Shown here: positions 1 to 61,120 of the stretch, piece after piece
Numbering within the stretch: the stretch's first letter is position 1
How the letters are laid out: every line of letters starts with the position of its first letter
From: a marine gamma proteobacterium HTCC2148
GTDB taxonomy: Bacteria > Pseudomonadota > Gammaproteobacteria > Pseudomonadales > Halieaceae
Length of the DNA stretch: 61,120 bases
Direction of reading: 5' to 3'
Assembly: GCA_000156295.1 (NCBI GenBank)
Contig: DS999239.1
Location: forward strand, 1-61,120
Made by a program: the position numbers and the translations under genes
The notes under the pieces: model-generated
Database searches by the model: none
The model's input: only the letters and a program-made list of their open reading frames with translations
What the model was told of the DNA's origin: nothing

Positions 1-1265
1 CATACGGCAGCGTGTTCCTGATCATGGCCTGCTTGTTCGGATTCTTTATGGCCTGGGGGATTGGTGCCAATGACGTGGCCAACGCCATGGGCACCTCGGT
101 CGGCTCCCGTGCCCTGACCATAAAACAGGCAATACTTATTGCCATGATCTTCGAGTTCCTCGGCGCCTATCTTGCCGGTGGGGAAGTGACCTCTACCATC
201 CGCAAGGGCATCATTGACCCGCAAGTGATGGAAGATCAGCCGCAACTGATGGTTTACGGCATGATGTCCGCACTGCTGGCAGCAGGCACCTGGCTACTTA
301 TTGCGAGTATGAAGGGCTGGCCTGTTTCAACCACTCACTCAATCGTTGGTGCCATCGTTGGCTTTGCTTCGGTGGGGATTGCAGTGGACGCGGTCAACTG
401 GGGCAAGGTCGGGGGTATTGTTGCCTCATGGGTAGTTTCTCCGGTGCTCGCTGGCACCATATCCTTCGGGCTGTTCATGAGCGTGAAGAAGTTTATTCTC
501 GATACTGATGACCCCTTCAGCAGGGCCAAGAAGTACATCCCTATTTACATGTGGATGGTGGGCTTCATGATCTCTATGGTGACCATGCTCAAGGGGCTCA
601 AGCATGTTGGACTGGATCTCGACCTGGGCCTGGGTAGCAAGTTCGCAAACGCGATACCCGTTTCCGCTTTGGTGGGCCTGTTAGTCGCTTTTTTTGGGGC
701 CATGCTATTGCGCAACATTAAGGATGACCAAGACCCTGACAACCGCTTTGCCAGCGTAGAAAGAGTATTTGCCATTCTCATGGTATTTACCGCCTGTTCT
801 ATGGCATTCGCCCACGGCTCCAATGACGTGGCCAACGCAGTTGGCCCGCTGGCGGCAATCGTTAGCACGGTGCAGTCTGGTGGAGAGATCGCGGCTAAGT
901 CGGTTATGCCCTGGTGGATTCTGCTTATTGGTGGCCTGGGTATCGTCATCGGCCTCGCTACCTACGGCTGGAAAGTTATCACCACAGTGGGGCGTAAAAT
1001 CACCGAACTCACCCCCAGTCGCGGTTTTGCCGCAGAGTTGGGCGCCGCTGCCACAGTGGTGACGGCATCCGCTACCGGACTGCCTATTTCAACGACCCAT
1101 ACTCTGGTTGGCGCAGTACTTGGCGTGGGCTTCGCCCGTGGCATCGCTGCCCTGAACCTCAGGGTCATCGGCAATATTTTCATGTCCTGGGTTATCACAC
1201 TACCCGCTGGCGCCGGTCTGGCTATCCTGTTCTTTTTCTTATTCAAGGGCATCTTTAATCCCTGA
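1..1265 (+). CDS. pit: Inorganic phosphate transporter, PiT family (5' end cut by window)
   Basis: Integral membrane low-affinity phosphate permease. The family signature appears twice, as expected for PiT: GANDVANAMGTSVGS near the N terminus and HGSNDVANAVGPLAA near residue 270. Hydrophobic helices run along the whole protein. The reading frame is open to the window edge (Tyr-Gly-Ser precede the GTG at 12, with no ribosome binding site), so the true start lies upstream and only a few residues are missing. A DUF47/PhoU-like partner often precedes such genes but would be outside the window. The class is sure; the ion coupling is inferred from the family. Confidence 0.93.
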   Translation, partial: YGSVFLIMACLFGFFMAWGIGANDVANAMGTSVGSRALTIKQAILIAMIFEFLGAYLAGGEVTSTIRKGIIDPQVMEDQPQLMVYGMMSALLAAGTWLLIASMKGWPVSTTHSIVGAIVGFASVGIAVDAVNWGKVGGIVASWVVSPVLAGTISFGLFMSVKKFILDTDDPFSRAKKYIPIYMWMVGFMISMVTMLKGLKHVGLDLDLGLGSKFANAIPVSALVGLLVAFFGAMLLRNIKDDQDPDNRFASVERVFAILMVFTACSMAFAHGSNDVANAVGPLAAIVSTVQSGGEIAAKSVMPWWILLIGGLGIVIGLATYGWKVITTVGRKITELTPSRGFAAELGAAATVVTASATGLPISTTHTLVGAVLGVGFARGIAALNLRVIGNIFMSWVITLPAGAGLAILFFFLFKGIFNP

Positions 1266-1286
1266 TATAACAGCGACAGAACTTAC

Positions 1287-1310
1287 CCGCGATCACCACC
1301 TTGGTCGCGG
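1287..1310 (+). terminator. Stem-loop after the phosphate transporter
   Basis: A 9-bp stem (1287-1295 with 1302-1310, one T-G wobble) with a 6-base loop lies about 20 bases after the transporter stop. No T-run follows, so it is a possible transcript-end structure rather than a canonical intrinsic terminator. Confidence 0.35.
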
Positions 1311-1426
1311 TGTCTCCCGCCAAGGTCTACACTTACGGCTGCGGCCCTGTGCACGGGCCATTACGACGCGGCTCTCGACAGACGATGCTGCAACTTTCGT
1401 TTTAACACCTGAGCGGCTACTACTGC

Positions 1427-2578
1427 ATGTCCCATACTGAAAAGCGCATTATCGACCAGCTTGGCCAACTGATCAGTACACCTTCGGTCAGCTCTACTGA
1501 TCCGGGCTGGGACCAGGGCAACCGCGCGGTCATTGATTTATTGGCGAGCTGGCTAACTGATATGGGCTTCGCCACAGATATTCAGGCTATTAACAGCGAC
1601 GGCAGTAAAGCCAACCTGATCGCCAGCCGGGGCACTGGCCCCGGGGGGCTTGTGCTTGCAGGGCACACGGACACTGTGCCCTACGACGAAGGTCGCTGGA
1701 ACAGTGACCCGCTGGGACTCAGCGAGCGCAACAACCGGCTTTATGGGCTGGGCAGCACAGACATGAAGGGCTTTTTCCCTCTGGCAATGGCCGCGGCTGC
1801 AAGCTTTGGTGATACGCCGCTGCAGCAGCCCCTGATTATTCTAGCCACCGCCGATGAAGAGAGCTCCATGAATGGCGCCCGGGCACTGGCTGCGGCAGGC
1901 CAACCGAAGGCAAGGGCGGCAATTATTGGCGAGCCAACCTCCTTGATGCCAGTGCGTATGCACAAGGGCATCATGATGGAGGCGGTGCATATCACCGGGC
2001 AGGCTGGTCACTCGTCTAACCCCTCTCTGGGTAACAGCGCCCTGGACGGCATGCATTCAGTTATGGGCGATCTGGTCGCTTTTCGAGAAGAAATGGTGGA
2101 GCGCTACAGCAACCCACTGTTTGAGGTGGCTTATCCCACCCTTAACCTGGGTTGCATTCATGGTGGCGATAGCCCCAATCGAATCTGTGGCCAAAGCGAG
2201 CTGCATTTTGACCTGCGCATGACCCCGGGAGGGGACAACACTCAGGTACGCGAAGACATTCGTGCACGACTCTCCGCCATCGGACAGACCCGGGGCCTGG
2301 ATATCGAATTACGATCCCTGATACAGGATGTTTCTCCGTTCGAGCAAGCTGCAGATAGCGAACTGGTCAAGTTAGCCGAGCAACTAACCGGCCACAGTGC
2401 CACGGCAGTGGCCTTTGCCACCGAGGCGCCATTCTTGCAACAGCTGGGTATGGACACCATCGTCATGGGCCCGGGCTCCATAGACCAGGCACACCAACCC
2501 GACGAATTTATGCCACTGGACCAAATCGAGCCCTGCATAAGGCTGCTCAAAAGCTGCATACGGCATTACTGCTTGTAA
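1427..2578 (+). CDS. argE: Acetylornithine deacetylase ArgE
   Basis: Cytoplasmic M20-family metallohydrolase that removes acetate from N-acetylornithine to give ornithine in arginine synthesis. The 383-residue length is normal. Visible metal and catalytic residues are His80 and Asp82 (GHTDTVP), Asp112 (GSTDMKG), Glu144-Glu145 (ADEES), Glu169 (GEPTS) and a C-terminal His in the segment SIDQAHQPDE. The central dimerisation domain carries GHSSNPSLG. A related succinyl-diaminopimelate desuccinylase is less likely, because argA lies just downstream with only slyD between them. Confidence 0.93.
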   Translation: MSHTEKRIIDQLGQLISTPSVSSTDPGWDQGNRAVIDLLASWLTDMGFATDIQAINSDGSKANLIASRGTGPGGLVLAGHTDTVPYDEGRWNSDPLGLSERNNRLYGLGSTDMKGFFPLAMAAAASFGDTPLQQPLIILATADEESSMNGARALAAAGQPKARAAIIGEPTSLMPVRMHKGIMMEAVHITGQAGHSSNPSLGNSALDGMHSVMGDLVAFREEMVERYSNPLFEVAYPTLNLGCIHGGDSPNRICGQSELHFDLRMTPGGDNTQVREDIRARLSAIGQTRGLDIELRSLIQDVSPFEQAADSELVKLAEQLTGHSATAVAFATEAPFLQQLGMDTIVMGPGSIDQAHQPDEFMPLDQIEPCIRLLKSCIRHYCL

Positions 2579-2793
2579 GCAGCTGCATTGACTCCCACAA
2601 AGCGGCGGATATACTGCCCCGGCCTGATGGCTACTCTTTATGACCGGCATTTACGTTCAGCAATAAAGTTCCTCTTCCTGTTTTTCATAAGTAACCGCCC
2701 CATCAGCCTGAGGCCGCTTAATCAGTGGCATTTTAAACATTTATGGTGGTGGCCAAGAACGTCACCATCCACGGCAAAACAGGAGTTCCAACC

Positions 2794-3264
2794 ATGTCAC
2801 TGCTTATTGGCGACAAGCTCGTTGTAACCATTCACTACACTCTGACCGACGAATCTGGCGAAGTCATCGACAGCTCCGAAGGCGCTGATCCTCTGGCCTA
2901 CCTGCATGGCGCTGGCAACCTGATTCCCGGATTGGAACGAGAGCTATTAGGTAAAACTGCCGGTGCCAGCCTGAAGACAACAGTTTCACCAGAAGATGGA
3001 TACGGAGAATTTCAACCGGAGTTAGTTGAAACTGTGCCCCGTGAAGCCTTCGAAGGTATTGAAAAAATAGAAGCCGGCATGGCCTTCGAGGCCGAGGGTT
3101 CAGACGGCCAGGCCCGCCGAGTCGTGGTCAAGGAAGTCAGCGATGACGGCATTACGATCGATGGCAATCACCCCCTGGCAGGTGTCGAACTGAACTTCGA
3201 TGTGCAGGTGGTTGACGTGCGAGAGGCCAGTGAAGAAGAAATCGCCCATGGCCACGTGCACTAA
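2794..3264 (+). CDS. slyD: FKBP-type peptidyl-prolyl cis-trans isomerase, SlyD-like
   Basis: Proline isomerase and chaperone of about 156 residues with the FKBP fold split by the insert-in-flap domain (residues about 70-130). The start at 2794 is chosen because AGGAG sits 8 bases upstream and the protein then begins MSLLIGDKLVV; an in-frame ATG at 2743 has no such site. The tail is short, ending GHVH, so the long metal-binding His/Cys tail of E. coli SlyD is missing. The gene sits between argE and argA, an odd neighbour for arginine synthesis. Confidence 0.9.
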   Translation: MSLLIGDKLVVTIHYTLTDESGEVIDSSEGADPLAYLHGAGNLIPGLERELLGKTAGASLKTTVSPEDGYGEFQPELVETVPREAFEGIEKIEAGMAFEAEGSDGQARRVVVKEVSDDGITIDGNHPLAGVELNFDVQVVDVREASEEEIAHGHVH

Positions 3265-3301
3265 TTCCGGCCACCCCTATCAGGGCCAAACGCTATTATC
3301 A

Positions 3302-3317
3302 GGCCGCTAACGCGGCC
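3302..3317. other. Short GC-rich stem-loop between slyD and argA
   Basis: Perfect 6-bp stem GGCCGC/GCGGCC with a TAAC loop in the 90-base gap before argA. No T-run follows on either strand, so its role is unclear; it could attenuate or stabilise slyD mRNA. Confidence 0.3.
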
Positions 3318-3416
3318 CACTCCCCTTCATCAATTGTGAAAAATTTCCATTAGGTGAATGGCTGTGCTTTCTGTACTCTTGATAATTCGCTAATAATCAA
3401 TGACTTGGGAGACAAG

Positions 3417-4724
3417 GTGACTACGCCAGGCAGGGCCCACATCCGCTGGTTCAGAAATACCGCACCCTACATCAACCTGCACCGGGGTAAGACCTTCGTG
3501 CTGATGTTGGGGGGTGAGGTCGCGCAACACGAAAACTTCGCCAATGTCATCCACGATATCGCTCTGCTGAAGAGCCTGGGCGTGCGACTGGTATTGATTC
3601 ACGGTTCCCGGCCACAAATTGCTTCGCGCCTGGAGACTGCGGGTATTCAGAGTAACTTTTATCAGGACGTCAGGATTACCGATACCGATGCCCTGGAACA
3701 TGTAAAAGATGCCGCCGGATCCTTGCGCTCCCAAATCGAAGCATTGCTCTCCATGGGGTTACCGAACTCACCAATGCAGGGTTCACACATGCGGGTTTGC
3801 TCTGGAAACTTTGTCACCGCCAAGCCAACCGGCGTGGTCGATGGCGTAGATTTTCAGCATACTGGCAAAGTCAGGCGCATCGACACAGAGGGTATTCATC
3901 GTCAATTACGCGATGACTCCATCGTCCTGCTTTCACCGCTGGGCTATTCCCCTACCGGAGAGATTTTCAACCTGGCGTTAGAGGATATCGCTGTGAACTG
4001 TGCTGCTGCGATCTGCGCAGACAAACTGATCCTGTTTAGCAGTGAAGCGGGAATCACCAATACCGAAGGTGATCTTATTCGTCAGCTCTCGCTGGGAGAC
4101 ATTGAACAACTTCCTTTGGCAAATGCAGAGCAAGGTGCGCTTTTGCACACTGCCAGGCAGGCGTGCCTGGAAGGTGTACCCCGCTGCCAAATTATCAGTT
4201 ACCAGGATGATTGCGCGCTACTTGAAGAACTGTTTACTCACGATGGTAGCGGCACCCTGGTAGCCAACCGGGACTATGAAAAATCGCGGCAGGCAGGAAT
4301 CGACGACGTCGGCGGAATTCTCGAGCTGATCGAGCCTCTGGAGCAGGAAGGCATTCTTCTCAAGCGTTCCAGGGAGTTGCTTGAAACCGAGATTGACCTT
4401 TTCAGGTTACTGGAGCGGGACGGCCGAATCATCGCCTGTGCCGCCCTGTACCCCTTCCCCGAAGACCACTGCGGTGAGTTGGCCTGCATTGTGTCTCACC
4501 CAGACTATCGGGGTGGCAAGCGTGCCCAGCGTTTGCTGGCCGAGCTTGAGCAGGAGGCCCTTAATATGGGCCTCAAGAGTGTTTTTGTGCTGAGCACACA
4601 GACCGCCCATTGGTTCCGCGAACAAGGTTTTGTGGAACGCTCACGCGACCAGCTCCCGGGACACAAACAGTCGCTCTATAACCTGCAGCGCAATTCCAAG
4701 GTGTTCTTCAAGACTCTGTCCTGA
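3417..4724 (+). CDS. argA: Amino-acid N-acetyltransferase (N-acetylglutamate synthase) ArgA
   Basis: First step of arginine synthesis: acetyl-CoA plus glutamate to N-acetylglutamate. Two domains are visible: an amino-acid-kinase-like domain (GKTFVLMLGGE near the N terminus), which normally carries arginine feedback, and a C-terminal GNAT domain with the CoA-binding stretch HPDYRGGKRAQRLL. I prefer the GTG at 3417 (protein begins VTTPGRAHIRWFRNTAPYI) because a GGGAG sequence precedes it and the family starts here. An upstream ATG at 3354 would add 21 unrelated-looking residues and has its purine run directly against the start codon. Confidence 0.93.
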   Translation: MTTPGRAHIRWFRNTAPYINLHRGKTFVLMLGGEVAQHENFANVIHDIALLKSLGVRLVLIHGSRPQIASRLETAGIQSNFYQDVRITDTDALEHVKDAAGSLRSQIEALLSMGLPNSPMQGSHMRVCSGNFVTAKPTGVVDGVDFQHTGKVRRIDTEGIHRQLRDDSIVLLSPLGYSPTGEIFNLALEDIAVNCAAAICADKLILFSSEAGITNTEGDLIRQLSLGDIEQLPLANAEQGALLHTARQACLEGVPRCQIISYQDDCALLEELFTHDGSGTLVANRDYEKSRQAGIDDVGGILELIEPLEQEGILLKRSRELLETEIDLFRLLERDGRIIACAALYPFPEDHCGELACIVSHPDYRGGKRAQRLLAELEQEALNMGLKSVFVLSTQTAHWFREQGFVERSRDQLPGHKQSLYNLQRNSKVFFKTLS

Positions 4725-4909
4725 CCTTGCGTCGGGCCCTCAAGCGTCCTCGGCATCCTCATTTTTGATCACGCACGTCGCCTGGCTCGTGGCGCTCGCT
4801 GCAACCCTCACACGAAGAAACTTCCGCGGTTTTTTGCTATCCTTCGCGGCTTAAATTACGACTCAACTGCGACTCCTACAGAAGCCGCAAATTCAAACGG
4901 TACATGATC

Positions 4910-6754
4910 ATGCCCGACTATCGCTCCAAAACCTCCACTGGCGGCCGCAATATGGCTGGCGCCCGCGCCCTATGGCGTGCCACCGGTATGAAAGATGGGG
5001 ACTTCGGCAAGCCTATTATCGCTGTAGTGAATTCGTTCACCCAGTTCGTACCGGGGCATGTGCACCTTAAAGACCTGGGTCAACTAGTGGCCCGGGAAAT
5101 CGAGGCCGCTGGTGGCGTAGCCAAAGAGTTCAACACCATCGCCGTAGACGATGGAATCGCCATGGGCCATGACGGCATGCTCTATAGCCTGCCCTCCCGC
5201 GATATTATTTCCGATTCGGTTGAATACATGGTCAACGCCCACTGCGCCGACGCCATCGTATGCATATCCAACTGTGACAAGATCACTCCGGGAATGCTCA
5301 ATGCTGCCATGCGCCTGAACGTGCCCGCAGTCTTTGTATCTGGCGGGCCTATGGAGGCCGGCAAAACCAAACTGTCCGAGCACAAACTCGACCTGGTAGA
5401 TGCCATGGTCATTGCCGTAGACGATTCAGCCAGTGACGAAATGGTTGCCGAATACGAGCGTTCTGCCTGTCCGACCTGTGGCTCTTGCTCTGGCATGTTC
5501 ACCGCCAACTCGATGAACTGCCTCACCGAGGCATTGGGCTTGTCCCTGCCAGGCAATGGCTCCACGCTTGCCACCCATGCGGACCGAGAGCAGCTATTCC
5601 TGCGCGCCGGCCGCCTGGTTGTCGAGCTTTGCAAACGCTACTACGAACAGGATGATGAGTCAGTTCTACCGCGAAACATTGGCAATTTCGAGGCATTCGA
5701 GAACGCCATGAGCCTGGACATTGCGATGGGCGGCTCCACCAACACAATCCTGCATCTTTTGGCAGCAGCCCAGGAAGCGGAGCTTGATTTCACCATGGCC
5801 GATATAGACAGGCTGTCGCGCAAGATTCCACAGCTTTGCAAGGTGGCTCCCAATACGCCCAAATATCATATGGAAGATGTGCATCGCGCAGGTGGCATTA
5901 TGGGTATTCTGGGCGAGCTGGATCGCGCCGGCCTGCTGCATACCAACTGCTCGACCATTCACAGTCCCACTATGGGGGACGCCCTGGACAATTGGGATAT
6001 TGTGCGTACAGACAATGCCGAGGTTCACAAATTTTTCAGCGCCGGGCCAGGCGGTATTCCAACCCAAACTGCCTTCAGCCAGGACTCGCGTTGGCCGTCG
6101 CTGGACGACGACCGCAGCGATGGTTGTATTCGCTCTCTGGAGAATGCGTTCTCGCTGGAAGGAGGGCTGGCAGTCCTCACCGGCAATATCGCCGAGAATG
6201 GCTGCGTCGTAAAAACCTCAGGCGTCGACGAATCGATTCTGGTTTTCTCCGGGCCCGCACATGTCTGCGAGAGCCAGGAGGGAGCGGTTGCCGATATCCT
6301 CGAAGATAAGGTAAAAGCCGGTGACGTGGTGATCGTCCGCTATGAGGGTCCCCGCGGAGGCCCGGGCATGCAAGAGATGCTGTACCCTACCAGCTACATC
6401 AAATCCAAAGGGTTGGGCAGCGCCTGTGCCCTACTGACTGACGGCCGCTTCTCCGGTGGTACCTCTGGACTGTCAATCGGCCATGCATCGCCCGAAGCAG
6501 CTGCTGGCGGCGCTATCGCCCTGGTAGAAAATGGCGACCTTATTGAGATTAATATTCCTGCACGCAGCGTTAACGTCATGTTATCCGAGGAAGAGCTCGC
6601 AGCCCGGCGTGAAGCCATGGAGGCCAGGGGCGACAAAGCCTGGCAACCAATGGAACCAAGGCCCCGCAAGGTCAGCGCTGCGCTCAAGGTTTATGCCAAA
6701 ATGACGACCAGTGCGGATAAGGGCGCCGTGCGCGATTTGTCACTACTGGATTAA
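4910..6754 (+). CDS. ilvD: Dihydroxy-acid dehydratase IlvD
   Basis: Iron-sulfur dehydratase of isoleucine and valine synthesis, making 2-keto acids from 2,3-dihydroxy acids. Cluster cysteines are visible in CISNCDK (about residue 125) and [11 protein letters not shown] (about 190), and the late motif [15 protein letters not shown] is intact. The protein begins [20 protein letters not shown], which matches family starts, so ATG 4910 is chosen over ATG 4904. No clear ribosome binding site is seen. The 614-residue length is typical of the enterobacterial type. Confidence 0.96.
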
Positions 6755-6797
6755 GCAACTCAACTCAGTTGAGTGATGAATAAACGACATTCTGCCA

Positions 6798-6833
6798 GCG
6801 GCGATAAATCATCTCTGGATGATTTATCGCCGC
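6798..6833. terminator. Perfect 16-bp stem-loop between convergent ilvD and lipoprotein genes
   Basis: A 16-bp uninterrupted stem (6798-6813 with 6818-6833) with a TCTG loop. It overlaps the stop codon of the minus-strand lipoprotein gene at 6824. No T-run follows on either strand, so it may stop transcripts from both sides by another route or mark their 3' ends. A second, weaker dyad ACTCAACT/AGTTGAGT lies at 6758-6774. Confidence 0.5.
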
Positions 6834-7666
6834 GCTATCAGTGACTCGATATCTTCGCGAAAATCAGCCAGTTTTTTCCGTAGTCGTCTGTCCTGCTTAT
6901 CGCTGCGAACGTTCGCGACTTGCGCCAGTGCCCTGAAAATCACCTGGCTGTTATGCTCAAAAATTTCCAGGTATTCGGCGGAGGTCGTTTGCTCGCGGGT
7001 AGCAAGGGCGTCACGAATGCCCTGTTGCCAGCCTTCTTCACGCTGCAGTAGCACTTCCCGGCGCTCGAGCCATTCGGCTCTCTCCCGCAACCAGATGGTA
7101 TCGGCGCGACGCATGTCTTGTGCTGCCTGATCCAGGTAACCGCGCTGCTCACTGTCTAGTCGACCCATGAAGTCCTGTACCGAGTCCTCCAGATTTTCAT
7201 AAGCTTCTTGCCGGTATTCTTCGTCAGTACGGGGTAAATACTCTTCTTCGTACTCCACCTGCTTTTCACGCAGGTTTTCAGTAAATTCTTCCAACTGCTC
7301 TCGAGACAACTCCTCCCCCAGCGCCAGCATCCACTCAAGGGCACGCCATTCAATACGGTCCCAGGCATCCTCAAACTGAGTGGCGATCTCTGCCACCTGA
7401 GCCTGGCTTACCTCTGCATCGAGCGTTTGCTCCATGCCATCCAGTAATAGCAGATAGGCCGGAAGCTCTTCCGTGCGGTGCCAGCTGAGAAACGGCTGTA
7501 ATTGGTCATCCAGGAAGGTTTTCTGATCACGATCCAGGCCTACGTATTTGCCCATGTACCAGGGAATAATAAAGTCCAGCCGGTTATAAACAAAGGTGGT
7601 GCTACTGCAACCCACAAGGGCCAGCAAGAGAACAAACAGCAGAGCGTTGCGAATCATTTGTGTCAA
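6824..7666 (-). CDS. DUF6279 family lipoprotein
   Basis: Predicted lipoprotein of 280 residues. The N terminus is a lipoprotein signal peptide ending in the lipobox LVGC (cysteine at residue 20). The mature part is acidic, rich in Glu, Gln and Arg, and looks mostly helical, with many WHR/WER-type segments, as in DUF6279 proteins. Function is unknown. It is likely anchored in the outer membrane facing the periplasm. It converges with ilvD, and the dehydratase-like gene at 7680-8633 ends just upstream of it on the same strand, so the two may be co-transcribed. Confidence 0.8.
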   Translation of the reverse strand: MTQMIRNALLFVLLLALVGCSSTTFVYNRLDFIIPWYMGKYVGLDRDQKTFLDDQLQPFLSWHRTEELPAYLLLLDGMEQTLDAEVSQAQVAEIATQFEDAWDRIEWRALEWMLALGEELSREQLEEFTENLREKQVEYEEEYLPRTDEEYRQEAYENLEDSVQDFMGRLDSEQRGYLDQAAQDMRRADTIWLRERAEWLERREVLLQREEGWQQGIRDALATREQTTSAEYLEIFEHNSQVIFRALAQVANVRSDKQDRRLRKKLADFREDIESLIARR

Positions 7667-7679
7667 AAGCCCTCCTGAA

Positions 7680-8633
7680 TTACCAGGGTAAATTATCCAG
7701 ATCTACATTGCCGCCGCTCACAACAACACCAACGCGGCGCTGCCGAAACCGCTCCGGGTGCTCTAGCAGACCGGCAAAACTTACCGCGCCTGATGGCTCC
7801 ACCAGCTGTTTCATCCGGGTCCACTGTAACTGCATCGCTTGGACGATTACAGTGTCCGGGACTGTGAGAATTGTGTCTACATGCTTGCGGATAATGTCGA
7901 AGTTGAGTTCACCCAGGCCAGCTCGCAAACCATCGGCAATCGTTTGCGGATTATTTTGCGGTTGTAATTCACCCAGGCCAAAAGAACGAAAGGCATCGTC
8001 TGCGCCCTCCGGTTCCACTGCTACTACTTCGATGTTGGAATTGCTCTCTTTCACGGCAATCGCAGTGCCTGCCAGTAATCCCCCACCTCCCACTGGAACA
8101 ACCACCACATCAAGGTCCTCTACCTGCTCCAGTAATTCCAACATAGCGGTACCCTGCCCTGCGATAATGCGCGAATCATTGTAGGGATGAACTTCGTGGG
8201 CACCGGTTTGTTCAATGACTGTGGCAACGGTCGACTCTCTGGCTGTTAGCGTAGGCTCACATTCAATGATCAGGCCTCCGTATGCGGCCACGGCCTCTTT
8301 TTTGACCCTTGGCGCATTGGAGGGCATCACAATATGCGCGGGAATATTGCGGGCCGAAGCCGCCATCGCCAAAGCCGCGCCGTGATTGCCCGACGAGTGC
8401 GTTGCAACCCCCGCCGCTGCCGCAGCGTCATCAAGGCTAAGCACCGCATTGATAGCCCCCCTCGCCTTAAATGCGCCTGCTTTCTGCAAGTGCTCACATT
8501 TAAAGAACACATTCGCGCCCGTAAGCTGGTCTAGCAAATGACTGGACATCACCGGCGTTCGATGGAGATGAGGAGAAATTCTACACCAGGCCTCTTGCAA
8601 GTCTTCCAGCACTGGCAACACCCTTTCAGTCAT
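7680..8633 (-). CDS. PLP-dependent threonine/serine dehydratase or serine racemase-like enzyme
   Basis: Fold-type II PLP enzyme of 317 residues. The Schiff-base lysine is Lys56 in GAFKARGA, the substrate loop is SSGNHG (80-85) and the phosphate-binding glycine loop is GGGGLLAG (182-189). It lacks the ACT-like regulatory domain of biosynthetic IlvA, which fits a catabolic threonine/serine dehydratase or a serine/aspartate racemase. Sequence alone does not separate these. It is divergent from an amino-acid symporter at 8791, so the pair may handle uptake and breakdown of small amino acids. Confidence 0.85.
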   Translation of the reverse strand: MTERVLPVLEDLQEAWCRISPHLHRTPVMSSHLLDQLTGANVFFKCEHLQKAGAFKARGAINAVLSLDDAAAAAGVATHSSGNHGAALAMAASARNIPAHIVMPSNAPRVKKEAVAAYGGLIIECEPTLTARESTVATVIEQTGAHEVHPYNDSRIIAGQGTAMLELLEQVEDLDVVVVPVGGGGLLAGTAIAVKESNSNIEVVAVEPEGADDAFRSFGLGELQPQNNPQTIADGLRAGLGELNFDIIRKHVDTILTVPDTVIVQAMQLQWTRMKQLVEPSGAVSFAGLLEHPERFRQRRVGVVVSGGNVDLDNLPW

Positions 8634-8692
8634 CTGTAATTTCCTTCAAAAATTAGGCGCGGCAGGGCGTAAACTGGATAAGCCCATATCAA

Positions 8693-8738
8693 CAAGACAC
8701 ACCTGTCTTGCTGCAGTCAGAGCGGCAGTTTAGCTGCC
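8693..8738. other. Two inverted repeats in the divergent promoter region
   Basis: CAAGACA/TGTCTTG (8693-8710, 4-base spacer) and GGCAG/CTGCC (8724-8738, 5-base spacer) lie between the dehydratase-like gene and the symporter gene. They could be operator sites or leader hairpins of either gene. No glycine-riboswitch motifs were recognised here. Confidence 0.3.
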
Positions 8739-8790
8739 AACGCGAGCTACCGCCATGTTACGGTATGAGCCAAATCATTGAGAACAAATA

Positions 8791-10137
8791 ATGCAAGCTC
8801 TGGAACAACTATCGATCGACTTTGCCAATGCCGTCTGGGGCACACCGCTGGTAATGCTGCTGTTACTGGGTGGCCTGTTTTTCGCGCTGTACTCCGGATT
8901 TTTACCCTACCGACACTTTGGGCATGCACTGGGGCTGGCGCTGGGTCGTCACAATACTCCGGATCAGCCCGGAGAATTAAGCCATGGCCAGGCACTGGCA
9001 GCGGCGCTCTCCGGCACTATGGGCCTGGGTAATATCTCAGGAGTAGCACTGGCGGTAGTGGCTGGCGGCCCGGGCGCTGTTTTCTGGATGTGGGTCTCCG
9101 CACTGGTGGGCATCGCAACCAAATTCTTTACCTGCAGCCTTGGCGTCATGTACCGGGGTGAAGACAGCCTGGGTCGCTTGCAAGGTGGCCCCATGTACAT
9201 TATTCGTGAGGCATTGCCCCGTTCACTGTACCCGCTCGCTGTATTATTTTCCCTGGCGGGCTTGATCGGCACGCTACCGATGTACCAGGCCAATCAATTG
9301 ACCGCCCTCATCCGGGAAAACCTGTTCTCCACTCAAGAACCACTGCTGGTAAACGGTGTCATTGGGCTGGTGCTCGCCCTGGTCGTGGGTACGGTTGTTT
9401 TTGGCGGACTGCAGCGCGTCGCGAAAGTGGCGGTGACCGTGTTACCGCTAATGGTACTTCTCTACATGGCCATGACGTTTTACTTGTTGGCGTCTCATTT
9501 GGACGAGATTCCCGCGCTGCTGGCAAACATTGTTAACAGCGCGTTCAGTGCCGAGGCGGCCGGTGGCGGCTTGCTGGGTGTCATGTTGATTGGCATAAGC
9601 CGGGCGGCATTTTCCAATGAGGCGGGCGTCGGGACTGAAGTGATGGCCCACGGCGCAGCGCGAACCAATGAACCGATTCGCGAGGGCCTGGTTGCCATGT
9701 TGGGTCCAGTGGCAGACACATTGATTGTTTGCACCTGCACCGCGCTAGTCATTCTGATCGCCGGCAACTGGCAAAACCCAGGAGAGCTCAGCGGCATTAC
9801 CCTCACATCGAACGCCTTTGCTCAAGAGATGGGAAATGTCGGGGTGGCGCTGCTTTTTCTGGTCACCCTGATACTCAGCAGCACCACCATGTTTACTATG
9901 TGGTACTACGGAGCCAAGTGTTTCGGCTTTTTGTTTGGCGCCGAAGTGCAGCACCATTATCGCTGGTTTTTTGTTGCAACCGTGATCTTCGGCTCGCTGG
10001 TCAGCCTGGACATTGTCTTTAATCTGATTTCAGCCGCTTATGGCTTGATGGCAATACCGACAATGACAGCAACGCTATGGTTAGCGCCCAGAGTGAAAGA
10101 GGCCGCCAAGGATTACTTTACCAGGCACCCTTATTAG
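8791..10137 (+). CDS. Sodium:alanine/glycine symporter (AGCS family)
   Basis: Inner-membrane sodium-coupled amino-acid carrier of 448 residues with about 10-11 hydrophobic helices. Family features are visible: GHALGLALG in the N-terminal part, AAALSGTMGLGNISGVALAV with GPGAVFWMW, and FSNEAGVGTEVMAHGAART in the second half. Alanine or glycine is the usual substrate of the family. Substrate preference here is not visible from sequence. Confidence 0.92.
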   Translation: MQALEQLSIDFANAVWGTPLVMLLLLGGLFFALYSGFLPYRHFGHALGLALGRHNTPDQPGELSHGQALAAALSGTMGLGNISGVALAVVAGGPGAVFWMWVSALVGIATKFFTCSLGVMYRGEDSLGRLQGGPMYIIREALPRSLYPLAVLFSLAGLIGTLPMYQANQLTALIRENLFSTQEPLLVNGVIGLVLALVVGTVVFGGLQRVAKVAVTVLPLMVLLYMAMTFYLLASHLDEIPALLANIVNSAFSAEAAGGGLLGVMLIGISRAAFSNEAGVGTEVMAHGAARTNEPIREGLVAMLGPVADTLIVCTCTALVILIAGNWQNPGELSGITLTSNAFAQEMGNVGVALLFLVTLILSSTTMFTMWYYGAKCFGFLFGAEVQHHYRWFFVATVIFGSLVSLDIVFNLISAAYGLMAIPTMTATLWLAPRVKEAAKDYFTRHPY

Positions 10138-10151
10138 CGCGGCCAACTGAA

Positions 10152-11825
10152 TCAAGCTGCTGCGTTCTGTTGCTGCTCCGCTGATTTGTTAATCGCCCGC
10201 AAAATACCATCCAGTGAAGCCTGTACGATATCGTGGCTGCGGCCGCAGCCGCAGAAGCGGTCGCCTTCGATGTTCAGCTGAATGTAACAAACCGCTTCGG
10301 CATCGGCGCTCTGGCCAAGGGCATGCTCGCTGTACTCAACCAGCACAATTTGCTTACCCGTGAATTTTTCCATCGCGTCAACAAAAGATGCCACTACACC
10401 GTTGCCGGTGCCGGTGATGGTTTCCTGTGTGTCGCCAAGCATCAGTTCAGCGTGCAACTTATCAACCTGATCTTCTCGGGAAACCTTATAGTTGCCCAAC
10501 TGCCAGCGGCCTGCTCCGTTGAGATAAGTCTGTTGAAACAAAGAGAAGATATCCTCGGAGCCTACCTCAGTCTCCTTCTCTTCCGCGTAGGCCTGCACTG
10601 CTGAACTAAAGTCAACCTGCAGCCAGCGAGGCAGCTCAAAGCCATAGTCTCGTTCCAGAACATAGGCGATACCGCCCTTGCCGGACTGACTATTGATGCG
10701 AATAACTTCCTGGTAAGAGCGACCAATATCAGCGGGATCGATTGGCAGATAAGCCACCTCCCATGCTTGCTCTTCATCGCGTCGCGACAGACACTTTTTA
10801 ATCGCATCCTGATGACTGCCAGAGAAGGCAGTGAAAACCAGCTCACCAGCCCAGGGGTGGCGAGGATGCACCGGCAGATGCGTACATTCTTTAACCGTGC
10901 GAATAATTTCATCCATATTGGCCAAGTTCAATTTTGGATCTACCCCCTGGCTGTAAAGGTTCATCGCCATGGTGACCACGTCCATGTTCCCGGTGCGCTC
11001 ACCATTGCCCATCAGAGTGCCCTCTACCCGATCCGCACCGGCCATGACTCCCAGTTCTGCGGCGGCCACCGCACAGCCGCGATCATTATGGGTGTGCAGG
11101 GAGATCAGCAGGCTTTCACGGTTGGCCACCTTATCGCAGAACCATTCAATCTGATCGGCGTAAAGATTTGGAGTGCTCATCTCTACCGTTGCCGGGAGAT
11201 TGATGATGACCGGTTTTTCTGGTGTAGGCTTCCACACTGCTGTTACTGCATTGCAAACATCAACGGCGAAGTCCAACTCGGTGCCGGTAAAGCTTTCCGG
11301 TGAGTATTCAAAAGTCCACTCGGTCTGCGGATACTTTTGGGCACATGCCTGCACTAGCTGGGCACCATTAACCGCTATATCAATAATGCCCTGCCGGTCC
11401 AGGCCAAACACTTGTTCGCGCTGTACCGTGGAAGTCGAGTTATACACGTGAACCACTGCGCGCTTGGCCCCCTTGAGCGACTCAAACGTTTTTTCAATAA
11501 GTTCCTTACGAGCTTGCACCAGCACCTGAATAGTCACATCTTCCGGAATGCGATCGTTATCGATTAACTCTCTGACAAAGTCGTAGTCATGACTGGAAGC
11601 TGAGGGAAACCCCACTTCGATTTCCTTGAAGCCGATTTTTACCAACTGGTCCCATAACAGGGACTTTTGACGAGCAGTCATGGGCTCGATCAGCGCTTGA
11701 TTGCCATCGCGCAAGTCCACGCTGCACCAAAGCGGCGCTTTGTCGATAACCTGGTCCGGCCAGCGACGGTCGGTCTTGCCAACAGGCGCGAAAGGCTTGT
11801 ACTTTTTATGATCGAAATTGCTCAT
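10152..11825 (-). CDS. leuA: 2-isopropylmalate synthase LeuA (long form)
   Basis: Commits carbon to leucine by condensing acetyl-CoA with 2-ketoisovalerate. The TIM-barrel active-site motif CSVDLRDGNQALIEPM lies near residue 35, the metal-binding HTHNDRGCAVA lies mid-protein, and a C-terminal LeuA allosteric domain closes the 557-residue protein. The length and LRDGNQAL motif mark the LeuA2 form. GGTGA is placed just before the ATG. No Leu-codon-rich leader peptide was found upstream, so attenuation is not supported. It is divergent from an Lrp-type regulator gene, a plausible controller. Confidence 0.95.
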   Translation of the reverse strand: MSNFDHKKYKPFAPVGKTDRRWPDQVIDKAPLWCSVDLRDGNQALIEPMTARQKSLLWDQLVKIGFKEIEVGFPSASSHDYDFVRELIDNDRIPEDVTIQVLVQARKELIEKTFESLKGAKRAVVHVYNSTSTVQREQVFGLDRQGIIDIAVNGAQLVQACAQKYPQTEWTFEYSPESFTGTELDFAVDVCNAVTAVWKPTPEKPVIINLPATVEMSTPNLYADQIEWFCDKVANRESLLISLHTHNDRGCAVAAAELGVMAGADRVEGTLMGNGERTGNMDVVTMAMNLYSQGVDPKLNLANMDEIIRTVKECTHLPVHPRHPWAGELVFTAFSGSHQDAIKKCLSRRDEEQAWEVAYLPIDPADIGRSYQEVIRINSQSGKGGIAYVLERDYGFELPRWLQVDFSSAVQAYAEEKETEVGSEDIFSLFQQTYLNGAGRWQLGNYKVSREDQVDKLHAELMLGDTQETITGTGNGVVASFVDAMEKFTGKQIVLVEYSEHALGQSADAEAVCYIQLNIEGDRFCGCGRSHDIVQASLDGILRAINKSAEQQQNAAA

Positions 11826-12128
11826 GACTTCACCGGTCTTCTTCCATTGGATGGCTGCTCACCCGCGGGCGCGAGCCCTTTTGGGGTTTGGTGCGCAGTC
11901 TGCCAGAAAAGGTAGCTCTGGCCAGTCGGTTCGCACGAGTGAGTTTTCAGCCTGACGTACAGTATATTGCCTGAGAGAGAGCGAGAGATTGCAAATATGC
12001 CGCTATTATGGCAAATAATAGCAATTAATATGCTTTATTTCGGTATTTATTGAAATATATCACTAATAAACCAAGTTATACTGCTGCTATCCCTCTCATA
12101 AACTCCGCCAAGGCATGGTGAACAGGCA
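11826..12128. other. Divergent leuA/Lrp intergenic region
   Basis: This 303-base gap has an AT-rich core (about 11990-12085) with runs like GCAAATA and TTTATT. It contains the perfect dyad at 12002-12022 and a TATACT hexamer at 12077-12082 facing the regulator gene, without a well-placed -35 box. No leader peptide or open reading frame of note was found. Confidence 0.5.
12002..12022. promoter_or_regulatory. Candidate operator (perfect 8+8 dyad)
   Basis: GCTATTAT and its exact reverse complement ATAATAGC are separated by GGCAA. The AT-rich arms, the dyad symmetry and the position between leuA and an Lrp-type regulator fit an Lrp-family binding site. Assignment to that regulator is inferred. 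Confidence 0.45.
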
Positions 12129-12623
12129 ATGAAACTGGACCGCACTGACAAGAAAATTCTCAATGCAATGCAGGACAATGCACGCATCAGCAACCTGGAA
12201 CTGGCAGAGCTGGTGGGGCTATCTCCCACCCCTTGCTCACGCCGAGTCAAACGGCTGGAGGAGTCTGGGCTCATTAATGCTCACGTCACATTGCTCAATC
12301 AATCAATGCTGGGGCTCAAACTCACCGCCTACATCGGCATCAGCATGGACCGGCATACGCCCGATCGCTTCGAGGCATTCGAGACAGAGGTATTAAGCTA
12401 CCCCGAGGTCATGGAGTGCTCGGTTGTCACCGGCCAGTCTTCAGACTACCTGCTCAAAGCAGTCGTGGCGGACATGGAGTACTACGAAAAATTTCTCCTG
12501 GGCCGGCTCACTCGCATTCCAGGCGTTGCCGGCGTGCACTCCAGTTTCGAGCTGCGCCGTGTGGTCCAACGCACCAAGCTGCCCCTTGAGCACATCGACG
12601 ACACCACCCGGGTCCAGGCCTGA
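12129..12623 (+). CDS. Lrp/AsnC family transcriptional regulator
   Basis: DNA-binding regulator of 164 residues. The N-terminal winged helix-turn-helix (about residues 5-60) has the recognition region LVGLSPTPCSRRVKRLEESG. The C-terminal RAM/AsnC ligand domain (about 70-145) follows, with the segment VVTGQSSDYLLKAVVADM. Such proteins sense amino acids and often control themselves and a neighbour. leuA, on the other side of the shared promoter region, is the obvious candidate target. Confidence 0.92.
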   Translation: MKLDRTDKKILNAMQDNARISNLELAELVGLSPTPCSRRVKRLEESGLINAHVTLLNQSMLGLKLTAYIGISMDRHTPDRFEAFETEVLSYPEVMECSVVTGQSSDYLLKAVVADMEYYEKFLLGRLTRIPGVAGVHSSFELRRVVQRTKLPLEHIDDTTRVQA

Positions 12624-12728
12624 GCCCTGCTAAAAGATACAAGTTCCAGTGGCCGTTTAGGGGCTTGTATAGGCCACTGACGAATCGCACCATGATCTCC
12701 TGCTTAAAGACACAGGACATACAACTCA

Positions 12729-13505
12729 ATGGATGCAAACGGCAAAGTAGCTTTAGTCACCGGTGGTGCCAGCGGCATGGGTCAAATTTATGCCCGCCGA
12801 TTGGCGGCTAATGGCGCTAAGGTCGCCATTTTTGATGTTAACCAACAGGGCCTGGATGCCACCGAAGCAGAATCCGATAACATTACGGCTTTCCACTGCG
12901 ACATCTCTAGCCTGGAGGACGTTAACACTAAAGTAGCGCAAGTGGAGGACCAGTTGGGCCCTGTTGACGTGCTGGTGCACGCTGCAGCACTGATGCCTGC
13001 ATACAGCCTGGCGGAACACAGCCACGAGGGCATGGAACAACTGTTTCGCATCAACTATTTTGGCACCACCTACATGGTGCGCGCGGTACTGCCCTCAATG
13101 CAGGCCCGCGGAGCCGGCCGCATCATTGCATTTGGCTCAATTGCCGGTATTGCACTGGTACCAAAAATGGGCGCTTACTGCGCGACCAAGGCCGCTGTAA
13201 ACGCCTATATCGAGGTCCTGCAGAATGAAATTCGCGGCACCGGCGTGCGTGCCCACCTGGTTTGTCCGCCAGCGGTCAACACTCCTCTGGTCGATCAGAC
13301 AATCAACACTGACGCTCCCGGAAGTATTACCGAATCAAAGGAAAAAGGCAGATTGGCTGACCCCGAAAAAATTATTAATGCCATTGAGAAAGGTGTGGCC
13401 AAGGACAAAGACATTATTTATCCCAGTGAAGCCAAACTACTGTACTTCTGGCGTGCTCTGGCTCCCGGGCTATGGTGGAAAACAGTAATGAACTTCGAGA
13501 AGTAA
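12729..13505 (+). CDS. Short-chain dehydrogenase/reductase (SDR)
   Basis: Classical SDR of 258 residues. It has the cofactor loop TGGASGMG (11-18), the catalytic Ser137, Tyr150 and Lys154 (YCATK) and a Rossmann fold order that looks complete. The C-terminal stretch LYFWRALAPGLWWKTVMNF is hydrophobic and may touch the membrane. Substrate is unknown; hydroxy-lipid or alcohol oxidation would fit. The MFS pump gene starts just after it, so the two may share a transcript. Confidence 0.88.
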   Translation: MDANGKVALVTGGASGMGQIYARRLAANGAKVAIFDVNQQGLDATEAESDNITAFHCDISSLEDVNTKVAQVEDQLGPVDVLVHAAALMPAYSLAEHSHEGMEQLFRINYFGTTYMVRAVLPSMQARGAGRIIAFGSIAGIALVPKMGAYCATKAAVNAYIEVLQNEIRGTGVRAHLVCPPAVNTPLVDQTINTDAPGSITESKEKGRLADPEKIINAIEKGVAKDKDIIYPSEAKLLYFWRALAPGLWWKTVMNFEK

Positions 13506-13531
13506 CCAGGCCGCTTCACTTCACCCTGGTC

Positions 13532-14755
13532 ATGGGCTACCCTCCTCCGCCCATGGCCCACCGACACCTCAATCCCGACTCACCCTGGCTGCTTGGCCTG
13601 CTCGCCGCACTGGTCGCAATGGGACCCCTCAGCGTAGACATGTACCTGCCGGCGATGCCCTTGATGATGAGGGCCCTGGGCACCGACATAGGCCACATGC
13701 ATCTCACCCTCAGCAGTTACTTAACGGGGTTTGCTGTCTTTCACCTGGCCTGTGGGCCGCTCGCTGATCGTTTCGGTCGCAAACCGGTGCTTACTGGCGG
13801 CACACTGATTTTTGTCGCCGCCTGCATTGGCTGTGCACAATCTACAACGGTTGAAGAATTGTTGGTCTTCCGGTTTTTGCAAGGCGTGGGTGCCTGTGTG
13901 GGGCCCACACTCGCGCGCACGGTAACCCGGGATATATTTGGACCGAGGCGAGCAGCGAGGGCCTTATCCCTCATTGCAATGCTGATGGCGGTGGGGCCTG
14001 CGGTCGCGCCAATACTGGGCGGTGTAGTCTTGCTGGTTTTACCCTGGCCGGTCATTTTCCTGTTCCTCGCCTGTTACGGCGTACTGATGATTTTCCTGCT
14101 GCAGGTGTATCTTTCGGAGTCGCTTCCCGCGAGGCAAAGCCTGCATCCATTGAGCATCGCCCGCAATTACATGCAGCTGATCGTCGACCCCTCCTATCTC
14201 TCGGTGACCCTGGCCAGCGCCGCGGTTTATAGCGGCCTGCTGGCCTACCTTTCCTCTGCCAGCTTTGTTTACATCGAGATGCTTGGCGTACCGGTGCAAT
14301 ACTTTGGTTTTATTTTCCTCTCCACCGTGGCCGGCTACGTGGGCGGCAGTGGCGTCAGTGCCCGTATGGCGTCTCGCTACGACTCACAGCAAACCATGTT
14401 GCTGGGCGCCCTACTTTGCCTGCTCACTACAATCATCATGTGGACTGGCGCAACACTATTAACCAACAACATTTGGATACTCATGCTGCCGATGACAATC
14501 TATGCCGTCGGTATGGGGTTGGTACTACCCCACGCCATGGCCATTGCGCTGGCTCCGTTCCCGCATATCGCTGGAACAGCCTCTGCCTTGTTGGGCTTTA
14601 TCCAGATGGGGTTGTCTGCCATCGGCACCGCAGCCGTAGGCGCAATGCTCAAAGACAGCCCGCAACCCATGCTTGCCGCGATGTTTGTCATCAATCTGGC
14701 GGCGGTGATATTAAGCTTGAAGGCCTATCGGCAGTATCGCAGTCAGCTAACCTGA
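13532..14755 (+). CDS. Bcr/CflA-type MFS drug-efflux transporter
   Basis: Twelve-helix major facilitator pump of about 408 residues. The N-terminal MGPLSVDMYLPAMP motif and the DRFGRKPV loop (motif A) between helices 2 and 3 are typical of the Bcr/CflA group, as are RFLQGVGAC and the following ARTVTRDIFGPRRAAR segment. The start is uncertain: ATGs at 13532 and 13553 both precede the first helix, and an extension to 13472 would overlap the SDR gene. Neither ATG has a good ribosome binding site. The exported compound is unknown. Confidence 0.88.
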   Translation: MGYPPPPMAHRHLNPDSPWLLGLLAALVAMGPLSVDMYLPAMPLMMRALGTDIGHMHLTLSSYLTGFAVFHLACGPLADRFGRKPVLTGGTLIFVAACIGCAQSTTVEELLVFRFLQGVGACVGPTLARTVTRDIFGPRRAARALSLIAMLMAVGPAVAPILGGVVLLVLPWPVIFLFLACYGVLMIFLLQVYLSESLPARQSLHPLSIARNYMQLIVDPSYLSVTLASAAVYSGLLAYLSSASFVYIEMLGVPVQYFGFIFLSTVAGYVGGSGVSARMASRYDSQQTMLLGALLCLLTTIIMWTGATLLTNNIWILMLPMTIYAVGMGLVLPHAMAIALAPFPHIAGTASALLGFIQMGLSAIGTAAVGAMLKDSPQPMLAAMFVINLAAVILSLKAYRQYRSQLT

Positions 14756-14809
14756 CCCAACTGCATCGGCTATGGCATACTCTGCGAGCATTTTTTCTGG
14801 AGGACCACC

Positions 14810-15817
14810 GTGCATACGGCTCAGGACGTCACTCAACTTATCGGCAACACTCCCTTGCTTCACCTCAAGCAGGTATCGGAACGAACCGGTTGTACCATTC
14901 TTGGCAAAGCCGAATTTCTCAACCCTGGGGGTTCGGTCAAGGACCGCACCGCGCTAGGCATCATCCAGGCTGCCGAGCAGTCCGGAGATTTGCGCCCGGG
15001 CGGACGCATTGTAGAGGGCACAGCAGGAAATACCGGTATCGGCCTCACCTTACTCGCCAATGCCATGGGTTATCGCAGCACGGTGGTTATGCCTATCAGT
15101 CAAAGCAGGGAGAAGATTGACTCACTGGAACTGCTGGGCGCAGACCTGCACCTGGTAGGTGCAACTTCCTATGCAGACCCCAAGCACTACATACATACCG
15201 CTGAACGACTGGCACAAAAGCTCGCGGGAAAAGAAAAACACGGCGCAGTATGGGCAAGACAATTCGACAATCCGGCGAATATGGAAATTCACGCGCGCAC
15301 TACCGGTGCAGAAATCTGGGAGCAAACTGACGGCAAAGTTGATGGATTTATCTGTGCCGTCGGCACGGGCGGCACCCTCGCCGGTGTTTCTTCAACCCTG
15401 AAACACAAAAACCCCCAGATCAGGATTGGCCTGGCAGACCCCTGCGGCGCGTCGCTAAGCAATTATTTCAACACGGGTGAACTGCAAGCCAGCGAAGGGA
15501 GCTCAATCATTGAAGGTATTGGCATTAACCACATCACTGATAATGTGGCCGCTGCAAATGTCGATACCGCGTTCAGTATCCCGGATACAGAAGCATTGCC
15601 CTTCATTTTTGAGCTATTGCAGAACGAGGGGCTTTGCCTGGGGGGCTCAGCCGGCCTGAATATTGCCGGTGCAGTGAGGCTGGCCGAAGAATTGGGGCCA
15701 GGTCATACCATTGTCACAATTCTTTGCGACTACGGCACACGTTATCAAAGCAAGTTATTCAACCCGGTATTTTTGGAGAACAAAGGTTTGCCCGTTCCCC
15801 AATGGCTCAAAATTTAG
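14810..15817 (+). CDS. cysK: Cysteine synthase A-type enzyme (O-acetylserine sulfhydrylase)
   Basis: Fold-type II PLP enzyme of 335 residues making cysteine from O-acetylserine and sulfide. PLP lysine is Lys44 in GGSVKDR, the substrate-binding loop is EGTAGNTGIGL (69-79) and the phosphate loop is GTGGTLAG. The GTG start at 14810 is supported by GGAGG about 5 bases upstream. The last 30 residues (FNPVFLENKGLPVPQWL) extend beyond short CysK forms, as in a known subgroup. A cystathionine-forming activity cannot be excluded. Confidence 0.88.
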   Translation: MHTAQDVTQLIGNTPLLHLKQVSERTGCTILGKAEFLNPGGSVKDRTALGIIQAAEQSGDLRPGGRIVEGTAGNTGIGLTLLANAMGYRSTVVMPISQSREKIDSLELLGADLHLVGATSYADPKHYIHTAERLAQKLAGKEKHGAVWARQFDNPANMEIHARTTGAEIWEQTDGKVDGFICAVGTGGTLAGVSSTLKHKNPQIRIGLADPCGASLSNYFNTGELQASEGSSIIEGIGINHITDNVAAANVDTAFSIPDTEALPFIFELLQNEGLCLGGSAGLNIAGAVRLAEELGPGHTIVTILCDYGTRYQSKLFNPVFLENKGLPVPQWLKI

Positions 15818-15831
15818 CGTTCTTCAGGCAC

Positions 15832-15862
15832 AAAAAAGCCCGGTCATCAGCCGGGCTTTTTT
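15832..15862. terminator. Bidirectional intrinsic terminator (cysK / dsbA)
   Basis: A stem AAAAAAGCCCGG / CCGGGCTTTTTT with a 7-base loop. The GC-rich core followed by a six-T run on both strands is a canonical rho-independent terminator serving the convergent cysK and dsbA genes. Confidence 0.93.
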
Positions 15863-15877
15863 ATGCTTGCCTGAGCC

Positions 15878-16510
15878 CTAACTGCCTTTGGCAGCGCGCT
15901 CCTTTTCAATCAGGTAATCGGCAATTTTCAGCATATTGGCCGTGCTACCAGCCTTTCGCGGAGAAATCATGTACTTGCCACTGACCATTAATGCCGGCGT
16001 ACCGCTGATCTTGGCGGCACGGGCAATAGAATTTGCCTGGCGCACCTGGCTACTGACACCGAAAGAATTGTAGGCCTTGTAAAAATCTTCTTCGGCTACC
16101 CCGTTGGCGACAAACAGCTGGGCAATTTCTTTATCCGAGCGCAGTGGTTTGCGATCTACGTTCAAAGCCTGAAACATTGCCTGATCCATTTTTTCAGCAA
16201 CATCAAGAGCCCTGGCGGCATAAAAAGCCTTGGCGTGAAGTTCCATTGCTCCGCCCCACATCGCAGGCACACCACGGAAGCTCACATCATCCGCCAGCGT
16301 TTTCTTCCATTGAGCAAGCATTGGCTCAAAAGTGTAGCAGTGGCCACAGCCGTACCAGAAAAACTCGGCCGTTTCGATTTTGCTCATATCAGAGGCACGA
16401 ATAGCCGGGTTGATAATGTCATAGTCCTTACCCGCCTCGTAGACCTCTTGGGCCTGCACAGCCAGAGGGGCCAGTGCCAGTAACATAATCATCAGGATGC
16501 GCTTGAACAT
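15878..16510 (-). CDS. dsbA: Thiol:disulfide interchange protein DsbA
   Basis: Periplasmic oxidase that forms disulfide bonds in exported proteins. A signal peptide of about 20 residues ends in VQA. The thioredoxin-like active site is CGHC at 55-58 (FFWYGCGHCY), and the cis-proline loop is SGTPALMV. The 210-residue length fits. It lies downstream of the cytochrome c4 gene on the same strand, as in Pseudomonas, where both proteins are periplasmic and the c4 protein needs reduced thiols for heme attachment. Confidence 0.95.
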   Translation of the reverse strand: MFKRILMIMLLALAPLAVQAQEVYEAGKDYDIINPAIRASDMSKIETAEFFWYGCGHCYTFEPMLAQWKKTLADDVSFRGVPAMWGGAMELHAKAFYAARALDVAEKMDQAMFQALNVDRKPLRSDKEIAQLFVANGVAEEDFYKAYNSFGVSSQVRQANSIARAAKISGTPALMVSGKYMISPRKAGSTANMLKIADYLIEKERAAKGS

Positions 16511-16581
16511 GATTGGGTTTCTCCTTGGTTTACAATCGCCTAATTAAGACAACCAATTAGGCACAGCGTTCGTCTAGATAC

Positions 16582-16609
16582 AAAAAAAGGCGGCATATTG
16601 CCACCTTTT
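16582..16609 (-). terminator. Intrinsic terminator after cytochrome c4 gene
   Basis: Read leftward, a stem GGTGGCA/TGCCGCC (one G-U pair, ATA loop) is followed by seven T. It lies 17 bases past the cytochrome c4 stop and separates it from dsbA. Confidence 0.85.
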
Positions 16610-16625
16610 CCCAGAGCACAGCAAC

Positions 16626-17249
16626 TTACTTCAGACCGGCCGCATAGCTGGCGACGGCCTCAATTTCCTTGTCAGACAGCCCAAATGCATTGGTGCGCAT
16701 AATTTTGCTTTCGCCATCATTCGTACGCCCGGTCTTATCTTCATAACCCTTGCGATAGGCTTTTAACTGAGCCGCAATGTAGTCTGCATGTTGCCCAGCC
16801 AGTGCTGGGAACCCAGCGGGCGCATTGCCCTTGCCATTGGGTGAATGACAGGACGTGCAGGCGGCAACCTTTCGCTCAGCGACTCCGGAGCGATACACTT
16901 TTTCACCCAGCGCCACTAAATCAGGATTAGCCTGGCTGCCTGAGCGCACCTGACCCGCATAAAAGGCGGCAAGATTTGCCAGGTCCTGATCCGATTTTTC
17001 ATCCAGCAGACCAACCATTGTCGCGATTGGACGGCCACCGTCTCGAATGTCCATCAATTGCTTGAGCAGATACTTTTCACCCAAACCAGCCAGCTTGGGA
17101 AACGACGCTACTGCACTGTTTCCGTCGGCGCCGTGACAGGCACTACACACAACACTATTCGCTTCGCCGGCAGCGGCATCACCCGGTTGTGCAATGACTA
17201 TTTGAGACCAGCCCATCAGCAGGCTGGCCAGGATCAAAATTTTCTTCAT
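16626..17249 (-). CDS. Cytochrome c4 (diheme)
   Basis: Periplasmic diheme electron carrier of 207 residues. A signal peptide ends in VIA near residue 20. Heme-binding sites are CSACH (35-39) and CTSCH (131-135), one in each of two similar halves, with methionine ligands expected in IATMVG and KIMRTNA. It probably feeds electrons to terminal oxidases such as the cox enzyme encoded at 25.7-30 kb. It is followed by dsbA and preceded by a cytochrome c5-type gene. Confidence 0.94.
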   Translation of the reverse strand: MKKILILASLLMGWSQIVIAQPGDAAAGEANSVVCSACHGADGNSAVASFPKLAGLGEKYLLKQLMDIRDGGRPIATMVGLLDEKSDQDLANLAAFYAGQVRSGSQANPDLVALGEKVYRSGVAERKVAACTSCHSPNGKGNAPAGFPALAGQHADYIAAQLKAYRKGYEDKTGRTNDGESKIMRTNAFGLSDKEIEAVASYAAGLK

Positions 17250-17283
17250 GTTCGTTCCAGATATTACGTAGTTTAACGCCAGC

Positions 17284-17577
17284 TTATTCAGCAGGCTTGG
17301 CCATAAATTTGATCAAGGCCTTAACGTCTTCGTCAGAGCAGTCGAAACACATACCCTTGGGTGGCATGGCATTGAGGCCGGAGGCCACAGATGCAACCAG
17401 TGTATCCATACCTTTGGCGAGACGTGGTTCCCAAGCCGCAGCGTCACCGGTTTTCGGTGCGTTGGCGGCGCCTGTCGCGTGACAGACAGCGCAGCTCTTG
17501 TTGTACTTACCCATATCGGGCTCCGCGAAAGCGCCAGTCGCACACAATAACAGAGCTGCTGCAATGATCTTGTTCAT
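17284..17577 (-). CDS. Cytochrome c5-type monoheme protein
   Basis: Small periplasmic cytochrome of 97 residues. A signal peptide (MNKIIAAALLLCATGAFA) precedes one heme site, CAVCH at 29-33. The GMCFDCSDED segment near residue 75 has the two extra cysteines that form the c5 disulfide, and a preceding Met-Pro-Pro supplies the likely axial methionine. The start at 17577 is preferred because AGAGG lies 7 bases upstream; a longer frame to 17625 would hide the signal peptide. Confidence 0.9.
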   Translation of the reverse strand: MNKIIAAALLLCATGAFAEPDMGKYNKSCAVCHATGAANAPKTGDAAAWEPRLAKGMDTLVASVASGLNAMPPKGMCFDCSDEDVKALIKFMAKPAE

Positions 17578-17647
17578 GAGGTACCTCTCGATTAGTGGTG
17601 ACTCTGGGCCACGCAAGCTTTTCATAACAGTCTAAAAAAGCTGTGGC

Positions 17648-17676
17648 ATTATATACGAGTTACCCACACCTACAAA
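17648..17676 (-). promoter_or_regulatory. Possible promoter of the cytochrome c5 gene
   Basis: A perfect TATAAT -10 hexamer on the minus strand (17648-17653) lies about 70 bases before the c5 start. The -35 region around 17670-17676 (TTTGTA) is a weak match. Confidence 0.4.
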
Positions 17677-17690
17677 GGCAATACCACACA

Positions 17691-18356
17691 ATGTCTGAAC
17701 AGGACCAAGTCCCCGGCCCAGCAACCCCAAACTACCGCGGGGCGGCGTATCTGACCAGCGCAGCCAAGCTTCACCAATGCCCGCCAGATAAAGGTTGGGA
17801 GGTGGCATTTGCAGGCCGGTCGAATGCTGGAAAGTCGAGCGCAATCAATAGCTTAACTAATAATAAAAAGCTCGCTAAAACCTCCAAAACTCCGGGGCGT
17901 ACCCAGTTGATTAATTTCTTTGAGCTATCAACGAGCCAGCGCCTGGTGGATCTTCCAGGCTATGGCTTTGCCAAGGTACCGGTGGCCGTGAAAAAAGAGT
18001 GGACAAAACAGTTGGAGAATTACCTGGCCAAGCGACAGTGTCTGCGAGGCATGATTCTACTCATGGATGTGCGTCATCCGCTGCAACCTTTTGATGAACA
18101 AATGCTCAACTGGGCACTCACAGCCCATATGCCCGTGCACATTTTGCTCACTAAAGCCGATAAGCTCAAGAAAGGGCCCGCCAATAACTCACTGCTAGGT
18201 GTCCGCAAGGCAATGAAAGCCCACGAAGCGCTGGTCTCGGTGCAGCTTTTCTCGGCACTAAAGCACAGCGGCCATCAGCAATTGGTAGAGGTGTTGGACG
18301 GATGGCTGACCGATGCCAGCGTTTACGATCCGGACGAGGACATTGAGAGCTGCTGA
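17691..18356 (+). CDS. engB: Ribosome biogenesis GTPase EngB (YsxC/YihA)
   Basis: GTPase of 221 residues needed for 50S subunit assembly. G motifs are in order: G1 GRSNAGKSS (42-50), G2 threonine in KTPGRTQ, G3 [10 protein letters not shown] and G4 TKADK. The ATG at 17691 gives the usual N terminus; an in-frame ATG at 17643 would add 16 atypical residues. It is divergent from the cytochrome c5/c4/dsbA genes and near polA, the same grouping as in Pseudomonas. Confidence 0.95.
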
Positions 18357-18386
18357 GCCAGGCTTGTCGCGCACCTGTTCGCAGAC

Positions 18387-18421
18387 AAAAAAATCGGTTG
18401 CCCCTAAGGGGGAGGCAACCG
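18387..18421 (-). terminator. Intrinsic terminator of the candidate small RNA
   Basis: On the minus strand CGGTTGCC pairs with GGCAACCG, extended by inner C-G pairs and interrupted by one bulged base, then ATTTTTTT. No annotated minus-strand gene ends nearby: the polA stop is about 970 bases away and across mtfA. Confidence 0.85.
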
Positions 18422-18507
18422 GAACACCTAGAGTCTCTGGGGAAAGAGACTTGTTCGCGAAGACCCATGAAGATGAAGCCTTCTATAGGGATGTAGCATC
18501 TGCTACC
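18387..18507 (-). ncRNA. Candidate small RNA in the polA-engB gap (Spot 42/ErsA position)
   Basis: About 120 nt, leftward, with no coding potential. Three hairpins are visible in order: GTAGC/GCTAC (18506-18493, AGAT loop), GTCTCT/AGAGAC (18450-18433) with a C-rich TTCCCC loop, and a strong terminator stem (18421-18395, 10 bp with one bulge) followed by seven T. Spot 42 in enterics and ErsA in Pseudomonas are encoded in this gap on the polA strand, as here; mtfA has slipped in between. No sequence match to either is claimed. The 5' end is estimated. Confidence 0.55.
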
Positions 18508-18512
18508 TAAAC

Positions 18513-18539
18513 TACGACCAAACAATCTGACATGAGTTC
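18513..18539 (-). promoter_or_regulatory. Possible sigma-E/AlgU-like promoter of the small RNA
   Basis: GAACTC (18539-18534) and GTCGTA (18518-18513), 15 bases apart, resemble an extracytoplasmic-stress sigma promoter (GAACTT and TCTGA/TCAAA type). The -10 match is partial. No good sigma-70 promoter was seen at this place. Confidence 0.3.
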
Positions 18540-18562
18540 AATCAAGCACAGGGTTTTCACAT

Positions 18563-19390
18563 ATGGCTGTAACCATTTTTCTCCTCATTGTGGCCGCTGG
18601 GGCGATTCTATTCATCTATCAAACGTTTTTGCGCGACAAGTGGATCAGGCAAAAGCCCTTCCCCGCGCAACATGAGGCGATACTGTCCTGCAACCTGCCG
18701 ATCTACCCTGCGCTTGGCGAAGATCAGCAGCATCGGCTGAAGCAGCTGATCCTTCTCTTTCTGACGCGCAAGCAATTCTACGGCTGTGCTGGCCTCGAAA
18801 TCACCGATGAAATTCGTATTACCATTGCCGGTCAAGCCTGTTTGTTGCTGCTCAACAAAGGCTGGCAGACCTATCCCAAGCTACTTTCTGTACTGGTGTA
18901 TCCCAGCGCTTTCCGTGCAGAAAGGGATCAAATGCAGGATAACGGCACGGTTGCGATAGCAAGACACGACCTGCTGGGAGAGTCGTGGAGTAACGGCAAG
19001 GTCATCCTATCCTGGGACGACGTGGAGAAGGGTGTGTCTGACTTTGGCGACGGCCATAACGTGGTGCTGCACGAATTTGCCCACCAGTTGGACGGCCTGT
19101 CTGGCTCAACCAACGGAGCCCCGCCCCTGCGCAGCAATAGCTACCAGTCATGGGCAAGAGTCTTCACCGAAAATTTTGAAGATTTACGCCATCGCAGCCA
19201 ACGCGGCCTGGCGACGGTAATGGATCAATACGGCACGACCAACCCCGCGGAGTTTTTCGCTGTCGCAACAGAAGCTTTCTTTGAGCAACCCTGGCAACTG
19301 CAGAAGGCCAGACCTGAGCTTTTTGCAGAGCTACAAGCCTATTACCGGCTTGACCCCAGGGAGTGGCAACGCAGCACTGAGAACGACTAG
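18563..19390 (+). CDS. mtfA: M90-family zinc peptidase, MtfA-like
   Basis: Metallopeptidase of 275 residues with the zinc motif HEFAHQLD near residue 170 and the downstream [17 protein letters not shown] segment that supplies the remaining ligand region. An N-terminal hydrophobic helix (about residues 3-20) suggests membrane anchoring, unlike E. coli MtfA. In E. coli, MtfA binds the glucose regulator Mlc; no Mlc homologue is in this window, so the target is unknown. Its stop codon overlaps that of polA within a shared CTAG. Confidence 0.87.
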
Positions 19391-22098
19391 TGGGCCTCGT
19401 CCCAATTATCACCAACCCCCGCCTCAACCAATAAGGGTACCGCGAGTTCGGCGGCGCCGGACATCAGGCGGCATACCTGGTTACTGACTGCGTCTACTTC
19501 ATCGTTAGCCACCTCCAGTACCAATTCATCGTGCACCTGCATAATCATGCGAGCGTTGGCGTCGCCCTGCTCCAGCCATTGGTCGACGGATAGCATCGCC
19601 CGCTTGATAATGTCTGCGGCACTGCCCTGCATGGGGGCATTGATCGCTGTACGCTCGGCGGCCTGTACCCGCATTTTGTTGCGGGCATTAATTTCCGGTA
19701 AGTACAGACGCCGACCAAACAGCGTCTCCACAAAGCCCTGCTCTTTGGCAATCGCTCGGGTGCGATCCATATATTGGGCCACTCCGGGATACCGTTCAAA
19801 ATAACGGTCGATATATTCCTGGGCCTCGTGGCGCCCAAGATGTAGTTGCTTGGCCAGGCCAAATGCCGACATGCCGTAAATCAGACCGAAGTTGATAGCC
19901 TTCGCCTTACGGCGCTGATCGCCAGAAACTTCATCCAGACTAACTTCGAATACCTCCGCAGCCGTAGCGCGATGCACATCCTGCCCCTCTTTAAAAGCCG
20001 TGAGTAAGCTCGGGTCATCGGACAAATGCGCCATGATGCGCAATTCGATTTGCGAATAGTCCGCAGCCACAATGCGAAAGCCTTGTGGCGCAATGAAAGC
20101 CTGGCGGATGCGCCTGCCCTCCTCTGTGCGGATCGGGATATTTTGCAGGTTAGGGTCAGAAGAGGACAACCGCCCCGTCGCAGCCACGGCCTGGTGATAG
20201 GAAGTATGCACCCTGCCCGTTTGCGGATTGACCATCCCCGGCAATTTATCCGTGTAAGTAGATTTGAGCTTCGACAAACTGCGGTATTCCAGCAATAGCT
20301 TAGGCAAAGGATAATCCAGGGCCAGCTCTACCAGCACCTCTTCGGCGGTACTGGGGGCTCCCTTTGGCGTTTTCTTGATGATCGGGAGCTCTAGTTTTTC
20401 AAACAGGATTTCTCCCAGTTGCTTGGGAGATCCCAGATTAAACTCCTGCCCCGCCAGTTCATAGGCAGCAGACTTCAGTTCTTCCAGCCGCAGCCCAAGT
20501 TCAGTGCTCTGCTGATGCAGCATTTCACAAGACAGCAAGGCCCCCTGCCGTTCAATTTTAGACAGCACCGGCACCAGTGGTAATTCAATATCCCTGAACA
20601 CCGGCAACAAGCTGGAGAGTTCTTCCAGCTTGGGCCAAAGAGCCTGGTGCAGGCGCAGTGTAATGTCGGCATCTTCGGCCGCGTAAGGACCCGCCTCCTC
20701 CACCTTGACCTGGTTAAAGGTGAGCTGCTTGGCGCCCTTTCCCGCAATGTCTTCAAAGTGAATGGTGTTCTGGCCCAGGTATTTCAGCGCCAGACTATCC
20801 ATATCATGGCGCGTCGCGGTGGAATCGAGCACGTAAGATTCCAGCATCGTGTCGTAATCAATGCCTTTAAGTGCAATGCCGTGGTTGGCCAGGACGCTGG
20901 CGTCATATTTCAGGTTCTGGCCCACTTTAGCCTGATTTGGGTCCTCCAACAGGGGTTTCATTTGTGCCAGTACTGCATCGCGGTCTAGCTGCTCTGGCGC
21001 GCCCAGGTAATCGTGCGCCAACGGAACGTAGGCTGCTTTACCCGCTTCAATCGCAAAAGAAACACCCACCACTTTCGCTTCCATATAGTTCAGGCTGGTG
21101 GTTTCAGTATCAAAAGCAAACAACTCGGCCGCTTCCAGCTGTTGTAGCCAACGGTCCAGCTCCTGTTGCTCGGTGATGATCTCGTAGCTGGTTTCCAACT
21201 GCTCCACCACGGGGGCTTCACCCTCCTCCAGCAAGTCCTCCAACCAGGCACGAAACTCCATCTGGGTATACCACTCTACCAAGGCCTCCCGATCGGGCTC
21301 GGCATTAGCCAACGCCTCGGGGCGTTGGTCCAACTCCACGTCCGTCTTGATCGTGGCGAGCTCGTAGGACATGTAAGCATTGGCTTTTTCCGCCTCGAGC
21401 TTGGGCGCCATGGTTTTAGCGCCGCGAAAAGACAGTTCCGCTACTTTATCCAATGACGCATAAATATCGTCCAGGCTGCCTATACCCTGCAGTAAACCCA
21501 GGGCAGTTTTTTCGCCCACGCCAGCAACCCCGGGAATGTTGTCGACTTTATCGCCCATCAAGGCGAGAAAATCGATGATCAGGCTCGGCGGGATGCCAAA
21601 TTTTTGCTCCACACCCGCTTCGTCCATCACTGTATCGGTCATCGTGTTGACCAGGGTCGTGTGCTTATCCACCAATTGCGCCATATCCTTATCGCCGGTG
21701 GAGATCACTACACTCCTGCCCTGCTCACTCGCCTGTCGCGCCAACGTGCCAATAACGTCATCAGCCTCAACGCCCTCCACACAGAGAAAAGGCAGACCCA
21801 TAGCACGCACTATCGAGTGAATGGGAACGATTTGCTCGCGCAACTCATCGGGCATCGAAGGGCGGTTTGCTTTGTACTCAGGGTAAAGGTCGTCGCGAAA
21901 GGTCTTGCCCTTGGCATCAAACACCCCAACTACCGGGCTTTCGGGGTAGTCCTTGAGCAGCCGACGGAGCATATTGATCACGCCTTTGACCGCTCCGGTC
22001 GCCTGACCCTTGGAATTGGTGAGTGGCGGCAGGGCATGAAAGGCCCGATAAACATAAGACGAGCCATCTACAAGCACAATAGGGGGTGTTGAAGCCAT
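19387..22098 (-). CDS. polA: DNA polymerase I
   Basis: Repair and Okazaki-fragment polymerase of 903 residues with all three activities visible: the N-terminal 5' nuclease domain ([33 protein letters not shown]), the 3'-5' exonuclease domain with an intact [10 protein letters not shown] motif, and the polymerase domain with motif [13 protein letters not shown], motif [15 protein letters not shown] and motif [12 protein letters not shown]. The length is close to E. coli PolA. It converges on mtfA with overlapping stops. Confidence 0.97.
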
Positions 22099-22231
22099 AA
22101 TAGAACTCTCTATTAAAAAGACGGGCCAGCCACCTTTTTTATTTTATAAGTTGGCACTAACTAACGCCACAGAACCTTTCCTGACTTGGCTTGAAAACTC
22201 TCGGGAATCATCGCCTGTTATCTGCGAGAAG

Positions 22232-22897
22232 CTAGTAGTCCCAGAGAACCCGCGCCGACCGATAGGTCACCTTCATCTTGGCCTGGTCCAGGGGCGCTTT
22301 AAAAAAGCCATGGTAGTCGCCGCGAGGGTTTATAAGTACCACATTAGAACTATGGTCTACCTGGTAATTTTCGTCCTGGCCGGGAACCCTTCGAAAGGGC
22401 GTGTTAAGCGCAGTAGCAAAGCGGTGAACATCGAGAAACTCGCCGGTTACCCCAGTGAAATCCGGATTAAAATAGGGCACATAGGCGGCAAGTTGTTCTA
22501 CCGTGTCTCGCGCCGGATCGACGGTCACCAGCACCACCTCAGTATCCTGCGCCTCCGTACCCTCCAGCTCTGCCATGAACTTGTCCATAAACGCCATAGT
22601 GGTCGGGCATATGTCAGGACAATGGGTAAAGCCGAAGAAAACCATAGTCCAGTGACCCTCCAGGCGCTCTCTGGTGAACGGTTCGCCATGATGGTCGATA
22701 AGCTTTACTTCGCCGAAGTTACGCGGTGTTTGCAACAAATAGAGCCCATTTATCTTCATTTCAGCGAAAGTCATGACTCTGGGTTGCTGCACACGATTAA
22801 CAAAGCCCGCCACGATGATCGTAATGAGCACCAGTATCGCGACCACGGTAATCTTGATATTACGAGCCTGGGTCGGATTGCGCGTAGTCGTCGTCAT
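22232..22897 (-). CDS. SCO family copper chaperone (SenC/Sco1)
   Basis: Membrane-anchored thioredoxin-like protein of 221 residues that helps load the CuA site of cytochrome oxidase subunit II. It has an N-terminal helix (about 13-33), the copper motif CPDIC in [14 protein letters not shown] and a distal histidine in the segment [14 protein letters not shown]. Its start overlaps the end of the heme O synthase gene by 4 bases, so it is last in the assembly operon. Confidence 0.93.
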
Positions 22898-23793
22898 AGA
22901 GTGCTTACCGGAAACAAATAGTGGTCCACCAACATCACCACAAACAGCGCCATCAAGTAGGTAATGGAGTATTTAAAAGTCTCCATGGGGGCGTTGGCGT
23001 TCTTGCCCCGCATTAACTCAACCGCCCAATAAAGGAAACCAAGCCCGAGAACGACGGCTCCGAGGAGGTAAAGCGGTCCGCTCATTCTAGTGGCGTAAGG
23101 AAGCAGGGTGATAAGGAACATAATAATGGTGTAAAGCAGGATTTGTAGCTTGGTAAAAGCCACGCCATGGGTCACCGGCAGCATCGGTATCCCAACGGCT
23201 GCGTATTCCTCCCGTCGGTGAATAGCCAATGCCCAGAAATGGGGCGGAGTCCAGGCAAAAATGATCAACACCAGAAGCAGGGCATGCCCATGAATTTCTC
23301 CGGTGACAGCGGTCCAGCCCAGCAGAGGAGGCGCCGCACCCGCCAGGCCACCAATCACAATATTCTGGGGCGTGGCTCGCTTAAGAAACATGGTATAGAC
23401 AAAGGCATAACCTAGCAGGGACGCCAGCGTAAGCCAGGCTGTCAGAGGGTTAATAAAAACCATCAGGATCGTCATACCCAACCCGCCCATTATCATGGCA
23501 AACACGGTCGCCTGGGTATTACTCAGGCGGCCCGTTGCGATAGGGCGGTTATGAGTGCGAGCCATTTGCAAGTCAATGCGCTGGTCAACCAGGTGGTTTA
23601 CCGCTGCAGCCGCTCCGGCAGACAGAGCAATACCCAGATTGCCTAGTATCAGTACATCCAGCGGCACCATGCCGGGTACCGCCATAAACATACCAATAGC
23701 GGAAGTGAGAATCATCAGCAGCACGACATTAGGCTTGGTCAGCTCTTTATAATCGCGCCAGGTGGCGGCTTCTGTGCTCTGTAAATCTGCCAT
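22894..23793 (-). CDS. cyoE: Protoheme IX farnesyltransferase (heme O synthase)
   Basis: Polytopic UbiA-family prenyltransferase of 299 residues that adds farnesyl to heme B. The aspartate-rich first motif is [19 protein letters not shown] near residue 65, and the second loop region has [20 protein letters not shown] with conserved charged residues. Nine hydrophobic helices are visible. In related clusters a heme A synthase gene precedes it; here the preceding gene ends only 6 bases upstream and is not heme A synthase. Confidence 0.95.
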
Positions 23794-23799
23794 GGCGCC

Positions 23800-24459
23800 T
23801 TACCCGCTGGAGTTCTTCAACAGAAACTTGAGATCGGAAATCACATCCTTGTAGTGATTGCCGCTATTGTAAGACATCATCACCCAACCCGCAGGATCCA
23901 CAAGATACCAGGTGCTTTTATCCTGTCGTTGCTCGGGGAACAGTTTTTCATAACCACCGGCAGCCAGAGTTAATGACTTCAGACCACGGTGTTCCGCGTC
24001 CAACAGCTCGTCGAGTGACCCCGGGGCAGGGCGGTCGTCGCTCAGCTGTGATACCCCAAGTGACGTCTGCCCAGACGCTTGCTCACTAAGATACAACCTG
24101 CCAATTCGACTAAAACCCTTGCCCAGGGCAACGTGTATCTGGCGAGTAACGTAAAGGGATTTCTCGCAGCTAACATCACAAACAGCGCCTTCATTGGCAA
24201 TAACCATAGTCCATTTTCGGGGGAGGTCAGTGTATTTCATTGCTGCGCCGGTATCGGTGCGCATCGCGATTTCGTCAATTTGACGCGGTGGCTGAATCAA
24301 GCGACCGCTGTTGGCTGTACCTACAGTGCCTATCAAGTCGAGCTCACCATTGACCACGTAATACCACAGCCAACTCGCGGCGAGAATCATTGTGACTGGA
24401 ATGCCCGCAATCATCAGCAGTACCAGGCGGTTACTTCGAATTTGTTTCTCTTCTGTCAT
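23800..24459 (-). CDS. Membrane-anchored protein of the oxidase cluster, SCO/thioredoxin-like, unknown role
   Basis: Protein of 219 residues with one N-terminal helix (about 11-33) and a periplasmic domain. The segment WTMVIANEGAVCDVSCEKSLYVTRQIHVALG, given here as VIANEGAVCDVSCEKSL, has a C-x3-C pair like the SCO copper motif, and WYLVDPAGWVMMSY resembles the end of a thioredoxin fold. It occupies the place of the hypothetical gene between SURF1 and heme A synthase in Pseudomonas. A role in copper or thiol handling during oxidase assembly is inferred. Confidence 0.75.
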   Translation of the reverse strand: MTEEKQIRSNRLVLLMIAGIPVTMILAASWLWYYVVNGELDLIGTVGTANSGRLIQPPRQIDEIAMRTDTGAAMKYTDLPRKWTMVIANEGAVCDVSCEKSLYVTRQIHVALGKGFSRIGRLYLSEQASGQTSLGVSQLSDDRPAPGSLDELLDAEHRGLKSLTLAAGGYEKLFPEQRQDKSTWYLVDPAGWVMMSYNSGNHYKDVISDLKFLLKNSSG

Positions 24460-24462
24460 TAC

Positions 24463-25218
24463 TTACTCGTTCTCAGCCTGACTCGAGGCTGTACCTCGAA
24501 TTAACTGCCACAGGTTGCAACTGCGCAAAAAATATATCAATGCAAGCATCGCCGCCATGCTAAACCACTGCACTGCATAACCGTGATGCTTGGCCGGGCT
24601 CACGTTAATGACTTGCCAATCTACTGTCAGGGCGCCCGGGCTCTCGGCATCAATCCTTACGGGGTAACTGAACAAGTCGCCGCCTACAACTTGTGCCATT
24701 TTTTCTACTTGCACAGCCTGAACCTGGCGTGGCCAGGATGCACCTAAAGGCTCATCAGCCAACATGTAGGGCTCGCCAGGAGAAACATAAACATGGCCAC
24801 TAACAGTCGCTGAACCCTCCACCTCTGGCACCAGGGGCATCGACCGCCTGCTCGAGTCGGCCTCTATCCAGCCCCTGTTGACCAGCACCATCCCACCGCT
24901 GTCCAGCTCGAACACCGACAGCACTTCGTTGCCAAATTTGCGTCCGAACATCCTGTTATCCAGCAGGAAATGTTCGCCCTGCCGATACTGTCCCTTGAGG
25001 AGCACAGGCAGATAAGCCAACTGCTCAACAGGATACGCGGTGACCTCATCCAGCGGGGCAGGGGCCCTGGCCTGCTGTTGCTCAAAGGCCGCCGCAAGCA
25101 GAGCCTTTTCGTCAGCCCGCTGCAACTGCCAAAACCCAAGAGACACCAGCAACGGCAACAACAGCAGCGTAAACAAAGTGATGCGCCACTCGAAATCAAA
25201 CTCAAAGCGAGCGGCCAT
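24463..25218 (-). CDS. SURF1 family oxidase assembly protein
   Basis: Two-helix membrane protein of 251 residues with the SURF1 pattern: an N-terminal helix followed by LGFWQLQRADEK, a large periplasmic loop containing VNRGWIE, and a C-terminal helix preceded by HHGYAVQWFSMA. SURF1 proteins help insert heme a into subunit I. It is divergent from the small DUF2909 gene at 25292 and is the first gene of the leftward assembly group. Confidence 0.92.
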   Translation of the reverse strand: MAARFEFDFEWRITLFTLLLLPLLVSLGFWQLQRADEKALLAAAFEQQQARAPAPLDEVTAYPVEQLAYLPVLLKGQYRQGEHFLLDNRMFGRKFGNEVLSVFELDSGGMVLVNRGWIEADSSRRSMPLVPEVEGSATVSGHVYVSPGEPYMLADEPLGASWPRQVQAVQVEKMAQVVGGDLFSYPVRIDAESPGALTVDWQVINVSPAKHHGYAVQWFSMAAMLALIYFLRSCNLWQLIRGTASSQAENE

Positions 25219-25291
25219 TAGTGCAGCCTCAAAGTGAGCTTGGGACGCGGTACTGGTTTATACTGGTCTCTCACCTGAGGAGGGACTCCTT

Positions 25292-25540
25292 TTGCTAAAA
25301 ACCCTGATAATCGTCCTGATGCTGGCGCTGGTCGCCAGCATGGGAAGCGGATTTTACTACCTGATGCTAGATCAGGGCGACAAAACAAAGCGTCGCACTT
25401 TTCACTCACTAGGAGTGAGGCTGGGCCTGGCTAGCGCTTTACTTGCCGTGATTATTTACGGTGTCGCCACCGATCAGCTCGGACACCGCAACCCCTGGGA
25501 TGCCGGGCCAAGGCCAAACGCCAGTCAAAACGCTGACTGA
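25292..25540 (+). CDS. Twin-transmembrane DUF2909 protein
   Basis: Small inner-membrane protein of 82 residues with two helices (about 3-25 and 42-62) separated by a basic loop DQGDKTKRRTFH. The TTG start at 25292 is chosen because GAGGAGGG lies 7 bases before it and no ATG fits. Homologues sit in cytochrome oxidase clusters next to SURF1, suggesting a minor oxidase or assembly role. It is the only cluster gene on the plus strand. Confidence 0.8.
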   Translation: MLKTLIIVLMLALVASMGSGFYYLMLDQGDKTKRRTFHSLGVRLGLASALLAVIIYGVATDQLGHRNPWDAGPRPNASQNAD

Positions 25541-25585
25541 TTTCTCGCGCTAATCAGACCTGGTTTCCCTTCCCCAAAAACAATC

Positions 25586-25605
25586 GCCCCCGCAATAGCG
25601 GGGGC
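25586..25605 (-). terminator. Intrinsic terminator after coxC
   Basis: Perfect 8-bp stem GCCCCCGC/GCGGGGGC with a 4-base loop. On the minus strand five T follow after GATTG, ending the cox operon. It also lies between convergent coxC and DUF2909 genes, but the plus-strand side has no T-run. Confidence 0.75.
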
Positions 25606-25656
25606 TTAGCACTGCTCACGTTCGCTAGTTCGCGCCGTAGCGAGAACTACAAAGCA

Positions 25657-26628
25657 TTACAAAATATAGACGAACAGGAACAGGAATACCCAAACCACAT
25701 CAACAAAGTGCCAGTACCAGCTGGACGCTTCAAAGCCAAAGTGATCGTCGGCAGTAAACTGGCCGCGTAAGCTGCGGACCAACTGTATTGCCAGCATCGT
25801 CATACCCATGAACACGTGGAAGCCGTGGAACCCGGTCAACATAAAGAATGTCGAGCCATAAACACCGGAGTTCAGGGTAAGCCCAAAGAGGGCGTAGGCC
25901 TCATAATATTCTGCCACCTGCAGGAACAGGAACACTATGCCCAGAGCAACGGTGATTCCCAACCAGAGATTAAATTTCTTCTTGTTGCCGTCAAGAATAC
26001 CCAAGTGGGCAACGTGACAGGTAAAGCTGGACGTCAGCAGAATGAACGTGTTCCACATGGGCAGCCAGTGATACCAATGGCTGACCTCAGCAAACGCCAT
26101 GCTGGTCTCGGCGCTGGTGAAAGAGCCATTGTTGGCAATGGGCTGAACTACAGCACCACCAACCGCTTCCTGCGGCGTTTGCATCATCGGCCAGGAAAAC
26201 TCAAACCCTTCCCACAAGATGCCGTTCATGCGACCGCCATCACCCTCGCCAGCCAGCCAGGGGCCAGCCAAATTACGCAGGTAGAAAAGCGCTCCGAAAA
26301 ATGCAAAGAAGAACATCACTTCTGAGAAGATAAACCAGTACATACCCAGCACATAGGACTTCTTGAGCTGGGCACTGTTCATACCCGCAATGTTTTCCCT
26401 GATCGCCATACGGAACCAGACGAACAGTGTCGCCAGAAAGAAAAACAGCCCACAAAGGAATATCGACCAGGAGCTGGTGGGCTCAGTAGGGTCGCCGAAA
26501 GTCATGTCATTCATGATGCTGGCGGCGCCATATATAGAAAGAATCAGGCCGATAGTGGCCATTACCGCCATCTTGCTCTTCTCGGGTACGTAATACGTTT
26601 CGTACTCAGTAGAAGTCGGATTACTCAT
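25657..26628 (-). CDS. coxC: Cytochrome c oxidase subunit III
   Basis: Membrane subunit of 323 residues with seven predicted helices. Family segments are visible: FMFSEVMFFFAFF-type sequence (YWFIFSEVMFFFAFFGALFY), TSSFTCHVAHLG, and the final GFHGFHVFMGMTM with ASSWYWHFVDVVWVFLFLFVY. A loop of about 60 residues with AEGDGGRMNGILWEGFEFSWP is inserted after helix 3, as in gammaproteobacterial forms. It is the last structural gene of the leftward cox operon. Confidence 0.95.
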   Translation of the reverse strand: MSNPTSTEYETYYVPEKSKMAVMATIGLILSIYGAASIMNDMTFGDPTEPTSSWSIFLCGLFFFLATLFVWFRMAIRENIAGMNSAQLKKSYVLGMYWFIFSEVMFFFAFFGALFYLRNLAGPWLAGEGDGGRMNGILWEGFEFSWPMMQTPQEAVGGAVVQPIANNGSFTSAETSMAFAEVSHWYHWLPMWNTFILLTSSFTCHVAHLGILDGNKKKFNLWLGITVALGIVFLFLQVAEYYEAYALFGLTLNSGVYGSTFFMLTGFHGFHVFMGMTMLAIQLVRSLRGQFTADDHFGFEASSWYWHFVDVVWVFLFLFVYIL

Positions 26629-26668
26629 TTTATTTCTCCGTTAGTTCGCAGGTTCCCCAACCTGCGCC

Positions 26669-27229
26669 TCAGCGAACGGCGACTGCGCCGCTCGCCATAT
26701 CTGTTACATCAAAAATTGTATACGACAGTGTAATTGTGCGTATGTCCCGCGGTAAGCCCTGATCCACAATAAACTGCAGAGGCATTTCTGCGGCGCTATC
26801 GCCATCCAATGGCTGCTGGTTAAAGCAAAAGCACTCGGTCTTATGGAAGTAAGCGGCAGCACGGGCCGGTGAAACACTGGGTATTGCCTGTGCAACCATC
26901 GCTTCAGGTAAAGGATTACGGGCGTAAAAAACCGTATCGTTGACCGCTCCCGGATGTACTTTCATCGCAGTCACGCTGGGTCCAAATTCCCAGGGCATGC
27001 CCTCATTGTTAGTCGCCACAAACTGAATTTTAATCGTGCGACTCTCGTCAACCGCGACCGGCACCGACGTATAAGCCTCTCCCGAGGTCTTGCCATTGAT
27101 ACCCAGGGCATCGCATAGCACGTCGTACAATGGAACCATCACGACAAACACAAATGCGAACATGGCAATCGCTACCACCACCAATTTAATGGCGGTATCG
27201 ATTGCTGGGTTGGCGTTTACTTGAATCAC
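26669..27229 (-). CDS. ctaG: Cytochrome c oxidase assembly protein CtaG/Cox11
   Basis: Copper chaperone for the CuB site of subunit I, about 187 residues. One N-terminal helix is followed by a periplasmic immunoglobulin-like domain with the copper motif ECFCFNQQPL. The GTG at 27229 is preferred because GAGGA lies 10 bases upstream. A TTG at 27268 would add 13 residues and overlap the coxA end by 26 bases, with no ribosome binding site. It lies between coxA and coxC, the standard order. Confidence 0.92.
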   Translation of the reverse strand: MIQVNANPAIDTAIKLVVVAIAMFAFVFVVMVPLYDVLCDALGINGKTSGEAYTSVPVAVDESRTIKIQFVATNNEGMPWEFGPSVTAMKVHPGAVNDTVFYARNPLPEAMVAQAIPSVSPARAAAYFHKTECFCFNQQPLDGDSAAEMPLQFIVDQGLPRDIRTITLSYTIFDVTDMASGAVAVR

Positions 27230-27242
27230 TGACTCATAATCC

Positions 27243-28823
27243 TCAGGAGTGAGCGTGCGCCGAATCAATTTTAGGCGGCGTTTCGAACGTATGGTAAGGA
27301 GCAGGCGTAGGAATTGTCCACTCCAAGCCTTCAGCGCCGTCCCAAACCTTTTCTTCAGAAGTCGGCTTACCAGACACGATCGTTGCTATCACGTTGTAAA
27401 GGAACATGATCTGCGAGGCGCCATAAATGAAGGCGCCGATCGAAGACATCATATTGAAGTCCGCGAACTGCAGAGCATAGTCGGGAATACGACGCGGCAT
27501 ACCTGCCAGCCCCACGAAGTGCTGCGGGAAGAAGGCGAGGTTGAAGCCGACAAACGAGATCCAGAAATGCGTCTTACCCATCGCCTCGTTGTACATTTTA
27601 CCGCACCACTTGGGCAACCAGTAGTAGACCGCTGCAGTCATAGAGAAAACCGCGCCAGCGACCATGACATAGTGGAAGTGAGCAACCACAAAGTAAGAGT
27701 CGTGATACTGGAAGTCGGCCGGCGCAATTGACAGCATCAGGCCGGTGAAACCACCAATAGTAAATAGCACCAGGAAGCCAAGCGAGAACAGCATGGGGGT
27801 CTCAAACGATAAAGAGCCGCGCCACATCGTGGAAATCCAGTTGAATACCTTCACCCCTGTGGGTACTGCAATCAGCATGGTGGCGTACATAAAGAACAGC
27901 TCACCCGCTACTGGCATACCCACCGTATACATGTGGTGAGCCCACACAATGAAGGACAGGAATGCGATAGAGGCTGTTGCGTACACCATGGAATCATAAC
28001 CAAACAGCGGCTTGCGCGAGAACGCAGGAATGATCTGCGAAACTACGCCAAAGGCGGGGAGGATGATGATGTACACCTCTGGATGTCCGAAGAACCAGAA
28101 TACGTGCTGGAACAACACCGGGTCACCGCCACCGGCCGCCGAGAAGAAGCTGGTGCCAAAGTGAATATCCATCAACATCATGGTGACCGCCCCGGCTAGA
28201 ACCGGCATAACCGCAACCAGCAGGAAAGCAGTGATCAGCCAGGTCCACACAAATAGCGGCATCTTCATGTAAGTCATGCCAGGAGCGCGCATGTTCATTA
28301 CCGTCGCAATGATATTAATGGAGCCCATGATGGATGACAGACCCAGTACGTGTACTGAGAAGATGAAGAATGTGACTGACGGCGGAGCGTAAGTAGTCGA
28401 CAGCGGAGCGTAAAAGGTCCAGCCAAAGGCGGGCGCTCCACCTTCCATGAACAATGTTGATGCCAGCAGCAAAAACGTTGGCGGCAGAATCCAGAAGCTC
28501 CAGTTGTTCATCCGTGGCAGCGCCATGTCCGGCGCTCCGATCATCATCGGGATCATCCAGTTAGCCAAGCCAACGAAAGAGGGCATAATCGCCCCAAACA
28601 CCATGACTAAGCCGTGCAGAGTCGTCATCTGGTTGAAAAAGGCGGGCTCTACCAGCTGCATGCCGGGCTGGAACAGCTCGGCACGAATGACCATGGCAAA
28701 GAAGCCACCCATAATAAACATTGCGAACGAAAACCACAGGTACATGGTTCCGATATCTTTGTGGTTAGTGGTGAAAAGCCACCGACCTATGCCCTTCGCA
28801 GGGCCGTGATGATGATCTCCCAT
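27243..28823 (-). CDS. coxA: Cytochrome c oxidase subunit I
   Basis: Catalytic heme-copper subunit of 526 residues with twelve helices. Visible features are the low-spin heme region MTTLHGLVMVFGA, the CuB/cross-linked tyrosine motif FGHPEVYIIILPAFG (type A1 D-channel family), WAHHMYTVGM, and HDSYFVVAHFHYV for the distal ligands. It is preceded by coxB and followed by ctaG. Whether it binds heme a or o cannot be read from sequence. Confidence 0.97.
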   Translation of the reverse strand: MGDHHHGPAKGIGRWLFTTNHKDIGTMYLWFSFAMFIMGGFFAMVIRAELFQPGMQLVEPAFFNQMTTLHGLVMVFGAIMPSFVGLANWMIPMMIGAPDMALPRMNNWSFWILPPTFLLLASTLFMEGGAPAFGWTFYAPLSTTYAPPSVTFFIFSVHVLGLSSIMGSINIIATVMNMRAPGMTYMKMPLFVWTWLITAFLLVAVMPVLAGAVTMMLMDIHFGTSFFSAAGGGDPVLFQHVFWFFGHPEVYIIILPAFGVVSQIIPAFSRKPLFGYDSMVYATASIAFLSFIVWAHHMYTVGMPVAGELFFMYATMLIAVPTGVKVFNWISTMWRGSLSFETPMLFSLGFLVLFTIGGFTGLMLSIAPADFQYHDSYFVVAHFHYVMVAGAVFSMTAAVYYWLPKWCGKMYNEAMGKTHFWISFVGFNLAFFPQHFVGLAGMPRRIPDYALQFADFNMMSSIGAFIYGASQIMFLYNVIATIVSGKPTSEEKVWDGAEGLEWTIPTPAPYHTFETPPKIDSAHAHS

Positions 28824-28838
28824 CGTGAAGTCCTCCGA

Positions 28839-29984
28839 CTAGCCTTTCTTGTGGTTAAAGACATCAATAGGCTGAACCATGTCACCCATATTGTTGCCAA
28901 ATGCATTTCGCTGATATGTGATTACCGCCGCCATATCGACATCGTTCAGCTGGCTACCAAAAGCCTGCATCGCTGTACCCGGTACACCGTTAATACCGAT
29001 GTTCAGATGGCCCGCAAGCTCACCTGTAGCAACAGCGCTGCCGGCGATTGCCGTACCAACACCACCTTCACCAGATGCGCCGTGGCAGGCCAGGCAACTG
29101 CGCTCGTACGTTGCCTTGCCACGCTCCATGAGTTCGTCCATAGAGAAGGTTTGAGCCATCAAATCCTTGATTTGCGCTGCCTCTCCCTGCTTCTCAGCTA
29201 ACCACTGAGCGTACTCTTCTTTGCTGACAACATTGACCACAATGGGCATGAAGCCGTGTTCTTTGCCACACAGTTCAGCACACTGTCCGCGGTAAATACC
29301 TTCCACTGTTGTGCGGGTCCAGGCTTCGTTAATAAAGCCGGGAACTGCATCTTTTTTGACCGCAAGTTCAGGAACCCACCAGGAGTGAATGACATCGTTG
29401 CCGGTTACCAGGAAGCGCACTTTAGTATCGACAGGCAGCACCAGAGGCTCATCAACTTCCAGTAGGTAATGCTCACCCTTCTCTGTCGTGTTATAAATCT
29501 CATCCTGAGCGGTGCGCAAGTTAGAAAAGAAGCTTACGTTTTCACCTTCTTCGTTCAGGTATTCGTATTTCCACTTCCACTGAAATCCAGTCACAACTAC
29601 GTCCATATCGGCCTCGTCGTTGTCATAGATTTTGAGCAGCGTAGTAGTAGCTGGAAATGCCATACCGATCAAAATAAAGAACGGAATAATTGTCCAGGCA
29701 ATCTCTACCTTGGTGCTCTCATGAAAGGTAGCGGCAACCGCGCCTTTCGACTTACGGTGGGCATAGATGGAATAAAACATCACCCCAAAAACACCAACGC
29801 CAATGATCGTGCAGATCCAGAAGATGATCATGTGCAGGCTGTATATTTCCTTACCTACAGCAGTCACACCTGGCGACATATTGAACGAGCTTACTTCGCC
29901 GCCCGCGGCCATAGTGGCAGCGCTTAACAACATAAGGACAGGACCGAGCGCGAGTCTGAACAGCCGCTTCGCTTCAAAACACAT
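28839..29984 (-). CDS. coxB: Cytochrome c oxidase subunit II with fused cytochrome c domain
   Basis: CuA-containing subunit with about 381 residues: signal peptide, two helices, a cupredoxin domain with the CuA ligands CAELCGKEHGFM, then a C-terminal cytochrome c domain with CLACH (caa3-type). The ATG at 29984 is preferred: GGAG lies 9 bases upstream and the protein starts directly into the signal peptide. Starts at 29999 and 30023 add charged residues and lack a good site. It is first in the cox operon. Confidence 0.94.
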   Translation of the reverse strand: MCFEAKRLFRLALGPVLMLLSAATMAAGGEVSSFNMSPGVTAVGKEIYSLHMIIFWICTIIGVGVFGVMFYSIYAHRKSKGAVAATFHESTKVEIAWTIIPFFILIGMAFPATTTLLKIYDNDEADMDVVVTGFQWKWKYEYLNEEGENVSFFSNLRTAQDEIYNTTEKGEHYLLEVDEPLVLPVDTKVRFLVTGNDVIHSWWVPELAVKKDAVPGFINEAWTRTTVEGIYRGQCAELCGKEHGFMPIVVNVVSKEEYAQWLAEKQGEAAQIKDLMAQTFSMDELMERGKATYERSCLACHGASGEGGVGTAIAGSAVATGELAGHLNIGINGVPGTAMQAFGSQLNDVDMAAVITYQRNAFGNNMGDMVQPIDVFNHKKG

Positions 29985-30093
29985 TTCCCGTGTCTCCATA
30001 TTTAGTCTGTTTTTAATCCTCACAACCGGTTCTAATTGTTGCCAGCCCTGAACTTGTCACTGAATGGACCCAACATAGGATCGCATTCTGGCA

Positions 30094-30110
30094 GCCCCGG
30101 GTCCCGGGGG
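30094..30110 (-). other. GC-rich hairpin in the coxB leader
   Basis: CCCCGG/CCGGGG with a 3-base loop (30095-30109) inside the roughly 200-base untranslated leader between the predicted promoter and the coxB start. No T-run follows. It might affect mRNA stability or coxB expression. Confidence 0.3.
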
Positions 30111-30197
30111 CAGATGTGATAAAGACAGGGCAAAGATGACCGGCTGACTCAATTTTGCCGACAGTGCGTCCATTGACGGCACCAGCAAAACGCGGCA

Positions 30198-30226
30198 AGT
30201 ATACCCGCAGTGGCTGGCAATCCCAA
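30198..30226 (-). promoter_or_regulatory. Sigma-70-type promoter of the cox operon
   Basis: TTGGGA (30226-30221) and TATACT (30203-30198) on the minus strand with an exact 17-base spacer. The -35 matches consensus at 4 of 6 and the -10 at 5 of 6. It reads toward coxB and predicts a leader of about 200 bases. Confidence 0.6.
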
Positions 30227-30302
30227 GTTTTTACTGCATCAGAAATTCGTCCGTACCTAGACAGTAAAAGGGCTTGAAGCGACAACATCATAAAGAGCAT
30301 AT

Positions 30303-31637
30303 ATGGAAACTAACAAGCAGCTGGACCACAAAATATGGGGCATCGCCTGGCCTGCAATTTTCTCGAATGTGTCCATTCCTTTGCTTGGCCTGGTGGATTC
30401 GGCGATTCTGGGACACCTTGATAGCAGCCTTTACCTGGGCTCTGTTGCCGTTGGGGCCGCACTACTGTCGTTTCTCTACTGGGGATTCAGCTTTTTACGC
30501 ATGGGCACCACTGGCCTGGTAGCCAGGGCAGAGGGCGCTGGCGACACCATCGGTTCTATTTTGGTATTGATGCGCTCTGCTATTCTTGCACTGGCGCTGG
30601 CAGCACTGGTGGTTCTATTGCACCGACCGGTAATCCACCTGGGCCTGTTGTTGATGTCGCCCGCGGAGGACGTGCTGAACCTCGCCCAATCCTACGCTAA
30701 CATTAGAATCGGCAGCGCGCCTGCTGTCTTGGTGACATATACCATCGTCGGTTGGTTCATCGGCCGGCAGAATACGCGTTGGCCCATGTTAATCGTCGTA
30801 GTCACTAATTTAGTCAATATCGGCCTCGATTTTCTGTTCATTATGGGACTGGGGATGAACAGCGATGGCGCTGCTCTTGCCACTGTTATTGCGGAATACC
30901 TAGGCTGCACTATCGCGATCCTGGCGGTTTGGAAACAACTGCAAACAGCAGAACTGTCTCTTATAAAGGGACATTTGGGGAATGTTAGCGCTTACAAACA
31001 ACTTCTGAAGAGCAATAGACATTTATTTGTGCGAACGATGTGCCTGCTGTTCAGTTTTGCCTTTTTTACCGCCCAGGGTGAGAACTTTGGCAGCGAAGTG
31101 CTCGCTGCCAATGCCTTGATGCTCCAACTGCTGATGCTGGCTGCCTATGGTATGGATGGATTTGCATTTGCAGCGGAGGGCCTGGTGGGACAACGGCTGG
31201 GTGGGCGCGACCTGGACGGCTTTTTAAGGGCTGTCAAACGATGCAGTGTTTGGACGATGGTTGCAGCAGGAATAATGAGCCTGGCGTTTCTAACGCTACA
31301 ACCGGTATTCATCAACATTCTCACCGACATCAGTTCCGTTAAAGAACTTATGCGACAGTTTTTCCCCTGGCTTATTGTTCTGCCACTCATTGCAGCGCCA
31401 AGCTATTTGCTGGATGGGGTATTTATCGGGGCCGCCGAAACGCGTTACATGATGTCTACCATGTTACTTAGTGTCTTCTTGGTTTACCTCCCTCTCTGGT
31501 ATCTCTGCACAGGGCTGGGTAATCACGGCTTGTGGCTAGCTTTTACCGCCTTTAATCTCGCCCGGGGGGTCTTTCTTTACATCTGGTTCTGGCGCTTAAA
31601 CAGGGACAATGCCTGGCTTAGAGCAAACGAGGGCTAG
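30303..31637 (+). CDS. MATE family efflux transporter, DinF-like
   Basis: Inner-membrane Na+/H+-driven multidrug and toxin exporter of 444 residues with twelve helices in two similar halves. The start METNKQLDHKIWGIAWPAIFSN, here noted as IWGIAWPAIFSNVSIPLLGL, and VDSAILGHL are typical of the DinF branch, as is MDGFAFAAEGLVGQ in the second half. Substrate is unknown. It is divergent from the cox operon and not obviously linked to it. Confidence 0.9.
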   Translation: METNKQLDHKIWGIAWPAIFSNVSIPLLGLVDSAILGHLDSSLYLGSVAVGAALLSFLYWGFSFLRMGTTGLVARAEGAGDTIGSILVLMRSAILALALAALVVLLHRPVIHLGLLLMSPAEDVLNLAQSYANIRIGSAPAVLVTYTIVGWFIGRQNTRWPMLIVVVTNLVNIGLDFLFIMGLGMNSDGAALATVIAEYLGCTIAILAVWKQLQTAELSLIKGHLGNVSAYKQLLKSNRHLFVRTMCLLFSFAFFTAQGENFGSEVLAANALMLQLLMLAAYGMDGFAFAAEGLVGQRLGGRDLDGFLRAVKRCSVWTMVAAGIMSLAFLTLQPVFINILTDISSVKELMRQFFPWLIVLPLIAAPSYLLDGVFIGAAETRYMMSTMLLSVFLVYLPLWYLCTGLGNHGLWLAFTAFNLARGVFLYIWFWRLNRDNAWLRANEG

Positions 31638-31728
31638 CGTTTTTTGAGCATCGTATTTTGCTACCGCCAACAAACGTCCAGCGGCGCGCTTACGGCTCGC
31701 GACCGCAGATCAGGCTAAAACGGGGGGT

Positions 31729-31983
31729 TTAATTCTCAGAATCTGTCGGATCCACCAGCGTCACGACCTGAGCGGGAGTCTCCACCCTGCGCGCTGCGGC
31801 GCGGCTGACCCGGGTGGGCAGTTCATTTTGGGAAAGTGGGTCAGGGGGACGGGCCTCTGAAAAATCACAGGCCACACATTCTCTGGACTGGGTCTCCATG
31901 TCCACCACGATTTTGTCCATGGCACCGCAGCGAGGACAGACGGCTCCGGCTATAAAACGACGGGTTTGAGGGGGTGTGCTCAT
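31729..31983 (-). CDS. yheV: YheV-type zinc-ribbon protein
   Basis: Small protein of 84 residues with a four-cysteine zinc ribbon, CPRCG (16-20) and CVACDF (36-41), followed by a polar tail. It belongs to the YheV group of unknown function. Its start overlaps the aroE stop by 4 bases, so it is translated from the same leftward transcript. Confidence 0.8.
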   Translation of the reverse strand: MSTPPQTRRFIAGAVCPRCGAMDKIVVDMETQSRECVACDFSEARPPDPLSQNELPTRVSRAAARRVETPAQVVTLVDPTDSEN

Positions 31984-32816
31984 GCAGCCTCCATAGCCTC
32001 GCGAATCTGGTGAATGACAGGGCGAGTTTCCGGGCGCTGACCCCGCCAGAGATAGAACGACTGGGCCGCTTGCTCGACCAGCATACCCAGACCGTCGGAC
32101 ACCGCCCAGGCGGCGTGATGAGCGGCCCAGCGCATAAATGCCGTAGGCTCAGGGCCATACACCATGTCGTAACAGCAACTGCGCTCGGTCAATAGGGTGC
32201 TTGGCAGATCCGGCATCTCGCCGGACAGACCCGCACTACTGGCATTAATCACCAGGTCGAATTGACGCTCACCAATTAAGTCATAGCCTCCGCCTTCGAC
32301 CGTGCCCAGATCAGCGAATTCAGCGGCCAGCTCTTCGGCCTTTGCAGCGGTGCGATTAACAATAAGCAGCTGATCCGGGCGCTCTCTTAGTAAGGGCTCA
32401 AGCACACCACGCACCGCGCCGCCGGCGCCGACAATCAAAATTCGCAAACCCTGAACGACCCAGCCCAGGTTCACAACCATGTCACGCACCAGACCAATGC
32501 CATCAGTATTATCGCCTTCGATCTCTCCACCAGGACCAAATTTCAATGTGTTGACCGCTTGGGCGCGCTCTGCCCGTTCGCTCAATCGATCTGCAAACTG
32601 GCAGGCATCCTGCTTGAAAGGCAGAGTGACATTGAGGCCACTGCCACCGCCTTCAAAGAATCGCTGGGCCGCCTCGGCAAACCCGCCCTCATCGACACGC
32701 ACCGCACGATACTGCATGGCCTGGCTACACTGAGCTGCAAAAGCAGCATGAATAGCCGGCGATTTACTGTGCTTGATCGGATTACCGAATACTGCGTACT
32801 TGTCCTTGTCGGTCAT
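31980..32816 (-). CDS. aroE: Shikimate dehydrogenase AroE
   Basis: NADP-dependent reduction of 3-dehydroshikimate in aromatic amino-acid synthesis; 278 residues. The substrate-binding segment FGNPIKHSKSP is at the N terminus, the catalytic lysine lies in NVTLPFKQDA, and the cofactor loop is VGAGGAVRGVLEPLL. NRTAAKA fits NADP specificity. It starts 3 bases after the hemF stop, in a leftward block hemF-aroE-yheV. Confidence 0.95.
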   Translation of the reverse strand: MTDKDKYAVFGNPIKHSKSPAIHAAFAAQCSQAMQYRAVRVDEGGFAEAAQRFFEGGGSGLNVTLPFKQDACQFADRLSERAERAQAVNTLKFGPGGEIEGDNTDGIGLVRDMVVNLGWVVQGLRILIVGAGGAVRGVLEPLLRERPDQLLIVNRTAAKAEELAAEFADLGTVEGGGYDLIGERQFDLVINASSAGLSGEMPDLPSTLLTERSCCYDMVYGPEPTAFMRWAAHHAAWAVSDGLGMLVEQAAQSFYLWRGQRPETRPVIHQIREAMEAA

Positions 32817-32819
32817 TAT

Positions 32820-33758
<939 letters not shown>

Positions 33759-33797
33759 TTATACGCACCCGGGCAGGGTAACAATAGCTGGAAAGCA

Positions 33798-34364
33798 TCA
33801 CGCCCTGACTAACTCACCGGAAGCCAGATCACGAATAGTACTGGGAGTCTGCGCGTCACCCACTTGGCCGGGCAACATCCCATCGAGCGAGCCGCCAAAG
33901 TAACGCAACACCTGAAAGCCTGCGCGGGGCGGTTGGGCTCCGGCTGGGTTCGCTGAGGTAGAAACCAGCGGTCCACCCCATGCTTCGCAAAGGGAGCGCA
34001 CTACCGGGTGTTGGCTGACACGAACTGCGACTGTTTCAAACCGGCCGTGGACCCAGGGTTGAACTCTCTGTTGGTGCGGCACCAGCCAGGTGTTGGGGCC
34101 AGGCCAGCTGGCGCTCAATTGTTGCTTCTGCGCTTGGGAAAGATCCGCCAATAAAAAGCCTAACTGTTCCACGCTGGCGGCCACCAAAATAAGGCCTTTG
34201 TCCACACTGCGACCTTTGATTGCCAACAGTCGGGACACTGCCTGCTCAGAGTCGGGGTCACAGGATAAACCCCACACCGCCTCAGTAGGACAGGCGACAA
34301 CGCCTTCTCGCCGCAGCGCGGCGACCGCCGCGGACAAACGCAGGGAAGAGGGCGTAAACGGCAA
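33798..34364 (-). CDS. tsaC: Threonylcarbamoyl-AMP synthase TsaC
   Basis: First step of t6A37 tRNA modification, 188 residues, YrdC fold. Motifs are PTEAVWGLSCDP (26-37), the K-R pair in LLAIKGRSVDKGLIL and STSANPAG near the C terminus. No Sua5 C-terminal domain is present, so it is the short YrdC/TsaC form. It follows purE with 2 bases between them. Confidence 0.94.
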   Translation of the reverse strand: MPFTPSSLRLSAAVAALRREGVVACPTEAVWGLSCDPDSEQAVSRLLAIKGRSVDKGLILVAASVEQLGFLLADLSQAQKQQLSASWPGPNTWLVPHQQRVQPWVHGRFETVAVRVSQHPVVRSLCEAWGGPLVSTSANPAGAQPPRAGFQVLRYFGGSLDGMLPGQVGDAQTPSTIRDLASGELVRA

Positions 34365-34366
34365 AA

Positions 34367-34870
34367 TCAGACCTTGAGCGATGCCTGCAACGCGGCATCT
34401 TTTTCCGCAATTTTTGCGGCGTTAGCGGCGCGCTCATCGCGCAACTTCTGGCCCATTTCAGGATCTGCCGTTGAGATAATCTGGGCGGCGAGATAGCCAG
34501 CATTTTTGGCGCCGGCCTTACCAATCGCCACGCTGGCGACGGGGATACCCGCAGGCATCTGTACCGTAGAGAGCAGCGCGTCAAGGCCATCCATAGAAGC
34601 GTTCATGGGCACCCCAATGACAGGCTTGACGGTAGCAGCAGACACTGCGCCCGCGAGGTGGGCCGCCATGCCAGCAGCAGCAATGAAGACCGCGCAGCCG
34701 CGCTCGTCCGCATCTTTGACGTAGTTCTTTGTCACTTCCGGGGTGCGATGCGCCGATGTGATACGAGCCTCGAAAGGGATATCAAAAGAGCGCAGAACAT
34801 CAAAGCTGGCTTCCATAACTGGCAGATCTGAGTCGGATCCCATGACAATTGCGACAAATGGTTTGCTCAT
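34367..34870 (-). CDS. purE: N5-carboxyaminoimidazole ribonucleotide mutase PurE
   Basis: Purine synthesis enzyme of 167 residues. The class I motif [10 protein letters not shown] is at residue 10, ITSAHRTPE follows at about 37, and the glycine-rich [11 protein letters not shown] and GVPM segments are intact. purK, the usual partner, is not adjacent; tsaC follows instead. The mutase class I assignment implies a purK elsewhere in the genome. Confidence 0.94.
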
Positions 34871-34959
34871 TGCTTATCTCCTGACTGTGGCGAAGTTGTA
34901 TTCGCCCAAAAAAGCGCGAAATTTAACCAACCCTGCTGCAATTGGCAAGCAAAACAGGG

Positions 34960-35865
34960 CTATCGACTGCGTATATAACCTCCAGGGCAACGATTGACCC
35001 TGCCTGCTAACTCTAGCGACGACAACTCGCCCATCACCTGCCCAACAGGTAGACCGCTGGCAACGACTAATTGGTCCAGACTAATGACCTCAAAGCCCAG
35101 TAGTTCCAGCAGCAAACAGTCTTGCTCGCTAATCGATTCAGGGCTCGGTATTGTCGAAACCTGTGACAGCTCCTGCTGCAACCCAAACAGCGAATCCAGC
35201 TCCTCCAGGATATCCTCGATTCCCAGCACCATTTTAGCACCGTCGCGTATCAGGCTGAGACACCCCGCACCCCCCTTATGGGAAATTGACCAGGGCAGGG
35301 CGAAGACCTCTCGGCCCTGCTCCATTGCACTGGTGGCGGTAATGAGAGAACCGCTGGGTAACGCTGACTCCACGACCAGGACACCCAGCGACAATCCACT
35401 GATAATGCGATTTCGTTTAGGAAAATGATATGGCAATGGTTTAGTGCCGGGCGGAAATTCAGTTACCAGGCAACCAGATGACGCGATCTCTTGCCCCAAC
35501 GGTTCGTGCCTGTGGGGGTAGATCGTCTCAATCCCTGTGGCCATTACTGCAACTGTGTCCCCGCCTGCCGACAGAGCGCCTCGATGTGCTGCGCCATCGA
35601 CACCCAACGCCAAGCCGCTGGTAACCCCCAGCCCGGCGCGCACCGCTGCAACGGCCAACTTATGGGCCGCCTGCAGCCCGGCCGCGCTGGCGCGACGAGC
35701 CCCTACGATCGCCAACTGAGGCCTAGCCAGAAGCATCGGGTTACCGCGCACGTGCAATACAGGCGGCGGGTCAGGGATGGTCTTTAATAGGGGAGGATAA
35801 AGAGGGTCTGCCAGCGACAAAACTTCTGTGCCTGCCGCTCGCAGGTCTCGATCTACAACGCTCAT
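34960..35865 (-). CDS. dprA: DNA processing protein DprA lacking the N-terminal domain
   Basis: RecA-loading, single-strand DNA binding protein of natural transformation. The Rossmann-like core is complete: LAIVGARRAS, GVTSGLALGVDGAAHRGAL, GIETIYPHRHEPL, KRNRIISGLS and SGSLITATSAMEQGREVFALPW. A winged-helix tail (about 240-300) follows. The usual N-terminal SAM/HhH domain of about 80 residues is missing. A stop codon lies one codon upstream of the ATG, AAGGA sits 6 bases before it, and the LysM gene leaves only 83 bases upstream, so this looks like the real start. Confidence 0.9.
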   Translation of the reverse strand: MSVVDRDLRAAGTEVLSLADPLYPPLLKTIPDPPPVLHVRGNPMLLARPQLAIVGARRASAAGLQAAHKLAVAAVRAGLGVTSGLALGVDGAAHRGALSAGGDTVAVMATGIETIYPHRHEPLGQEIASSGCLVTEFPPGTKPLPYHFPKRNRIISGLSLGVLVVESALPSGSLITATSAMEQGREVFALPWSISHKGGAGCLSLIRDGAKMVLGIEDILEELDSLFGLQQELSQVSTIPSPESISEQDCLLLELLGFEVISLDQLVVASGLPVGQVMGELSSLELAGRVNRCPGGYIRSR

Positions 35866-35948
35866 ACATCATCCTTGACGTAATGTCGGTTGGCTTTTGT
35901 GGGGCATTAGCCCCAGAGCACCGCATCCTTGCCGCGCTCTTGGTTAAA

Positions 35949-36980
35949 CTATGGGTTCTTGACCTTGTCCAGCACCTTGAGTGGCCGATTAGACTTTAAG
36001 ACCAGCGCATAGCTGGCTTTGTCGAAAGACTCAAACACCATGGCAAGTCCGGCACGCACGTCTGGCAAGCGCACATTCCCCTGCGCTACCTTGTCGAAAA
36101 CCAGTTCACCGGTTTGGTAGACGGCCAGCACATGACCCACCTCCAGACCATCACGCAGCCCTTTATTAAGCACTACAATGTCTGTCGTTCCGATCTGAGT
36201 AACACCGCCATCGACGGCAATCATGAATCCGTCTTCGATGGGAGTTTCCGGCGCCCTGGGCTGGAAGGCAGCATCCAGAATTCGCTCCTCCAGGGGCAAC
36301 AACCTGTCGGCAATGCGCACTTCCTCGGTGATCCTGTTGATCTCTAACTCGGTTATTGCATCAGTATTGGAAGACTTCAGCTTGGCATTGCCGATATCCT
36401 GAGCCTGGTAGCCCAGCAGCTCTCCGGTTATCGGGTCTGAATAGGTATCGCCCGGACGGTAGATACCGTAGGCTCGTTCTCCATCGGGGAAGGCGCCACG
36501 ACCAAAGATCAGGTCACCGGGCGCACTCAGCAAGCTTCCCTGGTCCCCCGCCACGATATAGGCGGAATTGTTGATCTCATCTGCTGCAAGAATCCTGTGG
36601 CGCAGCAAAAAGGCACCAATTTCATCAAGAGGTATAGTAGGAATAGCGAGATCCAGAGGCGACACCCGCATGTTTGGCGTAAGCTTCACATCGCGGCCAC
36701 GGCGCAAACGAAGACGTGGTTGGCCATCGATCCACACCAGGTAAAGCTCGTCACCGGGGTAAATCAGGTGGGGGTTATCAATTTGTGGATTAACGTCCCA
36801 TAGCTCGGGCCAGAGCCAGGGCTCGCGCAAGTACATACCGGAAATGCCCCAGAGCGTATCGCCTTTTTTAACGATATAGGTCTCTGGCACATCTTCATTG
36901 AGTTCTACCGCTGCGTGAAGGAAACCGCTAAACATTAGCGATGCCAGCAACAGCCAAATTGAGAGTGACCTTGTTTTCAT
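35949..36980 (-). CDS. Secreted LysM peptidoglycan-binding protein
   Basis: Exported protein of about 343 residues. A signal peptide (MKTRSLSIWLLLASLMFSGF, cleaved near HAA) is followed by one LysM domain: YIVKKGDTLWGISGMYL to NPHLIYPGDELYLV. The remaining 250 residues are beta-rich with no known catalytic motif. The same gene lies between dprA and def in Pseudomonas. ATG 36980 is chosen because an earlier ATG at 37028 would precede the signal peptide with charged residues. A cell-wall role is inferred. Confidence 0.9.
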   Translation of the reverse strand: MKTRSLSIWLLLASLMFSGFLHAAVELNEDVPETYIVKKGDTLWGISGMYLREPWLWPELWDVNPQIDNPHLIYPGDELYLVWIDGQPRLRLRRGRDVKLTPNMRVSPLDLAIPTIPLDEIGAFLLRHRILAADEINNSAYIVAGDQGSLLSAPGDLIFGRGAFPDGERAYGIYRPGDTYSDPITGELLGYQAQDIGNAKLKSSNTDAITELEINRITEEVRIADRLLPLEERILDAAFQPRAPETPIEDGFMIAVDGGVTQIGTTDIVVLNKGLRDGLEVGHVLAVYQTGELVFDKVAQGNVRLPDVRAGLAMVFESFDKASYALVLKSNRPLKVLDKVKNP

Positions 36981-37161
36981 TTTTACGTCCCTGCGTGGCC
37001 TTGTTATCTCTGCCCCGTGCGCCTCCACTGGGCACCCCTTATTCCCAGGCAGTATAATAGATTACAGTGTGCTGCCGCGTTATGCCGCTGGCAAGCCTAA
37101 ATGTTACTTTTCCCGCACCTCTTGGCGGGCTATTAAAAACCTGAAAAAGAGCTTTTAAAAC

Positions 37162-37668
37162 ATGGCAGTACTCGAGATCCTGGAGTTTCCCGATCCCCGA
37201 CTTCGCACAGTCGCAGCACCGGTCAACTCGGTAACCGACAAGCACCGACAATTACTAGACGATATGCTCGAAACGATGTACGCCGCTCCCGGCATCGGCC
37301 TGGCTGCAACTCAAGTCAATGTGCATGAGCGCATACTGGTGATCGACCTGTCCGAGAAACAGAACGACCCGCTGGTGTTTATTAATCCAGAAGTGGAGAT
37401 TCTAGACAAGGAACTGGGCGAATATGATGAAGGCTGCCTTTCTGTTCCCGGATATTATGAAACGGTAAACCGACCACAGCGCATTGCAGTAAAGGCGCTT
37501 GGACGAGACGGCAAGCCCTTCTCAAGTGAAATAGAAGGCCTTCTGGCTATTTGCCTGCAGCATGAAATTGACCACCTGGATGGCAAATTGTTTGTAGATT
37601 ATCTGTCGCCCCTGAAGCGCAATCGCATCCGTAAAAAGCTGGAAAAAGACCAGCGGCGGCGAGTCTGA
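37162..37668 (+). CDS. def: Peptide deformylase
   Basis: Removes the N-formyl group from new proteins; 168 residues. All three motifs are intact: GIGLAATQV (motif 1), EGCLSVPG (motif 2, metal-binding Cys) and QHEIDHLDG (motif 3, HExxH). It is the first gene of def-fmt-rsmB and divergent from the LysM gene. TATAAT at 37053-37058 may be its -10 element, but no good -35 accompanies it. Confidence 0.96.
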
Positions 37669-37671
37669 GAA

Positions 37672-38637
37672 GTGTCTTCTCTGAAACTGATTTTTGCCGG
37701 AACACCCGACTTCTCGGCCATACATCTAGGCGCTCTTATTGAAAGTGAGCACCAACTTATTGCTGTGTATACGCAACCCGACAGGCCCGCTGGTAGAGGT
37801 AAGAAGCTGCAGGCTAGCCCGGTAAAAAAACTGGCCCTGGAACAGGGTATTCCGGTCTACCAGCCGCAGAGCCTGCGTGATCCGCAAGAGCAGGCTTGCC
37901 TGGCTGCACTGGGCGCTGACGTTATGGTCGTCGTTGCCTATGGCTTAATTCTGCCAGCCGAAGTTTTAGCCGCCCCCGCATTCGGCTGCCTTAATGTTCA
38001 CGCTTCCCTGCTGCCTCGCTGGCGCGGAGCAGCGCCAATACAGCGAGCCATCGAAGCAGGGGACAACACCTCCGGTACCACTATCATGCAAATGGACGTA
38101 GGCCTGGATACCGGCGATATGCTGGCCACGGCAAACTGCGAAATCGGCCCCGAAACAACAGCAGCAGCACTACACGACAAGCTAGCCTCACAGGGAGCGC
38201 CGCTACTGGTTAAGGTGCTGTCAGACCTGGAGCGCTATCAGGCCAATGCCACTGCTCAAAATGATGAGAACGCCAATTACGCCAGTAAAATCCTCAAAGG
38301 AGAAGCAGAGCTGGACTGGACACAAGCAGCTACAACGCTGGATCGCGCTATCCGAGCTTTCAACCCCTTTCCTGTGTGTTTCACTCACCTGCAAGGCCAG
38401 CGGATAAAAGTATGGCAGGCCCAAGCCGCCGGCAACGCGCCTTTAACCGAAGCTGCAGGTACCATTTTACGCGCTGACCGAAATGGCATCCTGGTCAACT
38501 GTGGCGAGGGTCAGCTCAATATCCAGCGCCTGCAATTGCCAGGAGGCAAGCCACTGACTGCAGATCAAGTGCTCAATGGCAGTAGCGAGCTGTTTACCCC
38601 GGGTGCCAGCTTCACGCTGGCTGGACAGGCCCACTGA
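37672..38637 (+). CDS. fmt: Methionyl-tRNA formyltransferase
   Basis: Formylates initiator Met-tRNA using 10-formyl-THF; 321 residues. The catalytic domain shows FAGTPDFSAIHL at the start, NVHASLLPRWRGAAPIQRAI (formyl transfer signature) and MDVGLDTGD. The C-terminal OB-like domain follows FNPFPVCFT. The GTG start follows the def stop by 3 bases, giving tight coupling of deformylation and formylation genes. Confidence 0.96.
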   Translation: MSSLKLIFAGTPDFSAIHLGALIESEHQLIAVYTQPDRPAGRGKKLQASPVKKLALEQGIPVYQPQSLRDPQEQACLAALGADVMVVVAYGLILPAEVLAAPAFGCLNVHASLLPRWRGAAPIQRAIEAGDNTSGTTIMQMDVGLDTGDMLATANCEIGPETTAAALHDKLASQGAPLLVKVLSDLERYQANATAQNDENANYASKILKGEAELDWTQAATTLDRAIRAFNPFPVCFTHLQGQRIKVWQAQAAGNAPLTEAAGTILRADRNGILVNCGEGQLNIQRLQLPGGKPLTADQVLNGSSELFTPGASFTLAGQAH

Positions 38638-39938
38638 TGGCGCTTGACACCCGCGCCGCAGCCGCTCGAATAGTGGGCGATGTGCTCTCAGGCAAGTCAC
38701 TAAACCAGACACTGCCTCCGGCACTGGAAAAGGTAGCGCCCCGCGACAAAGGGCTTCTACAACAGCTCTGTTACGGCACTCTGCGCCAGGCACCTCGGCT
38801 TGAGGCACTACTAAACCAGCTGCTGGACAAACCGCTACGGGAAAAAGACAGGGATGTACACGGCCTTTTGCTTTGCGGTCTTTACCAACTTGAGGACACC
38901 CGCATACCTGATCACGCTGCCGTATCCGCGACCGTTGCGGCGACCAAAGCACTTAAAAAGCCCTGGGCCAAGGGCTTATCCAACGCGGTATTACGCCGCT
39001 TTCTGCGCGAGCGAGATTCCCTGCTGACTAAACTCCCAGAAGGTGCCGGGCACGCACACCCCCAGTGGCTATTCGACATCATAAATGAGCAATGGCCGGA
39101 GCAGGCCAACGCCATTATTGACGCCAACAATGCCCAGCCTCCGATGACCCTGCGTATCAACGCCAGGCGAGGCAATCGAGCGGACTATTTGCTCCGGCTC
39201 AATGCAGCTGGCATCGCTGCCAAAGAGGGTGATTTGTCACCACAGGCCATTTATCTTGAATCGGCCAGGGATGTCCTGGAGCTGCCTGGCTTTGAAACAG
39301 GCGACGCGAGCGTTCAGGATGAGGCCGCACAAATGGCGGCACTGTTGCTCGCCGCTCAGCCCGGGGAGCGAGTACTGGATGCCTGTGCCGCACCCGGTGG
39401 CAAGAGCTGCCATATACTGGAATTACAGCCCGCACTCGGCGAGCTGACAGCGATGGACCTGGACCCCCAGCGTCTGGAGCGAGTGCAGCAAAACCTGGAG
39501 CGTTTAGGGCTTCAGGCTTCGTTAATTGCAGGCGACGGCGCCAATCCTCCCCCGGTTCTGGCGGCGCAAAGCTTTGACAAGGTCCTGGTGGACGCCCCCT
39601 GCAGCGCCAGCGGCGTTATTCGCAGACACCCGGACGTAAAATCCCTGCGTCGGCAGAACGACATCGCTTCGCTGGGCGCGCAGCAAACAGCCATTCTGCA
39701 GGGACTATGGCCGCTGCTAAAACCCGGTGGTCGCCTGCTATATGCCACCTGTTCCATCCTCGATGGCGAAAACAACAGCGTGGTTAACAGCTTCCTCAAA
39801 GCAACCGACGATGCCATTTTGGTGCAACCAGAGCTAACCTGGGGAGTGACAGCCGGCGTTGGCCGTCAGTTGCTCCCTAATATTAGCGGGCCGGACGGCT
39901 TATTCTACGCCCTGATCGAAAAACGCCAGTTACTCTAG
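38637..39938 (+). CDS. rsmB: 16S rRNA (cytosine967-C5)-methyltransferase RsmB
   Basis: Methylates C967 of 16S rRNA; 433 residues. An N-terminal NusB-like RNA-binding domain (about 1-140) precedes a SAM domain with DACAAPGGKSCHILEL, the VDAPCSASGVIRRHPD catalytic loop (Pro-Cys) and YATCSILDGENN (second cysteine). Its start overlaps the fmt stop as TGATG, so translation is coupled. Confidence 0.95.
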   Translation: MALDTRAAAARIVGDVLSGKSLNQTLPPALEKVAPRDKGLLQQLCYGTLRQAPRLEALLNQLLDKPLREKDRDVHGLLLCGLYQLEDTRIPDHAAVSATVAATKALKKPWAKGLSNAVLRRFLRERDSLLTKLPEGAGHAHPQWLFDIINEQWPEQANAIIDANNAQPPMTLRINARRGNRADYLLRLNAAGIAAKEGDLSPQAIYLESARDVLELPGFETGDASVQDEAAQMAALLLAAQPGERVLDACAAPGGKSCHILELQPALGELTAMDLDPQRLERVQQNLERLGLQASLIAGDGANPPPVLAAQSFDKVLVDAPCSASGVIRRHPDVKSLRRQNDIASLGAQQTAILQGLWPLLKPGGRLLYATCSILDGENNSVVNSFLKATDDAILVQPELTWGVTAGVGRQLLPNISGPDGLFYALIEKRQLL

Positions 39939-39967
39939 CAAGACTACAATTGTGCACAATTTCGCTG

Positions 39968-40000
39968 AGCCCGCCCTTACATTATGGCGGGCTTTTCTTT
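39968..40000 (+). terminator. Intrinsic terminator after rsmB
   Basis: AGCCCGCC/GGCGGGCT stem (39968-39975 with 39986-39993, 10-base loop), followed by a T-rich run TTTCTTT. It ends the def-fmt-rsmB operon before trkA. Confidence 0.88.
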
Positions 40001-40034
40001 ATTGTTTCCAGACATTTAGCTGAATCCGCAAGCT

Positions 40035-41408
40035 ATGAAAATCATAATTTTAGGCGCCGGCCAGGTAGGCGGCACCCTCGCAGAGCACCTGGCTAACGAG
40101 CAGAATGACATCACCGTTGTCGACACCGACAGCGCCAAGCTCCGTGCACTGCAGGACAAGCTGGACATCGGTATCGTCACCGGCGGCGCATCGCACCCCA
40201 ATAGTCTCTATAAAGCCGGTGCAGAAGACGCGGACATGCTGATCGCGGTGACCAACTCTGATGAAATCAACATGATGGCGTGCCAGGTTGCCCATACCCT
40301 GTTTAATACGCCTACCAAGATCTCTCGTGTACGGTCGCCCAACTATCTGTCGCACCAGGAACAGTTATTTAACAGAGACCATATTCCGGTAGACGTCATC
40401 ATTGGCCCAGAACAGTTGGTCACCAAAAATATTCGTCAATTAATTGCCAACCCCGGAGCGCTGCAGGTATTGGACTTCGCCGACGGCAAAGTCCAGCTAG
40501 TGGCCGTAAAGGCATATCACGGCGGCCCCATCGTTGGTCAGGAGTTGCAGGAAATTCGCACTCACATGCCCAAGGTAGACACACGAGTCGCGGCTATTTT
40601 CCGCCAGGATCGCGCCATCTTGCCCGAGGGCAGCACAGTCGTTGAGGCGGACGATGAAGTCTTCTTTATCGCGGCAAGAGAAAATATTCGAGCCGTTATG
40701 TCAGAGCTGCGCAAAGTCGACAAGCCCTACAAACGAGTAATGATTGCCGGCGGTGGTAACATCGGGGCGACTCTGGCGCTCTCTATAGAAAATAAATACC
40801 AGGTCAAAGTCATCGAGCAATCCTATGAACGATGCAGGGTGCTGTCCGAGCGGCTGGCTCACACCATCGTGCTCAACGGTAGCGCCGCAGAACCACAGCT
40901 TCTGGCCCAGGAGAATATCGAAGCCAACGATGTTTTCTGCGCCCTGACCAACAACGACGAATCCAACATTATGATGTCCATGCTCGCCAAGCGGATGGGC
41001 GCCAAAAAAGTGATTACGCTAATCACTAACCCCGCTTACGCTGAACTGGTGGGCGACGAAATTGATATCGCGATTTCGCCGCAACAGATCACCATTGGCA
41101 GCCTGCTGACCCACGTGCGCAGAGGTGATATCAGCAATGTACACTCGCTGCGGCGCGGTGCGGCAGAAGCCATTGAGGTCACTGCTCACGGCGATACCTA
41201 TTCCTCAAAAGTCGTGGGACGCAGACTGGATGAGATTCAACTGCCTGAGGGCGTCACCATTGGTGCAATTGTCAGGGGTGAGGAGGTGTTAATCGCCCAC
41301 AGCCATGTCGTCGTGGAAACAGACGATCACGTTATCCTGTTCCTGGTCGACAGGCGCAAGATTAACGCTGTAGAAAAACTGTTCGCCGTGGGCTTCGGTT
41401 TCTTCTAG
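40035..41408 (+). CDS. trkA: Trk potassium uptake regulatory subunit TrkA
   Basis: Cytoplasmic NAD-binding gating subunit of the Trk system; 457 residues. Two RCK repeats are visible, each with a Rossmann loop: [16 protein letters not shown] at residue 3 and [14 protein letters not shown] near 236, with TrkA-C regions after each. It is followed by trkH with 3 bases between them, so channel and gate are co-expressed. Confidence 0.96.
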
Positions 41409-41411
41409 CCC

Positions 41412-42860
41412 ATGCATATTTCCGTCTCTCTGCGCATACTCGGCATTTTGTTAATGCTGTTCTCCAGTACCATGCTGGTACCACTGGTAATGGCACTAAT
41501 CGCAGATGACAGCACCGCTGATGGCTTCCTCTCTGCCCTGGCAATAACCTTCTTTGCCGGGCTCATTATCTGGGTGCCGGTGATGAATGCTCGACACGAG
41601 TTGCGCATCCGCGACGGCTTTCTCATTACCTCCTTGTTCTGGACGGTACTGGGCCTCTTCGGTGCGCTACCTTTTGCTCTTTCCGATAGCCTGAGCCTAA
41701 CTCCGATAGAAGCGATTTTTGAATCCATTTCCGGACTCACAACAACCGGCGCCACCGTCATCGTTGGGCTCGACAGCCTGCCCAAATCAATTCTGCTCTA
41801 TCGGCAACTGCTGCAATGGATGGGCGGCATCGGCATCATTGTCGTTGCTGTCGCAGTGCTGCCCATGCTCGGCATTGGCGGCATGCAGCTCTATAAGGCA
41901 GAAACTCCCGGGCCTTCAAAGGACAGCAAACTCACTCCCCGGATCACCGAAACCGCCAAAGCATTAGCCATGGTTTACGTGGGGCTGACAGTCATCTGTG
42001 CTATCGCGTTCTGGCTTGCAGGTATGACTACTTTTGATGCCATCGCCCATGCCCTATCCACCGTCGCCATCGGTGGCTTTTCTACTCACGATGCCAGCAT
42101 GGGCTATTTCCAAAGCAACACCATACTGCTGATATGTACACTCTTTATGTATATTTCAGCGATCAATTTCGGACTGCATTTCATTTTCTGGCGGCGCATC
42201 AGCATCGCTCCCTACCGCAAAGATTCGGAAACCCGCTTTTTCTCCAGCGTGCTGCTAATTTGTGTGACCATTACTTGCGTCTACCTGATTATCAGCAAGA
42301 CTTTGCAGCCCTCAGACAGTCTGGTACACGGCATTTTCCAGGCGGTCTCTATTACCACCACCACCGGATTTGCTACTAAGGATTTTGCCCAGTGGCCCTC
42401 CTTTTTGCCGGTCATGTTGCTGATGTTTTCATTTATGGGAGGCTGCGTTGGTTCCACCGGCGGTGGCATGAAAGCCATGCGCCTGATGCTGATTTACAAG
42501 CAGGGTGTGCGGGAGCTGAAGCAGTTAGTGCACCCACAGGCCATCATCCCCTTGAAAGTAGGACGCCGCAGAGTTGAAGCCTCAGTGGTGAGCGCGGTGT
42601 GGAGCTTCTTCGCGGTCTATACCACCTGCTTTATCATTATCATGTTACTGCTAATGGCTACCGGGCTGGACTTTACCACTGCGTTTTCAGCGGTAGCGGC
42701 ATCCATCAACAATCTTGGGCCTGGTCTGGGAGAGGTTTCATCAAATTATGCCAGCATCAGCGATACCGCCAAGGGCATTCTCTGTTTCACCATGCTGCTG
42801 GGACGTCTGGAAGTATTTACCTTGTTAGTGTTATTTACACCTATGTTCTGGCGGATCTAG
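41412..42860 (+). CDS. trkH: Trk potassium uptake channel subunit TrkH
   Basis: Membrane potassium-conducting subunit of 482 residues with about ten helices and four pore loops. Selectivity regions are visible: SGLTTTGATV, TVAIGGFSTHDAS, ITTTTGFATKDF and AASINNLGPGLGEV. The Gly-rich GGCVGSTGGGMKAMR loop is the family's gating insertion. Its stop overlaps the djlA stop inside a shared CTAG. Confidence 0.96.
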   Translation: MHISVSLRILGILLMLFSSTMLVPLVMALIADDSTADGFLSALAITFFAGLIIWVPVMNARHELRIRDGFLITSLFWTVLGLFGALPFALSDSLSLTPIEAIFESISGLTTTGATVIVGLDSLPKSILLYRQLLQWMGGIGIIVVAVAVLPMLGIGGMQLYKAETPGPSKDSKLTPRITETAKALAMVYVGLTVICAIAFWLAGMTTFDAIAHALSTVAIGGFSTHDASMGYFQSNTILLICTLFMYISAINFGLHFIFWRRISIAPYRKDSETRFFSSVLLICVTITCVYLIISKTLQPSDSLVHGIFQAVSITTTTGFATKDFAQWPSFLPVMLLMFSFMGGCVGSTGGGMKAMRLMLIYKQGVRELKQLVHPQAIIPLKVGRRRVEASVVSAVWSFFAVYTTCFIIIMLLLMATGLDFTTAFSAVAASINNLGPGLGEVSSNYASISDTAKGILCFTMLLGRLEVFTLLVLFTPMFWRI

Positions 42861-43642
42861 GCGCGACTCTTCTTGATCATTTCATACGCTGCCTGAATTT
42901 CCTGGGAACGCTCAGTCGCCAGTTTGATCATATCCTCTGGAACACCCTTGGCAATCAGCTTATCCGGATGGTTTTCGCTCATCAGCTTGCGATACGCCCG
43001 TTTGAGGGCTTTGTCATCCACATCAGATGCAATACCCAGCGCCTCATAGGCATCATCGAGACTGGTTCCCGGCTGGGCGCCATAACCGGAGGAGCCATGA
43101 AAATGCCCCTGGGCCTGGGCCATGCGCAACATTTGCTGCAGTTGCGCCGGACTGAAGCTGAGCAAGGTCGCTATCCGCTGCAGTACATTGTGTTCGACTT
43201 GCTCGATCTTGTGATCAGCCAACGCCAGTGATATCAGGAAGAACAACAAGGTTTGACACAACTGGCGCTGGCCCCGGCAGGTCTCCATAAAAGACGATAC
43301 CGTGGGTTCCAGCTGGAAATCCTGCGCGGAGCCCTGTTGAAATAGACTAATAGCACGCTTGCGTTGCTGCGCATCGAGCCCCATCTGCGAAATGATTGAC
43401 TCAGTCTGGTCAATCTCCTGTTGGGAAATACGGCCGTCGGCTTTAGCCAGATACCCTGACAACAGGAACGTTGTTTCAAAAAAACTGTTCTTGATGCGGG
43501 CGATATTCTGCGGGGACGCAAACTTGAGGGTCTGCATCAGACCGTTATCGAAAAGGTGTCCGACAAAAATTCCCAGAATCAGACCGATTGGGCCCAGAAC
43601 CATAAGGCCAATCACACCGCCGATAATTTTTCCGTAGTACAT
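42857..43642 (-). CDS. djlA: DnaJ-like membrane co-chaperone DjlA
   Basis: Membrane-anchored Hsp40 of 261 residues. A glycine-rich N-terminal helix (GKIIGGVIGLMVLGPIGLIL) is followed by a TerB-type middle domain (AKADGRISQQEID; ALADHKIEQVE) and a C-terminal J domain with the HPD triad in SENHPDKL. It partners DnaK at the inner membrane. Confidence 0.93.
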   Translation of the reverse strand: MYYGKIIGGVIGLMVLGPIGLILGIFVGHLFDNGLMQTLKFASPQNIARIKNSFFETTFLLSGYLAKADGRISQQEIDQTESIISQMGLDAQQRKRAISLFQQGSAQDFQLEPTVSSFMETCRGQRQLCQTLLFFLISLALADHKIEQVEHNVLQRIATLLSFSPAQLQQMLRMAQAQGHFHGSSGYGAQPGTSLDDAYEALGIASDVDDKALKRAYRKLMSENHPDKLIAKGVPEDMIKLATERSQEIQAAYEMIKKSRA

Positions 43643-43700
43643 AGCGTTCCATTGGCAGCCCTGAGGCGCCGTTTAGTTCAAGAGGGCGGGGCCACGCCAG

Positions 43701-44594
43701 TTACAGATCGTCGTAAACGCCAGGGCCCTGCTTGGGACGCACTCTGAAGCGCTTGTATTCCCACTGGTATTGTTCAGGACTAAGGCGCACACAGGCCTCA
43801 ACTCCACGGTTCATCGCTGCCAGCGATATACCGGTGTCGGCGTCGTAGATACCATCCTCAGCCGCGAAATAACGCAGTGCAAAGCCACCGTCCACTCGCT
43901 CTGCCGACCCAAAAACGGCAAGTGCGCCCGTGCGACGGATCATGTTGCTCGCCAGGGTCGGGGTGAAGCACTGATTGCCCATAAAAGACGCGTTCTCGCC
44001 AGAGTTAACATCTGCAGGCGCCTGGTCGGGCAATATGCCGGAGACACAGCCGGCCTTGACGCTTCTCACCAATTTCGCCAGCCCCCGGCTATCAGTGGGA
44101 ACCACAGTGGCGCCAGTGCGTTGCCGAGCCGCTACGATCATCGGACCCAGCGCTTGTAGCTTGGGCGGCTCATACAGGCACACGGTTTTACCCAGTGTTC
44201 CCAGATGCAAGCCAAGCACTTCCCAATTGCCGAAGTGGGGTGCCAGAATAATAACGCCTCTCCCCTGGGCCTGGGCCGCGCTAATAAGCTCGCAGCCCTC
44301 CACCGACTTTATCAAATCGCGGACGTGGTCCCAGGGTCTAATCCATAAATGCCCCAGCTCTGAAACTAATTCGCCAGTGGCACACAAACTGCTACGAGCA
44401 AGTTTAGCCTGCTCCTGCACTCCCAGCGCTGGATAAGCCAATTCAATATTACGTTTGGTCACTTTGACGCTGCGACCGCCAAAGGGCCAGTACAAACGCA
44501 CAATACCTCTGCCCATCGCTCGCGCCCAGGACAGGGGAAGCAGGGCACATAAGTGCAGATAGAGCTTGATAACCGCTACTTTGAGGCCATCCAT
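43701..44594 (-). CDS. LpxL/HtrB-type lipid A acyltransferase
   Basis: Inner-membrane lysophospholipid-type acyltransferase of 297 residues that adds a secondary acyl chain to lipid A. The HX4E-type motif is HFGNWEVLG near residue 119, with GILPDQAPAD in the substrate region. A gene of this family occupies the same place in Pseudomonas near glyQ. The acyl chain added (laurate, myristate or other) cannot be told. Confidence 0.88.
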   Translation of the reverse strand: MDGLKVAVIKLYLHLCALLPLSWARAMGRGIVRLYWPFGGRSVKVTKRNIELAYPALGVQEQAKLARSSLCATGELVSELGHLWIRPWDHVRDLIKSVEGCELISAAQAQGRGVIILAPHFGNWEVLGLHLGTLGKTVCLYEPPKLQALGPMIVAARQRTGATVVPTDSRGLAKLVRSVKAGCVSGILPDQAPADVNSGENASFMGNQCFTPTLASNMIRRTGALAVFGSAERVDGGFALRYFAAEDGIYDADTGISLAAMNRGVEACVRLSPEQYQWEYKRFRVRPKQGPGVYDDL

Positions 44595-44623
44595 GAGTGA
44601 AATTCACAATCGACTAAAGCGCG

Positions 44624-44652
44624 TATTATGCCGACAAAAGAGCCTGTATAAT
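44624..44652 (+). promoter_or_regulatory. Promoter of glyQ-glyS
   Basis: A perfect TATAAT (44647-44652) lies 35 bases before the glyQ start. The hexamer 17 bases upstream (TATTAT, 44624-44629) is a weak -35, so the element may depend on context. Confidence 0.5.
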
Positions 44653-44686
44653 AGCCGCCCTTTGCAGTGACCTCACAGGCATTCCG

Positions 44687-45640
44687 GTGGCAGAAAACCA
44701 AAACAAACTACTTACATTTCAGGAACTTATCCTGAAGCTGCAACAGTTCTGGGCAGATCAGGGCTGTGTCGTTCTTCAACCGCTGGACATGGAGGTTGGC
44801 GCAGGCACCTTCCATCCCGCGACCTTTCTTCGTGCCATTGGCCCGGAAAACTGGAATGCGGCCTATGTTCAGCCCAGTCGCCGACCAACGGATGGGCGCT
44901 ATGGGGAGAACCCCAACCGCCTGCAGCACTATTACCAGTTTCAGGTGGCAATGAAGCCTTCCCCTGCAAATTTCCAGGAGCTTTATTTACAATCACTGAC
45001 AGCGCTGGGTGTAGATACCAACGTCCACGACGTGCGCTTTGTCGAGGATAACTGGGAGTCTCCAACACTGGGAGCCTGGGGTTTGGGCTGGGAAGTCTGG
45101 CTTAACGGGATGGAGGTCACGCAGTTTACCTATTTCCAGCAAGCTGGCGGTTTGGAGTGCTACCCCGTTACAGGTGAGATCACCTATGGTCTCGAGCGCA
45201 TTGCCATGTACCTGCAAGGCGTCGACAGTATCTACGATCTGGTATGGGCAGACGGCCCAGCTGGTCGTGTCACCTACGGCGACGTGTTTCACCAAAACGA
45301 AGTCGAAATGTCTCGCTACAACTTTGAAGAAGCCGATGTTGAGCAGCTTTTTGGCTTCTTTGACCACTGCGAAAAAGAAGCCCTACGACTGGTGGATAAA
45401 AACCTGCCACTGCCCGCTTATGAAATGGTAATGAAAGCGTCTCACGCATTTAACCTGCTGGACGCCAGGCACGCTATCTCCGTTACCGAGCGCCAACGAT
45501 TCATTCTCCGTGTGCGCACGCTTGCGCGGGCAGTCGCTCAGGCCTATTTCAATGCTCGCGCCGCGCTGGGTTTCCCCTTGGCGGAAGAGGGTATCCGCAA
45601 GGAAGTATTGGAGCGAATTCAGGCGGAGGAGCAATCATGA
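44687..45640 (+). CDS. glyQ: Glycyl-tRNA synthetase alpha subunit
   Basis: Class II synthetase catalytic subunit of 317 residues. Hallmarks: [20 protein letters not shown] at the start, the motif around [38 protein letters not shown] and [18 protein letters not shown]. The GTG at 44687 has AGG upstream. Its stop overlaps the glyS start (ATGA), so the heterotetramer subunits are coupled. Confidence 0.97.
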
Positions 45641-47715
45641 GCAATGAAACTCTGCTGATAGAGCTGGGCACAGAAGAACTTCCCCCCAAGGCATTAAAAT
45701 CGCTGGGCCTGGCCTTTCGCGATGGCATCACCGCCGGCTTGAAGCAGCGCGAACTGGGCTTTGGAGAGGTCAGCTGGTTTGCGTCTCCTCGCCGTCTCGC
45801 TGTACAAATTGCACAGGTGCAAACACAGGGTGAAGATAAAGATATCGAGGTGCTTGGCCCCCCGATTGATCGAGCCAGGGACAGTGAAGGCAATTGGACA
45901 CCTGCCGCTTCAGGCTTCGCCAAAAAACAAGGCGTTGCAGCACAAGACCTGCAGGAAATTGAAACACCGAAAGGCACCAGGCTAGGACTGAAAAAGACCG
46001 AGGCAGGCTTGCACACCAGTGACTGCCTCAATGACATCATTGTTGAAACCATCGCCGGTTTGCCTATTCCAAAGCGCATGCGCTGGGGTGCCAGCCGAGT
46101 CGAATTTGTTCGTCCGGTGCAGTGGTTGATTGCCATGCTCGGAGAAAAGTTTGATCACGGCAAGATTCTGGGCATCCCCACGGGCAATACCACTCGCGGA
46201 CATCGCTTCCATTCAAGCGGCGATATCTTGCTGGAAAAGGCCGACGACTACGAAGAAGTTCTGGCCAATGCTCACGTTGTTGCCAACTTTGACAAGCGTC
46301 AGGCCATGATTCGCGAGCAAGTGGAAGCAGAGGCAAGTGCGGTGAATGCTAGCGCCGTGATCGACCCGGATCTTTTAGACGAGGTCACGGGACTGGTCGA
46401 ATGGCCTGTCGCTCTCACCGGTTCCTTCGAAGAGCGCTTCCTGGAAGTGCCCGCTGAAGCGCTGATCTCTTCCATGAAAGAGCACCAGAAATATTTTCAC
46501 CTGGTCGATGCTAATGGTGAGTTGAAACCCAATTTTATAACCCTGGCTAACATTGAAAGCAAAGATCCTGTGCAGGTCATTGCGGGCAATGAGCGAGTCA
46601 TCCGTCCGCGACTTGCAGATGCCGCTTTTTTCTTTGAGACCGACAAAAAAACGCCGCTGGCAAAACGTGCCGCTAAGCTGGAAACCGTCATCTTCCAGCA
46701 AAAACTTGGCACTCTGGCGGACAAAGCCCGTCGTGTACAAAAGCTTGCGGGCAGCCTGGCACGCATGATCGGTGCGGACGCTGACAAAGCTGAACGTTCA
46801 GCGCTGCTGGCAAAAGCCGATCTGGTTACCGACATGGTGCAGGAATTTTCTGATATGCAGGGAGTGGCAGGGTCTTATTATGCCTTGCACGACGGCGAGG
46901 ACGCTGAGGTCGCGGCAGCAATCGCCCAACAATACTGGCCCAAATTTGCCGGCGACCGCCTACCTGAAAGCAATACTGCGTGTGCCCTGGGCTTGGCTGA
47001 TAGGCTGGACACCCTGGTCGGCATATTCGGTATTGGCCAGCCACCTACAGGTTCCAAAGACCCATTCGCCCTGCGCCGCGCTTCTCTTGCAGTGCTGCGA
47101 ATCATAGTGGAGAAAAAGCTGGAACTGGATCTTAGGGATTGCCTCGAACTAGCCACACAACAATACCCTCAGGATCTCCTTGCAGAAGGAACAACGGATC
47201 AGGTGTTTGACTACATGATTGAACGCTTCCGCGCCTGGTACGAGGAAGAAAACATTCCGGTTGAAGTCTTTCGCGCAGTCTCTGCACGTCGCATCAGCCA
47301 ACCCCTGGATATTCAGCAACGCGTATTGGCCGTCAACGCCTTCTCGCAACTGCCAGAAGCCTCTGCCCTGGCCGCGGCAAACAAACGCGTTTCGAATATT
47401 CTCGGCAAGCTGAGTAATGACCACAGTTTTGGTGAAGTTCGCGTAAACTTGCTTCAAGAGGCAGCAGAAAAGGAGCTGACGGAAAACCTAAGCGCTTTAT
47501 CCACCATCGCTTCTGGTCACCTCGAAAAGGGCGAGTACAGCGCGGCATTGGCAAGTCTAGCCGGCCTGAGAGCACCCGTAGATCGCTTTTTCGACGAGGT
47601 CATGGTGAACGCCGAAAATGAGGCCCTGCGCAACAATCGACTTAACCTGTTGAAAGCACTGCGCGACCAGTTCTTGGAAGTAGCCGACATTTCGCAGCTG
47701 GTTGTAGGCAAGTAA
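45637..47715 (+). CDS. glyS: Glycyl-tRNA synthetase beta subunit
   Basis: tRNA-recognition subunit of 692 residues. It starts with [16 protein letters not shown], has SMKEHQKYF and [12 protein letters not shown] in the central part, and [18 protein letters not shown] before the C-terminal anticodon-binding region. The length is normal for the bacterial two-subunit type. Confidence 0.97.
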
Positions 47716-47717
47716 GC

Positions 47718-48272
47718 ATGCCCCTGCTGATCCTGGATCGCGACGGAGTTATTAACCAGGATTCGGATGATTACATCCGCTCGCTCGATGACTGGAAGCC
47801 TATACCCGGCAGTATAGAAGCCATTGCGACGCTATCGAAGGCAGGCTATCAGGTGGCCATTGCCACCAATCAATCCGGGCTAAGCAGGGGCTTTTTTGGC
47901 CTGGAAGAACTTGAAGCTATTCATAATCATCTGTGCCAGCTGGTAGAAGAGCAGGGTGGCGAGATCGCCGGTATTTTCTACTGCCCCCACCTGCCTGATG
48001 ACGGCTGCGACTGTCGTAAGCCGGCAACCGGTTTGCTGCGTGCAATTGAAACGGAATTAAGTGAGCCGGTGGCAGAACGCTACTTTATTGGCGACAGCTT
48101 CAAAGACTTGCAGGCTGGCCGGGCCATGGGCTGCAAGCCCGTGCTGGTGCTCACCGGCAAGGGAGAAAAAACCCGGTTGCAACTGGAGTCTTCCAATAAC
48201 GACCTGGTCGATTCAAGCGGCATACCTGTCTACGCTGACCTGGCGGCTGCCAGCCGCGACATCCTCTCCTGA
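47718..48272 (+). CDS. gmhB: D-glycero-beta-D-manno-heptose-1,7-bisphosphate 7-phosphatase
   Basis: HAD-family phosphatase of 184 residues in ADP-heptose synthesis for LPS inner core. The nucleophile motif is LDRDGVINQD (6-15), motif II is ATNQSG and motif III has KPATG. The zinc loop CPHLPDDGCDCRKP is diagnostic. It begins 2 bases after glyS, the same neighbour as in Pseudomonas. Confidence 0.94.
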   Translation: MPLLILDRDGVINQDSDDYIRSLDDWKPIPGSIEAIATLSKAGYQVAIATNQSGLSRGFFGLEELEAIHNHLCQLVEEQGGEIAGIFYCPHLPDDGCDCRKPATGLLRAIETELSEPVAERYFIGDSFKDLQAGRAMGCKPVLVLTGKGEKTRLQLESSNNDLVDSSGIPVYADLAAASRDILS

Positions 48273-48373
48273 TACCTGTCTTAAAAGGCGACACGCCCCC
48301 AACTCGCGGTACAATAAATCCGCTTATCGTTGCGCCTTTGTTTTAAACTGGGCCCATTCTTGTGGGGCAGAGC

Positions 48374-49834
48374 ATGACAGAAACCGAAATACAGCAGCTA
48401 ATTATTGCCGGTTCAATCGCTTTCGGTGGCATAGCCCTGGGCTTGCTCATTGGCGTTATCAGGGGGCAGGGCATAGCTGAGCGACTGCGTCTCCAAATGA
48501 CTGCATCCAATGAAGAGCTGCAACTCGAACTGGCGAGCGCCACTCGCGTTATTAGTGGCCTGGAAGTCGAGCGAAACCAGTTACAAGAACGCTTACAGGA
48601 AGGTCGAACCGCGTTATCCAAGCTGGAAAACGATCTGGACAGCCACGGCCGGCGCTACCAGGCCCTACAAAATGAACATACTCGCCTACACACCCAGCAG
48701 GAAGAAAGAGAAGAACAACACCAGAGCCAAATGACGTTGTTGAAAGAAGCCAGGGACAATCTCAAGCAGGAATTCGAGTTATTGGCCAACCGCATATTCG
48801 AGGACAAGGGTAAAAGCTTTACCTCCACCAATAAGGAATCGCTGGAATCTCTACTCAAGCCCTTCAGGGAGCAAATTAGCGGTTTTCAGTCGCGCATCAA
48901 CGAAGTACACACGGAAGCGGTAAAGGGCAATACTGCCCTGGAAGCAGAAATCAAAAAGGTCTTTGAAATTGGTCTTGAGATGAACTCCCAGGCCACCAAC
49001 CTGGCGACCGCTCTCAAAGGCGATAAAAAAACCACCGGCAACTGGGGCGAAGCCCAACTGGAAAGAACTCTTGAGTTGGCCGGCCTGCTCCCTGGCGATC
49101 ATTATGAGGCCCAGGCCAGCTTCACCGATGCGCAAGGCAAGCGGCGGCTGCCCGATTTCATCATCAAACTACCCGAGAAGAAGTGTCTGGTAATCGACAG
49201 CAAAGTCTCGTTAGTAGATTACGACCGAGCCATTTCCGCAGCAACAGAAGAGGAACAGAGTGAGGCGCTAAGGTCGCATGCGCAAGCGGTTCGCAATCAC
49301 ATTGATGACCTGTCCTCCAAAGACTATTCCAATCTGTCCGGCGTAGACAGCCCGGATTTTGTACTCATGTTCATGCCCATTGAGCCTGCCTATATCGAGG
49401 CCATGAAATACAACAAGGATTTGTTCAACTACGGCTATCAACGGCAGGTAGTGATGGTTTCACACACGACGCTGATGCCTATTTTGCGCACAGTGGCGAA
49501 CCTGTGGATGATCGACCAGAGTAACCGTGAAGCCAGGGAGATAAGTACACGCGCCGGCGAAATTTACAATCAGGTGTGTCTTGTCGCCGAGCGACTACAC
49601 AAGCTCGGTAATACCCTTAAGTCTGCCAACAACCACTATAACCAGACGGTAAAAGGCCTGGCGGGACAACAAGGTCTGGTAGGGAAGGTAGAGCGCTTCC
49701 GGCAGCTTTCCAGCAACGCAAGTAAAAGCCTGACTGAACTAGAGCCCATTCACGCTGACATTGAACTGGAGCGATTGGAAGCCGTGGAATTGACTCAGGA
49801 TGATGCTGAAGAAGGTGAAGGGGCACTGCCTTAG
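48374..49834 (+). CDS. rmuC: DNA recombination protein RmuC
   Basis: Protein of 486 residues that limits inversions at short inverted repeats. It has an N-terminal helix (LIIAGSIAFGGIALGLLIGV), a long coiled coil (about 30-130, Glu/Gln/Arg-rich) and the RmuC nuclease-like domain with NWGEAQLERTLELAGL, LPDFIIKLP, VIDSKVSLVDYDRA and FMPIEPAYIEA. The ATG at 48374 is preferred over the GTG at 48362. Confidence 0.94.
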   Translation: MTETEIQQLIIAGSIAFGGIALGLLIGVIRGQGIAERLRLQMTASNEELQLELASATRVISGLEVERNQLQERLQEGRTALSKLENDLDSHGRRYQALQNEHTRLHTQQEEREEQHQSQMTLLKEARDNLKQEFELLANRIFEDKGKSFTSTNKESLESLLKPFREQISGFQSRINEVHTEAVKGNTALEAEIKKVFEIGLEMNSQATNLATALKGDKKTTGNWGEAQLERTLELAGLLPGDHYEAQASFTDAQGKRRLPDFIIKLPEKKCLVIDSKVSLVDYDRAISAATEEEQSEALRSHAQAVRNHIDDLSSKDYSNLSGVDSPDFVLMFMPIEPAYIEAMKYNKDLFNYGYQRQVVMVSHTTLMPILRTVANLWMIDQSNREAREISTRAGEIYNQVCLVAERLHKLGNTLKSANNHYNQTVKGLAGQQGLVGKVERFRQLSSNASKSLTELEPIHADIELERLEAVELTQDDAEEGEGALP

Positions 49835-49847
49835 AAGGCAGCGCCCC
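49820..49847 (+). other. Stem-loop spanning the rmuC stop codon
   Basis: GGGGC-A-CTGCCT pairs with AGGCAG-C-GCCCC (one A-C mismatch, TAGA loop); the stop codon TAG is in the loop. A second dyad TGACCCC/GGGGTCA follows at 49852-49879. No T-run follows either. Confidence 0.4.
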
Positions 49848-50176
49848 AGAGTGACCCCCACCAGGGGTTGCAGGGGTCAGGAAACTCCAAATTAATTGAG
49901 GCGACTGAGGCAATCCTGATCTCGGTCATCGCTTATGCCACCGCCCGGTTCCGGCTTGCCTTGTGCTGGTATTGGGGAGAACGATAGGAAAAAAATCAGA
50001 AAGAAAAAATAGCGTTTCGTTGAGCGGCGACCTTCTGCGGCCGAATGGATGCTTGTGTGCGGTAAAGCGTTTTTGTAAATGAAGAATAACAGCGCAAATC
50101 GCGCATGCCGCATTGGCAGAGTCGGACGCGTTAAATATTCAACTCGCAGCAACAGCGATTAATAGCGAAAAGACGG
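49835..50176. other. Intergenic region between rmuC and an SDR gene
   Basis: The 342 bases hold the two dyads near the rmuC end. A minus-strand frame at 49892-50152 (86 codons, with a hydrophobic FFFLIFFLSFSPIPA stretch) has no recognisable family or ribosome binding site and I do not call it. Nothing else is supported. Confidence 0.5.
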
Positions 50177-50887
50177 TCACCAGTTCTCACCGAAAGGCCT
50201 TAAGTCAATCTCTGACGTCCAGCAATTTTCGGGCTGTTGGTCCAGGTGCCAGATCGTCTGTGCAATATCATCAGGCTTGATAAAAAACTCATCCGGTTTA
50301 TCTTTCTGCAAATTTCTCGCAAAGGGTCCGTCGACGGCACCATCAATCACCAGGTAAGCCGCGTGTACATGCTTGGGGCCCAATTCTCGCGCCATGGATT
50401 GAGTCAGGCTGCGCGCGGCACTCTTTGAAGGGGCAAAGCCAGCAAATTTGGCGCCGCCGCGAGTTGCTGCAGTATTGCCGGTGACTAAAATAGAGCCCGC
50501 TTCACGCTCTATCATGCCCGGTGCTACGGCCCTCGCACAGTAGAGCAGCCCCATGGTGTTCACTTCGAAGTTCTTTGATAAGTCCTTGGGCCTCATCTCT
50601 AAAAAACTACCAAAGCTGCCGCGCGCTGCGTTGTATATCAGCGTATCAACCTGGCCAAATTCTTTGGCTATTTTTCCGAAGGTCACTGTAACGGCTTCTT
50701 CATCGGTGACATCAGCAATCAACGAAAGGCTGGTGCCTGGCAAAGTAGCGGCCAGTTCATCCAGGTAATCAGGAGACCTTGCAATCATTGCCACCTTGTA
50801 GCCGCGCTCACAATAGAGCCGGCAGCAGGCGGCACCTATCCCTGGGCCCACTCCCACTACTACGCAGGTTTTATCCGTCATGCTCAC
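50177..50887 (-). CDS. Atypical SDR-family protein with Tyr-to-Phe change
   Basis: Rossmann-fold protein of 236 residues. The cofactor loop VGVGPGIG (11-18), a DVTDEE segment and the NAARG turn (86-90) are SDR-like. The catalytic YxxxK is FAPSK: Phe151 replaces Tyr and Lys155 is kept; the usual Ser position falls in VTGNTAATRGG. Normal ketone reduction is therefore doubtful. Some SDR subgroups with the GPGIG loop share this change. Substrate and role are unknown. It lies leftward in an accessory block. Confidence 0.82.
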   Translation of the reverse strand: MSMTDKTCVVVGVGPGIGAACCRLYCERGYKVAMIARSPDYLDELAATLPGTSLSLIADVTDEEAVTVTFGKIAKEFGQVDTLIYNAARGSFGSFLEMRPKDLSKNFEVNTMGLLYCARAVAPGMIEREAGSILVTGNTAATRGGAKFAGFAPSKSAARSLTQSMARELGPKHVHAAYLVIDGAVDGPFARNLQKDKPDEFFIKPDDIAQTIWHLDQQPENCWTSEIDLRPFGENW

Positions 50888-51202
50888 CGCCTATCATTTG
50901 TTACTGCTGTAAAACTTGAAACTCTACTTCATTTGCTGACCGTGCCATAGACACGTGGTGACTAACCTAAACGCAAAAAGCCGCAATAAAGCGGCCCGGG
51001 GTAGAGGGGGTATTTGTATCATGCGCTAAGTGCTCCACTGTGCCGGGCCAGCGTAAAACTAACCCGGTTTTCATGGCTTGGCCAAACTGAGTTGAAGACG
51101 AGTTAGTGCCCCATGAATAAGATCACGCTGCAAAGCGCGGCAACTAATAGAAATACGCATTTTTTGCCTATGCTTCTTTCGTTTCTCGCCGTTTACCGCG
51201 CA
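50888..51202. other. Untranslated region downstream of the DUF302 lipoprotein gene
   Basis: These 315 bases contain the intrinsic terminator at 50976-50995, a purine-rich tract GGGGTAGAGGGGG near 51000, and an interrupted dyad GCCGGG...CCCGG around 51042-51066. No supported gene is present. If transcription runs from the lipoprotein gene, its 3' untranslated region is about 220 bases. Confidence 0.5.
50976..50995 (-). terminator. Intrinsic terminator, leftward
   Basis: Minus-strand GCCGC/GCGGC stem with a TTTATT loop followed by TTTTT. It would end transcripts from the DUF302 lipoprotein gene before the SDR gene. Confidence 0.75.
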
Positions 51203-52105
51203 CTAATCTTGTGCGAGCGCATCACCAAACGTCTTATTCAATCGGTAGTTGATCACTCGCAGAGCCATCGCTTTATCAACGTCCTGGCGCTCAGCAAGGG
51301 CCAGCAAGTCATTAAACGAAAGCTTGATTTGCCCTGACGCATCCTCCCAGATCAGGAACTTCTGGCAAAAGGCATCCAAGCCAAGAGTTGGCGCTTCGGC
51401 CATCGCTTTGCCGCCGGGCGCTGGCCCGCCAAACAGAATTAAAAAGGAAGGTGCTATTTCAACGCCCAGTTCGCGTGCATTGGCCTGGAAATCCACAGTG
51501 CCAAAGTGCATGGTATCGCCCTGTGAATTGATGGCGGTGGTTACCCGCTCCAGGGTTTCTTCAAAGCCAAATGGGCTGGGGATCGTAGTAATTCCGTCTG
51601 GGCTCATTGTGTCGCTGGGGAATGTCGCCACGCTTGCTGGTGCAATACCGCTGGTAGCAATTCCCAGATTCGCTATATACCTGTCCTTCAGCTTTGCTGT
51701 GGAGGCGGGGTCAAGCTGATAGCGGGAAACCAGGTAGTCGAATGTGTTGTAGATAATTTTGCTGGCCTTATCACGGCCATCCTCGAACGCCAGCACCCTT
51801 AAAGGTAGCTCCAGTGCGACCAGTGGATTCTGTTTTATCAAATCAGACTCAAGTTGCGGGTCACTGATTAAAAGAACCCTCGCCGGAGGCATCGGTGATC
51901 CGGCTTGTTGGCCAAGACGGGAATGGTCTATATCAGCGACTTTTGACAGCGTTGCGGAGGCGGCCAGGTTCTGTTCAATGAGGTCAACCATTCGGTCAGA
52001 CTCTATGTAACGTTCACCCGCTATGGGCGCTGAGTCACCACACCCCGCGACGGCCAGGGCGGCAATCATCACAAAATACAGGCAAATAGACCGGCTATTA
52101 GACAT
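51203..52105 (-). CDS. Lipoprotein with two DUF302 domains
   Basis: Predicted lipoprotein of 300 residues. The signal peptide ends in a lipobox, VAGC, at Cys22. Two similar segments are visible: LLISDPQLESDLIKQNPLVA with LELPLRVLAFED, and LILFGGPAPGGKAMAEAP with a later KFLIWEDASGQIKLSFND, matching the DUF302 pattern (a nucleotide-like fold of unknown function). The ATG at 52105 has GGAG upstream; a TTG at 52132 is less likely. Function is unknown. Confidence 0.8.
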   Translation of the reverse strand: MSNSRSICLYFVMIAALAVAGCGDSAPIAGERYIESDRMVDLIEQNLAASATLSKVADIDHSRLGQQAGSPMPPARVLLISDPQLESDLIKQNPLVALELPLRVLAFEDGRDKASKIIYNTFDYLVSRYQLDPASTAKLKDRYIANLGIATSGIAPASVATFPSDTMSPDGITTIPSPFGFEETLERVTTAINSQGDTMHFGTVDFQANARELGVEIAPSFLILFGGPAPGGKAMAEAPTLGLDAFCQKFLIWEDASGQIKLSFNDLLALAERQDVDKAMALRVINYRLNKTFGDALAQD

Positions 52106-52276
52106 AGTGATTATGCTCCGACTTGCACTCAAAGTTGGGGTATTAGTATGGCGGTTGCCTCTGAACCAAAAGACTATTGTGCTGCCCGAAGTATGCTAAG
52201 GGCAATAATTTAATACAACAGCAGTGCTGCTGGACTTCAATGTAACTTACCTAAATTATAAGCTGCAGCGACATCC

Positions 52277-52295
52277 GGGGCGACGAGTCGCCGCC
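52277..52295 (-). other. Hairpin after the sulfatase gene
   Basis: GGCGA/TCGCC with a CTCG loop (minus strand), extended by two more G-C pairs past a bulged base, about 20 bases past the sulfatase stop. No T-run follows, so termination is uncertain. Confidence 0.35.
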
Positions 52296-52314
52296 CCCTA
52301 TGCGCAAGATGATT

Positions 52315-53901
52315 TTAATTGGTACCCGGGTTTTTCTGCAGCGCCTCCAGTACCTTGTTCAAGTTGAAACTACCGGCCTCCTGGCGTGGTGGGAACTTCT
52401 TGTAAGTAGCAAGATGTTCCGCAACGTAGTTCACTGCAGGCAGAACCAGATAGGCCCTGTCAAAACGCCACATGGGATAGGGTGCTGCCTCATGCTCGGC
52501 TCTTTCAAAGGGGTCGCCGCGCATATCGATCAGCTTGGGCAGTCGCAATGTCACGAAGGGCTCCTGCCACACATCGAAACCGTGGGCGCGTTGCTCCATG
52601 AACACCATTTTCCAGCGATCATAACGGAGGTTGGCAAGCTGGCCATCGTCTGTCCAGTAGAAAAATTCCTTGCGCGGGCCTTCATCGACGTCGCCACGGA
52701 AATAAGGTCCAAGGTCGTAACCGTCAAGATGCACCTTGTAGTTTCGGCCAATCGCCCTGTGACCTTTAAGCAGCTTTTCTTTAATGTCGGGCTCTCCGAC
52801 CGCGCCCATAATAGTGGGCAGCATGTCCTCATGCGAGAAAACGTCGTTGTAGACTGTGCCGGGTTTGATCACGCCGGGCCATTTGATCATGGTAGGTACG
52901 CGATAACCACCGTCCCAGTTGGAGTTCTTCTCGTTTCTGAAAGGCGTCATGCCTCCATCCGGCCAGGTGAAAATTTCCGCGCCGTTGTCGGTTGAGTACA
53001 TGATGATCGTGTTTTCTTCCAAGCCCAATGAATCCAACTTGGCAAGTATTTGACCGACATGCTTATCGTGCTCAGCCATGCCGTCTGCATAAACACCCAG
53101 CCCGGTTACGCCATCAGATTCTGGCTTAAGATGCGTATTGACGTGCATGCGGGTGGAGTTCCACCACAGGAAAAAAGGTTTTTCAGCCTTGGCGGCACGC
53201 TCCATAAAGGCAAGGGCGCCGGCAGTGACCTCTTCGTCGACGGTTTCCATCCGCTTTTTAGTCAGCGGGCCAGTGTCCTCGATTTTCCCATCGGCGCTAG
53301 ACTTGATGACACCGCGTGGACCAAACTTCTTGGCGAAGGCTGCGCTCTTGGGATAGTCAGCACTCTCTGGCTCTTCTTCTGCATTCAGGTGGTACAGGTT
53401 GCCAAAAAACTCGTCAAAGCCATGATTGGTCGGCAAATGTTCGTCGAGATCACCCAGATGATTTTTGCCGTACTGGGCTGTCATATAGCCGTGGTTCTTG
53501 AGCAAGGCCGCTACGGTAGGATCTTTCTCTGATAGTCCCTCCTTGGCGCCCGGCAATCCGACTTTCAACAGCCCCGTGCGAAAAGGGCTTTGTCCGGTCA
53601 CAAACGCGGCGCGACCGGCTGTGCAGCTTTGCTGTCCATACCAATCAGTAAACAGGGCGCCCTCGGAGGCGATACTATCGATGTTGGGAGTTTTATACCC
53701 CATCATGCCGCGATTGTAGGCACTGGTATTGAACCACCCGACATCGTCACCCCAAATAATCAGTATATTGGGCTTTTCCTGGTCCTGCGCCTGAACGAAG
53801 CTGGATGCGAACAAGCTTAGCAGCAGGGTCAGCCCAAAGCGTCCCAATAGGTTTGACTGGGCCCGTTTGTCATTCAACAAAGTCAGTAATCCTGAGGTCA
53901 T
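52315..53901 (-). CDS. Secreted arylsulfatase-type sulfatase
   Basis: Exported type I sulfatase of 528 residues. A signal peptide ends near FVQAQ. The calcium-binding aspartates lie in IIWGDDVGW (about 48-56), and the formylglycine site is Cys93 in QSCTAGRAAF, a CxAxR variant of the usual CxPxR. GKNHLGDLDE and STDNGAE segments fit the active site. The start at 53901 is chosen because AAAGGAGA lies 7 bases upstream. Substrate is unknown; a maturase must be encoded elsewhere. Hydrolysis of a sulfate ester in the periplasm or outside is inferred. Confidence 0.9.
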   Translation of the reverse strand: MTSGLLTLLNDKRAQSNLLGRFGLTLLLSLFASSFVQAQDQEKPNILIIWGDDVGWFNTSAYNRGMMGYKTPNIDSIASEGALFTDWYGQQSCTAGRAAFVTGQSPFRTGLLKVGLPGAKEGLSEKDPTVAALLKNHGYMTAQYGKNHLGDLDEHLPTNHGFDEFFGNLYHLNAEEEPESADYPKSAAFAKKFGPRGVIKSSADGKIEDTGPLTKKRMETVDEEVTAGALAFMERAAKAEKPFFLWWNSTRMHVNTHLKPESDGVTGLGVYADGMAEHDKHVGQILAKLDSLGLEENTIIMYSTDNGAEIFTWPDGGMTPFRNEKNSNWDGGYRVPTMIKWPGVIKPGTVYNDVFSHEDMLPTIMGAVGEPDIKEKLLKGHRAIGRNYKVHLDGYDLGPYFRGDVDEGPRKEFFYWTDDGQLANLRYDRWKMVFMEQRAHGFDVWQEPFVTLRLPKLIDMRGDPFERAEHEAAPYPMWRFDRAYLVLPAVNYVAEHLATYKKFPPRQEAGSFNLNKVLEALQKNPGTN

Positions 53902-54089
53902 TCTTGAATCTCCTTTTATTTTTCTGGCAGGCGTGTCTGGCTTTTGCCGCCTGGTCACACTTAATTTTTTTGTCACCGTCACTGGGCTCCATCAAGAGGT
54001 GCAAACTTCCGCGACCGAGGAATTGAAACCCATGCTAGATTCTATTGCAAACCATAGCATTAAAAATTGATACAATGACCGGATACCCA

Positions 54090-56234
54090 CTAAGTGTCAG
54101 CACATACTGTGACTTTAACCCGGGTCGAATTAAGATTGGGTATCCCGGAAAAAGGGTCGATTGCGGCATTATCCACCAGCTGATTGACGTTGACGCCGAA
54201 ACAAAGGGGTTCTTCCTTATCCACCGGAGAGAACACCCGCGAGCCCCAGCCGTGTTGGATGCAAACAACGCCCGGCGCTACGCGGTCGCTGATGCGCGCC
54301 TTAATAGAAAGACTACCAACCGCTGACGTAACCTCGATTTTGGCACCTTCCTTTATTCCCAGGGAATGCGCATCTGCCGGATTAATCTCGCAATCGTTGC
54401 CCTGCTCCCGCTTTTGCATATTGGGCAGTTCCATCAACCAGGAATTCATCATATTCAGGGTTCGCTTACCGATCAGGGTGAAGGGATATTCAGTGCCAGG
54501 TTGATTGCTTTTATCCAACAAACGCTGCAGCTCCGTACAGAACTGTGCTGGCCCGATTTGGATCGCCTTGCTTCGCATCTGCGCCTGAAGCTGGCCGTAG
54601 GCGCGGTCACGATATTGCAAACCGTGGGGTGAATTTTGCAATTGTCGCCAGCTGAAGGTCTTGGCACCTTTTAACATCAGCCGTTCCAGCAATCCGGGGG
54701 AAAAGGCCCACTGCGGTTTTCTTAGCAGGCGTGCCAGTACGCGACTGATGCGAATCATCGTATTGGCGCCTTTTTTACCCATAAACGGCACCTTCATTGC
54801 CAACGCCAGGTCGACAAAAAACGTCCACTCAGGTCGGATTGACTCAGGCGGATTGACGGCCTGGGCAGAATACTGGGCAAAAGGCTGGTCCATGCCGCCA
54901 GCTAGATTGAATAGTAATTCTTCGCGCTCCAGCCAGTGAACGCCGGGAATCAACCAGTCGGCGTGACGATGACTCTCCCGCTGTACCAGATCGACGGCGA
55001 CCAACATATCCAACTCGGCCAGGGCGCTGTCTAATAGCTGGCCATTGGGGCCCGACACCACCGGGTTGCCGCTTTGAATCACCATGGCTTTTATCTGGCC
55101 CGGTCCCGGGGCGCGGATTTCATCCGGCAGCTCTGCCAGAGAACGATTGCCCATAACCGTGAGCTGCCCCCGCACCCGGCTGGCGGTTTCCGACTGGTTG
55201 CCGATGGCGGCAAACTCCGTCATGTTGATATAGCCGGTATCGAAGCGTCGCCCGCCTGGTTTGTCCAGATGACCGGTGACGATGTCGAGCACCAGCCCCA
55301 GCCAGTGGCCAAGCGTACCTGTGGTATGCATGGATACCCCCGTCTGAGTGAGGCACATAGCGCCCGTGGCTTGCGCGTAATCCCTGGCAACTTGCCGGAT
55401 GTCCTCAGCATCGATACCGCAACGACCGGATAAGTTAGCCTGATCCGCAGCCAGCGCAATTTCTCTGATCGACTCGAGTTGCGCGGCGGGCAGGGCCGCG
55501 CAGGCGGCGGAGTCCACCAGATTCTCGCCAAACACGGTATGTAATAAGCCCAGAATAAAAGCCCAGTCAGTGCCCGGCTTTATAGACAGATGGGTATCGG
55601 CCTGTTGTGCGCTACGTGTCCTGCGTGGGTCAACCACGACCAGTTTGGCGCCTTGAGACTGTCTTTCCCGCGCCCGCGCCCAGCCATCGCTGGCATTGCC
55701 CAGCCAACTAAATTTGCTCTCCGCCGGGTTCATGCCAATCATCAGCAAGTAATCGCAACGATCAATGTCAGGATTGAACGGGACATAAGGTAAATCGAAC
55801 AGGGCGCTGGATACGACATGATTATTATTCTGGTCGATGGAGCCCACGTTATACCGATTGCGGGTGCCAATGGCGTCCACCCATCCCAACGAGAACATAA
55901 CCCCCGAGGTAAAACCCAGTGGGTTGCCGTGGTAGTAGCCAATACTGTCAGCGCCGTGAACCGCTATCAGCTCGTTGAATCGTGCGGCAATAACGCTAAT
56001 GGCCTCCTCGTAAGTCGTCTCTACAAAAGAGTCCCCTACCCTTTTCATGGGCGCCTTGATACGCCGGGGGTGCTCTACTAATTCATGAGCGGTTAGGCCT
56101 TTGGAGCAGATATCGCGCCAGGTCTGGGGGTTTTCTTTGTCGGCTACGATCTTTTCAACTTTATTGTTCTGAACCTGCACCGCCAGGCCGCAGGCTGCTT
56201 CGCAATAGCGACAGGTGGTATAAACCGTATTCAT
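54090..56234 (-). CDS. Molybdopterin-dependent oxidoreductase, DMSO reductase family
   Basis: Catalytic Mo/W-bisMGD protein of 714 residues. The N-terminal [4Fe-4S] cysteines are C8, C11, C15 and C43 (CRYCEAACG ... DICSKG). Cofactor-binding segments include MIGMNPAESKFSW, VVVDPRRTRSAQQAD and a C-terminal molydopterin-binding domain with NPADAHSLGIKEG. The expected Mo-ligand stretch reads SIDQNNNH, with no Cys, Sec or Ser at the ligand centre; Asp134 could serve. There is no Tat signal, so it is cytoplasmic. No electron-transfer subunit is adjacent, and the substrate is unknown. Confidence 0.85.
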   Translation of the reverse strand: MNTVYTTCRYCEAACGLAVQVQNNKVEKIVADKENPQTWRDICSKGLTAHELVEHPRRIKAPMKRVGDSFVETTYEEAISVIAARFNELIAVHGADSIGYYHGNPLGFTSGVMFSLGWVDAIGTRNRYNVGSIDQNNNHVVSSALFDLPYVPFNPDIDRCDYLLMIGMNPAESKFSWLGNASDGWARARERQSQGAKLVVVDPRRTRSAQQADTHLSIKPGTDWAFILGLLHTVFGENLVDSAACAALPAAQLESIREIALAADQANLSGRCGIDAEDIRQVARDYAQATGAMCLTQTGVSMHTTGTLGHWLGLVLDIVTGHLDKPGGRRFDTGYINMTEFAAIGNQSETASRVRGQLTVMGNRSLAELPDEIRAPGPGQIKAMVIQSGNPVVSGPNGQLLDSALAELDMLVAVDLVQRESHRHADWLIPGVHWLEREELLFNLAGGMDQPFAQYSAQAVNPPESIRPEWTFFVDLALAMKVPFMGKKGANTMIRISRVLARLLRKPQWAFSPGLLERLMLKGAKTFSWRQLQNSPHGLQYRDRAYGQLQAQMRSKAIQIGPAQFCTELQRLLDKSNQPGTEYPFTLIGKRTLNMMNSWLMELPNMQKREQGNDCEINPADAHSLGIKEGAKIEVTSAVGSLSIKARISDRVAPGVVCIQHGWGSRVFSPVDKEEPLCFGVNVNQLVDNAAIDPFSGIPNLNSTRVKVTVCADT

Positions 56235-56535
56235 TCTGCCATTCCCTTAAAAGTCAGCGCCTGCACCGAATTGATGCAAGTCATGGCCCGGGCCTGCGAA
56301 CATGATTCGCTCAATCAGTTCAATATCCATGACCTCAGTACATGGAAAAAGGAAATGGCCCAATTAACGGGTGTCAGTTTCGCGGGGCTCAACCAGTAAC
56401 AGCCTGTCGCTTGAAACGAAGAATATCCCCCAAGCCATATCCTTTGCAGGAGTACGCCATGAATATTATTTCATCACTTGTTTTATTTATCGTGAGGAAT
56501 TTTCAAATAGCGTGAGAATCAACAACAGTGGCGCG
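56235..56535. other. Intergenic region between gyrB and the molybdopterin gene
   Basis: This 301-base gap becomes AT-rich toward gyrB. It holds an 18-codon frame at 56459-56515 (plus strand) with a good ribosome binding site, listed separately. No terminator was recognised after gyrB. The molybdopterin gene promoter should lie here but is not distinct. Confidence 0.4.
56459..56515 (+). CDS. Possible 18-residue hydrophobic microprotein
   Basis: An ATG preceded by AGGAG at 6 bases opens MNIISSLVLFIVRNFQIA, then stop. The peptide would be a single short hydrophobic segment. It is too short to judge by composition and may be chance. Confidence 0.2.
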   Translation: MNIISSLVLFIVRNFQIA

Positions 56536-58974
<2,439 letters not shown>

Positions 58975-58978
58975 CTAT

Positions 58979-60100
58979 TTATATTAAGTGCGACGACCCG
59001 CCGGCTAAGGGGGTGACGGAGCCATGTTCCACGTGGAACATAGCCAATTCCTGTTGCTTTTCCTCGGGCCATACGGCCTGAATATCATTCTGATGAACGC
59101 AGGTTATAAACACCTGAGCGTTCATCCCTGCCAATAGCCCGCAAACAAGACTACTGTGCTGCAAATCCAGCTCGGAGGGCAGGTCATCAACCAGGTAGGT
59201 GCAATTCCCCCTACCCATCTCCGCCATAAGCTGACCCTGAGCCAGCTTAAGGCCACATACCACCAGCTTTTGCTGACCTCGGGACAGCGTATCTGCGGCA
59301 ACATGACCCTCTGTCAGCACTCGCACATCGCCGCGCTGAGGCCCCACGTGCGTATATCCCTGCTCAATATCAGTCATTGTGCTATTTTCCAGCGCCTGCT
59401 GATACTCCAACTGCTTGTCCCAGCCTTTTCTATAACGCAGTTCCAACCCCGTGAGCGATGGCGCTAACTGGGCCATGATCTCAATAAACCTCGGCGTAAG
59501 CCGGTTAAAGTATGATTCGCGGTAGCCACTCAGGACTTCTCCTGACTGAGCAAGTTCGCGTGTCCAGACAGCGAGTTCCTCGGTTGGCATTTTAACACGC
59601 CGCAGCAGCTTATTCCGTTGTTTTATTCCTCTCTGAAAGCGCTGCCACTGATCAAAAAAACGATGTTCCACGTGGAACACGCCCCAGTCGAGATATTGCC
59701 TGCGAGCGCCGGGAGAACCCGTGAGCAAGTTAAAGCTGTCGGCGTTTATTACCTGAACCGGCAAATACTCAACCAATTCGGCCACAGTTCGCACCGGCGA
59801 GCCTGCAATTTTGATTTTGACCTCACCGGTAACACCTCTCTGCACCCCCAACGTTGTGCTTCTGGGCTCTAGCGCTCCAAAAACCGTGCAGTGATCCTGC
59901 CCGTGGGTCACAAGGGATTTAATACTACCCCTGAAGGATCGAGCCATGCCTAAAAGGTGGATTGCCTCTAATACCGAGGTTTTACCACTACCATTGTGGC
60001 CAAAAAAGACGTTAACCCGCTGAATACCCTCAAGCCTGACGCCCAGAAGGTTCCGAACATGATTAATTTGCAATCGTGAGAGGCTGGAATCGGAAGACAT
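58979..60100 (-). CDS. recF: DNA replication and repair protein RecF
   Basis: ABC-type ATPase of about 373 residues that loads RecA at gaps. Walker A is GHNGSGKTS near residue 33, and the signature region is LSRGQQKLVVCGLKLAQG, with VDDLPSELD as Walker B. The ATG at 60100 is preferred; a GTG two codons earlier is possible. Two identical parS palindromes lie inside the gene and are read as FHVEH each time. The second copy is near the C terminus, a region that extends past the Walker B block. Confidence 0.96.
   Translation of the reverse strand: MSSDSSLSRLQINHVRNLLGVRLEGIQRVNVFFGHNGSGKTSVLEAIHLLGMARSFRGSIKSLVTHGQDHCTVFGALEPRSTTLGVQRGVTGEVKIKIAGSPVRTVAELVEYLPVQVINADSFNLLTGSPGARRQYLDWGVFHVEHRFFDQWQRFQRGIKQRNKLLRRVKMPTEELAVWTRELAQSGEVLSGYRESYFNRLTPRFIEIMAQLAPSLTGLELRYRKGWDKQLEYQQALENSTMTDIEQGYTHVGPQRGDVRVLTEGHVAADTLSRGQQKLVVCGLKLAQGQLMAEMGRGNCTYLVDDLPSELDLQHSSLVCGLLAGMNAQVFITCVHQNDIQAVWPEEKQQELAMFHVEHGSVTPLAGGSSHLI
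59025..59040. promoter_or_regulatory. parS centromere site 1 (ParB-binding)
   Basis: Perfect 16-bp palindrome TGTTCCACGTGGAACA inside the 3' end of recF. It is the Pseudomonas-type chromosomal parS variant (GTTCCAC half-sites) bound by ParB. Confidence 0.9.
59664..59679. promoter_or_regulatory. parS centromere site 2 (ParB-binding)
   Basis: A second identical 16-bp palindrome, 639 bases from the first, in the middle of recF. It encodes FHVEH in LDWGVFHVEHRFF, a stretch partly conserved in RecF. Confidence 0.9.
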
Positions 60101-60137
60101 CAGCACTAATAGCCGAAACGAGGGGCATAGCGCCTCT

Positions 60138-61120
60138 TTAGAGGCGCATCGGCATTACTACATAGAGGGAATCGCCTTCATCAGACTCCTCTAGCAGGGC
60201 ACTGCTGTTCGGATCCGAAAGGGACAGCTTGATTTGTTCTCCGCTCAGCACAGCCAGCACATCCAGCAAATAGCTGACATTAAAGCCTACTTCCAGGGAT
60301 TCCCCTTGATAATCAACAGGTACCGCCTCTTCAGCCTCTTCCTGTTCAGGATTATTTGCTACGATATCAAGGCTGTTGTCGGTTAATTTCAGGCGTACCC
60401 CACGATATTTCTCATTTGAAAGAATTGCTGTTCGAGTAAAAGCCTGGCGAAGCTCCAACCTGGACCCCAACACGATTTTATTAGGCGACCTCGGTAATAC
60501 ACGCTGATAATCAGGGAATTTTCCATCCACCAGCTTGGAAGTAAAAGTAAATTCTTCCGTGGTTGCTCGAATATGATTACTGCCAATAACTATGGCAATA
60601 TCCTCATCTTCGGCCAGCAACAAGCGAGCGAGCTCCAACACCCCCTTACGTGGCAAGATAACCTGAGCATCATCGCCTGCTTCTATCTTTTCTGGCAGCG
60701 TGCACAAAGCCAGGCGGTGGCCGTCGGTTGCAACAACTTTCAGTTGCTTGTCTTTTAACTCCCACAGCATACCGTTCAGATAATAACGAACATCCTGTTG
60801 CGCCATGGCAAAGCCGGTGCGGTCAATGAGGCGCTTCAGCTGGCCTTGCTTTATCGTAAACTGATGCGTTCCCATACTGTCTTCAACATTGGGAAATTCT
60901 CGGGCCGGTAGTGTCGATAGAGTGAAGCGGCTTCTGCCCGACTTCACGGTCACCTTACTGTCTTCGGCTGCGAAGCTAATTTCACTGCCCTCTGGCAGCG
61001 ACTTGCAAATGTCCACCAACTTGCGAGCGGGTAGAGTCAGTTCGCCTGAATCCCCGGCCGAAGCCAGTTTTACACGACCAACAAGCTCAACCTCAAGGTC
61101 GGTACCCGTTAGTGACAGAC
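60138..61120 (-). CDS. dnaN: DNA polymerase III beta clamp DnaN (5' end cut by window)
   Basis: Sliding clamp, about 327 of some 366 residues visible. The open frame continues to the window edge (LSLTGTDLEVELVGRVKLAS before the internal TTG at 61019), so the N-terminal 40 or so residues are outside. Family segments include FTIKQGQLKRLIDRTGFAMA, VATDGHRLAL and the C-terminal YVVMPMRL. It precedes recF by 37 bases, so dnaA and oriC are expected just to the right. Confidence 0.97.
   Translation of the reverse strand, partial: LSLTGTDLEVELVGRVKLASAGDSGELTLPARKLVDICKSLPEGSEISFAAEDSKVTVKSGRSRFTLSTLPAREFPNVEDSMGTHQFTIKQGQLKRLIDRTGFAMAQQDVRYYLNGMLWELKDKQLKVVATDGHRLALCTLPEKIEAGDDAQVILPRKGVLELARLLLAEDEDIAIVIGSNHIRATTEEFTFTSKLVDGKFPDYQRVLPRSPNKIVLGSRLELRQAFTRTAILSNEKYRGVRLKLTDNSLDIVANNPEQEEAEEAVPVDYQGESLEVGFNVSYLLDVLAVLSGEQIKLSLSDPNSSALLEESDEGDSLYVVMPMRL

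Follow-up and report, generated by a model that had tools for sequence, protein, structure and literature searches.

A probable small RNA gene beside polA in marine Halieaceae, with a predicted RpoE-type promoter and C-rich loops, and its possible relation to ErsA and sX13

Spot 42 RNA is encoded on the polA strand, has a CRP-repressed sigma-70 promoter, and carries unstructured pairing regions. Its gene is located at the polA locus, as stated by Schmidtke et al. (PMC3771888), who also describe alphaproteobacterial αr7 sRNAs at the polA locus, with three stem-loops and C-rich motifs, and the Xanthomonas RNA sX13, a 115-nt molecule whose three C-rich loops target 4G motifs. According to the same source, mutations showed that the C-rich loops of sX13 are needed for the repression of mRNAs with G-rich motifs, and sX13 is Hfq independent. 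The ErsA RNA of Pseudomonas is described as having a sigma-22-dependent promoter (PMC5819304), and its U-rich domain II has been predicted to pair with anr (PMC8575079). Burkholderia ncS35 was considered as another polA-locus RNA and was rejected, because PMC5760752 places it elsewhere. In the open-licence literature, which leaves most subscription journals outside, no publication that unites these RNAs has come to our attention, and a search of that literature revealed no sRNA described for Halieaceae.

Here, we analyzed a 61,120-nt stretch of DNA (the window; contig DS999239.1) from the marine gammaproteobacterium HTCC2148, a member of the Halieaceae, in which a first-pass annotation had proposed a minus-strand small RNA between engB and mtfA. 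The coordinates, strand, terminator, and promoter hexamers were as it had described (Table 1), and no minus-strand gene ends nearby: a plus-strand gene lies between the RNA and the end of polA at 19387. That mtfA-like gene, on the strand opposite to the RNA, separates the RNA from polA by approximately 870 bp; its overlap with the end of polA is 4 bases (19387–19390). The minus-strand region 18512–18387 is very probably a real, non-coding small RNA gene of Halieaceae (Seongchinamella/Pseudohalioglobus group), one of ordinary type that represents a new sequence family. Its transcript would be about 120–126 nt long, with a predicted 5' end near 18508 and a 3' end in the T run.

Table 1. Features of the small RNA locus and its neighbours in the window (gene names are those of the first-pass annotation)
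Feature	Coordinates	Strand	Evidence or remark
engB (yihA), convergent neighbour	17691..18356	+	
Small RNA gene (very probable)	18387..18512	-	Fold z -3.7; conservation mostly from the -10 element to the T run; R1 115.8 bits
Intrinsic terminator hairpin, C-rich loop and T run	18387..18421	-	Terminator scan; two-sided changes in 7/12 pairs
Hairpin 3, GUCUC-UUUCCCCA-GAGAC, C-rich loop	18433..18450	-	5/5 pairs invariant (n = 19); CCCC invariant
Hairpin 2, variable stem, loop UCAUCUUCAUG in the window	18459..18483	-	Covariation in relatives
Hairpin 1, GTAGC-AGAT-GCTAC	18493..18506	-	19 sequences: 4/5 pairs never vary, the fifth fails in one
-10 element GTCGTA (read 18518-18513)	18513..18518	-	GTC invariant in the 19-sequence alignment
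-35 element GAACTC of a predicted RpoE/AlgU-type promoter (read 18539-18534)	18534..18539	-	GAACT-N16-GTC conserved
mtfA-like gene, separating the RNA from polA	18563..19390	+	
polA	19387..22098	-	

The first BLAST search (E ≤ 1) gave at least some match in 37 of 58 genomes, including the window's own. Among the nine best matches elsewhere, all but one started at query positions 44–57 and ended at 176, that is, they ran from near the -10 element to the T run; the exception covered positions 19–179, and weaker matches covered less. At all 19 loci collected (L001, the window, to L017, together with L019 and L020), the RNA follows polA on the polA strand, the position that had been claimed for it, and engB follows the RNA in 18 of them, the contig ending first in L010. 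At six of these syntenic loci an mtfA gene separates the RNA from polA, and at the other 13 none was found beside the RNA, which agrees with the earlier proposal that mtfA is a later arrival and gives it the look of a recent insertion. A covariance model built from the 19 loci, R1, scored 115.8 bits on the window RNA, from which it was partly built. At E ≤ 0.001, R1 matched 54 of 120 family genomes, 19 of them its training genomes and 35 drawn from the 101 new ones; the RNA is not universal in Halieaceae, which counts against the regulatory reading proposed below. Four family members without a convincing BLAST match were also fetched (L073–L076). In L073 and L076, which likewise count against that reading, the polA–engB gap measures -4 and 15 bases, and the near contact of the two genes implies loss or relocation of the RNA; L074 carries a degenerate copy (R1, E = 0.0019), and L075 has the RNA (R1, E = 7e-10). 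These computations support both the conservation of the element and its position.

The minus-strand unit, with one additional base, folds at -44 kcal/mol (z = -3.7), a lower energy than any of 200 shuffled sequences. The three hairpins of the first-pass annotation are all present, and a GTAGC/GCTAC hairpin precedes them, so that the count rises to four, terminator included; its length estimate of roughly 120 nt becomes 120–126 nt. C-rich sequence occupies two loops in the window RNA, those of hairpin 3 and of the terminator. The terminator scan gave a 10-bp stem with seven G-C pairs and a T run at 18421–18395; terminator-like sites are not rare in themselves (three found in 1.9 kb versus 2.4 expected), and the case for the RNA therefore rests on conservation. 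Among 33 family loci, 26 fitted a first sequence pattern and 30 a looser one, with L110, L121, and L124 excluded, and CCCC was found in the terminator loop of all 30 sequences listed.

The first-pass annotation had pointed to compensatory changes in the stems as the pattern to look for among relatives, and such changes are present; its refuting case, stems that vary between conserved flanks, came out the opposite way. In the 19-sequence alignment, 95.7% of the cells were paired versus 91.2% in shuffled alignments, and two-sided changes occurred in 7 of 22 pairs versus 2.9, neither value being reached in 500 shuffles; further pair types, however, were no more numerous than in shuffled alignments (59 of 500 as high), which counts against the reading. 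Hairpin 2 is the most variable hairpin in sequence. Two-sided changes affected all seven of its pairs in 16 relatives, with a covariation score that none of 500 shuffles attained, in a test that favours structure because these 16, the window excluded, were taken from 28 sequences mostly for having a 10-nt loop that allowed a gapless alignment. In the 28 sequences themselves (the 30 above without L075 and L011, in which the loop anchor is missing), exchanging the 3' flanks between species reached the observed pairing in 0 of 10,000 permutations, and 18 of the 28 have a perfect 7-bp stem. The hairpin 2 loop reads UCUCCAUG or UCCCCA in most relatives, with CUCCA or CCCCA inside it. Because hairpins 1 and 3 hardly vary, covariation says little about either; the constraint on their sequences and loops is plain. 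Taken together, the computations support the structure.

The RNA is preceded by GAACT-N16-GTC with identical spacing at all 19 family loci, including the window, where the two hexamers are separated by a 15-nt spacer. The same element occurs approximately 90 bp before the rpoE start codon in 14 of 19 genomes, the window's own included (97–101 bp before the codon aligned to the RpoE query), and reads GAACTCCAGTGTGCTTTGACGGTCTAT upstream of rpoE in that genome; the other five rpoE upstream regions lack it, which counts against the match. As a control, the pattern occurred in 160 of 3,800 random 350-bp windows from the same loci, an overestimate because some of these windows include the promoter. 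The genome encodes one RpoE above the curated cut-off, followed by frames that we take to be RseA/MucA-like and RseB/MucB-like. The strict pattern GAACTT-N14/15-GTCTNA had no match in the whole genome, which also counts against the assignment, with one match per strand in a backward control; both promoters found here, that of the RNA and that of rpoE, depart from the strict pattern, and the GTCTAT of rpoE would fail it. A sigma-70-like site was not found in 17600–19500, where 1.0 would be expected by chance. Computation thus supports the conservation of the promoter and its sharing with rpoE, and the stress-sigma promoter of the first-pass annotation stands on sequence grounds. Because the same element precedes rpoE, the RNA is most likely part of the RpoE envelope-stress regulon, and RpoE control is the best reading of this promoter.

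The promoter is also found more widely. In a survey of 58 polA-side gaps, of which five were too short and 53 were counted (18 of them brought in by R1), it occurred on the polA strand in 30 of the 53, and neither on the other strand nor in reversed form in any. When only the 40 gaps fetched regardless of R1 were considered (L065–L104, eight of them from Pseudomonadaceae), it was present in 18 of the 35 with room; the one in L100, approximately 525 bases after polA, may be there by chance. A terminator stood at the right distance in 25 of the 53 gaps, with CCC in the loop of 23 of these.

R1 also reached beyond the family. In the order, it matched 40 of 293 genomes, eight of which are Halieaceae. 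Of 22 loci fetched from other families, 17 are adjacent to polA and/or engB, a position not encoded in the model. The strand was as in the window in 16 of these 17; in L051, where the polA–engB interval is about 1.9 kb, the match is opposite to the polA strand. In the class, 8 of 274 genomes matched, the window's own included, and four of the seven others adjoin polA and/or engB, one of them (L230) with three copies in view, each with the promoter. The RNA of a metagenomic gammaproteobacterium (L161) is at engB too. The matches away from both genes (L041, L049, L054, L057, and L058 in the order, 5 of 22; L231, L234, and L236 in the class, 3 of 7) have E values of 2.7e-6 to 0.002 and may represent either C-rich terminators matched by chance or copies that have moved. 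A Pseudomonas match (G155 at 3468629, E = 0.0017) is not at the polA gene of that genome and was attributed to chance. In L048, L053, L079, L088, and L230, which represent several families, the polA locus holds copies in tandem, each under a separate GAACT-N16/17-GTC promoter; the genome of the last (G569) has four anti-hemB matches in a row, below the cut-off.

When the whole window was searched with Rfam at gathering scores, no family matched, ErsA, sX13, anti-hemB, and Spot 42 included, and at E ≤ 10 the 321 bases 18300–18620 matched only TtnuCD28 and CRISPR-DR37, both by chance. At the level of Rfam families, this bears out the first-pass label of a lineage-specific member of a positionally conserved sRNA group. 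The label may be too modest: R1 finds RNAs at this locus in further families, and one of these families appears intermediate with ErsA. Pseudomonadaceae (f21) were recognized by PrrF above its cut-off (12 of 293 genomes, all in this family), and the ErsA model RF01719 matched all seven of the Pseudomonadaceae gaps given to it (L071 left out); the nine remaining sources that were scanned gave no match. R1 located ErsA itself at the right place in four of four Pseudomonas loci given, at E values of only 0.07–0.085. Between the two stands another family of the order, f8, four of whose RNAs (L048, L050, L053, and L079) matched R1 at E values of 1.2e-9 to 5.4e-4 and RF01719, below its cut-off, at 1.1e-4 to 0.065, and carry the ErsA-like sequence CTCCTTGTGTGTT(T/G)AGTGTTG; the RNA starts with GTAGC in L079, as in Halieaceae, and with GTAGG in L048 and L050. 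A fifth f8 locus, L104, matched neither model. Family f8 may therefore be a bridge, and common descent of the window RNA and ErsA, followed by strong drift, is probable.

These features make it quite likely that the window RNA is a trans-acting sRNA of the RpoE regulon whose C-rich loops block G-rich ribosome-binding regions, with rpoE as a candidate target. RpoE (sigma-E/AlgU-type) would transcribe it from GAACTC-N15-GTCGTA, and the transcript would stop at its own intrinsic terminator and fold into four hairpins that present the C-rich loops. We infer that these loops block the translation of target mRNAs by pairing with their G-rich ribosome-binding regions, as reported for sX13; Hfq is encoded in the genome, with a score above the cut-off. 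The candidate target, the mRNA of rpoE, has a GGGGG..GGGG leader, and RpoE would thereby activate an RNA that represses rpoE in a negative feedback. In 16 of 19 genomes, GGGG is present no more than 25 nt from the rpoE start, compared with 1 of 44 ORFs in the window, whose starts were chosen mechanically. Against 43 gene starts from the window, rpoE ranked first in predicted pairing with two loops, that of hairpin 3 (-14.2 kcal/mol) and that of the terminator (-16.4 kcal/mol), and, counting against it, only 13th with the hairpin 2 loop and sixth with the 5' single-stranded stretch. The pairing energies ignore accessibility, the starts are mechanical, and the comparison set is small, so the modelled pairing suggests the feedback as a lead. 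In the rpoE leaders of Halieaceae (L129 and L132–L149), the ribosome-binding site is rich in G and frequently reads GGAGGGG..AGGGG, followed by a GTG start. A G-rich Shine-Dalgarno sequence is constrained for its own sake, which counts against the argument for rpoE as a target.

Other explanations of the element are less convincing. It could be only the polA terminator or 3' untranslated region, or an RNA processed from it, and at the 13 syntenic loci where no mtfA gene was found in between, read-through from polA would indeed end at the element. This reading is very unlikely, given that a promoter of fixed spacing stands between polA and the hairpins at all 19 loci, that hairpins 2 and 3 have conserved loops, and that the window RNA has been kept approximately 870 bp from polA despite an mtfA-like gene on the opposite strand. 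That the RNA encodes a small protein, as an mRNA or a dual-function RNA, has next to no likelihood: an ATG in the hairpin 2 loop and a 23-codon ORF that starts elsewhere and ends inside the window RNA speak for it, and against it the changes in hairpin 2 preserve pairing and no shared small ORF was found, 12 of the 30 sequences having no ORF of at least 10 aa that ends inside the RNA (ORFs running past the T run excluded) and the others differing in start and length. Alternatively, the C-rich loops might titrate a protein or another RNA in place of pairing with mRNAs. A sponge of this kind could account for the stems of hairpins 1 and 3 being nearly invariant in sequence and shape, beyond what pairing needs, and we regard it as improbable in view of the mutational evidence that the C-rich loops of sX13 are required for mRNA repression, as far as PMC3771888 describes it.

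The likeliest alternative to our preferred reading of an RpoE-regulon sRNA is that the window RNA is a direct orthologue of ErsA (RF01719, Pseudomon-1) with the same targets. The two RNAs share the polA–engB gap, which in the window also holds mtfA, the polA strand, a GAACT-N-GTC promoter, C-rich loops including that of the terminator, and the terminator itself; the f8 RNAs that match R1 and, below cut-off, RF01719, and the faint R1 matches to ErsA, point the same way. In contrast, RF01719 does not match the window RNA even at E ≤ 10, the U-rich unstructured domain II of ErsA, as described in PMC8575079, has no evident counterpart here, where hairpin 2 lies between hairpins 1 and 3, the promoter spacer in Pseudomonas gaps is 17 versus 16 here (by eye), and L104 matches neither model. 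Direct orthology with shared targets is on balance doubtful.

If the window RNA is a regulator of the preferred kind, marine Halieaceae gain a probable regulator with a predicted inducer. The locus, its relatives, and the intermediates suggest that many bacteria have housed a single type of regulator next to polA and offer, for several families, a sequence-based answer to a question left open by Schmidtke et al. in PMC3771888, as posed there. They also yield a testable common mechanism, in which a stress-sigma promoter is combined with C-rich loops directed against G-rich ribosome-binding sites.

Compared with the other named RNAs, the likeness to Spot 42 (RF00021) that had been proposed holds for position, the only likeness tested, since its gene is also at the polA locus, and does not extend to sequence, as RF00021 has no match to the window RNA. 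The αr7 sRNAs resemble it by description in the polA locus, stem-loops, and C-rich motifs. sX13 (RF02232) likewise lies downstream of polA and has C-rich loops on stable stems, but its model does not match the window RNA, and the two sX13 loci over the cut-off (L238 and L239) lack a GAACT-N16/17-GTC promoter, which the window RNA has. As to the three C-rich loops of sX13, the window RNA has two CCC loops, and most of its relatives add the CUCCA or CCCCA of the hairpin 2 loop. The sX13 model matched 12 of 274 class genomes, these two over the cut-off; 7 of the 12 matches adjoin polA and/or engB, with those below the cut-off coming from other families, and three, none over the cut-off, have the promoter. 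The anti-hemB RNA (Burkholderia RNA 7, RF02837) shares the C-rich loops and terminator with the window RNA, but its model does not match it, and its hairpin 2 loop, UCCUCCCU or CCCUCCCU in five folded loci, is unlike that of the window RNA. At E ≤ 0.001, RF02837 matched 123 of 274 class genomes, only 13 over the cut-off, and many of the 123 may be chance, because weak matches also turned up in control genomes (3 of 14, including Escherichia coli). Among its best 30 loci in the 274 class genomes, 23 adjoin polA and/or engB and 16 have GAACT-N16/17-GTC; the name and scope of anti-hemB, taken from Burkholderia hemB, may thus be too narrow. Some RNAs appear in the match lists of both RF02837 and sX13 (e.g., G481, G555, and G632), and L059, from the window's order, matched R1 and, below cut-off, RF02837.

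Seventeen loci were picked by hand for folding, of which 16 gave a stretch (L042 did not, and that of L087 was wrong); among these 16 RNAs, 11 had exactly four hairpins and 14 had two to four CCC loops, and a folded f8 copy had two hairpins and one CCC loop. The promoter and the layout are thus widespread without being general, and a unification of these RNAs is still hypothetical. With a probability that we place somewhat short of even, the window RNA is one branch of an ancient polA-side lineage of RpoE-regulon sRNAs spread over much of Gammaproteobacteria (in the GTDB sense), which kept its position as the sequence diverged, with ErsA, sX13, and anti-hemB as other branches; conservation would extend to the hairpin layout, to the C-rich loops, and to the promoter, which some branches (e.g., sX13) would have lost, together with one duty, the damping of rpoE through its G-rich ribosome-binding site. 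The RNA may matter mostly as a possible tie between small RNAs that are filed apart in Rfam.
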